DNA of 64,000 nucleotides, from assembly GCA_018268255.1 (NCBI GenBank), contig JAFDWX010000003.1, positions 271,740 to 335,739 on the forward strand, read 5' to 3'. Origin of the DNA: Armatimonadota bacterium. Lineage in GTDB: Bacteria > Armatimonadota > Fimbriimonadia > Fimbriimonadales > Fimbriimonadaceae. This document shows, one piece after another, positions 1-64,000 of the stretch. Both the position numbers and the translations under genes were made by a program. Numbering within the stretch: position 1 is the first letter of the stretch; each line of letters begins with the position of its first letter. Below the pieces are notes generated by a model that was not told the origin of the DNA, ran no database searches, and worked only from the letters and a program-made list of their open reading frames with translations.

Positions 1-2
1 CG

Positions 3-1589
3 ATTACCGCACGCGGTGAAGGCAAGTACATCATCGACTTCGGGCAGAACCTGACGGGTTTTGTTCGGCTCAAACTTAATGAGCCAGCTGGGACGAAGAT
101 CTCCATTCGTCACGCAGAGCGGCTGGATTCCGACGGAAACATCTACACCGTGAATTTGCGTATGGCGCAAGCCATCGACACCTATGTTTGCCGCGGAGGT
201 GGAGAAGAAACGTGGAATCCGAGGTTCACCTTCCACGGCTTTCAATACATTGAGATCGAAGGTCTTGATCACGCCCCCAAAGAGTCGGAGTTCACCGCTC
301 TGGCGATCTCTTCGTCGACGCCCGAGGATGGGCATTTGGAAACGAGTGATCCCATGCTCAACCAACTCTTGAGCAATGCTTGGTGGACTCAGAAAATGAA
401 CTTTGTGGATGTCCCCACCGACTGCCCACAGAGGGATGAACGACTGGGTTGGACCGGAGATGCCCAGGCTTATGTGCAGACAGCATCCTATTTTTCGGAT
501 GTGCAAGCCTTCTTCACCCGATGGCTGATCACCCTCAACGACGACCAACGCGCCGATGGCCAGTTTCCGATGGTCGCGCCTGTGCTGAAAGGTCTTGAAG
601 ATGGCGGGGCCGCCTGGGCGGACGCTGGCGTGATCTGCCCGACGACAATTTACGAGATGTATGGCGATCGAGAGGTGCTCGAGCGCTCCTATCCCAACAT
701 GAAGCGGTTTATAGAATTCACTCGGACCCGTAACAAGCCAAACTTATTGCCACCGGACAGCTTCCACTGTTTCGGAGATTGGTTAAGCATCAAAGCGGAC
801 ACTCCCAACGAAGTGATCCATACGGCCTATTTCGCGATGAGCGCTGGCTTGGTGGCCGACGCAGCCGAAATCTTGGGCCATCAGGACGACGCGAAGAAGT
901 ACCGCGAGCTCAGGAAGCAGGTGATCGAGGCATTTCGAACGGCTTATGTGAGTGCCGATGGTCGGATCAAGGGAGACACCCAGTGCGGCTACGTTCTGGC
1001 CATCGCGTTTGATCTACTCGACGACGCGCGCGCCAAAATGGCGGCCAACCATTTGGTGGAAGACATTGAAAAGCGAGGTTGGCACCTGTCCACCGGCTTT
1101 GTGGGAACGCGCGACATTATGTACGTGCTCAACAAAATCGGCCGGGATGATGTGGCATTCAAGCTTCTCCATCAAACCACCTTCCCCAGTTGGCTTTTCC
1201 CGATCAAGAACGGTGCGACGAGTATCTGGGAACGATGGGATGGCTGGACGCCGGAAGGAGGATTCCAAGACCCTGGGATGAACTCGTTCGCCCATTACGC
1301 ATACGGCGCAGTTGCGGGGTGGATGTTCAAAGCGATCGGAGGAATCAGCACCATGGATGCCGGATTCGGTAAGGTGCTCATCGCGCCAAAAATCGACCCA
1401 TCTTTAAGTTGGGCCAAATGCTCCTATGACTCGGTGAGAGGCTTGATCCGGTGCAATTGGAAAAAGGTGCCGACCGGAATCGAATTGGAGGTGGAAGTGC
1501 CTCCGAACGTCGTTGCTGAGGTTCACATCCCGTCCCTTGATGGCAAGGAGCTTGTTAAGTCAGTGGGTTCTGGGACGCATCGGTTCTAG
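3..1589 (+). CDS. alpha-L-rhamnosidase, GH78 family (5' truncated by window edge)
   Basis: This is the C-terminal part of a glycoside hydrolase that releases terminal alpha-L-rhamnose. The frame is open from base 3, before the first internal Met codon, so the start lies outside the window. The first visible residues (YIIDFGQNLTGFVRLKL, then IRHAERLDSDGNIYT) are the typical end of the accessory beta-sandwich domain. The (alpha/alpha)6 catalytic barrel follows with VDVPTDCPQRDERLGWTGDAQ, which carries the conserved acidic DERLGW block, and GATSIWERWDGW near the C-terminus. A short beta-sandwich ends the protein. It stops ten bases before a bidirectional hairpin. Family confidence is high; the substrate is not proven, and location cannot be judged without the N-terminus. 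Confidence 0.92.
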   Translation: MTARGEGKYIIDFGQNLTGFVRLKLNEPAGTKISIRHAERLDSDGNIYTVNLRMAQAIDTYVCRGGGEETWNPRFTFHGFQYIEIEGLDHAPKESEFTALAISSSTPEDGHLETSDPMLNQLLSNAWWTQKMNFVDVPTDCPQRDERLGWTGDAQAYVQTASYFSDVQAFFTRWLITLNDDQRADGQFPMVAPVLKGLEDGGAAWADAGVICPTTIYEMYGDREVLERSYPNMKRFIEFTRTRNKPNLLPPDSFHCFGDWLSIKADTPNEVIHTAYFAMSAGLVADAAEILGHQDDAKKYRELRKQVIEAFRTAYVSADGRIKGDTQCGYVLAIAFDLLDDARAKMAANHLVEDIEKRGWHLSTGFVGTRDIMYVLNKIGRDDVAFKLLHQTTFPSWLFPIKNGATSIWERWDGWTPEGGFQDPGMNSFAHYAYGAVAGWMFKAIGGISTMDAGFGKVLIAPKIDPSLSWAKCSYDSVRGLIRCNWKKVPTGIELEVEVPPNVVAEVHIPSLDGKELVKSVGSGTHRF

Positions 1590-1598
1590 ACACGAGCG

Positions 1599-1630
1599 AA
1601 CTGCCAACGGATGAGATCCCGTTGGCAGTT
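1599..1630. terminator. bidirectional hairpin terminator between convergent genes
   Basis: A perfect 12-bp inverted repeat (AACTGCCAACGG and CCGTTGGCAGTT) separated by 8 bases sits exactly between the rhamnosidase stop and the rtcB-like stop. Its position between two convergent genes suggests it ends both transcripts. The flanking T-tracts are weak. Confidence 0.7.
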
Positions 1631-2796
1631 CAGTCTTTGTAAGGGTCGAACTCATTCGCGCCTGCCATCGCCACTCCAACTGGGGTCAGAGTGTGGAGAA
1701 TGCGAATCGTTCCCTCGTGTTGAGCCAGAACGTCTGGCAGTCGCTTGTAGCAATGCGGCGACTCGTCGGTGCCGGCTCCGCGCAAGGTTACGCCCGCATC
1801 TTCGACCCATCGCTCCATCATGTGCGGCGTGATCTGGCCCCCGAGTCGCTTGTTTCCCTTACGCTTTCCCGCAGCTTGGGTGCGGCTGAGCACTCGACCC
1901 GCACCGTGAACGGTCGAGAACAGAGAGTGCTCTGAGTCCGGGTGATCTACCCCTTCAACGATGACGGAGATGTCGCCCATCGATCCTCCGATGAACCCCT
2001 TTTGGCCCGGAAATGCTGGAGTCGCGCCTTTACGCACAACCCAGAGATCTTGCCCTCCGTGGGTTTCCCGCCACGCAAAGTTGTGGTGGTTGTGCACTTC
2101 GTCCAAGATTTTCGCTCCCAGAATCCGCGCAACCTTTCCGCAGACCCAGTCTCGGCCAGCATAGGCGTATCTACCCGCCAGCTCCATAAACTGGAGATAG
2201 TCGGCTCCCAGATCAGATGATTGGTGGAGGAGCGTCGCCTCTGTATGCATCCCGTCCGGAGCTCCGGACATCTTGAGGAAGTACGAGGCGATGTGATGCC
2301 CCAATCCGCGTGAGCCAAAGTGCACACCGATCCAAACCCGATCTTGTTCATCCACAAAGAGATCGACGTAGTGGTTACCGCTTCCGACCGTACCAAGTTG
2401 CCCCTGCGCCATTTCTTTCTTCTGGCTCAAGAGGTTGGTGTTCCACAGCACGCTATCGAACAATTCATGGTCCACTTCTTCCTTGTTCTTTCTTCCGATG
2501 CCAAAGCTGATTTTGTCCCATACATCATCCATGATCTTATGGATCTTTCTTCGAAGCTCTCTCCCCGGCATGTCGGTTAACACTGCTTTGTTTCCACACG
2601 CTATGTCGTATCCGACTCCGCTTGGAGACACATGTTCCAGATACGCGGCAACACCGCCGATCGGCATTGAATAGCCCACATGGTGGTCTGCCATCAATGC
2701 GACTTTGTACGCGGTTTTTGCCACTGTTTGAACCTGGCTCAGAGCATCCGATAGAATCGGATCTCCCCAAACCGGGATTCCGTTGACGATTTTCAT
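1630..2796 (-). CDS. rtcB: RtcB-family RNA ligase (tRNA-splicing/RNA repair ligase)
   Basis: RtcB joins RNA 2',3'-cyclic phosphate or 3'-phosphate ends to 5'-OH ends using GTP and Mn2+. Visible family motifs, in order, are MADHHVGYSMPIGGVAA, GVGYDIACGNKA (metal-binding Asp and Cys), GTVGSGNHYVDL, GVHFGSRGLGHHIA, RKGATPAFPGQKGFIGGSMGD and STVHGAGRVLSR, which contains the guanylated His. At 388 residues it belongs to the shorter RtcB class. The ATG at 2796 has an AAAGGAT ribosome site eight bases upstream. The gene follows a leader that has its own promoter, a small ORF and a terminator hairpin (separate entries), so attenuation control is likely. No archease or RtcA gene is nearby. Confidence 0.93.
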   Translation of the reverse strand: MKIVNGIPVWGDPILSDALSQVQTVAKTAYKVALMADHHVGYSMPIGGVAAYLEHVSPSGVGYDIACGNKAVLTDMPGRELRRKIHKIMDDVWDKISFGIGRKNKEEVDHELFDSVLWNTNLLSQKKEMAQGQLGTVGSGNHYVDLFVDEQDRVWIGVHFGSRGLGHHIASYFLKMSGAPDGMHTEATLLHQSSDLGADYLQFMELAGRYAYAGRDWVCGKVARILGAKILDEVHNHHNFAWRETHGGQDLWVVRKGATPAFPGQKGFIGGSMGDISVIVEGVDHPDSEHSLFSTVHGAGRVLSRTQAAGKRKGNKRLGGQITPHMMERWVEDAGVTLRGAGTDESPHCYKRLPDVLAQHEGTIRILHTLTPVGVAMAGANEFDPYKD

Positions 2797-2821
2797 TGGT
2801 TATCCTTTAAATTTGTTTAAA

Positions 2822-2857
2822 CGAAAAAGCCCTGCACAATCTTCATTGCGCAGGGCT
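2822..2857 (-). terminator. intrinsic terminator in the rtcB leader (attenuator candidate)
   Basis: Read on the minus strand, a 13-bp stem with one mismatch (AGCCCTGCGCAAT pairing with ATTGTGCAGGGCT) and a short loop is followed by TTTTTCGTTT. This is a textbook intrinsic terminator. It lies 25 bases upstream of rtcB and downstream of a promoter and small ORF, so it would stop rtcB transcription unless disrupted. The 5' arm base GCGCAAT can also pair with ATTGCGC inside the small ORF (plus coordinates 2894-2900), giving a candidate antiterminator. Confidence 0.7.
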
Positions 2858-2882
2858 TGTTGGATTACAGTTACCTAGTCCA

Positions 2883-2960
2883 TCAAGTATCTAGCGCAAT
2901 ATCGCCCGAGCCGTCTGTGCGACTCAGTATGTTGGCGATACTTTGGCGATAGATACGCAT
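2883..2960 (-). CDS. candidate 25-codon leader peptide upstream of rtcB
   Basis: This small ORF begins with ATG at 2960 after a GGGAGA ribosome site at about ten bases and ends with TGA at 2883. It lies between a promoter (2991-3021) and the leader terminator (2822-2857). The peptide is polar, has no signal sequence and shows no run of one amino acid such as classical trp or his leaders have. Codons near its end contain ATTGCGC, complementary to the 5' arm of the terminator, so ribosome position could decide which hairpin forms. Whether it is translated is unknown. Confidence 0.4.
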   Translation of the reverse strand: MRIYRQSIANILSRTDGSGDIALDT

Positions 2961-2990
2961 GGTTTTGTTTCTCCCATTTGGGATCAATCC

Positions 2991-3021
2991 ATTATTGCAG
3001 AAGTGGCAGGACATTTGTCAA
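2991..3021 (-). promoter_or_regulatory. sigma70-type promoter for the rtcB leader
   Basis: On the minus strand a perfect TTGACA (3016-3021) is followed after 19 bases by AATAAT (2991-2996). The -35 box overlaps the stop codon of the upstream phosphodiesterase gene, so rtcB has its own transcript beginning near 2985. The spacer is two bases longer than ideal. Confidence 0.5.
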
Positions 3022-3773
3022 GGTTGGCGGTCCAATAGCCATTTGCGCAAGACACTAGGCTTGTCCGTGTTGAGAAAATCAACCCCTGCCGAAAACTGGA
3101 CTTTCCAGACAGCTTCGGAATCTGGGGCACCCCAGAATCGGATCCGACGACCCTCTGAGTGAACTTTGCGAACCATGGCCCGAAGGCGGGAGCGTTCCAG
3201 TGCAGGCATCGCGCCTGTTCCCACCCAGGAAAAGTGACTACTCCATGATTCACTCACCCACGGCATAAATTCGACCGAGTAACCCTTGCCCAGATCGTCC
3301 CATCGGCCGTCTAGCCCAGCAATTTTCCCGCGATCCAACTGGATTGCGTCGATCGGCCGATCTCCGCTGATCACAAATCGGACGGCCGGACGCGTTCCTG
3401 ACTTTTTCAACTGAGGGAACTTCTTTAGCTCGTTCTTGAGCTCCGCGTACACCTTTTCGCCATCAGCTTTGATATCGATCAGGACCCAAAGGATCTCATC
3501 GGATCCTGCGAAGACACGACCGTCGTTCTGGTCGATCCGTTTGGCTAGCGGAGCCAAGTACATATTGACCAAGGTTCTTTCTGGTTTGACCAAGGCCCGA
3601 TCATGCGCCACAAGGAGTTGCCCGTCGACCAAAAATACGTCTGCCTCCACACTGCAGAAGCCGTTTTCGAGCGCTAATTCAAGTGGTGGTTCTCGGAGAT
3701 AGTCATTGTGGGAATGCGCACGCGGCAAAACCACGAGGTGCTCTGATAGAGCCAGCGCAAACCACAAAAGCAT
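3018..3773 (-). CDS. GDPD / PI-PLC-like phosphodiesterase (AIM6-like), exported
   Basis: This 251-residue protein belongs to the glycerophosphodiester phosphodiesterase/PI-PLC-like TIM-barrel superfamily, closest in style to the AIM6-like group. The motif PRAHSHNDYLREPPLELAL holds the first catalytic His-Asn-Asp cluster. SVEADVFLVDGQLLVAHD supplies the metal-binding Glu/Asp and second His. DIKADGE and the C-terminal FLNTDKPSVL complete the barrel. The N-terminus (MLLWFALALSEHLVVL) is a short hydrophobic leader, so export is likely. The substrate is unknown; glycerophosphodiesters are the family precedent. It is divergent from the S10 peptidase gene at 3836, with 62 bases between them. Confidence 0.75.
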   Translation of the reverse strand: MLLWFALALSEHLVVLPRAHSHNDYLREPPLELALENGFCSVEADVFLVDGQLLVAHDRALVKPERTLVNMYLAPLAKRIDQNDGRVFAGSDEILWVLIDIKADGEKVYAELKNELKKFPQLKKSGTRPAVRFVISGDRPIDAIQLDRGKIAGLDGRWDDLGKGYSVEFMPWVSESWSSHFSWVGTGAMPALERSRLRAMVRKVHSEGRRIRFWGAPDSEAVWKVQFSAGVDFLNTDKPSVLRKWLLDRQP

Positions 3774-3835
3774 GACCCCAGAATACCGAGTTGATGAATG
3801 AGACCCGGAAGTTCGGCATTAGATAAACTCATGAC

Positions 3836-5281
3836 ATGTCAGAAGCCGAGAAGACCGCACAAGAACCCTCCCAGGAGTTCAAATACCCTCTGGATACTGA
3901 ACGCGAGCCATCTGTCACGCACCATAAGCTTGGGCAGCTGAGCTACACCGCGACCGTGGGGATGCTCCCGCTGAAGAACGAGTTCGGTGAAACGGAGGCC
4001 GGAGTCTTTTACATGGCTTACACCAAGGATGGTGTGAAAATTCCCAAAGACCGCCCTCTGATGTTCAGCTTTAACGGCGGACCTGGAAGTGCATCGGTCT
4101 GGCTCCATCTCGGCGCAGTAGGCCCCAAGCGAGTTAAGCTTCTGCCAGATGGGTCGATGCCGGAGCCACCCTATGAATTGATCGATAATCCCGAAGGCTG
4201 GCTTGAGGACACGGATCTTGTTTTTATTGATCCGGTTGGAACGGGACTGAGTCGTCCTGCGAAAAAAGATGGGGGCAAAAAATACTGGAGCTTGGAAGGC
4301 GACGTCGAATCTATTGCCGAGTTCATCCGACTCTATATCACGCGCCACGAACGCTGGTCGTCTCCCCTTTATCTTGTCGGAGAAAGTTACGGCACTACGC
4401 GAGCAGCTGGACTCTCTGGAAAGCTGATCAGCCAGGGCATCGCTCTCAAGGGCATTGTCTTGGTGTCATCCATTCTGAACTTCCAGACTGCACGGTTCAA
4501 TAAGGGGAACGATCTGCCGTTCCAACTCTTTCTGCCCACCTTTGCTGCCACCGCCTGGTACCACAAGCAGCTACCGGGAGATCGGTCGTTGCAGGATGTC
4601 GTTCAGGAAGCGACGGAGTTCGCGGGCGGAGATTATATGGTAGCGCTGAGCAAGGGCGATCAACTGCCGGAGAAGGAAAGGGCGAGGATCATCAAGAGGC
4701 TCGCCAACCTGACCGGACTCTCCGCTGATTATTTGGAATCTACGGATTTGCGGATCAACATCCACCGATTCTGCAAAGAACTGCTGAGGAAAGAAAAGAG
4801 AACAGTCGGTCGCCTGGATAGCCGGTTCAAGGGCATCGACGCAAGCGCTGCGGCAGAGCATCCCGAGCACGATCCATCCAGTTCTTCGATTCTCCCGGTA
4901 TTTACCGCTGGGATCAACGACTACCTCCGTCGAACGCTGAAATGGGAAACCGACGTGCCGTACTACGTGTTCAACCCAGGCGAGCTTTGGAAAAACTGGA
5001 CCTACGGCGATAACGGTGCGGGATATCCGGACACGAGTGAGGCGCTGCGTCAAGCCCTTTCCAAGAACCCCCATATGAAGGTATTCGTGGCATCGGGCTA
5101 CTACGATCTGGCGACACCGTTCTACGCAACAGAGTTCACGTTAGCCCACATGGGGCTAGACCCCACTCTGCGCGAGAACATTTCAGCGGCGTATTACGAA
5201 GCCGGGCACATGATGTATATCCACGAGGGCTGCCTTGCACAGCTCAAGAAGGATGTCTCGAAGTTCCTTTCCGGAAGTTAG
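3836..5281 (+). CDS. S10 family serine carboxypeptidase
   Basis: This 481-residue alpha/beta-hydrolase resembles carboxypeptidase Y, an enzyme class that removes C-terminal residues at acidic pH. The oxyanion-hole region FSFNGGPGSASVWLHLGAVGP and the nucleophile elbow GESYGTTRAAGLS are clear. The catalytic Asp is probably in ASGYYDLATP and the His in YEAGHMMYIHE. No signal peptide is visible: the N-terminus is polar and acidic (MSEAEKTAQEPSQEF), so it may act in the cytoplasm unless the true start lies elsewhere. S10 enzymes are commoner in eukaryotes but known in several bacterial phyla. A hairpin 40 bases downstream probably ends its transcript. Confidence 0.9.
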   Translation: MSEAEKTAQEPSQEFKYPLDTEREPSVTHHKLGQLSYTATVGMLPLKNEFGETEAGVFYMAYTKDGVKIPKDRPLMFSFNGGPGSASVWLHLGAVGPKRVKLLPDGSMPEPPYELIDNPEGWLEDTDLVFIDPVGTGLSRPAKKDGGKKYWSLEGDVESIAEFIRLYITRHERWSSPLYLVGESYGTTRAAGLSGKLISQGIALKGIVLVSSILNFQTARFNKGNDLPFQLFLPTFAATAWYHKQLPGDRSLQDVVQEATEFAGGDYMVALSKGDQLPEKERARIIKRLANLTGLSADYLESTDLRINIHRFCKELLRKEKRTVGRLDSRFKGIDASAAAEHPEHDPSSSSILPVFTAGINDYLRRTLKWETDVPYYVFNPGELWKNWTYGDNGAGYPDTSEALRQALSKNPHMKVFVASGYYDLATPFYATEFTLAHMGLDPTLRENISAAYYEAGHMMYIHEGCLAQLKKDVSKFLSGS

Positions 5282-5320
5282 AAATTCTGGCGAGGTGGGA
5301 CATACCTTCGGCTATGGGGT

Positions 5321-5341
5321 CGAGAACCACGCCGGTTCTCG
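5321..5341 (+). terminator. possible terminator after the S10 peptidase gene
   Basis: An 8-bp perfect stem (CGAGAACC / GGTTCTCG) with loop ACGCC lies 40 bases after the stop codon and is followed by GCTCTTTC. The T-tract is short, so strength is uncertain. Confidence 0.45.
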
Positions 5342-5741
5342 GCTCTTTCAGCCCAAGTCCGAATTGTGTGGACTTTTCTATGGGATCCCAGCCTCCACCC
5401 GCGCCGAGGCCTCTGTGATCGGAATTGGCCCATCCATATCCCTCCAATGCCCTTTACTCTGAACGAAATCAGAGTGATTCCATCTTATGGGGGAAAGCCT
5501 GCGGAGTATGCCAGCAATTGTATTGGATTGCAGATTAGCCAGCAAATCCTCGTACGATTCGTTCGACATTGCCGTTCGACGTGACTCCGGCGAGGAATTC
5601 TGCCACAATTAAAGAGGCACTGAACCTTCGGGGCACGTTTTGTCGTTCTCCGTGGTTGAGGACTTTATCCCTTTCTGTGCGTCTGTATGAGATAGGGTGG
5701 TTAGCGTTTAAGCACGCTAGCCAGGAATAGGACAGCGGATT
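5342..5741. other. 400-bp intergenic stretch before the exopolysaccharide locus
   Basis: No convincing gene is seen. A short minus-strand frame (5378-5608) lacks a ribosome site and resembles no family. The stretch presumably carries the promoter of the exopolysaccharide operon, but no clear -35/-10 pair stands out. A small palindrome, AATCAGAGTGATT, lies around 5467-5479. Confidence 0.5.
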
Positions 5742-7841
5742 ATGCTGAAAGTACATATTAAACGGACGATTATCGTCGGCATCTTGGGGGCGGTCATCGC
5801 CTTGCTCTATGGGCTTCTTTCGCCCAAAGTGTATGAGGGCCGCGTTGAGATGCTTCTCAGCGACGAAACTCGTCAAGGCACTCTTTCCACCTCGAACGTG
5901 TTCAGCTCCGACGTGCTTTCCATCCTGGAAAAGAACCGGCCGCAAGGTGCCCAAACCGAGCGCCAATTACTCAGTTCGCTGAGCATTTTCTACCAAGCGG
6001 TGGCTCGGTACTCTGATGAACAGGGTGATCGCGCCTTGCTCGCCAACTGGAACCAGCTCTATGAGATGTACGACATCGAGACGGCTCGCCAACAGAACAA
6101 TGCGGCCATCGACGCTGGTGTCGCGCTAATCAAGGTCCGCGCCTACAATCCCAAAGCTGCGGCAGGTATCGCCAACGCTATTCCGGTCGTTTATAACGAG
6201 CGACGTCTGCAGAACTCGCGAGAATCCGTGCAGGAGGCACTCAACTACCTCCAGACCAAGATGAGCAATGCCGAACGCGAGCTTAAAGCTGCGGAGACGC
6301 GCCTGAAGGACTACAAGTCCGAAACGAGTATCCCGGATATCCCAAAGGCAAAGCAGGATTACACGAATACGCTCACGATTCTCGAACAGAGTCGTCAGCG
6401 AACAGCAACTGAATTGGAAGGGGCAAAGGCTGCTGCAGCAACCTCGGCCGCGCAGCTGGCCACTCTGCCCAAATCAGAAGTCACGGGTTCCAGCTCCGGC
6501 AAAACCACTGAAGTTCTTGGATACGAGCAGGAGTTGGCGCGGCTTAATGCCGAGCGAGAATCACTGCTAACGGTTTATCTTCCCGATGCCATCCAGGTTA
6601 AGCAAAATGAAGAGCGGCTCCGAGCCATTCAGAACAAGCTTGCTGCGGCTAAGAAAAAGAACGCTACGGAAACCAGTGTAACGACCAAGCAGACCACTCC
6701 GGTCTATAGCTCGATGCAGAATCTGGCGGAGACTCAAAAGATCCGGGTGCAAGAGCTGGAAAGCCAACTCGCCGAGTACGATCGTCAGATCGCTCAGCAG
6801 AAGACCATTGTTGCCGGTCTGCCTGAAAAGGAACTCCAAATGAACGCGCGAGAACGCGAGTACCTCATTTTGGACATGACCTACAAGAATCTCCGAGCGC
6901 AGTCGGAGGACCTCAAGACTCGAACCGAAACCGCTTATCGATCTGCACTCGTGTTGAACACGGCGACAGAAGACGACGAGTCTGTTGCGCCGGACATCAA
7001 AAAGTTCGCCCTAGTGGGTGGTACCGCTGGCCTTTGTCTCGGAATTCTCCTGAGCTACATTCTTGAGTCGCTCAAACTTCGGATCCAATCTTCGACTCAG
7101 CTCACGGCACTCACAGGACTTCCTGTTGTCGCTGCTATCCCGGCGTCGGCAAAGACTGGTGCTAAGGCTTTGCGAGGCATCAACCAGTCCGGCAGCCCGA
7201 TACCGGAGGCATTCCGATACATGGCCTTCTCGATGGTCACGAATCAAACGAAGACCATGCGGACTCTCATGTTCACGGGTGTCCGTACGGCCATGACCAC
7301 CTACAGCTCTGCGGCGCAATTTGCGATGGCGGTGGCTGATGGTGGGACGCGAGTACTGCTCGTTGACGGCGACATGCTCAAATCACCGATCTCAAGAGCT
7401 CTGGATGCAAGCGGGCGACAAGGATTGAGCGATCTCCTGGCGGCGGAATCGTCGGCACAGGTTCAGGACTACATCATCGAAACGGTGCACCCGAATCTGT
7501 CGCTCCTTCCCGGTGGTACCGATCCTTCGATCAAGTTCATGACGAACGCTCCCCAGCCCAAACTGGAAGCGATCCTTCAGGCCTTGAGAATCAGTTGCGA
7601 TGTGATCGTGTTCGCCGTTCCACCGTGCGACGTCTTGGCGGATGCCTCTTGTTTGGCTCGCCACGTGGATGACGTTTGCCTGGTGGTCTCGGCTGCGCAA
7701 ACCAACTACCGGGCTGTGCCTCTGGCTCAGGACCTGCTGATGAAGGCTGGAGCCAAGAACATCAGCATCGTCATGGCAGACGCAAGCGCCGACGAGGAGC
7801 CGTTTGCAAAGCGAAGCGCATACCTTACGCGAGCTGGTTAG
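5742..7841 (+). CDS. Wzz / BY-kinase-like polysaccharide co-polymerase with degenerate kinase P-loop
   Basis: This 699-residue inner-membrane protein would control chain length and export of exopolysaccharide. TM1 is at residues 8-26, a long periplasmic region with Lys/Glu/Gln-rich coiled coils covers about 160-400, and TM2 (FALVGGTAGLCLGILLSYIL) is at about 421-443. A cytoplasmic BY-kinase-type ATPase domain follows. The Walker A position reads FTGVRTAMTTYSS at about 509 instead of a GxGKST loop, so ATP binding is doubtful. Walker A' (VLLVDGDMLKSP, about 537) and a Walker B-like strand (VIVFAVPP, about 619) remain. No C-terminal tyrosine cluster is seen. It is the first gene of the locus; an outer-membrane Wza partner is absent from the window. 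Confidence 0.85.
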   Translation: MLKVHIKRTIIVGILGAVIALLYGLLSPKVYEGRVEMLLSDETRQGTLSTSNVFSSDVLSILEKNRPQGAQTERQLLSSLSIFYQAVARYSDEQGDRALLANWNQLYEMYDIETARQQNNAAIDAGVALIKVRAYNPKAAAGIANAIPVVYNERRLQNSRESVQEALNYLQTKMSNAERELKAAETRLKDYKSETSIPDIPKAKQDYTNTLTILEQSRQRTATELEGAKAAAATSAAQLATLPKSEVTGSSSGKTTEVLGYEQELARLNAERESLLTVYLPDAIQVKQNEERLRAIQNKLAAAKKKNATETSVTTKQTTPVYSSMQNLAETQKIRVQELESQLAEYDRQIAQQKTIVAGLPEKELQMNAREREYLILDMTYKNLRAQSEDLKTRTETAYRSALVLNTATEDDESVAPDIKKFALVGGTAGLCLGILLSYILESLKLRIQSSTQLTALTGLPVVAAIPASAKTGAKALRGINQSGSPIPEAFRYMAFSMVTNQTKTMRTLMFTGVRTAMTTYSSAAQFAMAVADGGTRVLLVDGDMLKSPISRALDASGRQGLSDLLAAESSAQVQDYIIETVHPNLSLLPGGTDPSIKFMTNAPQPKLEAILQALRISCDVIVFAVPPCDVLADASCLARHVDDVCLVVSAAQTNYRAVPLAQDLLMKAGAKNISIVMADASADEEPFAKRSAYLTRAG

Positions 7842-8715
7842 TAACCTTACTCGAACGACCTTGGCCGACCCGAAAGTTTCGGCGATCATCCCGGCGTACA
7901 ACGCCGAAGCGACGATTGCGGAGGCTATCGAGTCGGCCAAATCACAAACGCACCTTCCCGATGAGATCATCGTGGCAAACGATGGGAGCACGGATCGAAC
8001 ATCTCATATAGCGCGCGAATTTGGAGTCACCGTAATTGACCTACCCAAGGCAAACGGAGCTGTCGCCCGCAACGAAGGAGCACGGGTCGCGAAGGGAGAA
8101 GTCCTCTTCTTTTTGGATGCCGACGACTTGTGGATGCCCAAAAAGATCGAGGAGCACCTCGCAATCTACTCATCCCAAACACCGGGTTTGGTGCTCGATC
8201 AGACGATCCCGTTCAACAGCAAGGGAGAACTCAGTTGGCGAGGCGGATTGCCCATTGCCGGTCCATTGCGATACAACCGTCTCATCAATCATCGTGCATG
8301 GCCAAGCGGAAGCGGATTTAGCGTCCTCAAATCACTCTACTGGGCGGTGGATGGATTCCATCCTAGTTTGATCAAGTTTCAAGATGTGGATTTCTGGATC
8401 CGGGTTGCTTCCGCATGGGGATCGTTTTACAGCTTGGGTAAGCCCCTCACTCGATATCGTGTGAATGACAATTCCGTTTCGAAGGGAACTGCCAATCACC
8501 TTGAGAACCTAAATACGATGTTCGAAGGATGGCCTTTTGCGACCGATGCAGAAAAGACAAAGATGCGCCGTATTGCAAGCCTTTTGGTGGCAGAGGTTCG
8601 TCCTTTCCCAGCGTCCGCTCGGTTTTTGCTGGAGTCCGGCCCCGCAATTGCCGATCGTTTCTTTTGGAAGTGCCTGTTAGGTTCAATAAAGCGTACAATT
8701 CACTCGAAGGTTTAA
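7804..8715 (+). CDS. GT2 family glycosyltransferase
   Basis: This 303-residue GT-A enzyme probably adds a sugar to the lipid-linked repeat unit of the exopolysaccharide. It shows the nucleotide-sugar fold start VSAIIPAYNAEATIAEAIES, then IIVANDGSTDRT, and the DxD-type metal motif FFLDADDLW. The reading frame begins at TTG 7804, overlapping the preceding gene by 38 bases, with GAGGAG just upstream at 7794-7799. A second TTG at 7861 directly before the fold is possible. The overlap suggests translational coupling to the co-polymerase. No membrane segment is obvious. Donor and acceptor sugars cannot be read from the sequence. Confidence 0.88.
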   Translation: MQSEAHTLRELVSNLTRTTLADPKVSAIIPAYNAEATIAEAIESAKSQTHLPDEIIVANDGSTDRTSHIAREFGVTVIDLPKANGAVARNEGARVAKGEVLFFLDADDLWMPKKIEEHLAIYSSQTPGLVLDQTIPFNSKGELSWRGGLPIAGPLRYNRLINHRAWPSGSGFSVLKSLYWAVDGFHPSLIKFQDVDFWIRVASAWGSFYSLGKPLTRYRVNDNSVSKGTANHLENLNTMFEGWPFATDAEKTKMRRIASLLVAEVRPFPASARFLLESGPAIADRFFWKCLLGSIKRTIHSKV

Positions 8716-10131
8716 ATGGCGACCGTAGCTGACCCCAAATTCCATTCGACTCGGTTAGAAGCCGAAGGTCGGGATCGAATTGCTCCAGCGCACAATGCAC
8801 TGGTGGCATGGGGCATGGCCAACTGCTTTTTGCTGATGGCCCAGCAGTACCTAACCTTCATCATGACCCCCCTGGGTGCTCAGAAATTCACTTTTGCCAG
8901 CATCATGGTTTGGGTCGGCGTCGCTTTGTGGACCAACAAGGCACCGCTTCGGGTTCCGGTCGGATTGGCGTTTATGCTGATCCTCAGTGCCTGGTTTTCA
9001 TTTACCACGATGTACAACCAGGTGACGATTGCCAGGACCACGGTCTTCAACGGCATGGACCTGCTGCTTTCTGTATATGCGCTTGCCTTTTTCCAAGGAT
9101 CCATGCTGGTCTGGATCGCACCGCATTCCAGGCGGATCATGGGCATCTCGACCTTGGTGGTCGGCATCGCCTCGTGCCTATTGGCAATTCTCCAGTTTGA
9201 GGGCGTTGGGCCCGCGCTCGCCATCTATAAGCGTATCCGGGACGCCGACATGATCCAGCAGGTCGTAGAAGGCGAAATCATCCGCGCGCCGGGATTGCAC
9301 TCGAACATCGGTAACGTCATTGCTTATGGCCTGATGGGTGCCCTGATGCTTGCTGCGATCTCAAAGTATCGTGCGCTCAAATGGTATGAATTCGCGGGAA
9401 TCTGCCTATTTCTGCTCTCCACCCTGCTGGTGCAGGTGCGAAACCAGCTGCCGGTCGTCGGGCTCATTTCGATCTGGCTCGCTGTCATTCTGCTCCGCCG
9501 GTATCGGCTGGCAGGAGGTGTGGTCGGTGCAGTCATGTTGGCCGCAGTTATCGTCTTCTTCCTTGCGAGGCAAGATCAATTCGGCTACATCTTGAATGCT
9601 GGTGCCTCCACGCTGGAGTACCGACAAACGGTCCTCTGGCCGCAGGGGTTCCATATCCTCAGTCAGCGTCCGCTTGTTGGAATCGGCGTGGAGCCGGCGT
9701 TCGTGGGATGGACCACTCAAATATTCCCTAATAAGTGGATGGCGGTTGGCCTCATGGACAACGGATGGCTTGTCGCCGGAATTTTTGGCGGTTATCCGGC
9801 GATCGCGTTGCTGGGTCTCACCGTTTTTTGTTTCTTGCTCGCGTCCATCCGGTCGTCCAATGAGCCGGCGGAAGACTACTGGCAACTCGCCTTTCGATAC
9901 GGAATGGTTGCTGTCTCCGTGTTCTTCGCGACCGGTATGTTCTTCGGCACCCTTTGGGGTAACCCCAACTCCGTCAACTTGTTCTTCATCTTGGCGGGAC
10001 TTTCACTCAACACCAATCCTGACTACCGTAAGGATCTTCCTGGCCTCGCGGGTCAGGTGGTGAACCCAGGCTGGTGGCGACAGAAGGCTCGACGTATCCT
10101 GGTTGGGGACATCGAACCCAAAACTCTGTAA
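8716..10131 (+). CDS. O-antigen ligase / Wzy-type polymerase family membrane protein
   Basis: This 471-residue protein has about ten to twelve predicted membrane helices. A conserved periplasmic-loop signature (RQTVLWPQGFHILSQRPLVGIGV) is the hallmark of the Wzy_C / O-antigen ligase superfamily. Within a Wzx/Wzy-type locus it most likely polymerises undecaprenyl-linked repeat units on the periplasmic face. The ATG directly follows the glycosyltransferase stop codon (TAAATGG), so the genes are co-translated. Polymerase and ligase cannot be separated by sequence alone; the linked flippase and chain-length protein favour polymerase. Confidence 0.82.
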   Translation: MATVADPKFHSTRLEAEGRDRIAPAHNALVAWGMANCFLLMAQQYLTFIMTPLGAQKFTFASIMVWVGVALWTNKAPLRVPVGLAFMLILSAWFSFTTMYNQVTIARTTVFNGMDLLLSVYALAFFQGSMLVWIAPHSRRIMGISTLVVGIASCLLAILQFEGVGPALAIYKRIRDADMIQQVVEGEIIRAPGLHSNIGNVIAYGLMGALMLAAISKYRALKWYEFAGICLFLLSTLLVQVRNQLPVVGLISIWLAVILLRRYRLAGGVVGAVMLAAVIVFFLARQDQFGYILNAGASTLEYRQTVLWPQGFHILSQRPLVGIGVEPAFVGWTTQIFPNKWMAVGLMDNGWLVAGIFGGYPAIALLGLTVFCFLLASIRSSNEPAEDYWQLAFRYGMVAVSVFFATGMFFGTLWGNPNSVNLFFILAGLSLNTNPDYRKDLPGLAGQVVNPGWWRQKARRILVGDIEPKTL

Positions 10132-10212
10132 TTCGGCAAACTAGATTTGTCGTCCACGCTCAAGTCTCGCCCATCCGGGTCCGAAACTATAGGCTGGTAC
10201 GGTCGAGATTGT

Positions 10213-11418
10213 ATGGCAGTTCTAGCGGAAAATTCTGAGCAGATGCCCATCGGGCAGCCGCAGCCTGTGGCATCCGATGAGAAGATCAAGAAACTTGATT
10301 GGATCGATGCTCTGCGAGGACTTGCCGTCCTTGGTGTAATCAACGTCCACTGCCTGCTTTCCACCCATGTCGATGGCGGGAAGGCACCCTGGATGCCCCA
10401 GTGGCTCTACAACTTGCTTCATTCAGGCATGTACGGAGTCCAACTGTTCTTCATCGTTTCGGCCTACACGATGTTTCACTCGTACTATGGCCGCAAGGGT
10501 GAAGCGCACGCTGCCCGGAACTTCTTCATTCGGCGCTACTTTCGAATCGCGCCGATGTTTTACTTTGGCATCGTGCTTTACCTGGGATTCAATCTCGTGG
10601 CGTGGAAGGAACCTCGGCCGATTGAATCCATTCTGCTCACAGCGACGTTCACCCATGGGTTCAGCCCGAGGTGGATCAACGAGGTGGTCGCCGGAGGCTG
10701 GTCGATTGCGGTCGAGTTCACGTTCTATCTCCTGGTTCCGTGGTTAGCTCACAAACTCACGTCGTTCCTCAGAGCGGCCGAGTTTCTGACTCTGACCCTT
10801 GCCGTTGGGGTGGTGCTGTACGTCCTCGGCGTTCTTGGAATGCAAGGTCGCCTGGGACTCCCGCTCCAGGACTTCACGCAGCAGTATTTTGGCGACGACT
10901 TCTTCCTTTACTACTGGCTCCCGAACCAGCTGCCGGTGTTCGCATTCGGCTTTGTACTGTACTTCCTGATGCAGAAACTCCTCCGACAGCCGGAACCAAA
11001 ATGGTCCAAAGCAATGCTCGTCGCGGGACTGGCCCTCATGGTGATCTTCGGATGTCTTCGGCCAGGAGGCGTTTTAGGGCATCTCCCGTTCGCCGTAGCG
11101 TTCTTCCTTTTCAGCATAGGGATGGCGCTAGTGAGACCCAAGATCTTTGTCAATGCCGCAATTCAGAAGATTGGCGTGGACAGTTTTGGAATCTACATCT
11201 GGCATTACGCCATTAAGGGTGGCTTCGACCGTGTACTTCCGCGACTGGGATTGGATCACGACTCGCCCTACTACCTCCTAGTGCTGATTCCGCTTGTCAT
11301 TGGAACCGCGTACATGATGTCGGAATTGACGCGGGTCACTGTGGAAGAGCCAGGGCAGAACTTAGCGCGAAAGCTCATCAAAAAGCTTCAACAAGGTGCA
11401 AAACCACAGCCTGCCTGA
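10213..11418 (+). CDS. acyltransferase 3 family membrane protein (exopolysaccharide O-acyltransferase)
   Basis: This roughly 401-residue protein has about ten hydrophobic segments and the acyltransferase-3 N-terminal signature LDWIDALRGLAVLGVINVH, with the Arg of LRG and the catalytic-type His. The FFIRRYFRIAPMFYFGI and WSIAVEFTFYLL segments are also typical. Such proteins move acetyl or related acyl groups onto sugars at the inner membrane, so it probably decorates the repeat unit. A longer frame from TTG 10147 exists, but ATG 10213 is preferred because the extra 22 residues are polar and unlike the family. It lies 81 bases after the polymerase gene. Confidence 0.88.
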   Translation: MAVLAENSEQMPIGQPQPVASDEKIKKLDWIDALRGLAVLGVINVHCLLSTHVDGGKAPWMPQWLYNLLHSGMYGVQLFFIVSAYTMFHSYYGRKGEAHAARNFFIRRYFRIAPMFYFGIVLYLGFNLVAWKEPRPIESILLTATFTHGFSPRWINEVVAGGWSIAVEFTFYLLVPWLAHKLTSFLRAAEFLTLTLAVGVVLYVLGVLGMQGRLGLPLQDFTQQYFGDDFFLYYWLPNQLPVFAFGFVLYFLMQKLLRQPEPKWSKAMLVAGLALMVIFGCLRPGGVLGHLPFAVAFFLFSIGMALVRPKIFVNAAIQKIGVDSFGIYIWHYAIKGGFDRVLPRLGLDHDSPYYLLVLIPLVIGTAYMMSELTRVTVEEPGQNLARKLIKKLQQGAKPQPA

Positions 11419-11513
11419 TCTCAGCACTGCGCTAAATGCACCTTATTCCCTCCTGTTGGGATGTGGTCAGGTCCTCGTACTAGCAATAATAGGGAATAGC
11501 ACCGCTCACTCGC

Positions 11514-12419
11514 ATGGCAAACAACACCGAGTATCCCAAAATCAGCATCGTTACTCCCTCCTACAACCAGGCGGAATTTTTGGAGGAAACGATGTTGTCT
11601 GTTTTCAACCAAAAGTATCCCAATCTCGAGTACATCGTCATCGATGGAGGCAGCACCGACGGTTCCGTTGAAATCATCAAGAAATACGAAGATCGACTTG
11701 CCTACTGGGTGAGTGAGAAGGATAGTGGCCAGGTCGACGCAATCAATAAGGGGCTGTCCAGAGTCACAGGCGATATCATCGCCTTTCTTAACAGCGATGA
11801 CGTCTATTTGCCGGGCACCTTTAACATTGTGCTCAACGAGTTTCGGCTGCATCCCGAGGTTAAGTGGATTTCCGCGCCGTCGCTTCGATTCGCAGAAAAT
11901 GAAGTGATCTCCGAGCTCAAGCACAAGATCAAAGACGACCGAGTGCGATGGCTCACCTACTGCCCACTCGCCCAACCCTCCACTTTTTGGATGCGAGACA
12001 TTCAGGACAAAGTGGGATTGTTGGATCCAAGCTTCCACTTCTGTTTGGACTACGAATACTGGGTCCGTTTCGTATTCGCCGGTTATTCGGTCCATTTCAT
12101 CAATCGACCGCTTTCGGCTTATCGGTACCACGGCGAAAGCAAGACCGTGTCCTCCCGCGAGAAATTTTGGGCTGAAGAGGATCGTCTTCGGGCAAAGTAC
12201 GAAGGTCAACTCACTGCGGTCGAAAAGTCCATTCTCAAGCGAAAGGTTGCCAAGAAGATGCGAGACCAGAGCTACTACCGGGTTCTGGTAATCCTCCGCA
12301 CCAAGGGAATCCAGGCAGCAAGGGAAGAGTTTTCCAAGGTCGTAAAGGCAGATCCGACCAACCTTGCCACACGCACCGGCATTGTGACCGCGATCAGGGT
12401 ATTACTCAATCGTGCCTGA
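11514..12419 (+). CDS. GT2 family glycosyltransferase
   Basis: This 301-residue enzyme has a classical GT-A start, ISIVTPSYNQAEFLEETMLSV, followed by IVIDGGSTDGSVEII, the EKDSGQVDAINKGL block and the metal motif AFLNSDDVYLP. These features match the WcaA-like GT2 subgroup that builds exopolysaccharide repeat units. It is preceded by a 95-base gap with an 8-bp inverted repeat (TATTCCCT / AGGGAATA) of unknown meaning. Its stop overlaps the GTG start of the flippase gene by eight bases. The sugar specificity is unknown. Confidence 0.9.
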   Translation: MANNTEYPKISIVTPSYNQAEFLEETMLSVFNQKYPNLEYIVIDGGSTDGSVEIIKKYEDRLAYWVSEKDSGQVDAINKGLSRVTGDIIAFLNSDDVYLPGTFNIVLNEFRLHPEVKWISAPSLRFAENEVISELKHKIKDDRVRWLTYCPLAQPSTFWMRDIQDKVGLLDPSFHFCLDYEYWVRFVFAGYSVHFINRPLSAYRYHGESKTVSSREKFWAEEDRLRAKYEGQLTAVEKSILKRKVAKKMRDQSYYRVLVILRTKGIQAAREEFSKVVKADPTNLATRTGIVTAIRVLLNRA

Positions 12420-13965
12420 GCCCACGCCAGAACCCGCCAAGACCCCGGCGTCCGAGCCAAGCAAGGCGAAGGGCGCAATCGTGCTCAGCGCGGCTCGCTT
12501 TTTGGCGCTGATCACACAGCTGATCCTCCCGCCGGTCGTCATGGGCATTCTCGGTGGCCCGGGAAATGGGAAAGTAGCGTGGGGCATCTGCGTACTTGCG
12601 GGAGTTTTCAGCGGTTGGGGAATTCTGGCCGATCCCGGATTCCAAGAGGGTGGACTGGCCATGCTGCTCCGATCTCAGTCAGACAAGGACGAGCACAATC
12701 ACGCCGATGTCTGGCGAACGCACCTCATTTGTGCTCTCGGACACGCCTTGTTTGCGTTGGGCATGTTCGCCCTGGTGGGAGCCTTCTACCAGGACAAAGA
12801 CCTCAAAGGGGACACATTTCCCATCATTGTGATGGCGGGTTTTTGGTACGGCGCGCAAGTGATCCTGAGCGTCAACCAGCAGTACTACACGGCGACCAAG
12901 CAGTTCAAGAAGATGGCGACGCTCAACGCCAGTAACACCTTGGTGGGCAGCAGTATGGCGCTGTTCTTTACTTACCTTCGGCCCCAGCCGACCTCTTACA
13001 TATTCGGAATCATGGTGGGGTCGATGATGATCTCGCTGTCGTCGCTGTTCTCCATCCAGCGGGACGAGTACCGAAAGGGACACGGAAAGTTTGATAAGGG
13101 GCTCGCGAAAGCATTTGTCAAAGTGGGAATCAAGGGTTACCCTAACCGCCTCATGTCGATGATCGCCGGATCGGTGGACAGAGTGCTCTTGGGATCTGCA
13201 GTGTCGAAGGAGTCGCTCACCAATTACGATCTCTCCCAGAAAATACCGTTCGGTCTATCTGACCTCACGGCAAGCGTGCGGCAGACCATTCAGGCTGATG
13301 TGGCGAAGGCTCATGTGGAGGGCGAGCACCTTTTCACACGAGCGATCGACCGCTATAGCAGGATGAGCCTTGCCATCGCGTCGATCTGCATTCTGGTCCC
13401 TTGCGGTTTTGGTGCTCCGCTGCTCGCCATTTGGCTCAAGGAGCGGGCCTACGCGGGAGGTGCCGCTGTGATGCTTGGAATGGCGATCTACCGAACAATG
13501 GAGGTCTATTTCACCTGCTACGGAGTGGGAATCAACGCAGCAAAGAGACCCGAGTTGATGTATCCCCCGATTATTTGGAATTCGGGAGTGACGTTGTTCG
13601 CAACAATTCCCATGGTCCGCGCGTTCGGGATCGAGGGGCTGGGAATTATGAACGCCTTGATCGACATCGTCCTTCTGGTCCCGTTCGCTTGGTACATGCG
13701 TCGCGTCCTGGTGCCCCACCTCAACCTGAGCGATCATCTTGGAAAGACCTGCGCCATTTTGATCGTCGCCGGTGCTTGGTCTATTGGAGCGTTCTACTTG
13801 ATGCGTCTGGAGTTCTTCAGGCACTACGCGATCTTGGCTTTGCCTTTGATCCCAATCTTTGCGATGCTGGCCGGTATCTTCATCTTTGGGCTTCGTCTTG
13901 CGCCGATGCCGAACTCTATTGCCAGGCGACTTCCGACTTCCATGCGTACGCGGCTAGATGCCTAA
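12412..13965 (+). CDS. Wzx-type polysaccharide flippase (MATE/MVF fold)
   Basis: This 517-residue protein has a Pro/Glu/Ala-rich cytoplasmic start, then about twelve to fourteen membrane helices. The arrangement is that of the polysaccharide-transporter family, which flips undecaprenyl-linked repeat units across the inner membrane. Supporting segments are AARFLALITQLILPPVVMGILGGPGNGKVAWG at the start and the amphipathic VGIKGYPNRLMSMIAGSVDRVLL in the middle. The GTG start (12412) overlaps the preceding glycosyltransferase gene by eight bases. It is the last plus-strand gene of the locus. Identity as Wzx rests on topology and context rather than a single motif. Confidence 0.82.
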   Translation: MPEPTPEPAKTPASEPSKAKGAIVLSAARFLALITQLILPPVVMGILGGPGNGKVAWGICVLAGVFSGWGILADPGFQEGGLAMLLRSQSDKDEHNHADVWRTHLICALGHALFALGMFALVGAFYQDKDLKGDTFPIIVMAGFWYGAQVILSVNQQYYTATKQFKKMATLNASNTLVGSSMALFFTYLRPQPTSYIFGIMVGSMMISLSSLFSIQRDEYRKGHGKFDKGLAKAFVKVGIKGYPNRLMSMIAGSVDRVLLGSAVSKESLTNYDLSQKIPFGLSDLTASVRQTIQADVAKAHVEGEHLFTRAIDRYSRMSLAIASICILVPCGFGAPLLAIWLKERAYAGGAAVMLGMAIYRTMEVYFTCYGVGINAAKRPELMYPPIIWNSGVTLFATIPMVRAFGIEGLGIMNALIDIVLLVPFAWYMRRVLVPHLNLSDHLGKTCAILIVAGAWSIGAFYLMRLEFFRHYAILALPLIPIFAMLAGIFIFGLRLAPMPNSIARRLPTSMRTRLDA

Positions 13966-13974
13966 AGCAAATGA

Positions 13975-13994
13975 AGGGCCCCGTAGGGAGCCCT
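13975..13994 (+). terminator. possible terminator after the flippase gene
   Basis: A GC-rich hairpin (AGGGC..CCC pairing with GGG..GCCCT around a GTA loop, one bulged A) starts ten bases past the flippase stop. No T-tract follows, so it is a weak call, but it lies between convergent genes. Confidence 0.35.
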
Positions 13995-14022
13995 CCATAA
14001 TCTGTCCGACTCTAGTGTTGGT

Positions 14023-16134
14023 TTACAGCAGACTCGGAGAGTCGGTAGACGGCAGCGGTGGGATCGTCGACCGGAACGTGCTGGGCTGGAGACCTACGTT
14101 CGAGAGCGTGAAGCCTTGGAAGCCGCTCTGGTCGGCATTGCTGCCTGCTGTTGCACGATAGTCTCCGTTGAAGCTGTCGAGAAATCCCGGCAACAACCCA
14201 TCGTAGTTCGTACCGAAGTTGATGGCCTTTTCCCCATCGCCGTAGGTAAGCGTTTCCACGTTCTGGGCGAACTCCAGCGCCGACGACGATGAGTTGACCA
14301 TGACGTTCTCCCCGATTCGGTTGTATTTCGGTGCCAAGCGGTCATCGGATGCAATCGATGGGAGGCGCGGGTACGCCGTGCTGTAAGGCGGCTGAGTATA
14401 GTTGACGGCTGCTAGCGCGGCGTCGTAGTTGTACTGAGCCCACAGTCCTGGGTTGTTGTAGCCACGTGCGTCAGCGTAAATCGCAGTCCGGTTGTTCTCA
14501 AACACGTTGTTTTCAATCGTGTTCTCACGTCCGCCGCCGATGTGGATTCCGATGCCCACTCTGCGGAATACGTTGTTTTCAACGGTTGCGCCGCAGTACA
14601 GGTCGTCAAGATACAAACCGCCAACGATGTGCGACGCAGAGTTATTGGGCTTGTCGATTCGACCCACGATGTCTTGGAACAGGTTGTTTCGGACAACCAT
14701 GCCTCGAGATGTGATGTCGCGGCCGAAGTAGAGCGCTCCGCAGTCCTCGGTTTCCATGCAAAGGCGGAAGAATTGATTGTTTTCGATCGTATGGTTGTTG
14801 CCTTCGGCGAGCATTCCAACGTGAGGGCCTTCCTCGATTCGGTTGTTGGTAGCCAGGTTGCCGCATCCATAGAGATGGATACCGGGCCGGTATGCACGCA
14901 CCGTTTGAGCGAAGTGGTGGACGTGGCAGTTCCGCACGATGTTGTTTCCAGCCGTCAGGGTGTACCGGTTTCCACCGTTCCATTGAATTCCTGATTCACC
15001 CGTGCCGTATACGTCGCAATCTTCAATGACGCTGTTGGTGAGACTGATGGAGGTCACACCCATACTTCCCACGTTGCGCACGGTGCAGCCGCGGATGGTC
15101 AGGTTGGTGCCGCCACTGATGTCGATACCGTTCTTGCGTGACCCTTGGATCACAAACCCTTCGATCGTGAGGTTTTTCCCGAAACTCACGCTCATCACGC
15201 TCTGGGGCATGGAGGTGATCCAAACTCGCTTGGTCAGGTTGGTAGCTTTCGGATAATACAGGAGTGTCCCGTCTCGTTGATTGATCCAATACTCGCCCGG
15301 TTGATCGAGTTCTTCCACAACATTGACGTACTTGTATCGCATGTCCCGGTTCACGCCGTAGGATGCGTTATTGTCCAGTGTTGCCGTGCCTGCGTTCGCA
15401 TCGATCGTGGCGTGATCCGTGTCATCCGCCCAATCGTAGCCAAGGTATCCGCTGATCCATACGGAGTTGGATGACCACTTCTTGTACCGGTCTTCAGAGA
15501 GTTTAAGTGTGTTGCTGGAATAGGATTGGTTAGAAGGCGTGTAAAGCCACCCGGTGTTGGGATATTGCGCGACTTCCTCGCGTTGCCCATCGAAAAAGAG
15601 CTCTGACTGAAGGTCCGAGGTGCTAAATTTTCCACCGCGTCGTCTGAGGAACTGGCTTCCGCGATAGCTGCGAATGTTAGTCGAACGGATATAGGGCCAT
15701 ACAGTCGGAGAGATAAACTGGGCGTACGATCTCGCCGGCCTTCTCCACATCGTGATGTACCGGCCTGCGTCCAAGATGACCTGTCCAGGCGTTTCCGCCT
15801 TGATGGTCATGGGAATGTCGGGCATCGTATCGTTGGATGTGATGACAATGGGAGTAGTCAGGTTGTAGGTCCCATTCATCCAGGTGATCATCACGCCACT
15901 TGGGTCGAGCCACCCTTTCGCCTTATAGTTGCGGACAACATTGAGTGCCCCAGCCATGGTCTTCTTGGGACCAGTCTTTGCAACCTTATTAACGGTTGGA
16001 GAAAGGCCATCATAGCTGTCATTGCCTCTTGAGCCAACGTAAATGTCGAGACGGGCAGTCGCTGTAGCGGTGAGTCCCCACACACCTGCCACCAGCGCAA
16101 ATCCCAATTTGCCAATTCTGTTTCGATAATCCAT
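14023..16134 (-). CDS. secreted right-handed parallel beta-helix repeat protein
   Basis: This protein of about 703 residues has a signal peptide (MDYRNRIGKLGFALVAGVWG, cleavage near TATA) and DIYVGSRGNDSYDGLSPTVN, the usual opening of secreted beta-helix proteins. Many rungs follow with N-rich turns such as NLTIRGCTVRNVG, NSVIEDCDVYG, NIVRNCHVHH, NRIEEGPHVGM and NTIENNVFENN. This fold is used by polysaccharide lyases, epimerases and glycan-binding proteins. The ATG at 16134 follows GGTGGAG; an upstream GTG at 16152 is less likely. It probably shares a transcript with the sugar transferase gene upstream. A role in trimming or binding the exopolysaccharide is inferred; no catalytic residues can be assigned. 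Confidence 0.78.
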   Translation of the reverse strand: MDYRNRIGKLGFALVAGVWGLTATATARLDIYVGSRGNDSYDGLSPTVNKVAKTGPKKTMAGALNVVRNYKAKGWLDPSGVMITWMNGTYNLTTPIVITSNDTMPDIPMTIKAETPGQVILDAGRYITMWRRPARSYAQFISPTVWPYIRSTNIRSYRGSQFLRRRGGKFSTSDLQSELFFDGQREEVAQYPNTGWLYTPSNQSYSSNTLKLSEDRYKKWSSNSVWISGYLGYDWADDTDHATIDANAGTATLDNNASYGVNRDMRYKYVNVVEELDQPGEYWINQRDGTLLYYPKATNLTKRVWITSMPQSVMSVSFGKNLTIEGFVIQGSRKNGIDISGGTNLTIRGCTVRNVGSMGVTSISLTNSVIEDCDVYGTGESGIQWNGGNRYTLTAGNNIVRNCHVHHFAQTVRAYRPGIHLYGCGNLATNNRIEEGPHVGMLAEGNNHTIENNQFFRLCMETEDCGALYFGRDITSRGMVVRNNLFQDIVGRIDKPNNSASHIVGGLYLDDLYCGATVENNVFRRVGIGIHIGGGRENTIENNVFENNRTAIYADARGYNNPGLWAQYNYDAALAAVNYTQPPYSTAYPRLPSIASDDRLAPKYNRIGENVMVNSSSSALEFAQNVETLTYGDGEKAINFGTNYDGLLPGFLDSFNGDYRATAGSNADQSGFQGFTLSNVGLQPSTFRSTIPPLPSTDSPSLL

Positions 16135-16190
16135 AGTGATAAGCAACTCCACCAGGATCAGGGATTCCAGTTAGCAAAGGACGTCCCGAA

Positions 16191-16204
16191 CCGTATCGAT
16201 ACGG
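16191..16204. repeat. 14-bp perfect palindrome upstream of the beta-helix gene
   Basis: CCGTATCGATACGG lies 57 bases upstream of the beta-helix start, inside the 124-base gap after the sugar transferase gene. It could be an operator or mRNA hairpin. Only one copy is seen. Confidence 0.35.
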
Positions 16205-16258
16205 GGATGTTAGGGTTCCGGCATGGTCACCGGTAGTAGCATTACCAGACTGGGAAGA

Positions 16259-16921
16259 CTAGTAGGCGCCTTCGCCCTTCAACACGCTGTAGGGCGTTTT
16301 GAGCAGGATCTTGACGTCAGTCCAGAATGACATCTCGCGGATATAGCGGCGATCCAGCTCCATCCACTCTTCAAAGCTCAAATTCGAGCGACCCATGATC
16401 TGCCAGTAACACGTAATGCCAGGCTTGACAGAGAGCCGGGTTCGGGTCACTTCGTCGTACTTCTCGACTTCATGCGGAATGGGTGGTCGGGGACCTACCA
16501 GGGACATTTCCCCGATGAGAACGCTGTAAAGCTGCGGCAGTTCATCGAGGCTGTACTTGCGAAGGAATCGGCCAACCGGGGTGATACGCGGATCCCCCTT
16601 CATTTTAAAGATCGGGCCGTCCTTCTCGTTATGCTGCTTGAGCTGTTCCAGGAGTCGGTCCGCATCCACGCGCATGGATCGGAACTTAATGAAGGCGAAT
16701 TTCTTTCCACAGAGTCCGACGCGGGTCGATTTGTAGAAAATCGGCCCAGGGCTCGTGATTTTCACCGCCACGGCAATGGCGAAAAATATGGGGAAGAGCA
16801 GCACAAGCAGAATGAGCGCGCCGATAAAATCGAGCACCCTTTTTGCAGGCCAGTAAGGCACTGGATGAGGTGCCATATGGGCGCAACATTCCAACCGATC
16901 CACTTTCGCAACTGCAATCAT
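16259..16921 (-). CDS. undecaprenyl-phosphate sugar-1-phosphate transferase (WcaJ/WbaP-like PHPT)
   Basis: This polyprenyl-phosphate hexose-1-phosphate transferase starts repeat-unit synthesis by placing the first sugar-phosphate on undecaprenyl phosphate. It has one hydrophobic re-entrant segment (FIGALILLVLLFPIFFAIAVAV) and the catalytic core: KSTRVGLCGKKFAFIKFRSMR, GRFLRKYSLDELPQL (Asp-Glu catalytic pair) and MSLVGPRPP, ending VKPGITCYWQIMGRSNLSFEEW. Start 16921 is preferred because GAGGGGGG lies just upstream; a frame to 16963 exists. At 220 residues it is the minimal PglC-like to WcaJ C-terminal type. It is on the opposite strand from the rest of the locus and has its own promoter. Confidence 0.93.
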   Translation of the reverse strand: MIAVAKVDRLECCAHMAPHPVPYWPAKRVLDFIGALILLVLLFPIFFAIAVAVKITSPGPIFYKSTRVGLCGKKFAFIKFRSMRVDADRLLEQLKQHNEKDGPIFKMKGDPRITPVGRFLRKYSLDELPQLYSVLIGEMSLVGPRPPIPHEVEKYDEVTRTRLSVKPGITCYWQIMGRSNLSFEEWMELDRRYIREMSFWTDVKILLKTPYSVLKGEGAY

Positions 16922-17051
16922 TCCATGGCCCCCCTCATACCGGAACTCCGGCGATCTGGCCAAAACGGACGTCCAAAGGACTACAAATTAAATCCGATCG
17001 CTGGTTCCGGCCTCTGCTGTGAGCCGTTTCCACCCGCCATCGGGTTATGAC

Positions 17052-17080
17052 ATTATACCAACGGTAAGGTTCATTCCCAA
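17052..17080 (-). promoter_or_regulatory. strong extended -10 promoter for the sugar transferase gene
   Basis: On the minus strand TTGGGA (17075-17080), a 17-base spacer and a perfect TATAAT (17052-17057) preceded by TGG form an extended -10 promoter. It would start transcription near 17045, about 125 bases before the transferase start codon. Confidence 0.65.
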
Positions 17081-17127
17081 ACCCGGTATTTTTTCCTAAT
17101 CTGATGGGCAGATATGGCGAACTCTGC

Positions 17128-18957
17128 CTATTCGACCGTAACAGACTTGGCAAGGTTTCGGGGTTGGTCAATTTCCAATCCCTTAAGGCTAGCCAAATGG
17201 TACGCCAGAAGTTGGAGAGGAATGATCGAAAGCAGTGCACATAAATAGTTTTGGTTGACCCTGGGAAGTTTAAGAGTGAAATCGGCGGCTTTATCGGTGA
17301 TTTGATCCTCTTCCGTCGTCACTGACACTGCCAAGCCACCTCTGGCTTGGATTTCTTTCATATTGCTGACCAATTTATCGCGCAGAGCGGCATCGGTTGC
17401 TCCGAAGAGAGCGAAAACGCCTGGTTCAACGAGAGCCAATGGGCCGTGCTTCATCTCACCTGCTGGAGATTCCTGCGTTGCGACGTAGGCAATTTCCTTG
17501 AGCTTCAGAGCACCTTCAAGAGCAACGTAGGCATCGACACCTCGGCCGAGGAAGAAGAATAGTTTTGCCTCGGCTGCCTTTTTCGCCAGTTCCTGAACCT
17601 GCGGCTCTAGTTCGAGGGCCTTTTCTGCAAGACCTGGCAACCGCTTCAACTGGGAAACGACCTCCTCGACTCGAACCCCTGGCATCTCCTGAACCTGCGC
17701 CACATGTAAGGCGAGGAGAACCAGTGAAATGACCTGGGCGGTGTACGCCTTGGTGCTGGCAACGCTGATCTCGGGCCCAGCTTGCGTAATGATGACCCGA
17801 TCGCACTCCCGGGCGATGCTCGATCCGATTACATTGACGATTCCAAGGGTTCGGATGCGACGTTGTTTGCACAGGCGCAGTGCGGCCAAGGAATCGGCCG
17901 TTTCGCCTGATTGGCTGATGAAAATCGCAAGCGACTTGGGGGACAGGACTGGATCGCCATACCGGAATTCGCTGGAGTAAAAGACATCCGCAGGGATTCG
18001 CAGGAGGGTCTCAAACAAGTATTTGCCCATCAAACCGGCGTGATAGCTCGTACCGCATGCAATGAAATTGACCCGGTCGATTTCGCCCCAGACATGCTCG
18101 CTGAACACGTTGTCCAGCCGCACGTTGTTTGCATCGTCGAGGCGGCCGGCGAGACACTGCCGAATGACTTCAGGCTGCTCGTGGATTTCTTTGAGCATGA
18201 AGTGGTCGTAGCCCGATTTCTCGGCGGCGGCAATGTCCCAATCCACCTGCATCGGAACATAGGGCTGCTCGATGCCATGGAGGTCGGTGACCACAACTTC
18301 GTCAGGGGTCAGGATCGCAATGCGGTCGTCTTCCAGAACCAGAACCTGCCTAGTGTATGGGAGCAGAGCGGGAATATCGCTCGCCAGCAAGTTCTCTTCC
18401 TCTCCAAGACCGATGACGAGGGGCGATGCATTGCGTGCACAAACAATTTTGTTACGTTCAGTCCTACTGACGACAACGAGCGCGTAGGCTCCCCGCAACC
18501 TGCGCGCTGCACGCCGTACCGCTTCTTCCAAGGGCACTCCTCGAGCGTATTCCTCGCCGATAATGTGGGCGGCCACTTCGGTGTCGGTTTCGCTCTGGAA
18601 TGTGTGTCCATTGTGAACCAACTCCTCCTTCAACTCCAGGTAATTCTCGATAATCCCGTTGTGGATAATCGCGACTTGCTCGAATTGGTCGAAGTGAGGA
18701 TGGGCATTGACGTCTGTCGGTGCGCCGTGGGTAGCCCATCGGGAATGGGCAATGGCCATATGCGTATCGTCGGGGAATTCGCCAAGGAGTTTTCCTAGTT
18801 CCCCGAGCTTTCCGGCGCGCTTGAAAACCTTGATGGCCCCGCTCTCCAAAAAGGCGATGCCCGCGCTGTCATATCCCCGGTATTCAAGCCTCTTCAGTTG
18901 ATCGTAGACAACTTGAACGGCACTCCTTGGCCCAACATATCCGGCAATTCCACACAT
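17128..18957 (-). CDS. glmS: glutamine-fructose-6-phosphate aminotransferase (isomerizing)
   Basis: GlmS makes glucosamine-6-phosphate from fructose-6-phosphate and glutamine, the entry to UDP-GlcNAc for peptidoglycan and surface glycans. The protein is 609 residues, as usual. The start is fixed at 18957 because Cys2 (MCGIAGYVGPR) must become the N-terminal nucleophile of the glutaminase domain; a GGAG site precedes it. EYRGYDSAG, SRWATHGAP and HNGIIENY mark the Ntn domain. Two SIS sugar-isomerase domains follow (ACGTSYHAGL, ISQSGETADSL, STKAYTAQV), ending with PRNLAKSVTVE. I did not recognise a glmS ribozyme in the upstream 178 bases. It is divergent from the UbiA-type gene. Confidence 0.97.
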   Translation of the reverse strand: MCGIAGYVGPRSAVQVVYDQLKRLEYRGYDSAGIAFLESGAIKVFKRAGKLGELGKLLGEFPDDTHMAIAHSRWATHGAPTDVNAHPHFDQFEQVAIIHNGIIENYLELKEELVHNGHTFQSETDTEVAAHIIGEEYARGVPLEEAVRRAARRLRGAYALVVVSRTERNKIVCARNASPLVIGLGEEENLLASDIPALLPYTRQVLVLEDDRIAILTPDEVVVTDLHGIEQPYVPMQVDWDIAAAEKSGYDHFMLKEIHEQPEVIRQCLAGRLDDANNVRLDNVFSEHVWGEIDRVNFIACGTSYHAGLMGKYLFETLLRIPADVFYSSEFRYGDPVLSPKSLAIFISQSGETADSLAALRLCKQRRIRTLGIVNVIGSSIARECDRVIITQAGPEISVASTKAYTAQVISLVLLALHVAQVQEMPGVRVEEVVSQLKRLPGLAEKALELEPQVQELAKKAAEAKLFFFLGRGVDAYVALEGALKLKEIAYVATQESPAGEMKHGPLALVEPGVFALFGATDAALRDKLVSNMKEIQARGGLAVSVTTEEDQITDKAADFTLKLPRVNQNYLCALLSIIPLQLLAYHLASLKGLEIDQPRNLAKSVTVE

Positions 18958-19062
18958 GGTCTCCATTGTGGCATGGAGGTCTATGTCTAGTCGAATGAGT
19001 CGAAGCAGATCATCGATTTAGGTTCGAATCTATGGAACCTGCCGAAGTTTGTCTAGGCTTAA

Positions 19063-19094
19063 GAGGTGGTTTAACCAAATGGTTAAACCACCTC
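19063..19094. promoter_or_regulatory. long palindrome between glmS and the arabinose-lipid genes (operator candidate)
   Basis: Perfect 14-bp arms (GAGGTGGTTTAACC and GGTTAAACCACCTC) flank AAAT. The core AACCAAATGGTT recurs as AACCAWWTGGTT three times in the downstream FAD oxidase gene. The site lies 41 bases before the UbiA-type start and 105 bases before glmS, so it could act on both genes. A hairpin or bidirectional terminator role is possible but odd between divergent genes. Confidence 0.6.
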
Positions 19095-19135
19095 AGGCAC
19101 GCACCGGACCTTGAATTGGTTCAAACTGATCATAA

Positions 19136-20029
19136 ATGGCACTTCCCGCGCCAATCCGGTTGATGCGGCCTCACCAGTACGCCAAAAACCTTGTCGTGTT
19201 TGGCGCTTGGTTGTTCACTGCGTCTTGGCGCGACGCCGAACGAACGGAACTTGCCTTACTCGCATTCGGAGCACTTTCGCTTCTTAGTTCAGCAACGTAC
19301 GTTGTGAACGATATCCTAGATGCCGAATCCGACCGATTACATCCCAGAAAGAAGACTCGCCCGATCGCCTCTGGAAAGGTTTCGCCAAATGCGGCCTGGG
19401 GATTGGCATGGTTGTGCTTGGCGAGCGGCCTCGCGATGGCCTTTGTCGGCAACCTTGTCGCGGGAATAGCCGCTTTCCTGGGAATCCAGATTTTCTATAA
19501 TCTCGCCGGAAGGAAGGTTCCGGTACTGGACGTCTTCGTAATCTCGGCAGCCTTTGTCCTGCGCGCTGTCCTAGGAGCGATCGCCATTCAAGTCACGATA
19601 TCTCCGTGGATCTTGCTTTGCACCGGACTGCTTGCGCTTCTCCTCGGCTTCGCCAAACGTCGAAACGAATTCATCCTGGCAAAAGATGGTCCGATTACCC
19701 GTAAAAGCCTCACCGCGTATAACGAGAAGGTGCTCGACGGTTTTGTGTGGCTCAGCGCCGGACTCGCGACCATTTCTTACGGGCTCTACGCTATCGAAAG
19801 TCCTACTGCTCGCGCTCACCCACTTCTCTTTGCCACCTTTCCAGTGACTATCTACGCGATCCTTCGTTATCTGCTGTTGGTTATGAGGGACAACGAGGGT
19901 GGCGAGCCAGATGTGCTCCTGTTTCGAGATCCCCATATGGTCGTGAGCTTGGTCCTTTTTGTCGTCCTTGCCGTTCTGGCGATGCTCAACCCTGGGTGGC
20001 CTATTTGGCTGGCGGTGACAGGTGTCTAA
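19136..20029 (+). CDS. UbiA-family decaprenyl-phosphate phosphoribosyltransferase-like enzyme
   Basis: This 297-residue membrane prenyltransferase-fold protein resembles the mycobacterial enzyme (Rv3806c) that transfers phosphoribose from PRPP to polyprenyl phosphate. Shared marks are LMRPHQYAKNLVVFGAWLF at the start, the Asp-rich motif VVNDILDAESDRLHPRKKTRPIASG, then IFYNLAGRKVPVLDVFVISAAFVLRAVLGA and SPWILLCTGLLALLLGFAKRRNE. About eight or nine helices are present. The next two genes encode the epimerase pair for the same pathway, which strengthens the call over a generic UbiA. The predicted product is polyprenyl-phosphoryl-ribose-5-phosphate; the required phosphatase is not in the window. 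Confidence 0.85.
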   Translation: MALPAPIRLMRPHQYAKNLVVFGAWLFTASWRDAERTELALLAFGALSLLSSATYVVNDILDAESDRLHPRKKTRPIASGKVSPNAAWGLAWLCLASGLAMAFVGNLVAGIAAFLGIQIFYNLAGRKVPVLDVFVISAAFVLRAVLGAIAIQVTISPWILLCTGLLALLLGFAKRRNEFILAKDGPITRKSLTAYNEKVLDGFVWLSAGLATISYGLYAIESPTARAHPLLFATFPVTIYAILRYLLLVMRDNEGGEPDVLLFRDPHMVVSLVLFVVLAVLAMLNPGWPIWLAVTGV

Positions 20030-20750
20030 ATTCCCATGGCGGAAGGTCATCATTGTGGGGGCGACCTCAGGCATCGGCGAACAACTCGTGCGACTCCTGG
20101 TTGCCGACGGTGCCCAAGTTGCCGCTCTCGGGAGGCGCAAGGAGTGCCTCGAACGACTCCATGCCGAACTCGGCCCAAGTCTCCTACCTTTCGAGCACGA
20201 TGTACTGGAATCGGACAAAGTCAAGTCCCTTTTCATGCGAATCACACAGGAGCTTGGCGGGCTCGACTGCGTGATTTACAGCTCGGGCGTCATGTTCGAC
20301 GGACGCTTTGATACAAGCGAGGACATCTTAACCTTGCGTACCAATTTCGAAGGTTGCATCGCCTGGATGAACGAGGCTGCATTAAGGTTCCGCGGGGTTG
20401 GGAATGGAACACTCGTCGCAATCGGCAGTGTGGCGGGAGACCGGGGACGATCTGGACGACCGGCTTATGGCGCTTCCAAAGCAGCGGTCGCCACATACAT
20501 GGAGAGCCTGCGTAATGGACTTTCGAAGCAGGGAATCACGGTCGTGACCATCAAGCCAGGACCTGTCGAGACTGAAATGACTCGAGGTTCGAAATTCAAA
20601 AACATGATGCCTGCCAGGACTGCTGCCGAACTGATTCTTCGCAAGTCCAGAAAGTCCGGCGAGCACTATCTATCTCCTATCCACGCGCTTGTCTTTGCTG
20701 TGCTCAGACACATTCCCTCTCCCATTTTCCGGAGACTTCCCATTGAATAG
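20022..20750 (+). CDS. short-chain dehydrogenase, DprE2-like
   Basis: This 242-residue Rossmann-fold SDR has the NAD(P) motif GATSGIG at residues 13-19, the LDCVIYSSG block in place of the usual NNAG, and the catalytic YGASK with an upstream Ser (IGSVAGD). In the DprE1/DprE2 pair, the SDR reduces the 2'-keto intermediate made by the FAD oxidase, which converts polyprenyl-phosphoryl-ribose to the arabinose form. The GTG start (20022) overlaps the UbiA-type stop by eight bases, and the stop overlaps the TTG start of the oxidase, so all three are tightly coupled. As a lone sequence it would only be called an SDR; the assignment depends on neighbours. Confidence 0.8.
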   Translation: MSKFPWRKVIIVGATSGIGEQLVRLLVADGAQVAALGRRKECLERLHAELGPSLLPFEHDVLESDKVKSLFMRITQELGGLDCVIYSSGVMFDGRFDTSEDILTLRTNFEGCIAWMNEAALRFRGVGNGTLVAIGSVAGDRGRSGRPAYGASKAAVATYMESLRNGLSKQGITVVTIKPGPVETEMTRGSKFKNMMPARTAAELILRKSRKSGEHYLSPIHALVFAVLRHIPSPIFRRLPIE

Positions 20751-22143
20751 CATCGATAACCAATTGGTTAGGCGACTATCGGGATTCGGCGGGGTCTTTC
20801 CTTCAGACGGCTACGTTATTCAACCATATGGTTGGGATGGGCTTCCGGAAATCTTCGAAGTTGCCCTTCACGAGGGTCGCCGCGTCGCGCTTCGAGGCAG
20901 TGGCCGAAGCTACGGAGATGCTGCAACCGGAAGGGAAGCGATCGTACTCGATCTTTCCGAGGTCGACAAATCGCTGGAGATATTCGAGGATCAGGGTGTA
21001 GCGCGCTGTGGTCCGAGCCTAACGATTGAAGAGCTGTGGAAGCAGACGCTCCCTCGGGGCTTCTGGCCCCCAGTCGTTACGGGTACCAGCAAAATCACCT
21101 TGGGAGGTGCCGTCGCCATGAACGTCCATGGCAAAAATCACGCCCAGGCTGGCAGCTTTGGCGATCATGTTCAATCACTGGACTGGATTTCACCAAATGG
21201 TTGGTTCCGAAAAATTACGCCAAATCATCCGGAGTTTACAGGCCTCGTGAGTTCAGCTGGAGGATTAGGATTGGCGACCTCCATCGACCTAAAATTGAAG
21301 CGAATTCATTCAGGCGATGTTGAAGTACGTGCTCAGCCAACCCGAGGATGGCGGGAAATCCTCTCTGAACTCGACGCAGGGATTCAGGGCAGTGACTACG
21401 CGGTGGGGTGGCTCAACATGGCAGAAGATCCAGGTGGTCTGCTCCACTTCGCCTCGTACTGCGAAGAGGACAGCCCCGCCACACTCAGCCTCGAACATCA
21501 GAGTTTGCCAAGTCGAGTGCTAGGAGTCCCGGTAGAGACCATTTCAAAACTCCTCAGCACGGTTACACAAACATTCGGACCCAACCCGATCAACTGGGCC
21601 AAGGACAAGTCGGCGAGATTTAACCATATGGTTAATCCAGGTTCATTCGTCCAAAGCCTCGTCGCATTCTCGTTCTTGCTCGATTACGTTCCGGGTTGGC
21701 AGCGGGCCTACGGGAGCAACGGGTTCGTTCAACTGCAACCTTTTGTCCCACGCGAATCGGCCGAGGACGTGTTCACCGAAATCGCTGCGATTGCAACGAG
21801 CGCAAAAAGAAGGCCGTATCTCACCGTCTTAAAGCGACATCGTCCCGACAACTTCCTCCTCAGTCCCAATCTCGACGGATACTCCTTGGCCATGGACATT
21901 CCGTTCCAGACGCCAAACGACCATGTAGTTCGCAAATTATGCGAAGACGTTGCGGATCTGGTCATTGCAAAGGGTGGGCGGCTCTACCCGGCTAAGGACA
22001 GTTTTCTGAGCGGTGATCAGGCAAAAACGATGCTGGGCCCGCGATTTGATCGCTTTCAATCGCTCAAATCCACCTATGATCCTCAGGGCCTGATGACCTC
22101 GGATCTGTTGGAAAGGTGGGGTCTCATCTCGGTTGCAGGTTAA
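20743..22143 (+). CDS. FAD-dependent oxidase, DprE1-like (decaprenylphosphoryl-ribose 2'-oxidase)
   Basis: This protein of about 466 residues has a PCMH-type FAD domain (LRGSGRSYGDAA, TGTSKITLGGAVAMNVHGKNH, AGSFGDHVQSLDW) and an ALO-type cap. FLLDYVPGWQRAYGSNGFVQLQPFVP and GGRLYPAKDS align well with mycobacterial DprE1, including the active-site Lys. At the position of the benzothiazinone-reactive Cys387 (context WNICVDFP) this protein reads YSLAMDIP, so that Cys is Ala. The start is TTG 20743, which overlaps the SDR stop and has GGAG eight bases upstream; the longer frame from 20689 lies inside the SDR gene. Three 12-bp palindromes occur in its coding sequence. Confidence 0.88.
   Translation: MNSIDNQLVRRLSGFGGVFPSDGYVIQPYGWDGLPEIFEVALHEGRRVALRGSGRSYGDAATGREAIVLDLSEVDKSLEIFEDQGVARCGPSLTIEELWKQTLPRGFWPPVVTGTSKITLGGAVAMNVHGKNHAQAGSFGDHVQSLDWISPNGWFRKITPNHPEFTGLVSSAGGLGLATSIDLKLKRIHSGDVEVRAQPTRGWREILSELDAGIQGSDYAVGWLNMAEDPGGLLHFASYCEEDSPATLSLEHQSLPSRVLGVPVETISKLLSTVTQTFGPNPINWAKDKSARFNHMVNPGSFVQSLVAFSFLLDYVPGWQRAYGSNGFVQLQPFVPRESAEDVFTEIAAIATSAKRRPYLTVLKRHRPDNFLLSPNLDGYSLAMDIPFQTPNDHVVRKLCEDVADLVIAKGGRLYPAKDSFLSGDQAKTMLGPRFDRFQSLKSTYDPQGLMTSDLLERWGLISVAG
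20757..20770. repeat. palindrome TAACCAATTGGTTA (AACCAWWTGGTT family)
   Basis: A 14-bp perfect palindrome fourteen bases into the DprE1-like gene. It shares the AACCA..TGGTT arms with the sites at 19073-19084, 20822-20833 and 21622-21633. Confidence 0.5.
20821..20834. repeat. palindrome CAACCATATGGTTG (AACCAWWTGGTT family)
   Basis: A 14-bp perfect palindrome in the DprE1-like coding sequence, 64 bases after the previous one. Confidence 0.5.
21620..21635. repeat. palindrome TTAACCATATGGTTAA (AACCAWWTGGTT family)
   Basis: A 16-bp perfect palindrome in the DprE1-like coding sequence. Its outer bases match the core of the intergenic palindrome at 19063-19094. A weaker relative, ACCAAATGGT, is at 21192-21201. 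Confidence 0.5.
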
Positions 22144-22176
22144 GGTCGGGACCTCAAACCGAGTATCCTAGAGCGA

Positions 22177-23157
22177 TTGCAGAACCTAGACCAGCTTGCT
22201 GCTGCCTTCCGGCAGATGGTGGAAGATTCTGATTCCATCCTCATCGGCACCCACCTCAATCCGGATGGGGATGCTCTTGGGTCCGCCCTAGCCCTCAGTT
22301 TGGTGCTTGACCAACTCGGCAAGCCTCATGAGGTCGTCTGCAATAACCTCGCGCCATATAACCTGGAATTTCTACCCTGCGTCGACCGGGTGAAGTTGGA
22401 ACCCGAGCGGACTCACGATCTTGGAATCGTCGTGGACCTCGATGCTCTTCATCGATTGGGTAGGACGCAGACGTTTTTTGAATCATGTCAGCGGCTTGCT
22501 GTCATCGATCATCACATCCCGCATGAACAGCCAGGCGACTTGCGGATTGTGGACACGACCGCATCCGCAACCTGTCTCATTTTGTACCGGCTCTTTGTGG
22601 CGTTGGGGGTCGAAATCACTCCGGATGTCGCCACCTTGCTCCTGACCGGGATCGTGACCGACACAGGATCGTTCAAGTATCAAAACACTACACCCGATGC
22701 GCTTCACGCGGCCGCACAGCTCCTGGAGTGCCATGCTGATTTGGGCCGCCTCTCGGAAGAGGTTTACCAGCGAAAGCCGTTGGCCAGCATGCGTCTGTTG
22801 GGCCGATGTCTTGATCGCCTCCGGCTTGATGTCAAGGATCAGCTGGCTTGGTCTCTCCTCACCGCCGAAGACTTTTCCCGAACGGGAGGAAGCGAAACGC
22901 ACACGGAGGGCATCGTGAATGAACTGCTTTCCATCAACACAGTAAAGATTGCGGCGTTGATTCGACAACCATCAGCCGATAAAGTGATTCGTGCAAGCCT
23001 TCGCTCTCGAGAAGGATACGATGTCGCCGAAGTATCGCGGCTTTTTGGGGGTGGCGGCCACAGAAACGCAGCCGGATGCACGTTTGAGAGCGGCTCGATC
23101 GAGGAAGCGGAGGAGCAACTTGTTAAGGCATTGAGAACATGCTTGGAATCCTCGTAG
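22177..23157 (+). CDS. nrnA: DHH/DHHA1 phosphoesterase, NrnA-like (nanoRNase / pAp phosphatase)
   Basis: This 326-residue protein degrades very short RNAs and often 3'-phosphoadenosine 5'-phosphate. DHH-domain motifs are GTHLNPDGDALGSALAL, VVDLDA and VIDHHIPHE, followed by TGIVTDTGSFKY. The DHHA1 substrate domain ends with RLFGGGGHRNAAGC. The reading frame starts at TTG 22177; no strong ribosome site is visible, so the exact start is uncertain. Its 3' end overlaps truB by 19 bases, matching the common nrnA-truB gene order next to translation genes. It is likely cytoplasmic and Mn2+-dependent, as in the family. Confidence 0.92.
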   Translation: MQNLDQLAAAFRQMVEDSDSILIGTHLNPDGDALGSALALSLVLDQLGKPHEVVCNNLAPYNLEFLPCVDRVKLEPERTHDLGIVVDLDALHRLGRTQTFFESCQRLAVIDHHIPHEQPGDLRIVDTTASATCLILYRLFVALGVEITPDVATLLLTGIVTDTGSFKYQNTTPDALHAAAQLLECHADLGRLSEEVYQRKPLASMRLLGRCLDRLRLDVKDQLAWSLLTAEDFSRTGGSETHTEGIVNELLSINTVKIAALIRQPSADKVIRASLRSREGYDVAEVSRLFGGGGHRNAAGCTFESGSIEEAEEQLVKALRTCLESS

Positions 23158-24011
23158 TTGATAAACCCCAAGGACTCACATCGCACGATGTGGTGAATCG
23201 CGTACGCCGATCTCTCGGAACGCGAAGAGTTGGCCATGCCGGATCGCTGGATCCCATGGCAACCGGAGTATTGGTTTTGGCTGTCGGGCCCGCTACCCGA
23301 TTTCTTCAATACCTTCCGCTTGAGCCCAAAGTCTATGAGGGTGTGATCACCTTCGGCACGGAGACAACGACTCAGGATGCGGAAGGAGACGTTGTTCAAC
23401 AGCGGCCAGTTCCGCACGGACTAGAAGCAGAACTTCTGGATACGATCCCGGATTTCGTGGGTGAGATTCATCAAATCCCGCCGATGTACAGCGCAATCAA
23501 GAAGGATGGAAAGCCCCTGTACGCCTACGCTCGGGCAGGTCAGGAAGTGGAGCGCGAAAGCCGGATGGTTTTCATCAACCAAGTCGACGTCCTCGAGATC
23601 ACCGGGTACTCGGCCAGGGTCAGGGTGGAATGCAGCGGCGGCACCTACATGCGGACTTTTGCCCATGATATCGGTGAGGCCATCGGTTGCGGAGCCCATC
23701 TTTCGGAACTGCGGCGGATCCAAGTTGGAAAGTTTGACCTTGCCTCGGCGATCTCGCTCGAGGAAGTGACCTCCGATCACCTTCTGCCACTGAATGTTGC
23801 GCTGCCCCCCATGCCGTTAATTCCGCTCAATCCTGTGGATGAAACAAGGGTTCGGTGCGGTCAGACAGTGAAAACAACCCAGACCATTCCTTCGAGATTG
23901 GTGGGGTTGGTCAACACAGAAGGCCAAGTCTTTGCGGCCGCTCGCGTCGATAGAAACCTCCTGAAGCCGGAATGCGTTATTCCTTCCGAGGCAGTTCATG
24001 GAGTGGTTTAG
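23139..24011 (+). CDS. truB: tRNA pseudouridine(55) synthase
   Basis: TruB converts U55 in the T-loop of tRNAs to pseudouridine. The 290-residue protein opens with GILVVDKPQGLTSHDVVNRVRR and has the catalytic Asp38 in GHAGSLDPMATGVLVL. The KVYEGVITFGTETTTQDAEGDV and IPPMYSAIKKDGKPLYAYAR motifs, then CSGGTYMRTFAHDIGE, are diagnostic. A C-terminal PUA-like region is present. It overlaps nrnA upstream by 19 bases and the DUF2752 gene downstream by 14, so all three are probably co-translated. Confidence 0.96.
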   Translation: MLGILVVDKPQGLTSHDVVNRVRRSLGTRRVGHAGSLDPMATGVLVLAVGPATRFLQYLPLEPKVYEGVITFGTETTTQDAEGDVVQQRPVPHGLEAELLDTIPDFVGEIHQIPPMYSAIKKDGKPLYAYARAGQEVERESRMVFINQVDVLEITGYSARVRVECSGGTYMRTFAHDIGEAIGCGAHLSELRRIQVGKFDLASAISLEEVTSDHLLPLNVALPPMPLIPLNPVDETRVRCGQTVKTTQTIPSRLVGLVNTEGQVFAAARVDRNLLKPECVIPSEAVHGVV

Positions 24012-24465
24012 GCCGATTCGGTCGAGATGGGATGCGGCAACGTCGTGGATCTGGCTGGGTGTCTTTGCCACAGTCACCTCTGTTGCAGCCCTCCTCAAGC
24101 CGAGTCTGAATGGACACGGCACGCACCAAGAACTTGGGCTTCCGCCATGCTGGAGCGTCCTGTTTTTCCACCGACCTTGTCCAGGGTGCGGGTTGACGAC
24201 AAGTTGGAGTTCGACGGTGCACGGCAATCTTGCTGATGCATTCCGCGCCCATCCCTTGGGACCTCTTCTTTATTTGGCTTTTGCATTGAGCGCGCTGTTG
24301 ACTCTGGTGGCGCTGTTCCGGAAACAAAAATTCGAGTTCGGCCACCCATGGGTTGTCCGGTCGACCACCGCACTCGTGATTGCGCTGTTCGTTTTCGGAG
24401 CAATTCGATTTGCCACCACGACAGCGACGCTCAACGCTGAGATGCCGATTTGGGCTCAGAAGTAG
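23998..24465 (+). CDS. DUF2752 family membrane protein
   Basis: This 155-residue protein has three predicted membrane helices and the DUF2752 core PCWSVLFFHRPCPGCGLTTSW followed by HGNLADAFRAHPLGPLLYLAF. The conserved Cys residues of PCPGCG could bind metal or form a disulphide, but the function of this family is unknown. It overlaps truB by 14 bases and converges with the PLP enzyme gene, whose stop overlaps its own by ten bases. Confidence 0.85.
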   Translation: MEWFRPIRSRWDAATSWIWLGVFATVTSVAALLKPSLNGHGTHQELGLPPCWSVLFFHRPCPGCGLTTSWSSTVHGNLADAFRAHPLGPLLYLAFALSALLTLVALFRKQKFEFGHPWVVRSTTALVIALFVFGAIRFATTTATLNAEMPIWAQK

Positions 24466-25412
24466 GCGAAAATGGCGGGCGTCCCTCCCGTATGCCAAAA
24501 GACGACCGTCTGGCCATCGAACTCGCCTTGCCGCGCCAACTCCATCAATCCACTGAAGGCCTTAGCCGAATAAACAGGGTCCAAAACAATTCCTTCCGTG
24601 CGAGCCAACCACCGTAGCGCCTCATTACCAGCATCGCTGGGAATTCCATATCCCGGCCCAACGAATTGAGTCCGCAAATCGAATTCCTCTTTGCCAACCG
24701 GTGGCTGGTGGAGCAGTTCGCAAAGCTCATTGGCGACTCGGCTGATGTCATCGATCAACTCAGGTTCAGGGTCGCAAGCAATGCCGATCACCCGCGTGGG
24801 GAAATCTCGAAACGCAACTTGGAGTCCTGCATGAGTACTTCCACTGCTGCTCGCAGTGACCACAGTATCGACGTTGGGGAGTTCGTCGGCTGCCAAGAAG
24901 AATGCGTACGCTCCGAGTGCAGAGCTTCCGCCAACAGGGATCTCGTACACGTTGGCACCCTGTCCGCGTAGGTTCTCTGCCAATAGATGGGCGTGAAGGT
25001 ACAGATCGTCCCAGGAGCCATTGGGGAATCGGCGTATGTCTGCGCCGAATAGGTCGTCGAGGACAAGGTTGCCTCTGCCGGTAAAGGCCACCTGAGGAAG
25101 CTCATGGCCGGGCTCGTAGGGTTGATCCATCACTGCGGCAACACATTTCAACTTGGCCATGGCGCAACCGGCACTCAGTTGCCGCACGAAATTGGATTGG
25201 GACGCACCGCACGTCACCACCGTATCTGCGCCACTCTCCAACGCGGCCTGGATGAGAAACTCCAGTTTCCGAGCCTTGTTTCCGCCGAGCGCGAATCCAG
25301 AAAGATCATCACGCTTGATCCAGAGATCGATGCCGAGAAGCTCGGATGCCCGATCCAGCCGATGGCACGGCGTGGGCCGCAACATGAGCGGAAAATGCGA
25401 AAACATAGCCAT
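24456..25412 (-). CDS. PLP-dependent D-cysteine desulfhydrase / ACC deaminase family enzyme
   Basis: This fold-type II PLP enzyme of about 318 residues cleaves a small amino acid; family members act on D-cysteine or 1-aminocyclopropane-1-carboxylate. RPTPCHRLDRASELLGIDLWIKRDDLSGFALGGNKARKLEFL carries the Schiff-base Lys, CGASQSNFVRQLSAG binds the substrate carboxylate, and ASSSGSTHAGL forms the phosphate cup. LDPVYSAKAFSGLM and FWHTGGTPAIFAY close the C-terminus. The start at 25412 overlaps the tag stop by one base (TGATG), so the longer frame to 25541 is rejected. ACC deaminase and desulfhydrase cannot be told apart with confidence here. Confidence 0.87.
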   Translation of the reverse strand: MAMFSHFPLMLRPTPCHRLDRASELLGIDLWIKRDDLSGFALGGNKARKLEFLIQAALESGADTVVTCGASQSNFVRQLSAGCAMAKLKCVAAVMDQPYEPGHELPQVAFTGRGNLVLDDLFGADIRRFPNGSWDDLYLHAHLLAENLRGQGANVYEIPVGGSSALGAYAFFLAADELPNVDTVVTASSSGSTHAGLQVAFRDFPTRVIGIACDPEPELIDDISRVANELCELLHQPPVGKEEFDLRTQFVGPGYGIPSDAGNEALRWLARTEGIVLDPVYSAKAFSGLMELARQGEFDGQTVVFWHTGGTPAIFAYF

Positions 25413-26005
25413 CAGGATTGCTCTCGGGGCGAAAAGGTTCCCGCCATGTCCGCGCAAATTTGCCAGTGGTCGCAAGTCACGACGTGATCGTTGACCATCC
25501 CAACCGCCTGCATAAAGGCATAGCAGATTGTGGGTCCGCAAAATCGAAATCCGAGCTTCTTGAGCGACTTTGACATCGCTTTCGATTGGTCGGACTCCGC
25601 CGGGATCTCGTTAAGCGAAGCGCGCTGAGAGTTTATGGGCTTTCCCCCAACAAAACTCCACAGATATTCTGCCCATGGAGTGCCCTTGGCTTCCAACTGC
25701 AGGATGCATTGGGCGTTTTCCACGGTCGAGCGAACCTTGGATCGATTGCGGACAATTCCCGGATCAAGAAGAGCCGAGGCAACTTCCTGATCGGTCATGG
25801 TCGCCACCCGCTCAATCTCGAAGTTGTGAAAGACCTTTCTATATCCGTCTCGTTTCCGCAATACCGTCGCCCAACTCAGGCCAGCTTGGGCGCCTTCCAG
25901 TGTGAACATTTCGAAGAGCAGGGTCCGGTCACTTACTGGCCGTCCCCATTCCTGATCGTGATAAAGTGCCTCTTCTGGCGTCGATTCCGCCCACTGGCAT
26001 CGCAT
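25412..26005 (-). CDS. tag: DNA-3-methyladenine glycosylase I
   Basis: Tag removes 3-methyladenine from alkylated DNA to begin base-excision repair. The 197-residue protein starts MRCQWAESTPEEALYHDQEWGRPVSDRTLLFEMFTLEGAQAGLSW, with the Zn-binding Cys/His, the aromatic pocket and the catalytic-type Glu typical of Tag. The helix-hairpin-helix region (ALLDPGIVRNRSKVRSTVENAQ) and the C-terminal GFRFCGPTICYAFMQAVGMVNDH with a second Zn-ligand set are also clear. It is translationally coupled to the PLP enzyme gene by a one-base start/stop overlap. Confidence 0.95.
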   Translation of the reverse strand: MRCQWAESTPEEALYHDQEWGRPVSDRTLLFEMFTLEGAQAGLSWATVLRKRDGYRKVFHNFEIERVATMTDQEVASALLDPGIVRNRSKVRSTVENAQCILQLEAKGTPWAEYLWSFVGGKPINSQRASLNEIPAESDQSKAMSKSLKKLGFRFCGPTICYAFMQAVGMVNDHVVTCDHWQICADMAGTFSPREQS

Positions 26006-26034
26006 CTCCCCATTATGGGTGAGACCAGCCTTAC

Positions 26035-26754
26035 TTAACGTTGCATGGCGATGAACCTGCCCAAGACCTTTTGGCCTCGCAGCAGTTCTAGCTGTCCTTG
26101 CGTGATCTGGAATTTGTTCGCTCGCTGCAAGATTTCCAGAAACTCCCTTTCAATCCGCATTTGATCCTCAGACCCCGCCATCATCGTTTGGGGGCCCGGA
26201 TCGATTTGGATCCAGGAACCATCCAAAGTGTAATTTCCGCCGAAGCCGTTGACCCCGGTGTTTCCACCCATTTCTCCGTTCGACCTGAATTCCAGGTTAG
26301 GCACGCGACCCTCACTGCTCCATTTCTTTCCGTCTAACTCCAAAAGTTGCCACGTGGGGCCTTCGAGTTTGAGAGGTTGGGCAGCTGACCTAGTCAGGAT
26401 CAGGTTCACGGATCGTTTGCCGTTGGAAATGACCGGGACTGAATCACGGGTTTCGAACCGTAGGCTTCCTTCACTCCAGATTTCAGCCCGAACATGGTAC
26501 TTGGCTTGAGTCTTGGAGCTTTTCAAAATATAAGGTACGGCGAAATCGATTGGAACTTGCTTGCCGTTGAGTTTAAGCACGATTTCGGAAAGTGTTGTGG
26601 TGCGCTTGCCGATAACTTCGTCCAGATAGACCCGCAATTCCGATTCTGGAACCAGTGCGATCCGCTCTCGGTATGTCGCTGTCCCGGTTAGGGTCGTCGG
26701 CGCAGCCCCAAGAACCAGACTGGGAACAATCGATGCTACTGCAAGGAAACTCAT
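26035..26754 (-). CDS. secreted YbaY-like plus META domain protein
   Basis: This 239-residue exported protein has a signal peptide (MSFLAVASIVPSLVLGAAP). The first half (TLTGTATYRERIALVPESELRVYL, then IPYILKSS-like strands) resembles the YbaY/type III secretion pilotin beta-sandwich. The second half (GPTWQLLELDGKKW, LEFRSNGEMGGNTGVNGFGGNYTLDG, FLEILQRANKFQITQGQLEL) is a META/HslJ domain. This domain pairing is found in bacterial envelope proteins of unclear role, some linked to heat-shock or antibiotic tolerance. No lipobox Cys is seen, so it is probably periplasmic and soluble. Confidence 0.75.
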   Translation of the reverse strand: MSFLAVASIVPSLVLGAAPTTLTGTATYRERIALVPESELRVYLDEVIGKRTTTLSEIVLKLNGKQVPIDFAVPYILKSSKTQAKYHVRAEIWSEGSLRFETRDSVPVISNGKRSVNLILTRSAAQPLKLEGPTWQLLELDGKKWSSEGRVPNLEFRSNGEMGGNTGVNGFGGNYTLDGSWIQIDPGPQTMMAGSEDQMRIEREFLEILQRANKFQITQGQLELLRGQKVLGRFIAMQR

Positions 26755-26815
26755 GCTCCTTTAGACGCGTGGCACACCCAACTCGCAACGGACTGCCTAG
26801 GACCAGCCGCCTAAT

Positions 26816-27571
26816 TTACTTCTGGTCATCTTCAAGGCTGGATTCAAAGAGCTTACGGAGTCGTTCTCGCTCTGCGCGCTCCGTCTCTTTTTCTCGCACC
26901 TTCTCGAAATAGTCGTTCTGGCGCTTTTCCTCGCGCTTGAGAGTTTCCTTATCTATTCGCTTATCGGCGTAAAAGGTGCGCCCTCTTACCGATGGCATGG
27001 GCAATTTTCCCAATCCCCAGAACCAGCCAAGAGCAGCTGGCAGTGCGCCTGCGATGCCAAGAATGGGGTGCATCGAACCGACGCTGAAGAAAGCGATGCT
27101 CGCAGTGACGGCTGCAAGGACCGGAGTCGGGATGGGAATGATGCCGAAAAACATCACTTGTCCGCTGCGATTTCGAGCGCACCAGACGGTCGTGATACCC
27201 GAGACGGGAACCAACCCTCCGGCGAGGATGCCTCCTTGAGCGATTCCGCTGAGGGCGAAGACTCCTATCGAACCCAACAACGTGAAGATCCCGAAAAGAA
27301 TGGCGTACGATGTCGAAGTGAGTTGGCCTTCCAGTTGAGTTCCAATCTGATACAACCAGAGAAGCGCCATCAGAACCCAGAAAAAGCCGTTGCCTCCAGA
27401 AAGTACAGCGACAGCGTAGGTCACGAAGGTCCAAGGATGGGACAAAGCCTCTGAAGGAACGAAGGTGAGGCGTAGGACGATACTCGCCGCGCCGGCAAAG
27501 GTCATGAGGAACGTGAGACCCATGAGGCCGATGAGAGACCAAGTTACCGGAGCACGCTTAAACGGGATCAT
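26816..27571 (-). CDS. rhomboid-like integral membrane protein, catalytic residues unclear
   Basis: This 251-residue protein has about six hydrophobic segments followed by a highly charged, coiled C-terminal tail (residues about 205-251, Lys/Glu/Arg-rich). PSEALSHPWTFVTYAVAV resembles the rhomboid loop (P-x-x-W-x-x-x-T-Y) and LYQIGTQLEGQLTSTSYAILF resembles the region around helix 2/3. The expected GxSG active site is not clear: GGLVPVSGITTVWCA is the best candidate. A pseudoprotease is therefore possible. It lies 17 bases downstream of the M55 peptidase gene on the same strand. Confidence 0.6.
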   Translation of the reverse strand: MIPFKRAPVTWSLIGLMGLTFLMTFAGAASIVLRLTFVPSEALSHPWTFVTYAVAVLSGGNGFFWVLMALLWLYQIGTQLEGQLTSTSYAILFGIFTLLGSIGVFALSGIAQGGILAGGLVPVSGITTVWCARNRSGQVMFFGIIPIPTPVLAAVTASIAFFSVGSMHPILGIAGALPAALGWFWGLGKLPMPSVRGRTFYADKRIDKETLKREEKRQNDYFEKVREKETERAERERLRKLFESSLEDDQK

Positions 27572-27588
27572 GCCTTTCTACAGACGGA

Positions 27589-28431
27589 CTACCGGTCGGC
27601 GTTGTGTCCTTGGCTGGCGTAATGGATGATCTTCCAGGCTGCTTGGTGAACCTCTGCCCAAGAATCCCCGGTGTACTCCACCGTGTAGCCGTCAATCCTC
27701 CTTACGCTGAGAAGGGTCAACGCCGCATCGGCTTCTTCACTGCGGTTGAATTCGATTCGGACTGTCGCCGGGAGATCGGGAAGCCAGGGATCGAGAGCAG
27801 AGGATTCTTCGCACCCTTTCTTTGCTGCTTCATAGATAAGGTCGGCCGTCTCTTCCGGATGGAGCACCTTGCCCATATACCGTCCAAATCCCTGCTTGAC
27901 CCGTGCCGTCTTCACACCCTTGATCAGGTGCTCGGCCTCCTCGCAACCCGCCTCATCGCTAGAAACCGTTACAACGGGAACGTCAAAGCAACCCGCGAGG
28001 GCCGTGCTCAGGGCGATTTCTCCGGCTGGCATTCCATTAATCCACATCCGGTGAACGTAGCCGGTCAGCGTGTGCTCCATAATCGCACTTGGAGTTCCTG
28101 CCATGGCGTGATAGCCGATTAGCATGGCAGCGTTGAATGTTCGGTCGATTCCGATCATCATGCCGCCTTGGCGCGCACCAAAGCCGCTGATGAGTTGCGT
28201 GCCGGGTTCAAGCTCGTCGATCAGTAGGTTCTTGCTGTTCCCGTGTGAGTCCTTGACCAAAACCAAGTCCGCGCCTCCCGCTTTAGCTCCGCGAATGGCG
28301 GCGTTGACGTCGTTGGTCATCATTCGACGAGCAAAAGCGTAGTCGTAATGGTCGGAATTGGGACGTCCGCACTGGGACCAGGAAACGAGTCCTGTACAGC
28401 CCTCGATGTCGGCAGAGATGAAAACCTTCAT
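27589..28431 (-). CDS. M55 family metallopeptidase (D-aminopeptidase DppA-like)
   Basis: This 280-residue protein matches DppA, a Zn-dependent self-compartmentalising D-aminopeptidase that trims D-amino-acid peptides such as D-Ala-D-Ala. MKVFISADIEGCTGLVSW provides the Asp/Glu metal ligands, VLVKDSHGNSKNLL a further Asp-His pair, and IGYHAMAGTPSAIMEHT a His ligand. MWINGMPAGEIALSTALAG and VTVSSDEAGCEEA are also typical. No signal peptide is present, so it should be cytoplasmic, perhaps in recycling of wall peptides. It is probably co-transcribed with the rhomboid-like gene. Confidence 0.92.
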   Translation of the reverse strand: MKVFISADIEGCTGLVSWSQCGRPNSDHYDYAFARRMMTNDVNAAIRGAKAGGADLVLVKDSHGNSKNLLIDELEPGTQLISGFGARQGGMMIGIDRTFNAAMLIGYHAMAGTPSAIMEHTLTGYVHRMWINGMPAGEIALSTALAGCFDVPVVTVSSDEAGCEEAEHLIKGVKTARVKQGFGRYMGKVLHPEETADLIYEAAKKGCEESSALDPWLPDLPATVRIEFNRSEEADAALTLLSVRRIDGYTVEYTGDSWAEVHQAAWKIIHYASQGHNADR

Positions 28432-28534
28432 CGAGCGATCATCTTACCGGAAGAACTCAAATCTCGCCTCCCGGGGCTCTACATTCGAATCCGGCCATCT
28501 TTCAAAACAGCATGTTTCGGGCATACTGGCAAAT

Positions 28535-29161
28535 ATGGGGGACACGTCCCGTCGCACAGTTCATCCTGCACTGAAGATCGCGGTTGGACTGCATACCCTT
28601 GCCATTACTCTGTGGTCGATACCGCAATCACCTAAAGTTTACGCTCCCTTGGTTTACGGAGGCGCGACGCAGTCCGAACTTGACCGAGTGCCCAAACCCC
28701 TTCCCGGACATTGGATCCTCATCTGGAATGATCGCCTGATTCGAAAGGGGAGTCCTGTGGGTACTTATTTGATGACGACTGGGCTATGGCAGTACTGGGA
28801 TATGTTTGCACCCAATCCTATGAGTAACGATTTTTGGGTGGAAGCAAAAGTGGACTTCACGTCGGGTACCAAGAGCGGGTTCATCCCGCGCATGTCTCAA
28901 CTGGATTTTTTCACTCGATATCGAAAGGAACGGTATCGAAAGTTCGGGGAGCGAATCCACCAAGACGAGAACAAATGGGCTTGGCCCTATTGGGCTCAGG
29001 GCATCGCTCGACAAGCCTTCCGAGATACGGGTGAAGCTCCGCTCCGTGTCCACCTGATCCGCCATTGGCGGTTCCTCTTAGGGCCGACAAAGCCACTGCC
29101 CCCTTACAAGGAGACTGAATTCGAAACATACGAAGTCAAGCCCGAGGATCTGAAACCATGA
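28535..29161 (+). CDS. membrane-anchored protein paired with HTTM protein (DUF5819-like)
   Basis: This protein of about 208 residues has one N-terminal membrane anchor (ALKIAVGLHTLAITLWSIP) and an extracytoplasmic domain with GLWQYWDMFAPNPMSNDFWVEAKVDF. The W..MFAPNP motif recalls partner proteins of HTTM enzymes (DUF5819-like); this is recalled similarity, not a search result. The ATG at 28535 is preferred over an upstream frame to 28358 that overlaps the M55 gene. Its stop overlaps the HTTM start as ATGA. Function is unknown. Confidence 0.65.
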   Translation: MGDTSRRTVHPALKIAVGLHTLAITLWSIPQSPKVYAPLVYGGATQSELDRVPKPLPGHWILIWNDRLIRKGSPVGTYLMTTGLWQYWDMFAPNPMSNDFWVEAKVDFTSGTKSGFIPRMSQLDFFTRYRKERYRKFGERIHQDENKWAWPYWAQGIARQAFRDTGEAPLRVHLIRHWRFLLGPTKPLPPYKETEFETYEVKPEDLKP

Positions 29162-30084
29162 AGAAGGTGTTGGGCCCCCTTGACAGATTTGTTTTTGAGT
29201 TCACGTCCCCGGCGACGATGAGCCTGTTCCGGATCTTTCTCGGCTCCATCATCACTCTCAACCTTTTGCTCATGGCGGGGGACTTCCAAATCTGGTTCAC
29301 CGAGCAAGGTTGGGTCCCCACCGAGATGGTGCGAAAGTGGGGAAGCAGCCGTTGGTATTACAACCCCTTCATGAACGTGCTGGATCCAACGCTCATGAAG
29401 TTCATCTACGCGCTTTTGCTGCTTGTGGCGATTCTGTACACCATCGGCCTGTTTTCACGAGTGATGGGAGTGCTGCTTCTGCTCGGAGTGTTTGCGCTCC
29501 AGGCCAGAAACCCAATCATCCTTAACGGCGGAGACACGCTGACACGGGCATCGCTCTTTTGGATGGCCTTTGCTCCGGTGGGAGCCATGTACTCAGTGGA
29601 TCGGCTCCGTCAACTCAAAAAAGATCCTGGTGCTCCGGTCCAACAGGCCTCTCCGTGGCCCCAAAGGCTGATGTGCTACCAATGGGCGCTGATGTACTTC
29701 ACAACCGCTTGGGCAAAAGGATTTGGAAATCTGTGGAGAGAGGGAACGGCGGCCTGGTATCCGCCGAATCTCAGCGAATTCACACGCTTTTGGTTGCCCG
29801 GCTTTTTGGAGCAGCAGCCATTCGTTGGGATTTGGACCTACGGCACTCTGATCATCGAGGTTGCTCTGGGCACGCTCGTGTTTTATCGGCCTTGGCGAAA
29901 ATGGGTGCTGATCGGAGGCATACTGCTTCACGCAGGAATCGAATATCGCCTCAACATTCCGCTCTTCGCAGCGCTTTGCATCAGCGGATACGTCAATTTT
30001 TACGATGGGGAAGAGGTCCAGGCTTGGATCGACCGCATCAAAGCGAAACGACAAGGTCGAGTGATTCATGAGCCGGCTGGGTGA
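29158..30084 (+). CDS. HTTM domain membrane protein (vitamin K-dependent gamma-carboxylase-like)
   Basis: This 308-residue integral membrane protein has the HTTM fold found in vitamin K-dependent gamma-glutamyl carboxylase and many bacterial proteins. MSLFRIFLGSIITLNLL, LDPTLMKFIYALLLLVAILYTIGLFSR, NGGDTLTRASLFWMAFAPVGAMYSVD and MYFTTAWAKGFGNLWREGTAAWYP are typical helices and loops, and IEYRLNIPLFAALCISGYVNF closes the domain. The protein is short and lacks the large lumenal domain of true carboxylases, so the reaction is unknown. It is coupled by ATGA overlap to the anchored partner and overlaps the next gene by 17 bases. Confidence 0.85.
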   Translation: MKKVLGPLDRFVFEFTSPATMSLFRIFLGSIITLNLLLMAGDFQIWFTEQGWVPTEMVRKWGSSRWYYNPFMNVLDPTLMKFIYALLLLVAILYTIGLFSRVMGVLLLLGVFALQARNPIILNGGDTLTRASLFWMAFAPVGAMYSVDRLRQLKKDPGAPVQQASPWPQRLMCYQWALMYFTTAWAKGFGNLWREGTAAWYPPNLSEFTRFWLPGFLEQQPFVGIWTYGTLIIEVALGTLVFYRPWRKWVLIGGILLHAGIEYRLNIPLFAALCISGYVNFYDGEEVQAWIDRIKAKRQGRVIHEPAG

Positions 30085-30925
30085 CATATTCAAATTCAGC
30101 AAGCCCAAAGGGCCCGGCTTTGGATTGGTCCGTGAGTTCTACTATACGGTCCTCGCGGGACACGCGCCTCTGCCCAATATCAAACAGATCATCCATCCCA
30201 AGGGGGAGTTGGGCGCAGTGCCTGGATTTGGAATCCCTATGGCCAAAGGGATCGATAAGAGCGCATTGGAGCACCCCTTGGAGCGTGGGACATATGGGTT
30301 GGTCTCGATGGATCGCAAGTCCATACTCAGCCTCTCCGTGCTGGGTCGCGAGGCCGCTGGATTCAATCCAGACGTTCTCATCGCAGGACCGTTTGGAGAG
30401 TTGCTTCCGCCGGAAGTTCGCCTTCGCATCGCCAGCACTTGGAACATGCTCCAGATCACGATCCAGAGCCATCATGCCCAAGTTTTTCCAACGTTGGAGT
30501 TCATGCTTCCGCTGGCCGTTCGACTGGCAACTTTGACCGAGGGTGTGGTCGCCGACCCCTTGTGTGAGACCTATTGGCTGCCGGAGCAGTTGTCCGACCC
30601 CAACCATTTCGACGTAAGAAACTTCGTGGTTCCTGTAAAGCTTGAGGGAAATGTGAAAACGAAAGGAATGGCTAAGTTCGGATTGCCGGAATTGGTGGTG
30701 CCCGACGTCCTCCCGGAATTGGGTCCTCAAGCTGGGGCAGCACTCATGGCTGTAGCGAACGAAGTCCTTCGTACTGGACCTCCATCTCCGGGAGACGTGT
30801 TCGGCCCATTTCAGGTGGCTCCAGTGGGCGATTTGACCCCGGGAACGGCGCCTGTGGCGTTGGCCCTGATTCCGATTGAGTCGTCGGTCTCGGAAGTACT
30901 GTTGAAATGGCGAGGAGCACAATGA
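30068..30925 (+). CDS. conserved protein of unknown function in the HTTM cluster
   Basis: This 285-residue protein has no signal peptide or clear membrane segment. It is rich in Gly and Pro with hydrophobic strands (PLPNIKQIIHPKGELGAVPGFGIPMAKGIDK; LEFMLPLAVRLATLTEGVVADPLCETYWLP). I do not recognise a family or catalytic motif. It overlaps the HTTM gene by 17 bases, and its stop forms ATGA with the next gene, so it belongs to a four-gene run with the HTTM pair and the GAF protein. The codon pattern looks native and the frame is well conserved in style, so the gene is probably real. Confidence 0.7.
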   Translation: MSRLGDIFKFSKPKGPGFGLVREFYYTVLAGHAPLPNIKQIIHPKGELGAVPGFGIPMAKGIDKSALEHPLERGTYGLVSMDRKSILSLSVLGREAAGFNPDVLIAGPFGELLPPEVRLRIASTWNMLQITIQSHHAQVFPTLEFMLPLAVRLATLTEGVVADPLCETYWLPEQLSDPNHFDVRNFVVPVKLEGNVKTKGMAKFGLPELVVPDVLPELGPQAGAALMAVANEVLRTGPPSPGDVFGPFQVAPVGDLTPGTAPVALALIPIESSVSEVLLKWRGAQ

Positions 30926-31362
30926 GTGATTGGATCGAGATTCTCCGGACAAGCGGAGTTGTGGGCTTTCCCCTTCGGGAACAGGCGATGGCCCACCTGA
31001 GCAAGTTGCCCAATTACAATTGGTGCGGGGTCTATCGACTGGAAGGCGACGAGCTGGTTCTGGATGCCTATGTCGGGGACTCGACAGAACATACAAGGAT
31101 TCCCGTCGGAGTGGGAGTTTGCGGCACTGCAGTCGCCGAAAGCAGAAACCAGATTATCGACGATGTGCGAGAACTAACCAACTACCTGGCGTGTTCCACC
31201 ATGACCCGGTCAGAAATTGTCGTACTCATTCGGAAAGACGACAAGATCCTGGGTCAAATCGACATCGATGGGCACGCGGTCGGTGCTTTTGGGGTTGAGG
31301 ATGAGCAGATGCTGGAAAAGCTCGCCACATTGCTCGCCGATGGATGGGAGTCATCCGTATAG
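30922..31362 (+). CDS. GAF domain protein, free methionine-R-sulfoxide reductase-like
   Basis: This 146-residue single GAF domain resembles fRMsr enzymes, which reduce free methionine-R-sulfoxide. The fRMsr-like segments are NYNWCGVYRLEGDELVLDAYVG, IPVGVGVCGTAVAES and LACSTMTRSEIVVLI. Two of the three family cysteines are visible (VCGTA and ACST); the one expected about ten residues after VCG is Gln here, so activity is uncertain. The start at 30922 forms an ATGA overlap with the previous stop and follows GAGGAG. The dxs gene begins 31 bases downstream. Confidence 0.75.
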   Translation: MSDWIEILRTSGVVGFPLREQAMAHLSKLPNYNWCGVYRLEGDELVLDAYVGDSTEHTRIPVGVGVCGTAVAESRNQIIDDVRELTNYLACSTMTRSEIVVLIRKDDKILGQIDIDGHAVGAFGVEDEQMLEKLATLLADGWESSV

Positions 31363-31393
31363 TATTGTAAGAGGCCGCTCTCACTGGTTAACC

Positions 31394-33307
31394 ATGGATT
31401 CCCTAAGCTTGCTATCACAAATTGTCCAGCCGACTGATCTCCATCGCCTGAACGACAAAGAGCTTCGCCAGGTCGCCGATGAGTTGCGCCAGGCAATTTT
31501 GGATCGGGTCAGCAAGACCGGAGGCCATTTCAGTTCTAACTTGGGCACGGTAGAACTGACCGTAGCGCTCTACTCGACTTTCACCATTCCTCCCGACAAG
31601 GTGATTTGGGACACAGGTCATCAGGCCTATCCGCACAAGATGCTGACAGGGCGGCTGGATCGGTTCGATACGCTTCGAAAGCACAAAGGCCTTTCTGGCT
31701 TCCTTCGAAGGGAAGAACACGAACTCGATTATTTTGGTGCTGGGCATGCTGGCACCGCTATTTCGGCTGCGCTTGGTTTCGCGATGGCGCGCGATTTGCA
31801 AGGAACGGACGAGCGAGTTGCTGCGATCACGGGCGATGCCTCGATCTGTTCCGGGATGAGCTGGGAAGCCCTGAACCACGCGGGAGAGCTTGGCACCAGG
31901 ATGACGGTGATCCTCAACGACAATCGAATGTCGATCGCCCCCAACGTGGGCGCATTGACACGATATTTCACCGATTTGCGCTCGCGCCCTCAAGTCCAAG
32001 ACATCGCCCATCGCGCCAAGCAAATCATGGAACGGGTGGGTGGTCCGATGCATCGCGTGGCGAGCGGCTTGCGCCACGGAATCACGCACTACTTCGCACC
32101 TGAAGAGACCGGCACGATTTTCGAGGAGATCGGATTCGAGTACATCGGACCCGTGGATGGCCACAATCTGGACGATTTGCTCACCATTTTCCGAAACCTG
32201 CGCGATTTTCGGGGTCCATTGTTTGTCCACGCGATGACCGTCAAGGGCAAAGGATATGAGGTTGCGGAAGAAGATGCGCGGAAGTGGCATGGCGTCGTCC
32301 CCTTCGATCTCGATGCCCAGGATATGGTCAAGGCATCTGGCCCGATCACCTTCACTCAGGCTTTTGGTGAGGCCGCGATTGAGGCGGCCACCCAAGACGA
32401 TAAGGTTGTGGCGATTACAGCCGCGATGCCGGATGGCACTGGACTTACCGCCTTTGCGAAGAAGTTCCCGAAGCGATACTTCGATACTGGAATTGCAGAG
32501 CAGCACGCGGTGACCTTTGCTGCGGGGATGGCTGCGGGAGGGCTCAAGCCGTTCTGCGCAATTTATTCGACCTTCCTGCAGCGAGGCTATGACCAGGTTT
32601 TGCATGATGTGTGTCTGCAGAAACTCCCCGTCAGGTTCTTTTTGGATCGTGCAGGACTAGTGGGAGACGACGGACCGACTCACCACGGAACTTTCGACCT
32701 GAGCTACCTAACCTCGATCCCGAATATTGTGGTTCTTGCTCCGCGAGACACCACTGAGTTGAGGGAAATGACCCTCTTCGCGGCTGGTTTCGATGAGGGG
32801 CCGCTGGCGATCCGCTATCCCCGTGGAGCGAGCGACGATACCTTGCCCGAAGGTCGAGCTCCCATGCAACTGGGTAAGGCAGAGATCCTAGCTGAGCATG
32901 ATGAAGCTCGGGTGACCTTAGTGGGCGTCGGCAGCATGGTCCCAGTCATCTGGGAGGCACGGGCGACACTGCAAGAGGCTGGAATTCCCGTGAACGTGAT
33001 CAATGCTCGATGGTGCAAGCCGATCGATTTGGCGACCCTAGGCGAGTTTGCGCACCAGAGCGAGCTTATGATTCTGGTTGAAGAGAATGTCCGCGCCGGA
33101 GGCTATGGACAGCAGGTCCGGGACGCATTGAGCGAGCAATATCCGGGCCTGACTTGTGAAATTCAGGTGATGGCTCTTCCTGATTCGTTCATCGAACATG
33201 GCGCCCAGCCGATCATTCGGGTGGAAGCAGGATTGTCACCCGAGGCGGTTGTCGCTCGGGTCGAGGCTTGGGTCTCTGGCCGCAAAGATCGCGCGTACAG
33301 AAGCTAG
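31394..33307 (+). CDS. dxs: 1-deoxy-D-xylulose-5-phosphate synthase
   Basis: DXS condenses pyruvate and glyceraldehyde-3-phosphate with TPP to start the MEP isoprenoid pathway. The 637-residue protein has the three expected domains. GGHFSSNLGTVELTVALY and WDTGHQAYPHKMLTGR lie near the start, and the TPP motif reads GDASICSGMSWEALNHAG through LNDN (GDA in place of the commoner GDG). YIGPVDGHNLDDL, DTGIAEQHAVTFAAGMA and FFLDRAGLVGDDGPTHHGTFDLSYL mark the other domains. The ATG at 31394 is chosen; a longer frame from 31217 runs through the GAF gene and lacks family similarity. MEP products would also feed polyprenyl carriers used by the nearby glycan genes. Confidence 0.96.
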   Translation: MDSLSLLSQIVQPTDLHRLNDKELRQVADELRQAILDRVSKTGGHFSSNLGTVELTVALYSTFTIPPDKVIWDTGHQAYPHKMLTGRLDRFDTLRKHKGLSGFLRREEHELDYFGAGHAGTAISAALGFAMARDLQGTDERVAAITGDASICSGMSWEALNHAGELGTRMTVILNDNRMSIAPNVGALTRYFTDLRSRPQVQDIAHRAKQIMERVGGPMHRVASGLRHGITHYFAPEETGTIFEEIGFEYIGPVDGHNLDDLLTIFRNLRDFRGPLFVHAMTVKGKGYEVAEEDARKWHGVVPFDLDAQDMVKASGPITFTQAFGEAAIEAATQDDKVVAITAAMPDGTGLTAFAKKFPKRYFDTGIAEQHAVTFAAGMAAGGLKPFCAIYSTFLQRGYDQVLHDVCLQKLPVRFFLDRAGLVGDDGPTHHGTFDLSYLTSIPNIVVLAPRDTTELREMTLFAAGFDEGPLAIRYPRGASDDTLPEGRAPMQLGKAEILAEHDEARVTLVGVGSMVPVIWEARATLQEAGIPVNVINARWCKPIDLATLGEFAHQSELMILVEENVRAGGYGQQVRDALSEQYPGLTCEIQVMALPDSFIEHGAQPIIRVEAGLSPEAVVARVEAWVSGRKDRAYRS

Positions 33308-33312
33308 CGGTC

Positions 33313-33380
33313 GCCGCGGTGGCCCAAGGCCACGCCCTGGCTTCGGTCCTCAGCGGACCTCAGCCCTGCCCCACCGCGGC
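33313..33380. repeat. GC-rich inverted-repeat element (copy 1)
   Basis: Ten-base arms GCCGCGGTGG and CCACCGCGGC enclose 48 bases with an inner hairpin (GGTCC-TCAGC-GGACC) and the word GCCACGCCC. A similar arrangement occurs at 41115-41201, so this may be a small dispersed palindromic repeat. It sits directly after the dxs stop. Confidence 0.4.
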
Positions 33381-33415
33381 AGAGGGTTGCTGAACAACAG
33401 AGTGATTCGCCAAGG

Positions 33416-33448
33416 TTGGTCCCTCCACTCAGGCGGTGGAAGGACCAA
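33416..33448. terminator. hairpin terminator between convergent dxs and acnA
   Basis: A 12-bp stem with one mismatch (TTGGTCC.TCCAC pairing with GTGGA.GGACCAA) and loop TCAGGCG lies 12 bases from the acnA stop and 108 bases from the dxs stop. There is no good T-tract on either strand. Confidence 0.45.
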
Positions 33449-33459
33449 GGCACAGATGC

Positions 33460-36150
33460 TCAGCTGTTCAAAAGCGACCGCAGAACGAACTGGAGGATGC
33501 CGCCGTGGAGGTAGTACTGCACTTCCTGTGGAGTGTCGATGCGGCAGTTCACCGAGAACTCGATCTGGGAACCATCGATAGCGGTGGCGACCACCTTGAG
33601 TTCTTTGCCATCGGCGAATCCAGATGCCACCGCATCGGCCAAGCCAACGATCTCATACGTTTCGTGACCCGTCAAGCCAAGGGACTGAGTGTTCTCCGAC
33701 GCCCTAAACTCGCAGGGAAGAACTCCCATCCCCACCAGGTTCGAGCGGTGAATGCGTTCGAAGCTCTGAGCGATGACCGCCTTGACGCCTTGGAGCATCG
33801 GTCCCTTGGCCGCCCAGTCTCTGCTCGACCCAGAGCCATACTCCTTGCCGGCCAGGATCACCGTCCCGACACCCTCGTCCTGGTACCGCATGGCCGCATC
33901 GTAGATAGTCATGAGTTCGTTGGTGGGGATGTGGGTTGTAAATCCTCCTTCCGTTCCGGGTGCCAACAAATTGCGAAGCCGAATATTGGCAAAGGTTCCT
34001 CGGACCATGACTTCGTGATTTCCACGGCGCGAGCCGTAGCTGTTGAACAAGTGAATTGGAGTTCCGTGGTCCACCAAATACTCTCCCGCAGGCGATGAGC
34101 CCTTGATGGAGCCTGCCGGCGAAATGTGGTCGGTCGTGATCGAGTCTCCCAGAATCGCCAGACACTGCATACCCACCAAGTCCTTCACTCGTTCGGGAGC
34201 CTGCTTCGACATACCATCGAAGTACGGTGCTCGCTTCACGTAGGTCGAATCCGGCTTCCAAACAAATCTCTCACCTGGAGTGACCTGAATCCCTTGCCAT
34301 TTCTCATCGCCCTCGAACACAGAAGAGTAGGTCTTGGTGAACATCGTGCGGTCGATGTTCTGCGCAATAACATCGGCGACTTCGGCTTGGCTCGGCCAAA
34401 CGTCCTTCAGGAAAACGTTTCGGCCTTCTTGGTCCACGCCGATGGGGTCCTGGCTTAGGTCGATGTGAATCGTTCCGGCAAGGGCGTAGGCAACCACCAG
34501 CGGCGGCGACATCAGATAGTTTGCCTTGACATCCGCATTGACACGTCCCTCGAAGTTGCGGTTTCCGCTCAGCACACTCACGGCCACGAGATCTCGTTCG
34601 CGAATCTCCTTGCCGACTTCCTCGGGAAGCGGTCCCGAATTGCCAATACAGGTTGTGCATCCGAACCCGACCAAGTTGTAGCCCATTGCGTCGAGATCCT
34701 CGATTAGGCCGGAACGCGTGAGGTATTCCGAAACCACTTTCGAACCGGGAGCAAGCGAAGTCTTTACCCATGGCTTCGGTTTGAGGCCCAATGCGCGCGC
34801 TTTGCGTGCGACCAGTCCGGCGGCAACCATCACGCTGGGATTGCTGGTGTTGGTGCAGCTGGTGATGGCGGCGATGACCACACTACCGTGGGTCAGCCTG
34901 TCCGTCGCGACGCGCTCTGCAACGGCGGTTCCACCGGCATTCGTCGGCTCCTCGGGCTTGGCGCTTGGAAAGGCGGCGAGGAAGCTATTCCGGGCTCCGG
35001 AAAGTGTCGTTCGGTCCTGAGGTCGCTTCGGGCCAGCCACGCTCGGCTCCACAGTCGACAAGTCGAGGTGAAGCGTGCTGGTGAACTCAGGTTCCTGAGC
35101 ACCCAGCTCTCGGAACACGCCCTGCTGGCGCATATAGGCCTCGGTCAGGTCGATCAGATGCTCATCCCGGCCCGTTGTGTGCAGGAATCGGAGAGTCTTG
35201 GAATCGACCGGGAAGAAGCCGCAGGTGGCGCCGTACTCGGGAGCCATATTGGCGATGGTCGCTCGATCCTCAAGCGGCAGCTGGCTGATGCCGTCCCCGT
35301 AAAACTCGACAAATTTCCCGACGACACCATGCTTTCGGAGCATCTCCGTGACGACGAGAACCAAGTCCGTTGCTGTTACGCCTTCTCTCAGCGCTCCTTC
35401 CAGCTTGAATCCGACCACTTGCGGGATGAGCATGGAAACCGGCTGGCCCAGCATCGCCGCCTCTGCTTCGATTCCGCCAACGCCCCAGCCCAGAATTCCC
35501 AGGCCATTAATCATCGTCGTGTGGGAGTCCGTTCCGACCAAAGTATCGAAATACGCCTTTCCAGACTTTCCGTCCGTGAACACGACGCGCGCGAGGAACT
35601 CCAGGTTCACCTGATGCACGATTCCCGTGTTCGGAGGAACGACCTTAAAGTTGTCGAACGCGGTCTGACCCCATCGAAGAAATTCGTAGCGTTCTTGATT
35701 GCGCTCGTATTCGAGATCGCGGTTGATCTCCAATGCCGCGTTTGTTCCGTATGCATCCACTTGGACAGAGTGGTCGATGACGAGTTCAACCGGTTGAAGT
35801 GGGTTGATTCGTCCGGGGTCTCCACCGAAATCAGCCATCGCATCGCGCATCGCAGCCAAGTCAACAACGCATGGAACGCCCGTGAAGTCTTGCAGTAGAA
35901 CGCGTGCTGGCATATAGGAGATCTCGTGCTCGGGTTCAGCATTGGGATCCCAGCTCAGCAACGCTTCGATGTCGGGCTTGGAAACTCCAACGCCTCCGTC
36001 TTCGGCCCGCAGGAGGTTTTCCAAAAGAATGCGCAGCGTGACCGGCAGCCGGGAGAGGTTGTGGCCCTGTTCTGCCAGTTTCTGCAAGCTGTAAATCGTG
36101 TAGTCCTTGCCGTCTACCGTAAGCGTCGACCGAGTCTCAAATGTATTCAT
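33460..36150 (-). CDS. acnA: aconitate hydratase, AcnA type
   Basis: Aconitase interconverts citrate and isocitrate using a [4Fe-4S] cluster. The protein is about 896 residues, close to AcnA of other bacteria. Cluster-binding Cys residues are seen in AITSCTNTSNPSVM and GFGCTTCIGNSGPL. IVGTDSHTTMINGLGILGWGVGGIEAEAAMLGQP, SRRGNHEVMVRGTFANIRLRN and EYGSGSSRDWAAKGP are diagnostic, the last two from the swivel domain. The start is placed at 36150 after GGGA; frames to 36156 and 36261 exist. It lies 17 bases downstream of a membrane-protein gene on the same strand. Confidence 0.96.
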   Translation of the reverse strand: MNTFETRSTLTVDGKDYTIYSLQKLAEQGHNLSRLPVTLRILLENLLRAEDGGVGVSKPDIEALLSWDPNAEPEHEISYMPARVLLQDFTGVPCVVDLAAMRDAMADFGGDPGRINPLQPVELVIDHSVQVDAYGTNAALEINRDLEYERNQERYEFLRWGQTAFDNFKVVPPNTGIVHQVNLEFLARVVFTDGKSGKAYFDTLVGTDSHTTMINGLGILGWGVGGIEAEAAMLGQPVSMLIPQVVGFKLEGALREGVTATDLVLVVTEMLRKHGVVGKFVEFYGDGISQLPLEDRATIANMAPEYGATCGFFPVDSKTLRFLHTTGRDEHLIDLTEAYMRQQGVFRELGAQEPEFTSTLHLDLSTVEPSVAGPKRPQDRTTLSGARNSFLAAFPSAKPEEPTNAGGTAVAERVATDRLTHGSVVIAAITSCTNTSNPSVMVAAGLVARKARALGLKPKPWVKTSLAPGSKVVSEYLTRSGLIEDLDAMGYNLVGFGCTTCIGNSGPLPEEVGKEIRERDLVAVSVLSGNRNFEGRVNADVKANYLMSPPLVVAYALAGTIHIDLSQDPIGVDQEGRNVFLKDVWPSQAEVADVIAQNIDRTMFTKTYSSVFEGDEKWQGIQVTPGERFVWKPDSTYVKRAPYFDGMSKQAPERVKDLVGMQCLAILGDSITTDHISPAGSIKGSSPAGEYLVDHGTPIHLFNSYGSRRGNHEVMVRGTFANIRLRNLLAPGTEGGFTTHIPTNELMTIYDAAMRYQDEGVGTVILAGKEYGSGSSRDWAAKGPMLQGVKAVIAQSFERIHRSNLVGMGVLPCEFRASENTQSLGLTGHETYEIVGLADAVASGFADGKELKVVATAIDGSQIEFSVNCRIDTPQEVQYYLHGGILQFVLRSLLNS

Positions 36151-36167
36151 AGGCATTCCCAATAATT

Positions 36168-36773
36168 CTAGGGTGTACCCCAACAGCGATGTTCCCTTCG
36201 GACGTGGTTTTTCAGCGAGATCGACAACACCAACCACCAAAGCAGATAAGTGGCGACCCAAACGAGAGCAAGGAACGGCCCGTTGAAAAAGAGGCCAGGG
36301 AAGCCCATGTCATCCACGAACCCCATGGGATAGGGAGTCGGACCGAACGCACCGAGATGCACGGCAAGGCATGCAAGAGCGGTCAGAGTTGCAAGCCTGA
36401 GCGATGCAAATACGGGAAGCCCGCATGGTTCTCCACCTGGCCAGATAGAGTTCGGAACAAGCGCAGCGACGAGTCCCAGCACCAATGCTACGGAGAACGA
36501 GAGAAAACCTAAGAACAACAGCGCTGGAAGCGGACGCGCGACGTGAAGTCCAACGAGTGTTGTGGCGCAAAGTGCCAGAAGCAGGACAAAAGTAGCAGTG
36601 GTGACCGGTCCGAAGTACAGAAAAAGTCTGGACTCGGCACGAAAGTGGCGAGCCAAACCCACCTTGTTGGGCCTTCGGCCCAGAAGTCTGGCCAACCACC
36701 ACTCCCACTTCAGCCCCCACCTTGGGGCCGCTCTTCGTCCTTCGTATCGTGCCAGATGGTGAGTGAAGAGCAT
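36168..36773 (-). CDS. hypothetical integral membrane protein
   Basis: This 201-residue protein has a basic, Trp-rich N-terminus (residues 1-50) followed by four hydrophobic segments (FVLLLALCATTLVGLHVA, LLFLGFLSFSVALVLGLVAALV, LATLTALACLAVHLGA, FLALVWVATYLLWWLVL). No family is recognised. It is probably co-transcribed with acnA. Its start is 61 bases from the divergent tdh start, so the two genes share a promoter region. Confidence 0.55.
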   Translation of the reverse strand: MLFTHHLARYEGRRAAPRWGLKWEWWLARLLGRRPNKVGLARHFRAESRLFLYFGPVTTATFVLLLALCATTLVGLHVARPLPALLFLGFLSFSVALVLGLVAALVPNSIWPGGEPCGLPVFASLRLATLTALACLAVHLGAFGPTPYPMGFVDDMGFPGLFFNGPFLALVWVATYLLWWLVLSISLKNHVRREHRCWGTP

Positions 36774-36833
36774 GATTTATTGAATCCAAATTTGTCCGGC
36801 GAAAGAAACCGTTCCAGAGGTATATCCGATTTA

Positions 36834-37871
36834 GTGAAAGCGATTGCAAAGGCTCGCCCGGCACCCGGCGTTGAACTGATTGATGTACCAGAACCGATGC
36901 TCAAACCTGGGCACGTAAAGATTCGCGTCGAGAAAGGTTCCGTGTGTGGCACCGACCTTCATATTTTCAGCTGGGATCATTGGGCGCAAGGTCGCATTCA
37001 CCCCCCACGAGTCATCGGACACGAGTTCTGCGGGACCGTGGTTGAAGTGGCTGAAGATGTTTCAACGCACAAGGTCGGTGATTTTGTTGCAAGCGAATCC
37101 CACATCGTCTGCGGGCACTGCAAACAATGCCTGAACGGTCAAGGACACGTCTGCGTGAACACCGTTATCTTGGGTGTCGATGTGGATGGCGGGTTCGGCA
37201 AGTACGCGGTTCTGCCTGCGCAGAACGCCCGTTTGGTACCTTCCGCAGTGCCTAGAAAAATTGCCTCAATGCTGGATGCAGTGGGCAACGGTGTCCATAC
37301 AGCTCTTGCGGGTCCGGTCGAGGGCCGAACTATCCTGATCACGGGAATGGGGCCGATAGGTCTGTTTGCCGTTGGCGTGTGCAAGGCGATGGGAGCAAGT
37401 AAGGTCTACGGTACTGAGGTCAGTCCGTTCCGGATTGGTCTTGCTGAGCAGATGGGTGTGGATGTTGTTCTCAATCCGACCAAGGTCGATGCGGCGGCTG
37501 AGCTATCCAAGCTGGAGCCACTGGGAGTCGACGTTTCTCTTGAGATGTCGGGACACCCTTCCGCACTGACTTTGTCGATCGATCACACCCGACCCGGCGG
37601 TCGAGTCTCGCTCCTTGGTGTCTATCCAGAAAACTCGGAAGCCGTTGATATCAACAAGGTCATCTTCAAAGGGCTGGACGTTCAGGGAATCGTCGGTCGT
37701 CGCTTGTGGGAGACATGGGATCAGATGTCGTCGCTGTTCACCGAACGTGGCCTCGACTTGACCCCGATTGTCACCCACGAAGTGCCCTACACGGAAGTCT
37801 CGCCAACCATGGAGATGCTGTTGCAGGGCCAAGCCGGAAAGATCGTATTGGATTTTGCTGATGCCGAGTAG
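36834..37871 (+). CDS. tdh: L-threonine 3-dehydrogenase
   Basis: Tdh oxidises L-threonine to 2-amino-3-ketobutyrate with NAD+, the first step of threonine breakdown to glycine. The 345-residue medium-chain dehydrogenase has the catalytic Zn site (VCGTDLHIFSWDHWAQGRI, GHEFCGTV), the structural Zn cluster (SHIVCGHCKQCLNGQGHVC) and the NAD-binding ITGMGPIGLFAVGVCKAMGA. The GTG at 36834 gives a protein starting MKAIAKARPAPGVEL, which aligns with the family N-terminus, so the longer frame from 36543 is rejected. It lacks a neighbouring kbl gene. Another MDR sugar-alcohol dehydrogenase is possible, but the IFSWDHWAQ segment favours Tdh. Confidence 0.92.
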   Translation: MKAIAKARPAPGVELIDVPEPMLKPGHVKIRVEKGSVCGTDLHIFSWDHWAQGRIHPPRVIGHEFCGTVVEVAEDVSTHKVGDFVASESHIVCGHCKQCLNGQGHVCVNTVILGVDVDGGFGKYAVLPAQNARLVPSAVPRKIASMLDAVGNGVHTALAGPVEGRTILITGMGPIGLFAVGVCKAMGASKVYGTEVSPFRIGLAEQMGVDVVLNPTKVDAAAELSKLEPLGVDVSLEMSGHPSALTLSIDHTRPGGRVSLLGVYPENSEAVDINKVIFKGLDVQGIVGRRLWETWDQMSSLFTERGLDLTPIVTHEVPYTEVSPTMEMLLQGQAGKIVLDFADAE

Positions 37872-39047
37872 CTAACCAAAAGCCCTCACGTAGGGCATAA
37901 GGTCTAGTGCGGGGACCCCACTTCTGTAGAGATAGTAGCTTCCCTGACGATGCTGGATCACCAAATGCCAGTAGCCGTCTTCGGCAACTGAGCCCGTAGT
38001 TCCCAAATGCCTTAGTTCGGCTGCGAGCATGGGTCTTGGAATCTCAAAGAAAAAATCCTCCGTTGCAATGCCGAGGGCCAAAACTCCATTGGCACATTCA
38101 GACAGAAAAATATCCCACTTTGGGTGGTAGGCGTACCAAAGTCCGTTATCCTCATATACTTTGCTGATCGTACAAACAACCCGCAAAGCTCCTCCAATGT
38201 CCTTGTACTTGGCGCGGCTATCTCGGACCAGCGTCAAACCGGTTTTTGACTCAATTGTGCTCAGAATTTTTGACCGTGTAATTTCCAGATCCTCGGGAGC
38301 AGTCCTATCTTGGTGTATTGAAGTTCGCTGGGCAGCGCTTGACCTATTTATCTCGTCGACCTGATCTTCCTCTGTCTCTGTTACTGCGGCAAACATTAAG
38401 TCGATGATTTGATCAAGTCGGGTGTATTCGATAGGTCGAAGAATCGACTCGATTCTCCGGTGAGTCTCAACCTCAGTCTTAAGGCGAACTTTGCATAGCT
38501 TCAACAGAGAGTCTACTGAAATAATTCTCACATCCCACGCATGCCGGGATCCTCTCACCTGCGCCTCAAAATCACCCGTATCCTCACGGCCTACGACGAC
38601 GAGCACGGGATCATTTCTCCTAATTTTCCCTTCTTCCGCGAGGCGATCTCGGTATCCAATTAGTGTGTCGAGGTTTATTCGATAAGCGTCTGTTGTTTTG
38701 ACCTCAACCACGAGGCAGTTTGCTGAAGAATCTTTCCAAATACCGTCGAAGCCAATCTGGCCTCTTATCCCTTGGTAGCGACCGTCAAAAGCCTCGTAAC
38801 CAAGCCTTCGACCCAATTCGTTAACTAGGTCCTGTAATGCCAACCCCATTTTGGATCCGTTCGCAAGGCACTCATTAATGAACGACTCAAGCCTAGCGAT
38901 TGGACATCGTGTCAGAAACGACCGAAATTCGGCCGAGCATTTCGATCCATCCCTCAGCGTGCCATCGCCAGCCACACTTATGACTTGCGATAGTGAAAAG
39001 CCTGCTACCGCATCTGGGGAATCTCGGAGAAGGTCTAGGAGTGGCAT
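37872..39047 (-). CDS. orphan PD-(D/E)XK-like nuclease, accessory gene
   Basis: This 391-residue protein is not assigned to a named family. Residues 70-150 look like a PD-(D/E)XK nuclease core: LVNELGRRLGYEAFDG, IGFDGIW with Asp101, then LVVEVKTTDAY with Glu115 and Lys117, and NLDTLIGYRDRL. The second half (about 250-391) has a separate aromatic-rich domain that may recognise DNA or another target. The gene is visibly more AT-rich than its neighbours and uses rarer codons, suggesting transfer. No methylase, helicase or other defence partner is next to it. A role in restriction or DNA repair is inferred only. Confidence 0.6.
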   Translation of the reverse strand: MPLLDLLRDSPDAVAGFSLSQVISVAGDGTLRDGSKCSAEFRSFLTRCPIARLESFINECLANGSKMGLALQDLVNELGRRLGYEAFDGRYQGIRGQIGFDGIWKDSSANCLVVEVKTTDAYRINLDTLIGYRDRLAEEGKIRRNDPVLVVVGREDTGDFEAQVRGSRHAWDVRIISVDSLLKLCKVRLKTEVETHRRIESILRPIEYTRLDQIIDLMFAAVTETEEDQVDEINRSSAAQRTSIHQDRTAPEDLEITRSKILSTIESKTGLTLVRDSRAKYKDIGGALRVVCTISKVYEDNGLWYAYHPKWDIFLSECANGVLALGIATEDFFFEIPRPMLAAELRHLGTTGSVAEDGYWHLVIQHRQGSYYLYRSGVPALDLMPYVRAFG

Positions 39048-39102
39048 AAAATTTTAACAGCGCTGATTCGTCTGGTGCCACTAAGTTACCCGGGCGGAGG
39101 AC

Positions 39103-40539
39103 TTACACTCGCGACGACACTGGCAGATTGGCAGGCGGGAAAAGGGCGAGGGCAGCTGCACCATATAGCCCCGCATCGGGACCAAACGGGCTGCGCGTTC
39201 CTGGGACCTGCAGCCAGTTGCTCAACCCAACACCACCGCACCAAACCACATCGTCCGGCATAAGAATCGCGTTCACCATGTCGAGCGTCATCCCAGCAAT
39301 GCTGGAGGCAATCTTCTTCTGCTCGTCCGTTGGGCTCAAGGTTAGAACCGCACCGCCGAGAACTTCCTCGATGGAATTCCCTCCGACGAGCATGATGTCG
39401 TTGACTCGAGGGTATTCGCCTTGCGGCCCCATGAGAATTCGTCCCGAGTCTGCAGCTCCGAATCCAACTCCGGTGCCTAAGGCGATGGTCGCCACCCGCT
39501 TTCCAGAGTAATCGGGCAAGCACGCGTGCCCCCAGGCGGTTGCCAGACCATCGTTGAGAGCGACAACGGGCCAGTGGTGCAAGGCGACATAGAAATTGGT
39601 TCCGACATGATCCGGAATGATGTCCTTGGACTCCACAACAATTCCTGTGTGAGGGTCGATGGTGCCTCCGGAACTGATCCCGATGCGTTTGGCACCCCAC
39701 CCTTCGGCTTTGGAACGAATCCAGTTGAGCCGATCTTCGCGGGATGAGGGAAGAGCGACTTTGTCGGACTGCATCAACTTCCAACCGGCTGTGAACAGCC
39801 CGGCCCTGAGCCAAGTGCCGCCGATATCCACGCCCAGCACCGGTGCTTCTACGCGAACCACGGCCTGCATAAACGCGGCGGTTTGTTTAATCGGATCGTT
39901 GAGCGCGCCGCCGACGCAGACGGCCGTTGCACCGGCCGAGAGAGCTGCTCGCGCTTGCCACGGAGCACTGAATCGGCCCTCGGCTATGATCGGAACGCTT
40001 AGGCTCGCAGCCATTTCCCGGATCAGGTCCAACGCTGGACCGCTGGCGAAGTTGGCGGTGCGCTCAGTGTAGCCAGCTAAGGTCGTTCCGACGAAATCCG
40101 CTCCGATGCGCTCTGCGGTGCTTGCAGCAGCAACGGAATCGCAATCCGCCATCACCAATTTTCCGCTTTGGTGGATGAAGTTGACGAGATCGATCAAATC
40201 GGTGTTGTTTGGACGGTCGCGGAGAGTGACATCCAGGGCGATCACATCACATCCGGTGGTAAGCAACTCCTCGACCTCATCCTTGGTAGGAGTGATATAG
40301 ACCTTGCTCCCTGGATATTCTCGCTTGATGAGGCCAATCACGGGGAGACCCGTAATGGTCTTGACGTGCCTGATATTTGCGGTGCCTTCGAGCCTTAGCA
40401 CGCATACCCCTTGGGAAATGGAGGCTTGAGCCAAGCGCAGGAGTGTGCCCGGATCGTCGAGTGGGGTCTGTCCTGGTGCCTGGACGCTGGCGATCAGCGG
40501 TCGATGTCGAAGCAGTTCCGTGAGTTCTTGCGCGGTCAT
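39103..40539 (-). CDS. NanE-ROK fusion: N-acetylmannosamine-6-phosphate epimerase plus sugar kinase
   Basis: This 478-residue protein joins two enzymes of sialic acid/ManNAc use. Residues 1-225 are NanE-like, converting ManNAc-6-P to GlcNAc-6-P: LIASVQAPGQTPLDDP, PVIGLIKREYPGSKVYITPT with the catalytic Lys, ADCDS, GTTLAGYTE and PIIAEGRFSAPWQA. Residues about 230-478 form a ROK kinase: LGVDIGGTWLRAGLF, ALGTGVGFGAAD and WCGGVGLSNW; the Cys-rich Zn motif of many ROK proteins is absent. The fusion would phosphorylate ManNAc and then epimerise it. No NanA or sialic acid transporter is present, so the sugar could instead come from wall or glycan recycling. Confidence 0.88.
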   Translation of the reverse strand: MTAQELTELLRHRPLIASVQAPGQTPLDDPGTLLRLAQASISQGVCVLRLEGTANIRHVKTITGLPVIGLIKREYPGSKVYITPTKDEVEELLTTGCDVIALDVTLRDRPNNTDLIDLVNFIHQSGKLVMADCDSVAAASTAERIGADFVGTTLAGYTERTANFASGPALDLIREMAASLSVPIIAEGRFSAPWQARAALSAGATAVCVGGALNDPIKQTAAFMQAVVRVEAPVLGVDIGGTWLRAGLFTAGWKLMQSDKVALPSSREDRLNWIRSKAEGWGAKRIGISSGGTIDPHTGIVVESKDIIPDHVGTNFYVALHHWPVVALNDGLATAWGHACLPDYSGKRVATIALGTGVGFGAADSGRILMGPQGEYPRVNDIMLVGGNSIEEVLGGAVLTLSPTDEQKKIASSIAGMTLDMVNAILMPDDVVWCGGVGLSNWLQVPGTRSPFGPDAGLYGAAALALFPPANLPVSSRV

Positions 40540-40600
40540 ATGGAATTGGGTCCCATATTAAAGACCGGTAAGAATGCGTGTTCGCCGCAGGCTCTTCAGC

Positions 40601-41053
40601 TTAAGATTCGTGACGTTTTTCTTGCACGCGGGCTGCGCGTTCCCATCGCTGAAGGGTGCTGACGTCTTGTTTTCGACGCTCAAGTGCTTGGTCGATCTTG
40701 ATCGTGAGGAGCTCGTAGACATCGACGCCTGGCGAATTTTTCTCGATGTAGTCGAACGCACCACGGCGCATACACTCGACGGCGTTTGCAACGTTGCCAT
40801 ATGCGGTCATCACGATAACTTCGGCGAACAGGTCGCGCGCAAAAGCTGTATTGAGCACCCTAAGACCCGAATCAGGGCTCTCGATGCTCATGTCTGTGAC
40901 GATCACATCAAACGGAAGGTCCGCGTCCTGGATGATGTTGGTCCCCTCTTCGGAAGAAGCAGCGGTCGTCACCTCCAAGCCGTGGCGCTCCAGCCTTCGC
41001 CGGATCGCGTTGAGCACATCTTCTTCGTCATCGATTACCAAGACACGAAACAT
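40601..41053 (-). CDS. stand-alone response regulator receiver domain protein
   Basis: This 150-residue protein is a CheY-like receiver. MFRVLVIDDEEDVLNAIRRRL provides the acidic pocket, DVIVTDMSIESPDSG carries the phosphorylated Asp54, and VIVMTAYGN and FDYIEKNSP supply the conserved Thr and Lys. A charged helical tail (about residues 125-150) replaces an output domain, so it probably works by binding a partner. The ATG at 41053 follows GGAG; a longer frame to 41212 runs through a GC-rich repeat and is rejected. No histidine kinase is nearby. Confidence 0.85.
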   Translation of the reverse strand: MFRVLVIDDEEDVLNAIRRRLERHGLEVTTAASSEEGTNIIQDADLPFDVIVTDMSIESPDSGLRVLNTAFARDLFAEVIVMTAYGNVANAVECMRRGAFDYIEKNSPGVDVYELLTIKIDQALERRKQDVSTLQRWERAARVQEKRHES

Positions 41054-41114
41054 TGGTGGGAGTATATCTCCCGGCGGACCTTTCCCATCGGGATCCGTAC
41101 GATTTGGTGTAGTT

Positions 41115-41201
41115 GAGGTTCGCCGCCCGCCCGGAGCCACGCCCGACGCTGGGACCCCGCCGCTTCGCGTCGCCCAGCATCCCGCCCGGGCGGCAAGCCT
41201 C
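41115..41201. repeat. GC-rich inverted-repeat element (copy 2)
   Basis: Outer arms GAGGTTCGCCGCCCG and CGGGCGGCAAGCCTC (two mismatches) enclose inner arms GCTGGG (41148-41153) and CCCAGC (41173-41178). The word GCCACGCCC occurs 14 bases after the first GCCGC, much as in the element at 33313-33380. It lies upstream of the receiver gene. Confidence 0.45.
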
Positions 41202-41228
41202 AAAGGAAGCAAGGCGGAGTGCCAATTT

Positions 41229-41270
41229 CAAAAAGAAAGGCCCCCGTCCGAGGGGATTTGGACGAGGGCT
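41229..41270 (-). terminator. intrinsic terminator of the dockerin-tailed protein gene
   Basis: On the minus strand a 10-bp stem with one mismatch (GCCCTCGTCC pairing with GGACGGGGGC) is followed by TTTCTTTTTG. It lies 25 bases after the stop codon of the gene ending at 41295. Confidence 0.75.
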
Positions 41271-41294
41271 GGAGAGTCGAACGACTTTTTGAGA

Positions 41295-42530
41295 CTAGTC
41301 GCCGGTTTTATCGAAGTTGTTAGAAAGGACCACGTAGTCGAAGACCGTAACTGAGCCGTCGCCGTCTAAGTCCGCTTCCTTCGGTGCATGCAAGTTGCTG
41401 CCCACTGTGTTCCAATCTGAATCCGACTCATTCTTGTCGAAGTAGTCAGATAGAACCAGATAGTCGAAGATCGTGACGCTGTTGTCACCATCGATGTCGC
41501 CGTTGATCAAGGTGAAGTTAACTCCGGACGCACCACTCGCCGTAATGTTCACGGTGCCCGAAAGCTTGCGCAGCCAGTGCGATGCTGTGGCGGCGATTTT
41601 GTAGTTTCCTACCAACGACGTGGCCAGGGAATAGTTTCCAGAAGCATCCAAAGATCCTGTCGTGGTTTGCACCACGTTGTTCGAACCATCGAGGATCTCA
41701 AACTTCACGGATTGTCCCGCTACGGTGCCGAGGTAGTCATCCAGAATGACCTTGCCAGTCACGGGGTGAGTCGGCAGCGCGACTTTCAGGAAGTTCACGT
41801 AGCTGTCGCCATCGGTGGTGTAGGCGTAGAACTGGATTGTTCGCAGCTTCACGTTCTGGGCGCTCGAAATCGACTCGACCGTGTAGGTATGGGAAGTGCC
41901 GCCGTACGGAGTGATCTTGATGCTGAAGTGGTTGAGTGCTGTGGACCAGACCTCAAAGTCGACGCGTTGGCCAGGCACAACCGGAACATCGGTGAATCGG
42001 GAACCGGTGTTGTCTTGAATGCTGTAGTTTTGACCCTTGGACGCGTTGAAGGCAAACATGTCGCGGCCCGGGTTGCTGAGCGACGATCCGCGGAATTCAC
42101 AACCGAAATCTCCAGTCGTGCTTTCTTGTCCGGCGCCACCACCTCCGGGCATCACGCTGAAGGTGAGGATCTGCCCGATTTCGAAGTCATTGATCATTCG
42201 GCGTCGAGCATCGCAACCGCTGTAATCCAAGCCACCAACACCGGATCGCAAGCCGAATTGTTTGGTGCCCATATGGAACGAGGAACTGACGTTGGTGATC
42301 TTGGTGCTGCCGAAATTGTTGTTGTCACCGTAGCCGCCACGCTGCCACTTTTCAAATCCGTAGCCACCGTTCAGGCCATTGGTCGCCGCAGTTTGGTCGC
42401 CCAAAGTCGTGCCAACCTGAATGTACTCTTGGCCGACAATATAGACTGAATCCTCGGCACTATCGTACGCAATCTGTGCCTGTGCGCCCGCTACCAGTGC
42501 CAGCGCCAAAATCGAAAGGTATTTCCTCAC
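41295..42530 (-). CDS. secreted protein with paralogous N-domain and dockerin-like EF-hand tail
   Basis: This 411-residue protein has a signal peptide (VRKYLSILALALVAGAQAQ) and an N-terminal domain of about 220 residues nearly identical over long stretches to the PEP-CTERM protein at 58558-59385 (GQEYIQVGTTLGDQTAATNG; FGLRSGVGGLDYSG). A carboxypeptidase-regulatory-like beta-sandwich (VKFEILDGSNNVVQTTTGSL, GNYSLATSLVGNYKI) follows. The C-terminus has two calcium-loop repeats, DIDGDNSVTIFDYLVLSDYF and DLDGDGSVTVFDYVVLSNNF, typical of dockerin type I. GTG 42530 is chosen because GGAGG lies eight bases upstream. An operator site at 42579-42598 sits just below its promoter. It is probably extracellular; the ligand is unknown. 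Confidence 0.82.
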   Translation of the reverse strand: MRKYLSILALALVAGAQAQIAYDSAEDSVYIVGQEYIQVGTTLGDQTAATNGLNGGYGFEKWQRGGYGDNNNFGSTKITNVSSSFHMGTKQFGLRSGVGGLDYSGCDARRRMINDFEIGQILTFSVMPGGGGAGQESTTGDFGCEFRGSSLSNPGRDMFAFNASKGQNYSIQDNTGSRFTDVPVVPGQRVDFEVWSTALNHFSIKITPYGGTSHTYTVESISSAQNVKLRTIQFYAYTTDGDSYVNFLKVALPTHPVTGKVILDDYLGTVAGQSVKFEILDGSNNVVQTTTGSLDASGNYSLATSLVGNYKIAATASHWLRKLSGTVNITASGASGVNFTLINGDIDGDNSVTIFDYLVLSDYFDKNESDSDWNTVGSNLHAPKEADLDGDGSVTVFDYVVLSNNFDKTGD

Positions 42531-42578
42531 TGTATTTCCTCCATCGAAACGAGTCGTGAACTGCAATGTTCAAGCACT

Positions 42579-42598
42579 TTGACCAAACATTTGGTCAA
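42579..42598. promoter_or_regulatory. LacI-family operator, site 1
   Basis: TTGACCAAACATTTGGTCAA has perfect 9-bp arms around CA. It lies nine bases downstream of the -10 box of the dockerin-protein gene and 132 bases from the divergent ribokinase start. Two near-identical copies lie at 58451-58470 and 59410-59429. Confidence 0.8.
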
Positions 42599-42607
42599 TC
42601 TGAGTGA

Positions 42608-42616
42608 ATTATATCA
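42608..42616 (-). promoter_or_regulatory. extended -10 promoter of the dockerin-protein gene
   Basis: TGATATAAT on the minus strand gives an extended -10 element; no good -35 box is present. The operator begins nine bases downstream, over the expected transcription start. Confidence 0.55.
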
Positions 42617-42730
42617 TTGGTCCAATCAAAGTCTCATAAATAGATAGGCTTCTGCCTCCCAGATCATGCATAACTCGCAAGAATACGGGTCTCGAACATA
42701 GTCACACGCTTGGTCAAGTAGGCTAACGCT

Positions 42731-43639
42731 ATGAGCTCCCCTCAAGTGGCCGTCGTCGGAAGCGCGAACTTGGACCTCGTCTTTAATACCGATCGTTTGC
42801 CGGTACCGGGGGAAACGGTGTTGGGAGGCAAGTTTGCAACGCACCCAGGTGGAAAAGGAGCGAATCAAGCAGCCGCAATCGCCCGTCTAGGTGGCCAGGC
42901 CAGTTTGGTAGGCTGCGTTGGGACTGATGCGAACGGTCGGGTTCTGCGATCAGCGTTGACGGAAATCGGAGTGCGAGTCGAGTTCTTGCAGGACGACCCT
43001 CACACGCCATCGGGCACAGCCGGAATTCTTGTTGATCGATCAGGAGCGAACATGATCGTCGTTGCTCCGGGTTCAAACTTTTCGGTAACGCCAGATCAGG
43101 TCCAAGCGGCGATCAACTCGCTCAATCCGGATATTGTTCTCGCCCAGTTGGAGTTGAATTTAGACGCGGTCCAAGCAGCATCCCATGCCAAGCGGTTCAT
43201 CTTGAATCCGGCTCCGAGCCAGCCATTGCCCGATGAGATCCTCGCCCAATGCGAGGTCATCACACCCAACGAATCTGAACTCAAAGCCCTTACCGGAATC
43301 TCGCCGACCGATGCCTCCACCTGCGAACAAGGAAGTCGCATCTTGCTGGATCGAGGCGTTTCCAACGTGGTGGTAACGCTGGGTGATCGCGGTAGCTACT
43401 GGACCTCGGCATCAAGTGGCAGGCATTTCCCGCCTATCGCGGTCCAAGCGGTCGACACAACCGCAGCCGGAGATGCCTTTAACGGTGCGCTAGCCTGGTT
43501 CTTGGCGACCGGACGAGAGATGGCCAACGCGATCCAACTTGCCAACTGCGTGGGAGCACTTTCGACCACGAAACCTGGAGCCCAGGAATCCATGCCCACC
43601 TGGGAGGAATTCGCCGCTGTCGCCAGTGAATGGCTTTAG
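42731..43639 (+). CDS. rbsK: ribokinase / PfkB family sugar kinase
   Basis: This 302-residue PfkB kinase would phosphorylate ribose or a similar pentose. VAVVGSANLDLVFNTDRLPVPGETVLG and HPGGKGANQAAAIARLG form the sugar-binding start. ITPNESEL and the C-terminal VDTTAAGDAFNGALAWFLA, with the catalytic Asp and anion hole, are typical of RbsK. It is divergent from the dockerin-protein gene, with an operator between them, so it may belong to the same regulon. It converges with the beta-lactamase-like gene, overlapping by four bases. Other sugars remain possible. Confidence 0.87.
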   Translation: MSSPQVAVVGSANLDLVFNTDRLPVPGETVLGGKFATHPGGKGANQAAAIARLGGQASLVGCVGTDANGRVLRSALTEIGVRVEFLQDDPHTPSGTAGILVDRSGANMIVVAPGSNFSVTPDQVQAAINSLNPDIVLAQLELNLDAVQAASHAKRFILNPAPSQPLPDEILAQCEVITPNESELKALTGISPTDASTCEQGSRILLDRGVSNVVVTLGDRGSYWTSASSGRHFPPIAVQAVDTTAAGDAFNGALAWFLATGREMANAIQLANCVGALSTTKPGAQESMPTWEEFAAVASEWL

Positions 43640-44790
43640 GGTCCCACAAAGGCTGCATTCGCCATCGCGTTGAACGTCTTCCGAACCTCATCGGAAAAGC
43701 TCTGAGACATGAAGACGCACACCACGCCAGATTTGGGGTCGGCCCAATACTCTGTGCAGAATGCTCCGGTATGTCCGAACGAACCAATCGGGCGCAGAGT
43801 TTGGGTTCCAGCTGCACCCCTGATCACCGAGAACCCGAGTCCATAGCCCTGCGCATCGGACCCATCTGAGAGCAGATCACCAGTCTGGACCGTTGTCATG
43901 ACCTCGGTCGATCGGGGGGAGAGCATTCGGAACTTGCCGAGAGAACCGTGGTTAGCAATGCACTGGATGAGCGTGGCCATGTCCGACGCGGTCGAGTACA
44001 ACCCACCTGCTGGATTCGCAAGTTTCGCCCCCTTTCGGAAGGGATCAGGCTGGAATTTGGATAATATGCCCTTTTCCGCAACGTACATGCTGGCAATTCT
44101 CGGATGGGCGGACTCTCGGGCGAAAAAAGTCGTGTCTTTCATTCCGAGAGGTCCAAAGATCTCGTTCTGCATGAAATCTTCCAGCTTTTGGCCGGTTACG
44201 ATTTCAACAATTCTGCCAGCGGCGGCAATTCCCGGGCCGCTGTAGGCTATCCGTTCACCGGGCTGCGCTTGGAGAGGATCTGAGCCGAAATGATCTGCAT
44301 ATTGAGCCAGGGTGAGCTTGATTTTCTCGTCGTCCGAGAGTCCGCCCGGGTCAGTTGAGGACAGTCCGCTGGTGTGGGTCAGCAGATGGCGGACCGTCAG
44401 CGCTTTGGTCCGTGGCTTGAGTGTGCCGTCGGCTTGAGCAACCTTGAGATTAGCAAATTGGGGGAGATATCGTTCGACCTTGTCATCCAGGCGGAGCAAA
44501 CCCCGTTCCACACACAGCATCACCGCAATTGCCGTGACGGGCTTGGTCATGGACATCACCTGAAAAATCGTGTCGGGCTCCATAGGCCGACGTTCCTCAA
44601 CATTTGCCAAGCCTTGACAGTCGAGCCAGACTCGATGGCCTTTGCGCTGGATCAGGGTCACAACGCCTGCAACTTGCTTCTGATCTACGAACTCTCTCAT
44701 GCGAGTCCCGATGAGATGGAGCCTCTGAACATCAAAGCCTTGCACCGTTGCAGTGCCATGGCTCAAGAGAAGGAGTGCGGGAATAAACAT
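43636..44790 (-). CDS. beta-lactamase-related serine hydrolase (class C/EstB-like)
   Basis: This 384-residue exported protein has a signal peptide (MFIPALLLLSHGTATVQG) and the penicillin-binding fold. The nucleophile is Ser80 in SMTK (residues 80-83), the second motif is YSGPG in place of Y-x-N, and HTGAF stands for the KTG motif. These proteins are often esterases, D-aminopeptidases or transpeptidase-like enzymes rather than lactamases. It lies 12 bases after citF and ends the long minus-strand operon; a periplasmic esterase acting on decorated glycans would fit but is not shown. Confidence 0.85.
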   Translation of the reverse strand: MFIPALLLLSHGTATVQGFDVQRLHLIGTRMREFVDQKQVAGVVTLIQRKGHRVWLDCQGLANVEERRPMEPDTIFQVMSMTKPVTAIAVMLCVERGLLRLDDKVERYLPQFANLKVAQADGTLKPRTKALTVRHLLTHTSGLSSTDPGGLSDDEKIKLTLAQYADHFGSDPLQAQPGERIAYSGPGIAAAGRIVEIVTGQKLEDFMQNEIFGPLGMKDTTFFARESAHPRIASMYVAEKGILSKFQPDPFRKGAKLANPAGGLYSTASDMATLIQCIANHGSLGKFRMLSPRSTEVMTTVQTGDLLSDGSDAQGYGLGFSVIRGAAGTQTLRPIGSFGHTGAFCTEYWADPKSGVVCVFMSQSFSDEVRKTFNAMANAAFVGP

Positions 44791-44802
44791 GGGTGGATAA
44801 TC

Positions 44803-46362
44803 TCAGACTTTGTGCAGGGAATCGAGGATCGTGCCATCGACCCAGGTAACAACGCCCACGATGTCCTCGGAGAGCGAAGGAGACTGGGGCGGCCCGCCGC
44901 ACAACGTCTCGGCAATGGCCTTGATCTCTTCGAGAGATTTGATGGGGAGGTCGGTATTTCTCGCTGCGTCGATAAGGTCCTGACGCTTCGGGTTGATGGC
45001 AATACCGCGTTCGGTCACAACCACATCCACGAGCTCGCCAGGCCCGCAAAGGGTGGTTACCTGGTCGCGAATAATCGGTACACGATTTCGGAAAGAGGGG
45101 ACCGCCAGGATTGTGCATTTCCCGAACAGAGCGTCCTGCCATCCTCCTATACCGTGCAGCATCCGGCCGTCCGAGTGGCTCACGACGTTTGCGTTGAAAT
45201 TGAGGTCGACCTCAGTGGCACCCAGCAAGGCGCAGTCGAGCATCGATGCAATGTTTCCTTTGCTGTGATAGTTGTAGCTGGTGAAAGGGCTCGTCATGAT
45301 GTGCTTCGGATTCACCGCCACGGAGCGAACTCCATCCTGGTCAAAAGTCTGCCCGTCCAGGATGCAGCCTGTGAGGCCTTCCTCCAATATCTCCACGAGA
45401 TATCTGGTGCTGCCGCCCCGAATGAAACTGGCGCGGACACCATTGGCGCGCATTCGATCGCGCATGTAGATGGTGAAAGCGAGGGATGTTCCCCCGGCTC
45501 CGGCTTGGAAGGACCAGCCTTCGCGCATGATCCCGGACTTCTCTACGAACTGGGCCGCCAAATCGGCTATCAGGAGCCTTTCAGGAGATCGAGTGATTTG
45601 GGTTGTTCCGGAGATGATTTGTGACGGGTCTCCAATTTGGTTGAGGAGGACGACCTGATCCACAAGGTTGCCTGCAATCTGCCATGGGGCGCATGGAAAC
45701 GGAACCAAGTTGTCTGTGACGGCGATAACATGGTCGGCATACTGGGTGTCTGCAACAGCGAAGCCCAACACTCCGCAGGCCGAGGGACCGCGCGCTCCAG
45801 TCATGTTGCCGAACGGGTCACATTCAGGAGCTGCAACCACGGCTATATCGATTTTGATCTCGCCATCTTGAACTGCGCGGTAACGGCTCCCGTGCGATCG
45901 CAAAACAGCTAAACCGGGCATGTTTCCACGGGAAGCAAAATCGCCTACTGGACCATTGAGGCTGCCCTCGATATGGTGGATCACCCCGCTTTCGAGATGC
46001 CGAATCAGTTTGGCGTGGCAGGGAAATACCGCTGAAGGAAACCAGACGAGGTTTCGTACGCCCAACTCCGCAGCGATCTCAAAAACCTGCTCTGCGACCA
46101 AGTCACCGTTGCGAAAATGGTGATGCGTGGAGATCACCATTCCGTCTCTGAGTCCTGCTCGAACAAGAGCGGACTTGAGCGACTCGGCGACCTTGTTGCC
46201 GTCGCTGGGATACATGGAACAGCTTCGGATGGGTGCCCCGTGCATTCTTCCGTCCGGTCGGTCGACCGAGACGCCTTGGAATCCTGTTACCGGTCGCCCA
46301 TTGACCACGGAAGGCACGAGGCGTCCAGCCGCATTGCGAGCGAGATTTGCTGAGACGATCAT
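44803..46362 (-). CDS. citF: citrate lyase alpha subunit (citrate:ACP transferase)
   Basis: CitF exchanges acetyl for citryl on the acyl-carrier subunit of citrate lyase. The 519-residue protein shows GMVISTHHHFRNGDLVAEQVF, IEGSLNGPVGDFASRGNMPGLAVLRSHGSRYRA, AAPECDPFGNMTGARGPSACGVLG, WSFQAGAGGTSLAF and SDGRMLHGIGGWQDALFG, all typical of the family. Its ATG overlaps the CitDE stop as ATGA, so the subunits are made together. The citC ligase and citX/citG genes that load the prosthetic group are absent from the window. Confidence 0.93.
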   Translation of the reverse strand: MIVSANLARNAAGRLVPSVVNGRPVTGFQGVSVDRPDGRMHGAPIRSCSMYPSDGNKVAESLKSALVRAGLRDGMVISTHHHFRNGDLVAEQVFEIAAELGVRNLVWFPSAVFPCHAKLIRHLESGVIHHIEGSLNGPVGDFASRGNMPGLAVLRSHGSRYRAVQDGEIKIDIAVVAAPECDPFGNMTGARGPSACGVLGFAVADTQYADHVIAVTDNLVPFPCAPWQIAGNLVDQVVLLNQIGDPSQIISGTTQITRSPERLLIADLAAQFVEKSGIMREGWSFQAGAGGTSLAFTIYMRDRMRANGVRASFIRGGSTRYLVEILEEGLTGCILDGQTFDQDGVRSVAVNPKHIMTSPFTSYNYHSKGNIASMLDCALLGATEVDLNFNANVVSHSDGRMLHGIGGWQDALFGKCTILAVPSFRNRVPIIRDQVTTLCGPGELVDVVVTERGIAINPKRQDLIDAARNTDLPIKSLEEIKAIAETLCGGPPQSPSLSEDIVGVVTWVDGTILDSLHKV

Positions 46363-47489
46363 CTATCCACTCCAGCCCGTTGTAGCGTCCGCTTCGCCCG
46401 TTCATAAATCGGCACGTCCACCATTCGCCCGTTGACCGACACCACGCCGCTGCCGTCTTTTAGAGCGGATTCATAGGTCCGCACGATCTCGCGCGATTGC
46501 TCGACTTCGGAGTTGGACGGGGCAAATCCTCGGTGTGCAGGCTGAATTTGTCGCGGGTGAATGCAACCCACGCCTTCGAATCCTGCATGCATCATGCTCC
46601 GCGCGTACTGCTCCATTCCCTCATCATCGTCCAGTTTGCTGAAAACCGAGGCGAGAGGCATAACCCCAGCCGCTCGTGCAGCATTCAGCACCATCCGATT
46701 GGCCCATTCTGCTTGTTCTGATCCGGTCGCATGGATATCGGCAAGATAGTCCTCGACTCCTAACGTCATGGCTGCGATTCGCGGCGAGGAGCGGACAATT
46801 TCGAGTGCATTGAGGACTCCAAGCGCCGATTCCAGAATGACAATGATGTGCGAGGCGCACTTCAGTTCCTCAAGATGCTTCACCACGTTCAAAACATCGC
46901 TGGCACATTCCACTTTCGGAAGAATGATTGTGTCGGGGTTTGCCGGGGCAACGGAGACAAGGTCGTGGTGAGCCGCCTCACCCGAATTGATCCGCACGGT
47001 TCGCTCGCTGGTGCCAAAGTCCAAACTTTCCAGACCTCTTCGCACCAGAGCGCGTGCTGCATCCTTTTCGCTCGGTGCGACCGAATCTTCGAGATCGAAT
47101 ATAAGGCAGTCGGCACCGTAGAGACCTGCGCTGGCAAAGAATTTTGAGGAGTTTCCGGGGACGTACAGCCTCGTCCGGCGGAGTCGATTTCGCGGTCCGG
47201 TCTCCCGTGGGGTCGTAAGGTCTGGCAAGGTCTGCCCGAGGTGTTTCGAGAGAGCGCATTCGATCCGCGCTTCGATCGCGAAAGGAAGTGCTCCCGCGTC
47301 TTGGAGTTCCAAACTCACGGATGGATTTCCGAACCGTTCGAGAATCCTCTGGGCCTGCGCTCGAATCGAATCTCCATACATGGCTTCGACTGAACTGGAA
47401 ACCCGCACCGTAGGCTGAGTTGCATCCTCGACGGTTACCAACAAGTCGGACCGAACGTTGTCACCAAAATAACCGACGGAGGTCTTCAT
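46359..47489 (-). CDS. CitD-CitE fusion: citrate lyase acyl-carrier and beta subunits
   Basis: This protein of about 376 residues joins two citrate lyase subunits. Residues 1-95 match CitD: Ser14 in VRSDLLVTVED is at the usual prosthetic-group position, followed by VSSSVEAMYGDSIRAQAQRILERFG and GALPFAIEARIECAL. Residues about 100-376 match CitE, the citryl-ACP lyase: RLRRTRLYVPGNSSKFF, ADCLIFDLEDSVAPSEKDAAR, VRINS, DTIILPKVE, IILES-like VILESALG and GCIHPRQI. The ATG at 47489 forms ATGA with the GH127 stop, so the longer frame to 47522 is rejected. A fused CitDE is unusual; separate genes are the norm. Confidence 0.88.
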   Translation of the reverse strand: MKTSVGYFGDNVRSDLLVTVEDATQPTVRVSSSVEAMYGDSIRAQAQRILERFGNPSVSLELQDAGALPFAIEARIECALSKHLGQTLPDLTTPRETGPRNRLRRTRLYVPGNSSKFFASAGLYGADCLIFDLEDSVAPSEKDAARALVRRGLESLDFGTSERTVRINSGEAAHHDLVSVAPANPDTIILPKVECASDVLNVVKHLEELKCASHIIVILESALGVLNALEIVRSSPRIAAMTLGVEDYLADIHATGSEQAEWANRMVLNAARAAGVMPLASVFSKLDDDEGMEQYARSMMHAGFEGVGCIHPRQIQPAHRGFAPSNSEVEQSREIVRTYESALKDGSGVVSVNGRMVDVPIYERAKRTLQRAGVDR

Positions 47490-49282
47490 TGCCAAGCCAC
47501 CCGATGCCATGTCGTGCGCCATCCTCCATCGTGTTGCCTTCCGGCCTCAAAGTAGGGTTTGAGTTCGATCGAAGCCTGCCCTGCTCTCGGGAAAAGCAAC
47601 GAGGGTGTGATCTTCGGCTGCTGGTTCGGATCCAGCACCACGCACGATTCCGGGAACAGCTTTGCGATTCTCAGGGTCTCTTCGAACTTGTAGCCGTCGA
47701 TCGTTGACGACGCATAAACGTACGGCCCGAGAGAAAAGTGAACGTATTCGGCCCGGACGATCTCCTGTCCATGGTGATCCAATGAATCGGTCGCATGGTG
47801 CACCTGTATCTTGGTCTCCAGGCGAATGGAGATGGTGTCGCCGGTTCGCCACTCCCGATGAATCCGTGATTCATCCACATCGACTTCATTGGCCGAGAGC
47901 CGGATGGACTCTGCCCAAGCGGGCTTCCGAACGGTGATTGCAAATTCCTGGGGTTTCTGAAGTTCAACCTGGACGGTCCAGGCGAATGGATTGTCTGGAG
48001 TGGATTTTAGGGAAATTACACAATCCTGCTCCCCTACGTTCACTGCGGATTCGCTCGGTTCGAAAAGGTTGATCGAAAGTCCCGAGTTGCTTGCGACGAT
48101 CGCCATTTGCGCCGCTTCTTCGAGAGCCATCGCCCCGCTCGATTTGCAGCAGGCCCAGTAGTATGTGTTGTTCCGGCGGCCGTTGGGGAAGGTGAAGTAA
48201 CACCAGTTCTCGCCGTCCGCATCCATTGCGCCGAGAAGTGCGTTGTACAAGGATCGCTCAAAGTGATCCACGTGTTCAGCGTTTGCTGTAAGCAGGAACA
48301 ACTCTCGATTGAGGGCCATCCAGCTTGCGGTTGCACAAGTCTCGGTCATGCCGTACGGGCTGAAGAACCCTCTCGGATTGAAAACTTCTTTGTGGGTGGC
48401 AATTCCTCCCCAGGGTCCGCCCAGCGGCGTGAGATGGTGATCTCGGATGTTGGCCCACCATCCCAAACAAGCATTCAAAATCGATTCGTCGCCCGTACAT
48501 CGATAGAGCACGGTCAGACCGGTCAGGATCCAGCAAATTTGATAGCACTTCCCAGTGCCGAGTTCGCTGACGTCGATCCCGGATGTTGGACCGCTCAGAA
48601 TGGGCAGTCCACGAAGTTCCATTGCGCTGACGATTCCTTGAGCCAGCTCCGAGTACTTGGGGTCGCCAGTCCCCAAGGACAATCGCGCCAGCGGCTCGAT
48701 GACCACTGCGCTGGAGAGCCCAGAGTGGTTGCCAATGGAGAGCAGCCGAGCAGGATCTGAGCCGAACGTCTGAACGAGCAAATCCCCGATCTTTTCAGCT
48801 GCCGCAAGCGCGGTTTTTGATTGGCAGTGCTCGGCCACAGCAAGAAATCCCAGCGCCAACCATGCATGGACCCAAATGTCCCAAGAACGCACGGAGTCCG
48901 CTTCCGAGTGGCTCAAACGAGCTTTGGAACCGGCGGCATAGGTGCTGAGGCTGCCGTCTCGTGCTTGAAACTCTACCAGAGCGTCTACCACACCAAGGAT
49001 GCGTGCCTTGATGTCATCAGACTGAGTTCTCCGGTACGCCAGTGCGGAAGCGACAAGCCATTTTCCCGCGTGCTCACCGTACCAATCCCCTGAATCGTTG
49101 AACGCGCGGGACTCTGGAGAAAACATCTGTATAGCTTCGCACTCTGCTCCGGTGACAAAGTGACAGAGCCGATGTTGAAAGCTGGACTCGACCGCCTTTC
49201 CGATCACTCCATCGCGCCATTGCGTTCGAACCACTGGCTCAAACGCTCTTTGCTCACGAGCCACGATTCGTTCTTCTGTCAT
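47486..49282 (-). CDS. GH127 beta-L-arabinofuranosidase family protein
   Basis: This protein of about 598 residues belongs to the GH127 (former DUF1680) family, which removes beta-L-arabinofuranose from plant hydroxyproline-rich glycoproteins and pectic side chains. The (alpha/alpha)6 barrel holds NDSGDWYGEHAGKWLVASALAY and PRGFFSPYGMTETCATASWMALN, where the E-x-C pair, together with the later Cys-Cys in WACCKSSGAMALEE, matches the Zn-thiolate active site. A beta-sandwich C-terminus follows. The ATG at 49282 overlaps the upstream stop as ATGA; an extension to 49405 is rejected. There is no signal peptide, so it probably acts on imported fragments. Confidence 0.88.
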   Translation of the reverse strand: MTEERIVAREQRAFEPVVRTQWRDGVIGKAVESSFQHRLCHFVTGAECEAIQMFSPESRAFNDSGDWYGEHAGKWLVASALAYRRTQSDDIKARILGVVDALVEFQARDGSLSTYAAGSKARLSHSEADSVRSWDIWVHAWLALGFLAVAEHCQSKTALAAAEKIGDLLVQTFGSDPARLLSIGNHSGLSSAVVIEPLARLSLGTGDPKYSELAQGIVSAMELRGLPILSGPTSGIDVSELGTGKCYQICWILTGLTVLYRCTGDESILNACLGWWANIRDHHLTPLGGPWGGIATHKEVFNPRGFFSPYGMTETCATASWMALNRELFLLTANAEHVDHFERSLYNALLGAMDADGENWCYFTFPNGRRNNTYYWACCKSSGAMALEEAAQMAIVASNSGLSINLFEPSESAVNVGEQDCVISLKSTPDNPFAWTVQVELQKPQEFAITVRKPAWAESIRLSANEVDVDESRIHREWRTGDTISIRLETKIQVHHATDSLDHHGQEIVRAEYVHFSLGPYVYASSTIDGYKFEETLRIAKLFPESCVVLDPNQQPKITPSLLFPRAGQASIELKPYFEAGRQHDGGWRTTWHRVAWQ

Positions 49283-51387
49283 GCTGGACAAATCCTTGGT
49301 GTTCCTGCACCTCCGCACCCAGAATGGATGAGGAACCCAAATGCGCCGCTCGTCAGAGGTCGATCCATGTCCACTGCTGTGAGTGTGAGTCGCCCATCCA
49401 CCCACGCCCGAATTTCGTTACCCTTGACCTCGACTTCCAACTCGTAGTCGCGGAACTGCTCCCACGGGAACGATGTCCTCGCCAGCGTGCTGTCTCCATC
49501 CAACGCCTTGATAATGCAGATTTCTCCGGGAGCTCCGAACACGACCGCGTAGTAGCGCCGGAGTCCCTGAACTCGAACAGCCACGCCCGCAGCTTCGGCC
49601 ATCTTGGGCGTAAAACGGCACTCAACTCGATAGTCCTGCCAGTCACGGCTGCCTTGGGTCAGCAATCCTACGCCTTCGTTTTGGCAAAGATAGTCGTATC
49701 GATCTCGGACATATTCAAACCGGTCCACGGACCGTGCCCATGCTCTGGCAGCCATTGTGCCAGGCAGATTTGGGAAGGAGGTATCGGGAATGCCTTTCCA
49801 GTCCACCTGTTCCAGCACGACCCTCCCAGTTCTGAGTTCAATGCCGATCTCGTGAATCGGATATCCGCCTGTTTCGGGCATCTTCCACTCAAGCGTCAAC
49901 TCCTGGCTCTCGCCAAGATCGAACACAGGACCCTCGACGAACCGTGATTCGTCGTTTTCGTCGTAGTGCGCAAAGTAGAGCCTTCCCGCCGACTGGGGAG
50001 ACGCTCCCCGGAGCTGGAACTTGACAGTATGCCCCGGATACAGGAGCGGGTTCGCTACCAGCACGTAGCCGGTCTTCATATCCTTGGCTTCGGGCGGGAT
50101 AAACGTGTCTCGGAATACTCTGGCAGGCGCATCGGTCCTTGATTCAATCAGCAAACCTTGTGAATTAGTTGGTCGGCTAAGACGTAAGTCGGCCGGTTGC
50201 TCAGTTCGCCATCCCTGAACGCTTCCGGGGAGTTCGAAGGTGAATCTCGCGCCATCCTTTGGGGCGAGCGGCGGAAGACCATCCAATGCCCGCCCGGCGT
50301 TGACCACTGCTACCGCTTCTTGCGCCGCATCAGCGATCGCGCGCCCTCCGTCCGCCGATGGAAGGTAAAGACGGTCGGCTACGGGACCGCGCCAATCCCT
50401 TTTTTCGAAGGCAGCCAGGCCGTTTCTCACTCCCAAAATCGCACCCACGTTTCCGGAGTTGCAGTCCGTATCCCATCCGGCTGTGTTGACGATAGCCATC
50501 GATTCGTCGAAATCTCCTGCGCCGTGAAGCAAACTGAGGATGATGAGGCCGTGATTGGGAATAAGGTGGCACTGCCCCAGGTACTTGTCGTATCCATATT
50601 CCGCCTGGAGACGTTCACGATTGGCTCGCCAGTCCTTTTCCACACGATGCCAATCGCGGACATCGGAAATAAGTTTGGACACCGTGCTCGACGGCGGGAT
50701 GAATTCCAAGCCCTTGTCGAGGAGCCGGTCGAGATCCGATTCCACGAAGGCTTCAGCGACCATCGCGGCGATGATCTTGGCACCATAGACTGCTTCGCCA
50801 TCGTGGCTGACTCGCGCCGCGCGATCGGCAAAACTCGCTGCTCTGGCGGGGTCTCCGGGACAAATCAGGCCCCAGCCGTCGATGAATATCTGTGCACCGA
50901 TCTGCTCCGAGAGTATTTTCGAGTTCAGTTCACACGATCCGCTGCGTGGTGCTTTGATCCCGCTCTTGAGGCGGAGATAGGCTGTGTGTTCCGTTGAGTT
51001 TCCCAAACCGCCCCACCAGAGCACCGTAGTCTTCTCGATGAGGTAGTTCAACCACGTCTGTCCGATCTGTTCGGATGTCAAATTCGGATCGAATCCGTAA
51101 TCTTCGAGCGCTCGCAGGAATGTGAAAGTGCCGGAGATGTCATCGTCCGTCACAATTAGGAGCCGGCCGCGCTGCTCGTGGATGTAGAAGTCCACGGTCC
51201 CGAATTCCTCAGTGATCTTTTCGTAGGGCCATCCTTCAACGGGGCGCCCGAGATACACGCCGATAAGTTTGCCGAGAACACCGGCATAGACCCTCTCCAA
51301 ATAGGCAGGATGACTGGTTCGGTCGATCTTGTTAGGGTCGGCCCAATGGCCGTTTTCGGCCACCGCGAACTGAAAATTGCTGCTCAT
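49279..51387 (-). CDS. ADP-ribosylglycohydrolase family protein with C-terminal beta-sandwich domain
   Basis: This protein of about 702 residues opens with an ADP-ribosylglycohydrolase-fold domain: ERVYAGVLGKLIGVYLGRPVEGW, TDDDISGTFTFLRALEDYG and NTAGWDTDCNSGNVGAILGVRNG, which give the Mg-binding Asp/Thr set. The second half (about 430-702) is beta-rich and ends in a concanavalin-like domain (DYRVECRFTPKMAEAAGVAVRVQGL, FRDYELEVEVKGNEIRAWVDGR). Family members with this build occur beside glycoside hydrolases, so the substrate may be a glycan ribosyl or arabinosyl linkage rather than ADP-ribose; this is inference. ATGA overlaps at both ends fix the start at 51387. Confidence 0.82.
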   Translation of the reverse strand: MSSNFQFAVAENGHWADPNKIDRTSHPAYLERVYAGVLGKLIGVYLGRPVEGWPYEKITEEFGTVDFYIHEQRGRLLIVTDDDISGTFTFLRALEDYGFDPNLTSEQIGQTWLNYLIEKTTVLWWGGLGNSTEHTAYLRLKSGIKAPRSGSCELNSKILSEQIGAQIFIDGWGLICPGDPARAASFADRAARVSHDGEAVYGAKIIAAMVAEAFVESDLDRLLDKGLEFIPPSSTVSKLISDVRDWHRVEKDWRANRERLQAEYGYDKYLGQCHLIPNHGLIILSLLHGAGDFDESMAIVNTAGWDTDCNSGNVGAILGVRNGLAAFEKRDWRGPVADRLYLPSADGGRAIADAAQEAVAVVNAGRALDGLPPLAPKDGARFTFELPGSVQGWRTEQPADLRLSRPTNSQGLLIESRTDAPARVFRDTFIPPEAKDMKTGYVLVANPLLYPGHTVKFQLRGASPQSAGRLYFAHYDENDESRFVEGPVFDLGESQELTLEWKMPETGGYPIHEIGIELRTGRVVLEQVDWKGIPDTSFPNLPGTMAARAWARSVDRFEYVRDRYDYLCQNEGVGLLTQGSRDWQDYRVECRFTPKMAEAAGVAVRVQGLRRYYAVVFGAPGEICIIKALDGDSTLARTSFPWEQFRDYELEVEVKGNEIRAWVDGRLTLTAVDMDRPLTSGAFGFLIHSGCGGAGTPRICPA

Positions 51388-52562
51388 GATCGTTTCAAGA
51401 GAATAAAAGCGATGGGTTTGGTCCCGGTAACGAGTTCGACGCGCGCCGTAACAGACTTTCCTTGCTGGTCGGCTTCTTTCACGGCTCGCAACAAGAATTC
51501 CGGCGGCGAGTCTACGTTCACCTTGGCGGCGAACTTTCGATTCAGTATCGTTGCATTGATGGGAGCTTTGGACTCCGCGGCTGATCCGTCGGCCTTTGCT
51601 TGAACCACAAACCGAATGTTGGTCACATCCTCGATTTTCCAACTATTTCCGTCGATGGATCGAATTTCCCTGCCGACGGATTGGGACCTCACCGTTTCTT
51701 GCAGAACCCGGTCAAGTTCGCTCGGCAGGTCCGCTATCTGAACCGTTCCCTGATGGGTTCCAGATTCGACGGTCCCAAAAAGGGAGAAGCCCGCAGGAGG
51801 ATCGGCCGTGGCTGTGGACTTGGTGCCGCCTGGGGCAAGTTTGATATCTGCGTCGACCTGAATCTGCTTGAGGTCCTTGAGTTCCAGCGGTTGGTCATCT
51901 CTCAGCCGGACCGTAGTGTGTTCGATCGATTTCTGAATCTTCTCCTTGACCGCATCACCCATGAGTCCACCAGAAAGCAGGTCTTCCTTTTGAAAGCTTC
52001 CCCGAAACAGAGTGTCCCCGGGGCTCGGAGTGTTGATGGCTGTGATTCTAGCCTTTTGGCCCACGGCTGCCTTGGCTACTGAGGTTCCTTCCAACTCGGG
52101 CGACATCTGAAGCCGTGAGTAATCGACGATTCGAGCAAACGTCCCTTTGGCGACGCGGCTCCCGGGTTTTGAGTCGATTCGCAGTGTGCCCGACGTAGGT
52201 GCTACCAAGGTCGTTGGAACGGGTCTTGCGATTTTGGGATCAAGGTACTTCTCGATCTGTGCGGCTCCTTGAACCACCTCGGCGATTGCCTGTCCAGACC
52301 TGACCTCAGATCCGTCCGGCGCGAGCAGTCGGAGAACCATGACGTCATCGGTGACTTCCAGCGGGATGCTGAATGGCTCGATCTTCACATTGTCAGCGCT
52401 GATCACATCTTCGACTTTGTAGTTGAACGCGAAGATGAACGCGGCGAAGACGCACAGCACGACAAAGTAGCCACCCTTTTCCAACCACGACATGTACTTT
52501 GCGTAAAATCGCCGCTTGGTCCGGTTTTGGGTCCTCCATTCCGGTTGAAACACTTTATTCAC
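51384..52562 (-). CDS. HlyD-like membrane fusion/adaptor protein
   Basis: This 392-residue protein has a cytoplasmic start, one membrane helix (GGYFVVLCVFAAFIFAFNY, about residues 30-48) and a periplasmic body with two lipoyl/barrel-sandwich halves (VLRLLAPDGSEVRSGQAIAEVV; LVAPTSGTLRIDSKPGSRVAKG). It would link an ABC exporter to the envelope, as in type I secretion. The start is GTG 52562, giving a GTGA overlap with the ABC gene upstream; the stop overlaps the ADP-ribosylglycohydrolase start as ATGA. The order of two ABC genes and then the adaptor supports a three-part exporter. No TolC gene is present. Confidence 0.75.
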   Translation of the reverse strand: MNKVFQPEWRTQNRTKRRFYAKYMSWLEKGGYFVVLCVFAAFIFAFNYKVEDVISADNVKIEPFSIPLEVTDDVMVLRLLAPDGSEVRSGQAIAEVVQGAAQIEKYLDPKIARPVPTTLVAPTSGTLRIDSKPGSRVAKGTFARIVDYSRLQMSPELEGTSVAKAAVGQKARITAINTPSPGDTLFRGSFQKEDLLSGGLMGDAVKEKIQKSIEHTTVRLRDDQPLELKDLKQIQVDADIKLAPGGTKSTATADPPAGFSLFGTVESGTHQGTVQIADLPSELDRVLQETVRSQSVGREIRSIDGNSWKIEDVTNIRFVVQAKADGSAAESKAPINATILNRKFAAKVNVDSPPEFLLRAVKEADQQGKSVTARVELVTGTKPIAFILLKRS

Positions 52563-54364
52563 TGAACGGCAACCTCCATACGGCTCCCAACTTCCACGGT
52601 ACCGTGGTACAGATTTCTCATTCGAGCGTAGAGACCGTCGAGCGCCACAAGCTGCTCGTGCGTTCCTCGCTCGACAATCGAACCAGCGTCCAACACGACA
52701 ATTTCATCCGCCATCTTCACTGTATCCAACCGGTGCGTTACAAGGAGCGTGGTTCGGTCCTGCGAGAGATCTCGAATTGTCGCGACGATCCCTCTTTCCG
52801 TTTCAGCGTCCAAGGCTGAGGTGGGCTCATCTAGAATGAGCACCTTGGGGTTCGAGAGCACGGCTCTGGCCAAACCGATTCGTTGTTTTTGTCCGGCGGA
52901 TAGGGCCGTTCCGCCATCGAGATCTTGATCCAAGCCGTGGGGGAGTGTCTCCAGCCAGTTCTCCAACTCGGCGGCGCGCAACGCTGCCAACATCATCTCG
53001 TCGGTGGCATCTGGGTTCGAGACCAGCAAGTTATCGCGCAACGATCCACCAAAAAGGAAAGTGTCCTGCATCACCGTGCCGATCTGGTGCAGGTAGCTGT
53101 TGCGGTCGATCGTGCGCAGGTCCTTGCCGTCGATCAGCAGTGCGCCTTCGTTTGGGTCGATGAGTCGAAGGGCGAGACCCACGAGTGTGCTCTTGCCGGC
53201 TCCACTGGGACCTACCACCGCCGTGAGTTTCCCTGGTTGAAGAGTCAAGTCAACGTTGGAAATGATCCGACCGATTCCTGGCCGGTCAAACGAGATTCCG
53301 GAATACTCGATCCGCCCTTCCGTGGTTGCAAGTTTGATGGCGTCGGGTCTATCTGTGATCTCAGGTTCGGTGGTGAGAATCTGCATCATGCGTTCGGCAG
53401 AAACCATCGTCTGCCAAATCCAGCAGCCGAAGTTGACAATGCGCTCAATAGGGAAGGTGAGGCGGCCCAGGTAAGCGATCATCGGTACCGTGGTGCCCAG
53501 AGTCATTCGACCGAGAACGACCATTCGGGCGAGGTACAGGTAGATCGTCGTAGTCTTGAGAAACGGGATCAGCTTCTGGGTCGCGAACTCAAAGAACACC
53601 AGAATCAGATAGCCCTGGATCGAGATTCTTTGAAGTGCAGCACTTACTCTTCCATTTCGGACGACTTCATGGCGACTTCTTCCCAGGCTCTTGATGGTAA
53701 AAAACGAGCTTGCTGCCTGCAGAATGCCAGCATCACGGAGTTCGCAAAGTCGTAACCGACGTCGGTCAAGAATTCGGCCATAGTGCGTCACCCACACGAA
53801 CAAAATCGTCCAGGGGATGAGAAAGACCAAAGCGCCTCCTGTGAGAATGGGATCGACGTAGATTGCGGCACTCAAGATAATCGCAAACTCGACCAACATG
53901 GTGAGCGTCGGCAATATCCGCACCAGCATGTGAGCGATGCGGTCGGCGTCGGTCGAGATTCGAAACTGCTGCTCACCCACGGGCAGCGACTCAATGGTCT
54001 CCAACGAAAGGGTTTGGAGGTGCGAGTACATCCTTCGTCGGATCCCATGCTGGAGGAGCTGTTCGGTGGTGTTGTAGAGAAACGTTCGAGTACCCGTAAG
54101 GATGTGCACCAATAGCAACAGCCCCGCGATGCTCGCGGCGATCACAAAGAATGCGGGCCAATCGCGGCTCGGCAGTATCCGGTCGATAGCGGTTTTGCCG
54201 AACCATGGTATCGCCAGGTTCAGAAGCACCACCGAGATGTCCATGAAGCAGACGAGGAGGAGGCGGCGCAATTGGGGCCTCAGGAACTGGAGCACAAAAA
54301 CGAACGCCTTCCAAGAGTTCTGCCGGTAGGAGGTCCCCGCCGCTAGAGCTTCGCTTTCTCTCAT
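52559..54364 (-). CDS. ABC exporter, fused permease-ATPase (second of a pair)
   Basis: This 601-residue half-transporter has six membrane helices in the first 330 residues and one ATPase domain: Walker A GPSGAGKST, Q-loop VMQDT, signature LSAGQKQR, Walker B VLILDEPTSALD and H-loop VTHRLDTV. All catalytic residues are present. There is no N-terminal C39 peptidase. It is coupled by ATGA to the ABC gene upstream and by GTGA to the HlyD-like gene, so a heterodimeric exporter with an adaptor is likely. The cargo is unknown; the prepilin-like protein or small membrane protein of the same run are candidates. Confidence 0.9.
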   Translation of the reverse strand: MRESEALAAGTSYRQNSWKAFVFVLQFLRPQLRRLLLVCFMDISVVLLNLAIPWFGKTAIDRILPSRDWPAFFVIAASIAGLLLLVHILTGTRTFLYNTTEQLLQHGIRRRMYSHLQTLSLETIESLPVGEQQFRISTDADRIAHMLVRILPTLTMLVEFAIILSAAIYVDPILTGGALVFLIPWTILFVWVTHYGRILDRRRLRLCELRDAGILQAASSFFTIKSLGRSRHEVVRNGRVSAALQRISIQGYLILVFFEFATQKLIPFLKTTTIYLYLARMVVLGRMTLGTTVPMIAYLGRLTFPIERIVNFGCWIWQTMVSAERMMQILTTEPEITDRPDAIKLATTEGRIEYSGISFDRPGIGRIISNVDLTLQPGKLTAVVGPSGAGKSTLVGLALRLIDPNEGALLIDGKDLRTIDRNSYLHQIGTVMQDTFLFGGSLRDNLLVSNPDATDEMMLAALRAAELENWLETLPHGLDQDLDGGTALSAGQKQRIGLARAVLSNPKVLILDEPTSALDAETERGIVATIRDLSQDRTTLLVTHRLDTVKMADEIVVLDAGSIVERGTHEQLVALDGLYARMRNLYHGTVEVGSRMEVAVQ

Positions 54365-56289
54365 CCGGACATCCTCTCCGCTGCAATTTCCCGAGTCTGC
54401 TCGACCCAGAGATCACGGTACGTACCGGGAGTCGCACAGAGCTGCTCATGGGTACCTGACTGAACCAGCTTGCCGTTTTCGAGAACCCAGATCTGGTCGC
54501 AGGGGACCACGGCCTTTAGCCTGTGGGCAACGGAAAGGATGGTCCGACCCTGACGAAGCTTAAGAAGTTGGTCTAGGATTTCCGCCTCGGTCTCTGGATC
54601 CAGGTTCGCGGTCGCCTCGTCGAGCACGAGGATTTTTGGGTTGCGGACCAATGCCCGTGCGATGCCTATGCGCTGACGCTCTCCGCCCGAAATAGTTGCA
54701 CCTTCTCCAACCTCAGTCTCCAGACCATTAGGAAAGCGCTTGACGAAACTTGTTACGCCTGAAAGGTCAGCGGCGAGTTGGACATCGGCGTCGGATGCCT
54801 TGGGGTTGCCAAACCGAATGTTGTCCGCGATGGTGCCGGAGTAGAGGCAGGTGGTCTGTGGGACGGTACCCGTCTGCTCTAGCAAAGTCTGGATTTGTAT
54901 CTCGGAGACATCTGCGCCATCGACGAGGATGTTGCCCGATGTAGGGACATAAAGCCGAAGCAGCAGCGCGAGGAGCGAGCTCTTACCAGCTCCGCTGGGA
55001 CCTACTATTCCAATGAACTGCCCAGGAAGGCCTGAGGCCGAGATTCCGTCTAGAGTTACGCGTTCTGGAGTGTAGGAAAACGCAACGTTCTCGAAGTCGA
55101 TCCTGCCCGAGATGGCACCCATCGGCTTTGCGTTCGGCTTGTCAACGATGGTTGGCTGCGTGGTGAGCGTTTCCATGATCCGCTGGGCGGGTACAAGCTG
55201 GACCTTCACCAATTGCAATATCTGGATGAAATTCTCGAGCGGACCCTGGGCGGCCTCGATGAGGAGAAATGCTGCGATCCAATCGCCGATCGTGGAAGCC
55301 CCTTTCATCACCTGGGATCCGAGATAAACGTAAATCCCAATGCTGAACGCCCACTTCATGCCTATCTGGGCTCCGTTCTGCACCATCGCCATCTGGGCAA
55401 TCTGTTGGATCGCTCGCCGGCGGGTGTGGCTTACGGCGTCGATGTACCGCTTTCGTTGGAATTTGAGCCGTCCAATGGCTTTAAGGGTTCGCAAGCCCGC
55501 AATGCTGTCGCGCAGTCGCCCCGACTCCCGTTCGCTGGCCATTTTGACCAGAAATGCGGTGTGGCGGATTTTGTTGAAAAGAGCGTTCGAAAGCAGCGCG
55601 AAGGGAACAATGTAGAGCACCAGGAGGATGCTCAACGTTGAGTCGATCAGAAAGAGCAGCGCAACGCCCCAAGCGAGCGAGTAGATAGTTTCGACTAGGA
55701 GCGGTACTGTCCGGACGATCAAGCCCATCACACCTGGATCATAGGGATCGACATCGTTGGAGTAGATCGCCATCGCGATCTCTTTACTATCCGGAGGGGA
55801 TTGGCCCGATGCGGTGGGCGTTGCTGGGCGGCTCATCACTCGGAAAACAGAGACCATGTCACCGGTGGCTCGAAACAGATGCTCGCCCGGCAATCTGCGA
55901 GCGAGATATGCCAAAGGCAGCCGGTGGAGGTGCTTGTAAAAGGCTAGGCGCAAGTCGAACGTCGACCGCATCGAGCCGTACCACTCAAGCACTTCGCGTC
56001 CCGTGCTAAGGATTGCGCTGGAAAAGTAAAAGATGGCCTGAAGCGTGACGATGTGCAACACCGTGTTCCAGCGTTCCGCAGCCGAAAGATTGGTGGCCAA
56101 GAGAGCCTTGTTGGTTACGTCTCGAGTGAGAAACAACGAGAATTGCGCAAGCGGCACCGCCAGTAGGAGGAGCAAGATTCCTAAGTAGAACTTGCTGCGA
56201 TACGGGCGTACGAATTTCCAGCACTGTTTGAGAACACGCAGAATTTCTGCCAGGCTGATGCGGGAGTCGTCTGGTGCGATGACTTTCAT
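54361..56289 (-). CDS. ABC exporter, fused permease-ATPase (first of a pair)
   Basis: This 642-residue half-transporter has a permease domain with a long insertion around residues 150-200 (SRPATPTASGQSPPDSKE...) and a complete ATPase: Walker A GPSGAGKSS, Q-loop VPQTT, signature ISGGERQR, Walker B ILVLDEATANLD and H-loop AHRL. It lacks a C39 peptidase domain. It differs clearly from the next ABC protein, so the two probably form a heterodimer. It lies 57 bases after the small membrane protein gene and begins a run of six start/stop overlaps that ends at citF. Confidence 0.9.
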   Translation of the reverse strand: MKVIAPDDSRISLAEILRVLKQCWKFVRPYRSKFYLGILLLLLAVPLAQFSLFLTRDVTNKALLATNLSAAERWNTVLHIVTLQAIFYFSSAILSTGREVLEWYGSMRSTFDLRLAFYKHLHRLPLAYLARRLPGEHLFRATGDMVSVFRVMSRPATPTASGQSPPDSKEIAMAIYSNDVDPYDPGVMGLIVRTVPLLVETIYSLAWGVALLFLIDSTLSILLVLYIVPFALLSNALFNKIRHTAFLVKMASERESGRLRDSIAGLRTLKAIGRLKFQRKRYIDAVSHTRRRAIQQIAQMAMVQNGAQIGMKWAFSIGIYVYLGSQVMKGASTIGDWIAAFLLIEAAQGPLENFIQILQLVKVQLVPAQRIMETLTTQPTIVDKPNAKPMGAISGRIDFENVAFSYTPERVTLDGISASGLPGQFIGIVGPSGAGKSSLLALLLRLYVPTSGNILVDGADVSEIQIQTLLEQTGTVPQTTCLYSGTIADNIRFGNPKASDADVQLAADLSGVTSFVKRFPNGLETEVGEGATISGGERQRIGIARALVRNPKILVLDEATANLDPETEAEILDQLLKLRQGRTILSVAHRLKAVVPCDQIWVLENGKLVQSGTHEQLCATPGTYRDLWVEQTREIAAERMSG

Positions 56290-56346
56290 GGGATGAGGGC
56301 GCCTTGCTCTCAGGTCAAACCGGAAAGCAAGGCGCTGCGAGAGATG

Positions 56347-56547
56347 CTATTGCGGAGAGTCTGTGGTCCGCTCGCGGTAACCCGGTTGACCGGGTCGCAA
56401 AGGTGTCGTATCTTTGGTGTCAACTTCCTTCAGGTCCACGGTGCCCGATGGGCCCTTGGTACCGAAGTAATATCCCGCTGCGATGATCAGTACCAGCGCC
56501 GCGATAATGCCGGCGATGGCTCCCGGATGAAGTTCTTTATCCTTCAT
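56347..56547 (-). CDS. small single-pass membrane protein
   Basis: This 66-residue protein has a charged start (MKDKELHPG), one membrane helix (AIAGIIAALVLIIAAGYYFG) and a polar Pro/Thr/Arg-rich tail. No family is recognised. It lies nine bases after the prepilin-like gene and 57 before the ABC gene, so it is part of the operon. It could be a pseudopilus or exporter accessory part, or cargo. Confidence 0.65.
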   Translation of the reverse strand: MKDKELHPGAIAGIIAALVLIIAAGYYFGTKGPSGTVDLKEVDTKDTTPLRPGQPGYRERTTDSPQ

Positions 56548-56556
56548 GACCCTGCC

Positions 56557-57366
56557 TTACTTGCTGCCGTCGTACCAGGTGCCCCAGAACAACGTGTTGA
56601 CATAGGGCGAAATGTACTGGGAGTTGTTGTAACCGGCGCACTCGTTCGCTTCGGCGACGGTGTTGTTGTACTTCATCACCTTTTGAGCTGCAACGCTGCC
56701 AGCATGGCCATCGCCATAGGCCGTCGGCAATCGGTCTTTGTGGAACTTCGACGCCAGATAAGCTCTTTGGAAGCGGGTGTTTGACACCGTCTTGGGATTG
56801 ACGATGACCGGGCAGTAAGCCTCATCACTAACGAAGCGGTAGCCGACTCGGTCGTCCTTGGTTTGGGCCGTGACAACGAAAGCTGCGCGCTCCGCTACAT
56901 TTTCCTGGTTGCTTGCCACGCGGTAAGTGCGCGCATAGGTTGTGACATCTTCCCAGCTAGACCACCCGTTGCGGTTCATGGAAATCGTGGTGACTTTGGT
57001 CCACTCGTTCGTCCCGTCATTGGTGTTCACCGAGATTCCGCGCGCGGAATCCCATACGAGATCCTTATTCTTGATGTAGGGCTGAAGATACACGTAGTAG
57101 CCCCCCTTATCCTGGGTTCCGCCTTCGCAACTCTGATTTGCCTTATCGGGTTGGCACAGGATGACCGGACAGTTTGTGTCGTCATAGTCGTCGGCGTACA
57201 TCAGGCTCGCGAGTCCCACCTGGCGGAGGTTGCTCACCGTGGCGATAGACTTGGCTGCAGCCTTGGCCTGTGCGAAAACCGGGAATAGGATCGCTGCGAG
57301 GATCGCGATAATCGCAATCACGACAAGGAGTTCAATGAGCGTGAAGGCTCGGGTGGATTTCTTCAT
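56557..57366 (-). CDS. type IV prepilin-like protein (DUF1559-like major pseudopilin)
   Basis: This 269-residue protein has a class III signal: KKSTRA followed by [20 protein letters not shown], cleaved before Phe by a prepilin peptidase, with the conserved Glu5 of the mature protein. The rest is a secreted globular domain with [22 protein letters not shown] and a C-terminal [18 protein letters not shown] block, the pattern of the large prepilin-like families of Armatimonadota and Planctomycetota. The ATG at 57366 follows AGAGAAG and is preferred over a frame to 57417. It lies 47 bases after lacI. It may be a surface pseudopilin or a secreted binding protein. Confidence 0.88.
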
Positions 57367-57413
57367 GGTTGCTTCTCTGCAATTTGGGCCTGCATCGACC
57401 CAGGATTCTCTCC

Positions 57414-58442
57414 TCATGCGGTGTCTCCGCAGAAGAACTCGACCGGTAGAACTGTGAGTGGAGGCACATCTTTCCCATCGAGTCGGTTGACGAGCTGATG
57501 CACCGCGGTCTGCGCCACCTTGGACCAGTAGGCGCGCACCGTGGTGAGGTGATGAGCGGGTTCAACAGGCAACTCAATCCCGTTAAATCCCACCACCGCC
57601 AAATCGTTCGGGATGGAAATCCCGTTGGCTTTGCAATAGGTGATCAGAGCGTACGCACTGGGATCGCCCCAACAGACGGCTGCGGTGATCCCCAATTCAT
57701 CCTTCCGCTTCAGCAAATCGGCTTCTTGATTTTCGACCAGCCCTTTCCAGTTGGACGTCCGCCCCACGATGGTCGATATGCCTAACTCCGACGCTCTCTC
57801 TTCAAACGCGGCCTGTCGTCGAGAAGCGGAATCTGATTCGCCGGGGCAAGTGCGGTAAAGCACGACCCGGTGGCCCTTCTTGTGAAGGTGCTCTGCTATT
57901 GCGTGCGATCCTGCTGGGTCGTCAGCGATCACCGAGGGAATTCCCTCGATGGCGTCGGTCATCGCCACCACTGGCAACTGCGACCCGATCACCTTGGCAA
58001 CAAGCGGATCATTGGGCGAGGCGATGAGAACCAGACCATCGATTTTTCCGCCGACCAACTCTGAAAAGACTTCGTCCACGCTGTACCGGTGGAAGGAGTA
58101 GTGGATCATCAAATCCTTTTGGGTCTGTTCGCACCCTCGCTGAAGTCCGGTCAGAACCTCTGCATGGAAGGGATCGTGTGGTTCCAGGTGGCCGTAACCG
58201 AAATAAAGCCCTAGAATGTTTGTTGACTTCTTTTGGAGAGCCCGTGCGAGGACATTCGGACGATAGCCGAGGTCTTTGGCCGCACGGACAATTTTTTCTC
58301 GCGTGGCAGCTGACACTCGTGTGTTGGACTTTGCTCCGTTGAGAACCACTGACACGGTGAAAGGGCTGACCGCGACGTGCTCGGCGACATCACGCAAGGT
58401 AACGCTCCGTGGGGTTCCTTTCGCGGGTCTACTCTGTGCCAT
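57414..58442 (-). CDS. LacI/GalR-family transcriptional regulator
   Basis: This 342-residue repressor-type protein has an N-terminal helix-turn-helix ([23 protein letters not shown]) and hinge helix ([13 protein letters not shown]), then a periplasmic-binding-type sugar sensor domain ([56 protein letters not shown]). The ATG at 58442 lies nine bases below a 20-bp palindrome overlapping the promoter, so it probably represses itself. The same palindrome at two other promoters defines a regulon. The inducer is likely a sugar released by the arabinofuranosidase pathway, which is inference. Confidence 0.93.
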
Positions 58443-58450
58443 TGATTCCT

Positions 58451-58470
58451 CTGACCAAATGTTTGGTCAA
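58451..58470. promoter_or_regulatory. LacI-family operator, site 2 (autoregulatory)
   Basis: CTGACCAAATGTTTGGTCAA overlaps the end of the lacI -10 box and stops eight bases before its start codon. Read on the minus strand it matches site 1 except for the last base. Confidence 0.8.
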
Positions 58471-58498
58471 TCTACCACAAGTTCAATCGAACCGTCAA
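58469..58498 (-). promoter_or_regulatory. lacI promoter
   Basis: TTGACG (58493-58498), an 18-base spacer and TAGATT (58469-58474) on the minus strand. The operator overlaps the -10 box by two bases. Confidence 0.5.
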
Positions 58499-58519
58499 TT
58501 CAGAAGGTGAGAATGGGCA

Positions 58520-58550
58520 GGGGCTCGGCAAAAGTCATGGACCGAGCCCC
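58520..58550 (-). terminator. hairpin after the PEP-CTERM gene
   Basis: A 9-bp perfect GC-rich stem (GGGGCTCGG / CCGAGCCCC) with a 13-base loop follows the PEP-CTERM stop by seven bases. No T-tract follows, so it may stabilise the message or only partly terminate before lacI. Confidence 0.45.
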
Positions 58551-58557
58551 CGGGAGG

Positions 58558-59385
58558 TCAGTTCGACTTGCGTCTACGTGCGACAATGGCTCCGAGAGCA
58601 CCCAATACCAAGAGGCTGGAAGGCTCAGGCACGGCGGCGAGATTGTTCACGTAGTAATCGCCATCCGTTCCATAGCAGTAGAACTGCACGGTCTGAACAT
58701 GTTGGCCCGTGGAGAGGAACTTGCCGCTCACAGTAGAACTTGCGCCACCGAATGCGGTGAACGTGATGTCGAACATGTCTCCGGCGAGGACGCTGAGCGT
58801 GACATCGACCCTTTGGCCGGCCGTGACGGGGATGGTCGATTCCATGGTTCCGCCGTCTCGATAGACTCGCCAATTGCGTCCCATCTCACCGATGATTGAG
58901 CACATGTCTCGACCGGGGTTACTGAGTTGGCTCGATCGGATCTCAGCACCGAACTCGCCGACTGTATTGATATCGCCAGCTCCACCGCCTCCGGCCATGA
59001 GGCTGAAGGACATCGTGTTGCCAACATTGAGTGGGTTGAGGAGGCGTCGGCGAGCATCAGCACCGCTGTAATCCAAGCCGCCTACTCCGCTGCGAAGTCC
59101 GAATTGCTGCGCTCCCATGTTGAAGCTGGAGCTTAAATTCGTAATCTTCGTGCTACCAAAATTATTGTTGTCCCCGTAGCCGCCTCGTTGCCAACGATTC
59201 CAGCCGTAGCCGCCGTTAAGGCCATTGGTTGCGGCGGTCTGATCACCCAGCGTCGTTCCGACTTGGATGTATTCCTGGCCTGCGACATACACAGGGTCCG
59301 AAGCTGTGTCATAGGCTTGCGCAAAGACCACACTCGAGATACTGACAGCCAGTGCCATCGTCGCCAACTTCATCGTTGATTTCAT
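58558..59385 (-). CDS. PEP-CTERM sorted secreted protein, paralogue of the dockerin-tailed protein
   Basis: This 275-residue protein has a signal peptide (MKSTMKLATMALAVSISSVV, then FAQA), a beta-rich domain shared with the protein at 41295-42530, and a C-terminal PEP-CTERM sorting signal (VPEPSSLLVLGALGAIVARRR). PEP-CTERM tails are cut by exosortase and linked to exopolysaccharide export. The two paralogues thus share one binding or structural domain but carry different anchors. ATG 59385 is chosen; the longer frame to 59625 crosses the operator and promoter. It sits directly upstream of lacI with a hairpin between. The ligand is unknown. Confidence 0.85.
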   Translation of the reverse strand: MKSTMKLATMALAVSISSVVFAQAYDTASDPVYVAGQEYIQVGTTLGDQTAATNGLNGGYGWNRWQRGGYGDNNNFGSTKITNLSSSFNMGAQQFGLRSGVGGLDYSGADARRRLLNPLNVGNTMSFSLMAGGGGAGDINTVGEFGAEIRSSQLSNPGRDMCSIIGEMGRNWRVYRDGGTMESTIPVTAGQRVDVTLSVLAGDMFDITFTAFGGASSTVSGKFLSTGQHVQTVQFYCYGTDGDYYVNNLAAVPEPSSLLVLGALGAIVARRRKSN

Positions 59386-59409
59386 GTCTTTCTTTCCCTC
59401 AATTGCATT

Positions 59410-59429
59410 CTGACCAAACATTTGGTCAA
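59410..59429. promoter_or_regulatory. LacI-family operator, site 3
   Basis: CTGACCAAACATTTGGTCAA lies eight bases downstream of the -10 box of the PEP-CTERM gene and covers the expected transcription start. The spacing is within one base of that at site 1. Confidence 0.8.
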
Positions 59430-59437
59430 TCAGGGAC

Positions 59438-59466
59438 ATTATATAGTGGTCCGGCCCATTTGGCAA
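59438..59466 (-). promoter_or_regulatory. strong promoter of the PEP-CTERM gene
   Basis: On the minus strand TTGCCA (59461-59466), a 17-base spacer and a perfect TATAAT (59438-59443) form a near-consensus sigma70 promoter directly above operator site 3. Confidence 0.7.
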
Positions 59467-59564
59467 GGGCACCAACCAAACCTGGCAGTAATGCCTGTCT
59501 CGTGTGAGATTGTCTCTTGGCGTTTCAAAGCACCTGAGGTTGCCGAACTCCGGGCGCTGCAGAC

Positions 59565-60404
59565 TCAAGCCCCGGAGAGTTCTTTGAGCCGACCAAGCCG
59601 AACTGGCTCGTTGGCCACAAACCAATCATCCAGGGAAAGTGCAGCGTAAGCCTCCGCGAAGTGGGGCTTTGCTCCCTCCAGATCACCCATCACTAATTTC
59701 AACTCGCCCAACTCCTCGCTCACGTAGCCATCGGATGCGCCTTGGGCCAACTTTTCCTGGATCGTGAGTGCTTCTGCGTAGCGGCCCAACGACCTAAGGC
59801 ACCGAGCCACGCACCAGCGGGCGATCCTGAGGGGAGCCTCTTTCCCAGACTTCGCTCGAAATGCCTCTGCCTTCTCAAAGAGCCCCAGGGCTTCCTCGTA
59901 TCTTCCCAAATCGTGGAGTGACCACCCCGTGTTGTTGAGAAGAGATCCCAGCCAATTCCGCGTGCGCTCGTCCGAAGACGCCTCCGCCCGGGCGATCGCT
60001 TTAAGGTTCCAGTCAAGCGACTCTTCACCCTGGGCAACAATCCCAAGCATGTGCAATGCGTCCACTGAATAGAAGTCCGCACCGGCTTCATCAGCGCGAG
60101 TCAGTGCGTGCTCGAAGTAGGATCTTGCTGCCGCAGGATCTACAGATGAGTTGAGGGTTCGCCCCATCTCAAGATTCCAACGGGCATCCAAGGTCGCATC
60201 CGCTTCGCGGTCAACCGCGGACACGTTATCTAGGACTTGGCGCGCCTGGTCGAACTGACGTCGGAGCCCGAGAGTGCGCGCAATTTGGGTTTGGAGCACG
60301 TTATGTGACTCGGGGTTGGAGTTGAGAGCCTCTCTAAACCGAACTTCGGACGCTGCGGGATCGCTGTAATCCCACAGTGCGTCAACCTCCGCATGTGAAA
60401 GCAT
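59565..60404 (-). CDS. tetratricopeptide repeat protein
   Basis: This 279-residue all-helical protein has several TPR units, for example the segments around AARSYFEHALTRADEAG, LLNNTGWSLHDLGRYEEALGLFEKAE, LGRYAEALTIQEKL and LKLVMGDLEGAKPHFAEAYAAL. Such repeats bind partner proteins. No signal peptide or catalytic domain is present, so it is probably cytoplasmic. It starts five bases after the fhs stop and may be co-transcribed with that gene. Its partner is unknown. Confidence 0.82.
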   Translation of the reverse strand: MLSHAEVDALWDYSDPAASEVRFREALNSNPESHNVLQTQIARTLGLRRQFDQARQVLDNVSAVDREADATLDARWNLEMGRTLNSSVDPAAARSYFEHALTRADEAGADFYSVDALHMLGIVAQGEESLDWNLKAIARAEASSDERTRNWLGSLLNNTGWSLHDLGRYEEALGLFEKAEAFRAKSGKEAPLRIARWCVARCLRSLGRYAEALTIQEKLAQGASDGYVSEELGELKLVMGDLEGAKPHFAEAYAALSLDDWFVANEPVRLGRLKELSGA

Positions 60405-60409
60405 GGGGA

Positions 60410-62044
60410 CTAGAATAGCCCAATAATTTCGCCCTTTTGGTTCACATCGATGTTGTGCGCTCCCGGTGTCTTTCCCAGCCCCGGCATCTGCATGATGTCA
60501 CCCGAGATGGCAACGACAAAGCCTGCGCCCACTGACGGCTTGATTTCGCGAATGAATATTTCAAAGTCGCTAGGAGTGCTTCCCAGAGCAGGGTTGTCGC
60601 AGAAGCTGTATTGGGTCTTTGCTACGCATACAGGAAGGTGGTCCAGGCCATTTTTATGCAGCCAATCCACTGTTGACTTGGCCGAGTCGGACAGGCGAAC
60701 TCCATTGCCTTGATACACCTTTCGAACAATAGTGTCCAGCTTTTCTTCAACAGAATCGGAGGGGCTTACCAAGGGCCGCCAGGTGTTCTTTCCGCGAGAA
60801 AGATTGTCAACGGTCTCCGCGAGTTCCATGCACCCTTCTCCCCCTTCGGCGAACGCCTTTGCGATCTCAGCCGGAACACCCTCTAGATTGCACAGCTCCA
60901 TGATTTCCGTGAGCTCGCTTTCGGCATCGTCCACGAAGTGATTGATGGCGACAACCGTGGGAATCCCGTACTGGGCAAGGTGTTGGATATGGCGACGCAC
61001 ATTCTCGAATCCAGGCGCAATTTGGCCTTTACCGTGATGCCGAATCGCCTTGACCGTGACAACGAGCACCGCCAGATCGGGTCCGCGACCCAGAACCGGC
61101 GAAAGGATATGCATGAACTTCTCGCCGCCGAGATCGCTAGCAAATCCGGCTTCGGTGATGCAGTAATCGCCCATACCCAGAGCGCATTCGATGGACAGGA
61201 CGCTGCTACAACCGTGCGCAATGTTCGCGAAGGGGCCTCCGTGCACGAACGCAGGAGTTCCTTCCAGGGTCTGCACCAGGTTGGGTCGCAAGGCGTCTCT
61301 CAAGAGTGCGGTCATCGCACCATTTGCTTGGAGTTGCGCCGCATTGATCGGTACTTTGGCGCGGGTCATTCCAGCGACGATTCGACCGAGGCGCTTCTTG
61401 AGTTCGGGGATGGTGCGGCTAAGGCCAAAGATCGCCATGACCTCGCTGGCGGGGGTGATGACGTACCCGGTCTCGCGCGGGTAGCCATTGGCCGTCCCAC
61501 CCAATCCGACGACGATCTCCCGCAAGGCTCGGTCGGGCAGATCTTCCACGCGCGGCCAAATGGGCTGGCGGATGTCGATGGCTAGTGGATTTCCGTGCTG
61601 CACATGGGCATCAAGCAGTGCCGCAAGAAGGTTATTGGCGGCCGAAATCGCCGGAAAATCACCCGTAAAGAAGAGGTTGATATCTTCCATCGGCAGGACT
61701 TGGCTGTAGCCACCACCGCAGGCACCGCCCTTGTTACCCATCACCGGTCCGAGGGCAGGTTCTCGGAGCGATGGGATGGCTTTCTTGCCAAGCTTGTTCA
61801 AAGCCTGTGACAGACCAACCGTGATGGTTGTCTTGCCTTCACCGGTCGGAGTTGGAGTCATTGCGGTGACCAAAACCAGCTTCTTGCCTTTGGTTAATCC
61901 CTGAAGGCGATGGATACCCTCCCAAGTCAGCTTCGCTTTGTATCGGCCGAGGGACTCGAAATCGGCCTGACCTAGTCCGGCTTTGGTAGCAATTTCACCG
62001 ATAGGGGCCAGATGCGCCTTCTGCGCGATCTCCAAATTAGTCAT
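60410..62044 (-). CDS. fhs: formate-tetrahydrofolate ligase
   Basis: This enzyme makes 10-formyltetrahydrofolate from formate, THF and ATP for one-carbon metabolism. The 544-residue protein has the P-loop TPTPTGEGKTTITVGLSQAL, SLREPALGPVMGNKGGACGGGYSQVLPMEDINLFFTGDF, IAHGCSSVLS, AGFASDLGGEKF and the C-terminal MQMPGLGKTPGAHNIDVN, all diagnostic. It is slightly shorter than the usual 555-560. It is divergent from the anchor-B protein gene, with about 100 bases between the starts. Confidence 0.96.
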   Translation of the reverse strand: MTNLEIAQKAHLAPIGEIATKAGLGQADFESLGRYKAKLTWEGIHRLQGLTKGKKLVLVTAMTPTPTGEGKTTITVGLSQALNKLGKKAIPSLREPALGPVMGNKGGACGGGYSQVLPMEDINLFFTGDFPAISAANNLLAALLDAHVQHGNPLAIDIRQPIWPRVEDLPDRALREIVVGLGGTANGYPRETGYVITPASEVMAIFGLSRTIPELKKRLGRIVAGMTRAKVPINAAQLQANGAMTALLRDALRPNLVQTLEGTPAFVHGGPFANIAHGCSSVLSIECALGMGDYCITEAGFASDLGGEKFMHILSPVLGRGPDLAVLVVTVKAIRHHGKGQIAPGFENVRRHIQHLAQYGIPTVVAINHFVDDAESELTEIMELCNLEGVPAEIAKAFAEGGEGCMELAETVDNLSRGKNTWRPLVSPSDSVEEKLDTIVRKVYQGNGVRLSDSAKSTVDWLHKNGLDHLPVCVAKTQYSFCDNPALGSTPSDFEIFIREIKPSVGAGFVVAISGDIMQMPGLGKTPGAHNIDVNQKGEIIGLF

Positions 62045-62148
62045 TTATGAACCTTGATTCGCGCTCCATGATGAAATTCCGGCTGGCAGCCGTAAAAAAC
62101 GCAAAAACACCGGCAGATTTAGCTCGAATCGGTGTGGATTGGCATAGA

Positions 62149-64000
62149 ATGTCGCTTATGTTCCGGGGATACCTTGGTTTGACCGCTCGAACGATGAAGT
62201 TCGCGCTTCCTTTGTCGCTTATAGGCTTGGCAGGTTTGGCTTCCGCTCAGTACACGTCGCAAAACATCACGATGTTCAAGCACTTGACATTGGCCCAGCT
62301 CGGGACGACAGCTGGTAACGATGTCTGGGGTTACACCTCACCGACGGGGCGCGAGTATGCGCTAGTGGGTGGTTACGATCGGACCATCGTCGTCGAAGTG
62401 ACCAATCCGTCGAACCCAGTGATCCTCGCTTCGTTTGCGCACACAGGCAGTGACTGGAGCGACATCAAGGTTTACCAAAGCTATGCCTATGTCGTAAGCG
62501 AAGGCTCAGGTGTGGGAATTCAGGTCCTGGATCTCTCGAATATCGACAGCGGGCAAGTGCTTCTCGTCAAAACCGTGACCAATCCCGGGCGCACGCATAA
62601 CGTCGCAATCGATACCTACAGCGGCTTCTTGTACACCTGCGGATCCAACCAGGGCGATGCCACAACAATGTTCTTCAGTCTGGCCAACCCCGCGAACCCG
62701 GTGAAGGTGGGCCAGTGGACCCAGAACTACCAGCACGATGCGCAAATCGTTACCTATACTTCGGGTCCCTACGCGGGTCGGCAGATTTTCTTCGGCTGTT
62801 CCGAGGGCCGTGGGATGGATATTATCGACGTCACGAACAAGTCGGCTCCGTTCCGCATTTCGCGAACTCCCTATCCGAACGTGACCTACTGCCACCAGGG
62901 GTGGCTCAGTCCAGATCGCCAGTATTTCTATCTGGACGACGAACTCGATGAGCAGACATACGGTTTCTCAACCAACTCGCGAATTTTCGATGTTTCGAAT
63001 CTCACGGCCCCGGCTCTGGTGGGGAGTTTCTCAAGCGGCAGTCCGAGTATCGACCACAACCAATATGTCCTTGGGAACTACATCTTCCAAGCGAATTATC
63101 GGAGCGGTCTTAGGGTGTTCGACCGAAGCAATCCAACGGCTCCGGTACAGGTCGGTTACTTCGACACCTATCCCGGCAGCGATGCGAATCAATTCAACGG
63201 CGCCTGGAGCAGCTACCCTTACTTCCCCAGCGGAAACGTGATTGTCAATGATATCGAGGGTGGCCTGTTCGTTCTCGACGTGACTGGAATCACGACCGGC
63301 GTAACATTCACCTACCCCGAAAATAAGCCGTCGATGATCAACCCCGACGGTGGAACCACGGTCAAGGTCAAGCTTACACCTCGAAACACGACGGTAACGA
63401 GTGCGAAGCTCAAGTGGACCATTGGGACCGTGTGGAATGAGGTTCCGATGACCTCACTTGGGAACGATACTTTTCAGGCTGCGTTCCCGGCAATCGACTG
63501 CGGGGCAAGGGTGAAATTCTATGTCGAAGCGTTGGCTGCCAACGGCAAGAATTACTTCGATCCTGCTGGTGCCTCGGCCGAACCTAATGTCGCGATCAGC
63601 CAGGATTCGGCGACGCCGATCTTTACAGACAACGGGGATACCGACTTGGGATGGGCAGTCACCAACACCGCTGTATCCGACGGAGGCTGGGTTCGAGCCG
63701 TCCCGGTAGGCAACGGCGGTGGTCGATTTGACCCTCCTACAGCCGACGGAGGTTCAGGTGCTTGCTTCGTTACAGGCAATGGAGCAAATCAGGATTTGGA
63801 CGGTGGACCGACGGTCCTTACGTCACCCACGATCAATTGCGGCGGGACAGGCGAATACTACGTGAGCTACTCCCGTTGGTACAACTCCAACTTGGAGAAC
63901 GACAACTTCACCGTCGAAATCTCCAATAATAACGGCGCTTCGTGGACGCCGCTGGAGAATGTCACCGCTGCGAGTGGTGTTTGGACCAAAAAGGAGTTTC
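62149..64000 (+). CDS. choice-of-anchor B family secreted protein (3' truncated by window edge)
   Basis: The frame is open from ATG 62149 to the end of the window (about 617 codons). A signal peptide is clear; ATG 62194 (MKFALPLSLIGLAGLASAQ) may be the true start. The body is a beta-propeller of LVIVP-type repeats (DVWGYTSPTGREYALVGGYDRTIVVEV, IQVLDLSNIDSG, GMDIIDVTNKSAPFRISRTPYP, SRIFDVSNLTAPALVGSFSS, LRVFDRSNPTAPVQVGYFDTYPG), the pattern of choice-of-anchor B proteins. An Ig-like domain and a beta-sandwich (YYVSYSRWYNSNLENDNFTVEISNNNG) follow. The C-terminal anchor is outside the window. The function is unknown; surface adhesion or binding is plausible. Confidence 0.85.
   Translation, partial: MSLMFRGYLGLTARTMKFALPLSLIGLAGLASAQYTSQNITMFKHLTLAQLGTTAGNDVWGYTSPTGREYALVGGYDRTIVVEVTNPSNPVILASFAHTGSDWSDIKVYQSYAYVVSEGSGVGIQVLDLSNIDSGQVLLVKTVTNPGRTHNVAIDTYSGFLYTCGSNQGDATTMFFSLANPANPVKVGQWTQNYQHDAQIVTYTSGPYAGRQIFFGCSEGRGMDIIDVTNKSAPFRISRTPYPNVTYCHQGWLSPDRQYFYLDDELDEQTYGFSTNSRIFDVSNLTAPALVGSFSSGSPSIDHNQYVLGNYIFQANYRSGLRVFDRSNPTAPVQVGYFDTYPGSDANQFNGAWSSYPYFPSGNVIVNDIEGGLFVLDVTGITTGVTFTYPENKPSMINPDGGTTVKVKLTPRNTTVTSAKLKWTIGTVWNEVPMTSLGNDTFQAAFPAIDCGARVKFYVEALAANGKNYFDPAGASAEPNVAISQDSATPIFTDNGDTDLGWAVTNTAVSDGGWVRAVPVGNGGGRFDPPTADGGSGACFVTGNGANQDLDGGPTVLTSPTINCGGTGEYYVSYSRWYNSNLENDNFTVEISNNNGASWTPLENVTAASGVWTKKEF

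Follow-up and report, generated by a model that had tools for sequence, protein, structure and literature searches.

A probable ribosome-mediated transcription attenuator in front of the RNA ligase gene rtcB in Fimbriimonadaceae and part of the Acidobacteriota

The window, meaning the whole 64,000-nucleotide stretch analysed here from an Armatimonadota bacterium of the family Fimbriimonadaceae, carries on its minus strand an rtcB gene encoding an RNA ligase of 388 amino acids. Aligned to RtcB of P. horikoshii, the protein displays the GYDIxCG, GSGNH, HxGSRGLGH, HN and HGAGR motifs and retains the catalytic motifs of the solved RtcB ligases. Upstream of rtcB lies a co-directional GDPD-like gene, and the two genes are separated by a short leader with the features listed below in the order of transcription.

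3018 to 3773, minus strand: upstream, co-directional GDPD-like gene (domain scan), given as context and outside the proposed switch.
3016 to 3021, minus strand: -35 element TTGACA (sequence), overlapping the stop of the GDPD-like gene.
2991 to 2996, minus strand: -10 element AATAAT (sequence), after a 19-nt spacer from the -35 element.
2971 to 2975, minus strand: ribosome binding site GGGAG of the leader ORF (sequence).
2883 to 2960, minus strand: leader ORF of 25 codons, MRIYRQSIANILSRTDGSGDIALDT followed by the stop; its position is conserved, its peptide is not.
2887 to 2956, minus strand: hairpin GUAUCUA...UAGAUAC over most of the leader ORF (folding, z -3.7).
2845 to 2900, minus strand: predicted antiterminator of ATTGCGC (2900-2894), a spacer hairpin and GCGCAAT (2851-2845), -18.6 kcal/mol.
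2827 to 2858, minus strand: intrinsic terminator hairpin of 14 bp with a loop of 4, -24.0 kcal/mol, running into TTTTT (about 2828-2824).
2803 to 2808, minus strand: ribosome binding site AAAGGA of rtcB (sequence).
1630 to 2796, minus strand: rtcB (Pfam PF01139, E 7.6e-68).

The original prediction had placed a promoter (TTGACA, 19 bases, AATAAT), a 25-codon ORF with a ribosome site, a terminator followed by TTTTT and rtcB in this order, which the sequence bears out. Promoter, ribosome site, ORF and terminator all fit within the 221 nt preceding rtcB on the minus strand, with a 24-nt spacer between the ORF stop and the terminator and 30 nt between the terminator and the rtcB start (ATG at 2796). 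In untranslated RNA, the hairpin over the ORF also holds the 5' half of the antiterminator. An Rfam search of the leader matched no family, even at a permissive threshold, and thus no riboswitch or T-box model. On the opposite strand of the window, positions 5742-10131 (plus) look like the start of an exopolysaccharide cluster, with products resembling a chain-length determinant/tyrosine kinase, a glycosyltransferase and an O-antigen-ligase-like membrane protein; the first of these proteins, the sole one scanned, gave a weak AAA_31 match.

Compared with 200 dinucleotide shuffles, the terminator hairpin is strongly folded (z -6.1), as is the whole leader against dinucleotide shuffles (z -7.8). 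A 25-codon ORF or a hairpin by itself could arise by chance. The combination of a promoter, an ORF with a Shine-Dalgarno (SD) site, 15-40 nt, a terminator and a gene occurred once, at this locus, on both strands of 464 kb comprising the window and 400 kb of the same genome (20 sample stretches) with 68 terminators.

Within Fimbriimonadaceae, rtcB is present in 57 of 85 genomes, and the upstream DNA of 59 rtcB loci was inspected, leaders being collected by eye on the basis of the ORF and the terminator. The full layout is found at 11 of these loci (L001, the window, and L002, L003, L005, L006, L008, L010, L045, L046, L053 and L059), of which L002, L005, L006 and L010 also display a TTGACA-like -35 element. 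The comparison of relatives that had been suggested as a check therefore shows the architecture to be kept at ten other Fimbriimonadaceae loci, and it is also kept in Acidobacteriota (below). Neither the leader peptides nor the leader RNA have any recognisable sequence in common between genera, whereas the distance from the ORF stop to the terminator stem is 24, 29, 21, 24, 28, 26, 28, 15, 7, 25 and 30 nt in the 11 family leaders and 24 and 25 nt in two Acidobacteriota leaders (L105 and L129), so that 11 of the 13 fall between 21 and 30 nt. In a tree of RtcB proteins, the clade of the window's rtcB comprises nine members, eight of which have the leader; the exception, L004, has a short ORF and no T-run terminator. 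The leader is also present in another RtcB lineage within the family (L045/L046 and L053). It is clustered on the tree, with 5 changes compared to 11.7 in shuffles and none of 500 shuffles as low, although it must have been gained or lost several times. The layout is missing from most of the remaining rtcB genes in the family and the phylum, and no convincing rtcB leader was found in the rest of the phylum Armatimonadota.

Several short ORFs and terminators in the family were not counted as leaders. At L004 and L017, a T-run terminator is missing despite the short ORFs, and the terminators at L021-L023 and L026-L027 belong to the upstream protein gene. Two genomes each encode two divergent rtcB copies, namely G010 (L004 and L046) and G035 (L012 and L031); of the G010 pair, L046 carries the attenuator layout and L004 is the one with a short ORF lacking a T-run terminator.

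In Acidobacteriota, the layout precedes rtcB in the named collection at L129 (Acidicapsa dinghuensis) and L105; pairing was part of what drew attention to L105, whose ORF start was later revised. A further search added L249, L250 and L251 beside L105, as well as L259 and L260; L268 and L270 perhaps also carry the layout. An ORF of 36 codons, stop counted, is common to L248 (the L105 gene), L249 and L250 without indels, and L259 and L260 likewise share one of 35 codons. Among these close relatives, indels do occur in the spacer and behind the terminator while the ORF stays open. L255, L256, L261 and similar loci were not counted, as the terminator there ends an upstream tsf-like gene.

By eye, rtcB follows the terminator of an elongation factor Ts-like gene, judged from its C-terminus, at L142, L172, L255, L256, L257, L261, L262, L266 and L267. 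At L038, L252 and L208, tRNA genes seem to lie directly upstream of rtcB, and rtcB may be co-transcribed with the tRNAs at these loci.

The leader ORFs have an SD or a leaderless-type start, and their frame is kept in close relatives. Purifying selection on them is weak, with pN/pS between 0.31 and 0.91 (0.91, 0.31, 0.41 and 0.41 in Acidobacteriota), and together with frame retention these Acidobacteriota values weakly suggest that the ORF is translated. Codon positions carry no signature (GC 0.55/0.54/0.55). Rare codons make up 6.7% of the leader ORFs versus 2.4%, and arginine accounts for 15.7% of leader codons (13 loci) versus 6.0% in the genome, much of this excess, though perhaps not all, being expected from unbiased base composition. 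Since the codon positions look like unselected sequence, no claim is made on rare or special codons. Nor do the leader ORFs contain a cluster or a conserved run of the codons of one amino acid, as an amino-acid-specific attenuator would.

The pairing of the terminator 5' arm with the ORF, which the original prediction had described as ATTGCGC with GCGCAAT, is fully complementary (2900-2894 with 2851-2845) and extends further than described, CTTG/CAAG and AG/CT also being able to pair. The resulting antiterminator, ATTGCGC..AG..CTTG.TGGA / TCCA.CAAG..CT.GCGCAAT (2900-2845, -18.6 kcal/mol), is predicted to sequester the entire terminator 5' arm with the ORF end and the spacer. The generality of this pairing was assessed by folding 13 leaders (the 11 of the family, L105 and L129) up to the terminator loop, before the 3' arm. 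The 5' arm paired with the ORF-end zone with a mean probability of 0.73, compared to 0.28 for 65 other genome terminators (p 1.4e-6), and 85% of the leaders versus 14% of the other terminators exceeded 0.6. When the arm was kept fixed and the leader dinucleotide-shuffled, all 13 leaders lay above the shuffle mean, with a combined z of 5.9 (Fisher p 2.7e-8), or 5.6 without the window leader. By simple duplex energy between the leader and a terminator arm, the effect is real across the set, the combined z being -4.2 for the 5' arm and -1.1 for the 3' arm. The ensemble pairing of the pre-terminator RNA is the better measure. The window's own leader is unexceptional in duplex energy (z 0.1) while its ensemble pairing gives p 0.027, and L003 is weak by both. 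At L251, changes on both sides have turned one C-G pair of the antiterminator into U-A, which preserves the structure, as read from the alignment.

Computed folds further indicate how a ribosome would affect these structures. With a ribosome placed on the stop codon, the 5' arm was paired at 0.36 instead of 0.74. In the window, a ribosome at the stop leaves only the terminator in the computed fold, while with a ribosome stalled at codon 8 the pre-terminator RNA folds best into the antiterminator. In the untranslated window leader, the 5' arm is paired at 0.62 and the hairpin over the ORF acts as a competitor, so that the outcome is ambiguous.

A simpler account is that the hairpin merely ends the GDPD-like transcript, with constitutive rtcB expression arising from leaky read-through or an unseen promoter, and the original prediction had itself named the end of the phosphodiesterase transcript as what would speak against a leader. 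The GDPD-like gene runs in the direction of rtcB, with 57 nt from its end to the leader ORF; in the Acidobacteriota loci L255, L256 and L261 the terminator before rtcB does no more than end the tsf-like gene, and at L018 and L021-L023 it follows another co-directional gene. Yet, a promoter-like site follows the GDPD-like gene in the window, and relatives keep the terminator with rtcB although the upstream gene changes: at L006 the upstream ORF has a C-terminus that looks like seryl-tRNA synthetase, and at L003, L005, L008, L010, L046 and L129 the longest nearby upstream ORF lies on the opposite strand. The ORF position and the antiterminator are also kept across the leaders. Finally, no promoter with 8 of 12 matches or better was found in the gap between terminator and rtcB in any of the 13 leaders, six of which have a gap of only 29-49 nt. 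Given the lack of a promoter in these gaps and the continued association of the terminator with rtcB, expression of rtcB should require read-through past the terminator, and the mere end of the upstream transcript is an unlikely explanation that the check did not support.

Read-through might instead be set by an RNA-binding protein, by a small molecule in a riboswitch-like manner or by a processive antitermination factor, with the ORF being incidental. The leader folds strongly even apart from the terminator, and short ORFs easily arise by chance, the leader ORFs here lacking a codon-position signature. Elements binding a ligand or a protein keep their sequence, however, while these leaders share none across genera and have the spacing between the ORF stop and the terminator as their invariant; the empty Rfam search and the retained reading frame in close relatives likewise make this explanation quite improbable. 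The promoter, ORF and terminator also form a complete unit, which could be a separate small gene, for a small protein or a small RNA, that precedes rtcB by accident. Against this, peptide and RNA sequence are unconserved between genera, the layout is found again upstream of rtcB in distinct RtcB lineages and in more than one phylum, and rtcB would be left without a promoter, which renders this the most remote of the alternatives and very hard to credit.

From the sequence comparisons and computed structures, we consider it rather likely that the rtcB leader is a ribosome-mediated transcription attenuator. It combines, in order, a promoter, a short ORF with start signals, an intrinsic terminator and the gene, and has a computed antiterminator that takes in part of the ORF and is mutually exclusive with the terminator; the layout of translation-coupled attenuation recognised in the original prediction is thereby strengthened by its recurrence and by the statistics of the alternative pairing. 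RNA polymerase would start at the sigma-70-type promoter, transcribe the short ORF and meet the terminator. During normal translation, a ribosome at the ORF stop would cover the ORF end, which is the 5' half of the antiterminator, so that the terminator could form and transcription would end. If ribosomes were to stall or be lost in the early part of the ORF, for instance because tRNAs or ribosomes had been damaged, the freed ORF end would pair with the terminator 5' arm, no terminator would form and the polymerase would read into rtcB 30 nt downstream, whose product would reseal the cleaved RNA. The switch thus probably turns rtcB on only when ribosomes stall. We infer that the ORF is translated, that the outcome is set by ribosome position and that the signal in nature is RNA damage. 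Given the lack of peptide conservation, what the leader senses is probably general translation, in keeping with an enzyme that repairs broken tRNA or rRNA.

In the attenuators of amino-acid operons such as trp and his, a leader ORF and competing hairpins let the position of the ribosome set either the terminator or the antiterminator. The leaders described here differ from these in having no regulatory codon run and in encoding a different peptide in every genus. 

In E. coli, rtcBA is under the control of RtcR and sigma-54 (PMC12606134). The likeness lies in the induction of rtcB upon RNA damage in the translation apparatus (PMC12606134), while E. coli uses a CARF-domain activator on a sigma-54 promoter and the leaders here combine a sigma-70-type promoter with a terminator. 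RtcR (PF06956) was found in none of the 85 family genomes, while E. coli, used as a positive control, gave a match, and the E. coli type of control is therefore not available to this family.

A close likeness is to armZ (PA5471) of P. aeruginosa, which lies next to prfH and has been described as a gene for an RtcB-like RNA ligase (PMC12057347). The PA5471.1 leader peptide controls armZ by transcription attenuation in response to impaired or stalled ribosomes (PMC12057347); ArmZ rises when the leader receives an early amber codon or is deleted, and armZ is induced via the leader when the tRNA CCA-adding enzyme is lost (PMC13041342), as ribosome-targeting drugs also induce the gene (PMC12057347, PMC13041342). 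Both systems place a constitutive promoter, a short leader ORF and a terminator before an RtcB-family gene (PMC12057347, PMC13041342). For armZ, full translation leads to the terminator and stalling relieves it, and sequence comparison and folding predict that the present leaders would act likewise. ArmZ, however, is the anti-repressor of an efflux-pump repressor and its gene lies beside prfH, whereas here rtcB stands alone, with all catalytic motifs, in genomes without prfH: none of the 85 family genomes scored above the PrfH cut-off, and the window RtcB falls outside the prfH-linked subfamily (TIGR03073, 102 bits versus a cut-off of 271.8). Attenuation of rtcB itself was not reported in the literature searched, which was covered in part. 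The novelty claimed in the original prediction thus applies to rtcB in the strict sense and to these phyla, but not for the RtcB superfamily, given the armZ precedent (PMC12057347, PMC13041342). It could be speculated, as a doubtful though conceivable extension, that RtcB-family ligases are widely governed by sequence-independent attenuators of translation failure, and that the armZ leader is an inherited or converged form later used for drug efflux.

The probable attenuator would join the damage-induced rtcB of E. coli and the stall-induced armZ of P. aeruginosa into one theme. It offers short natural leaders in which only the position of the ribosome, and not the peptide, should matter. For bacteria without RtcR, it gives a concrete and testable answer to how rtcB may be induced in one family and part of a second phylum, in which the ribosome itself would be the damage sensor.
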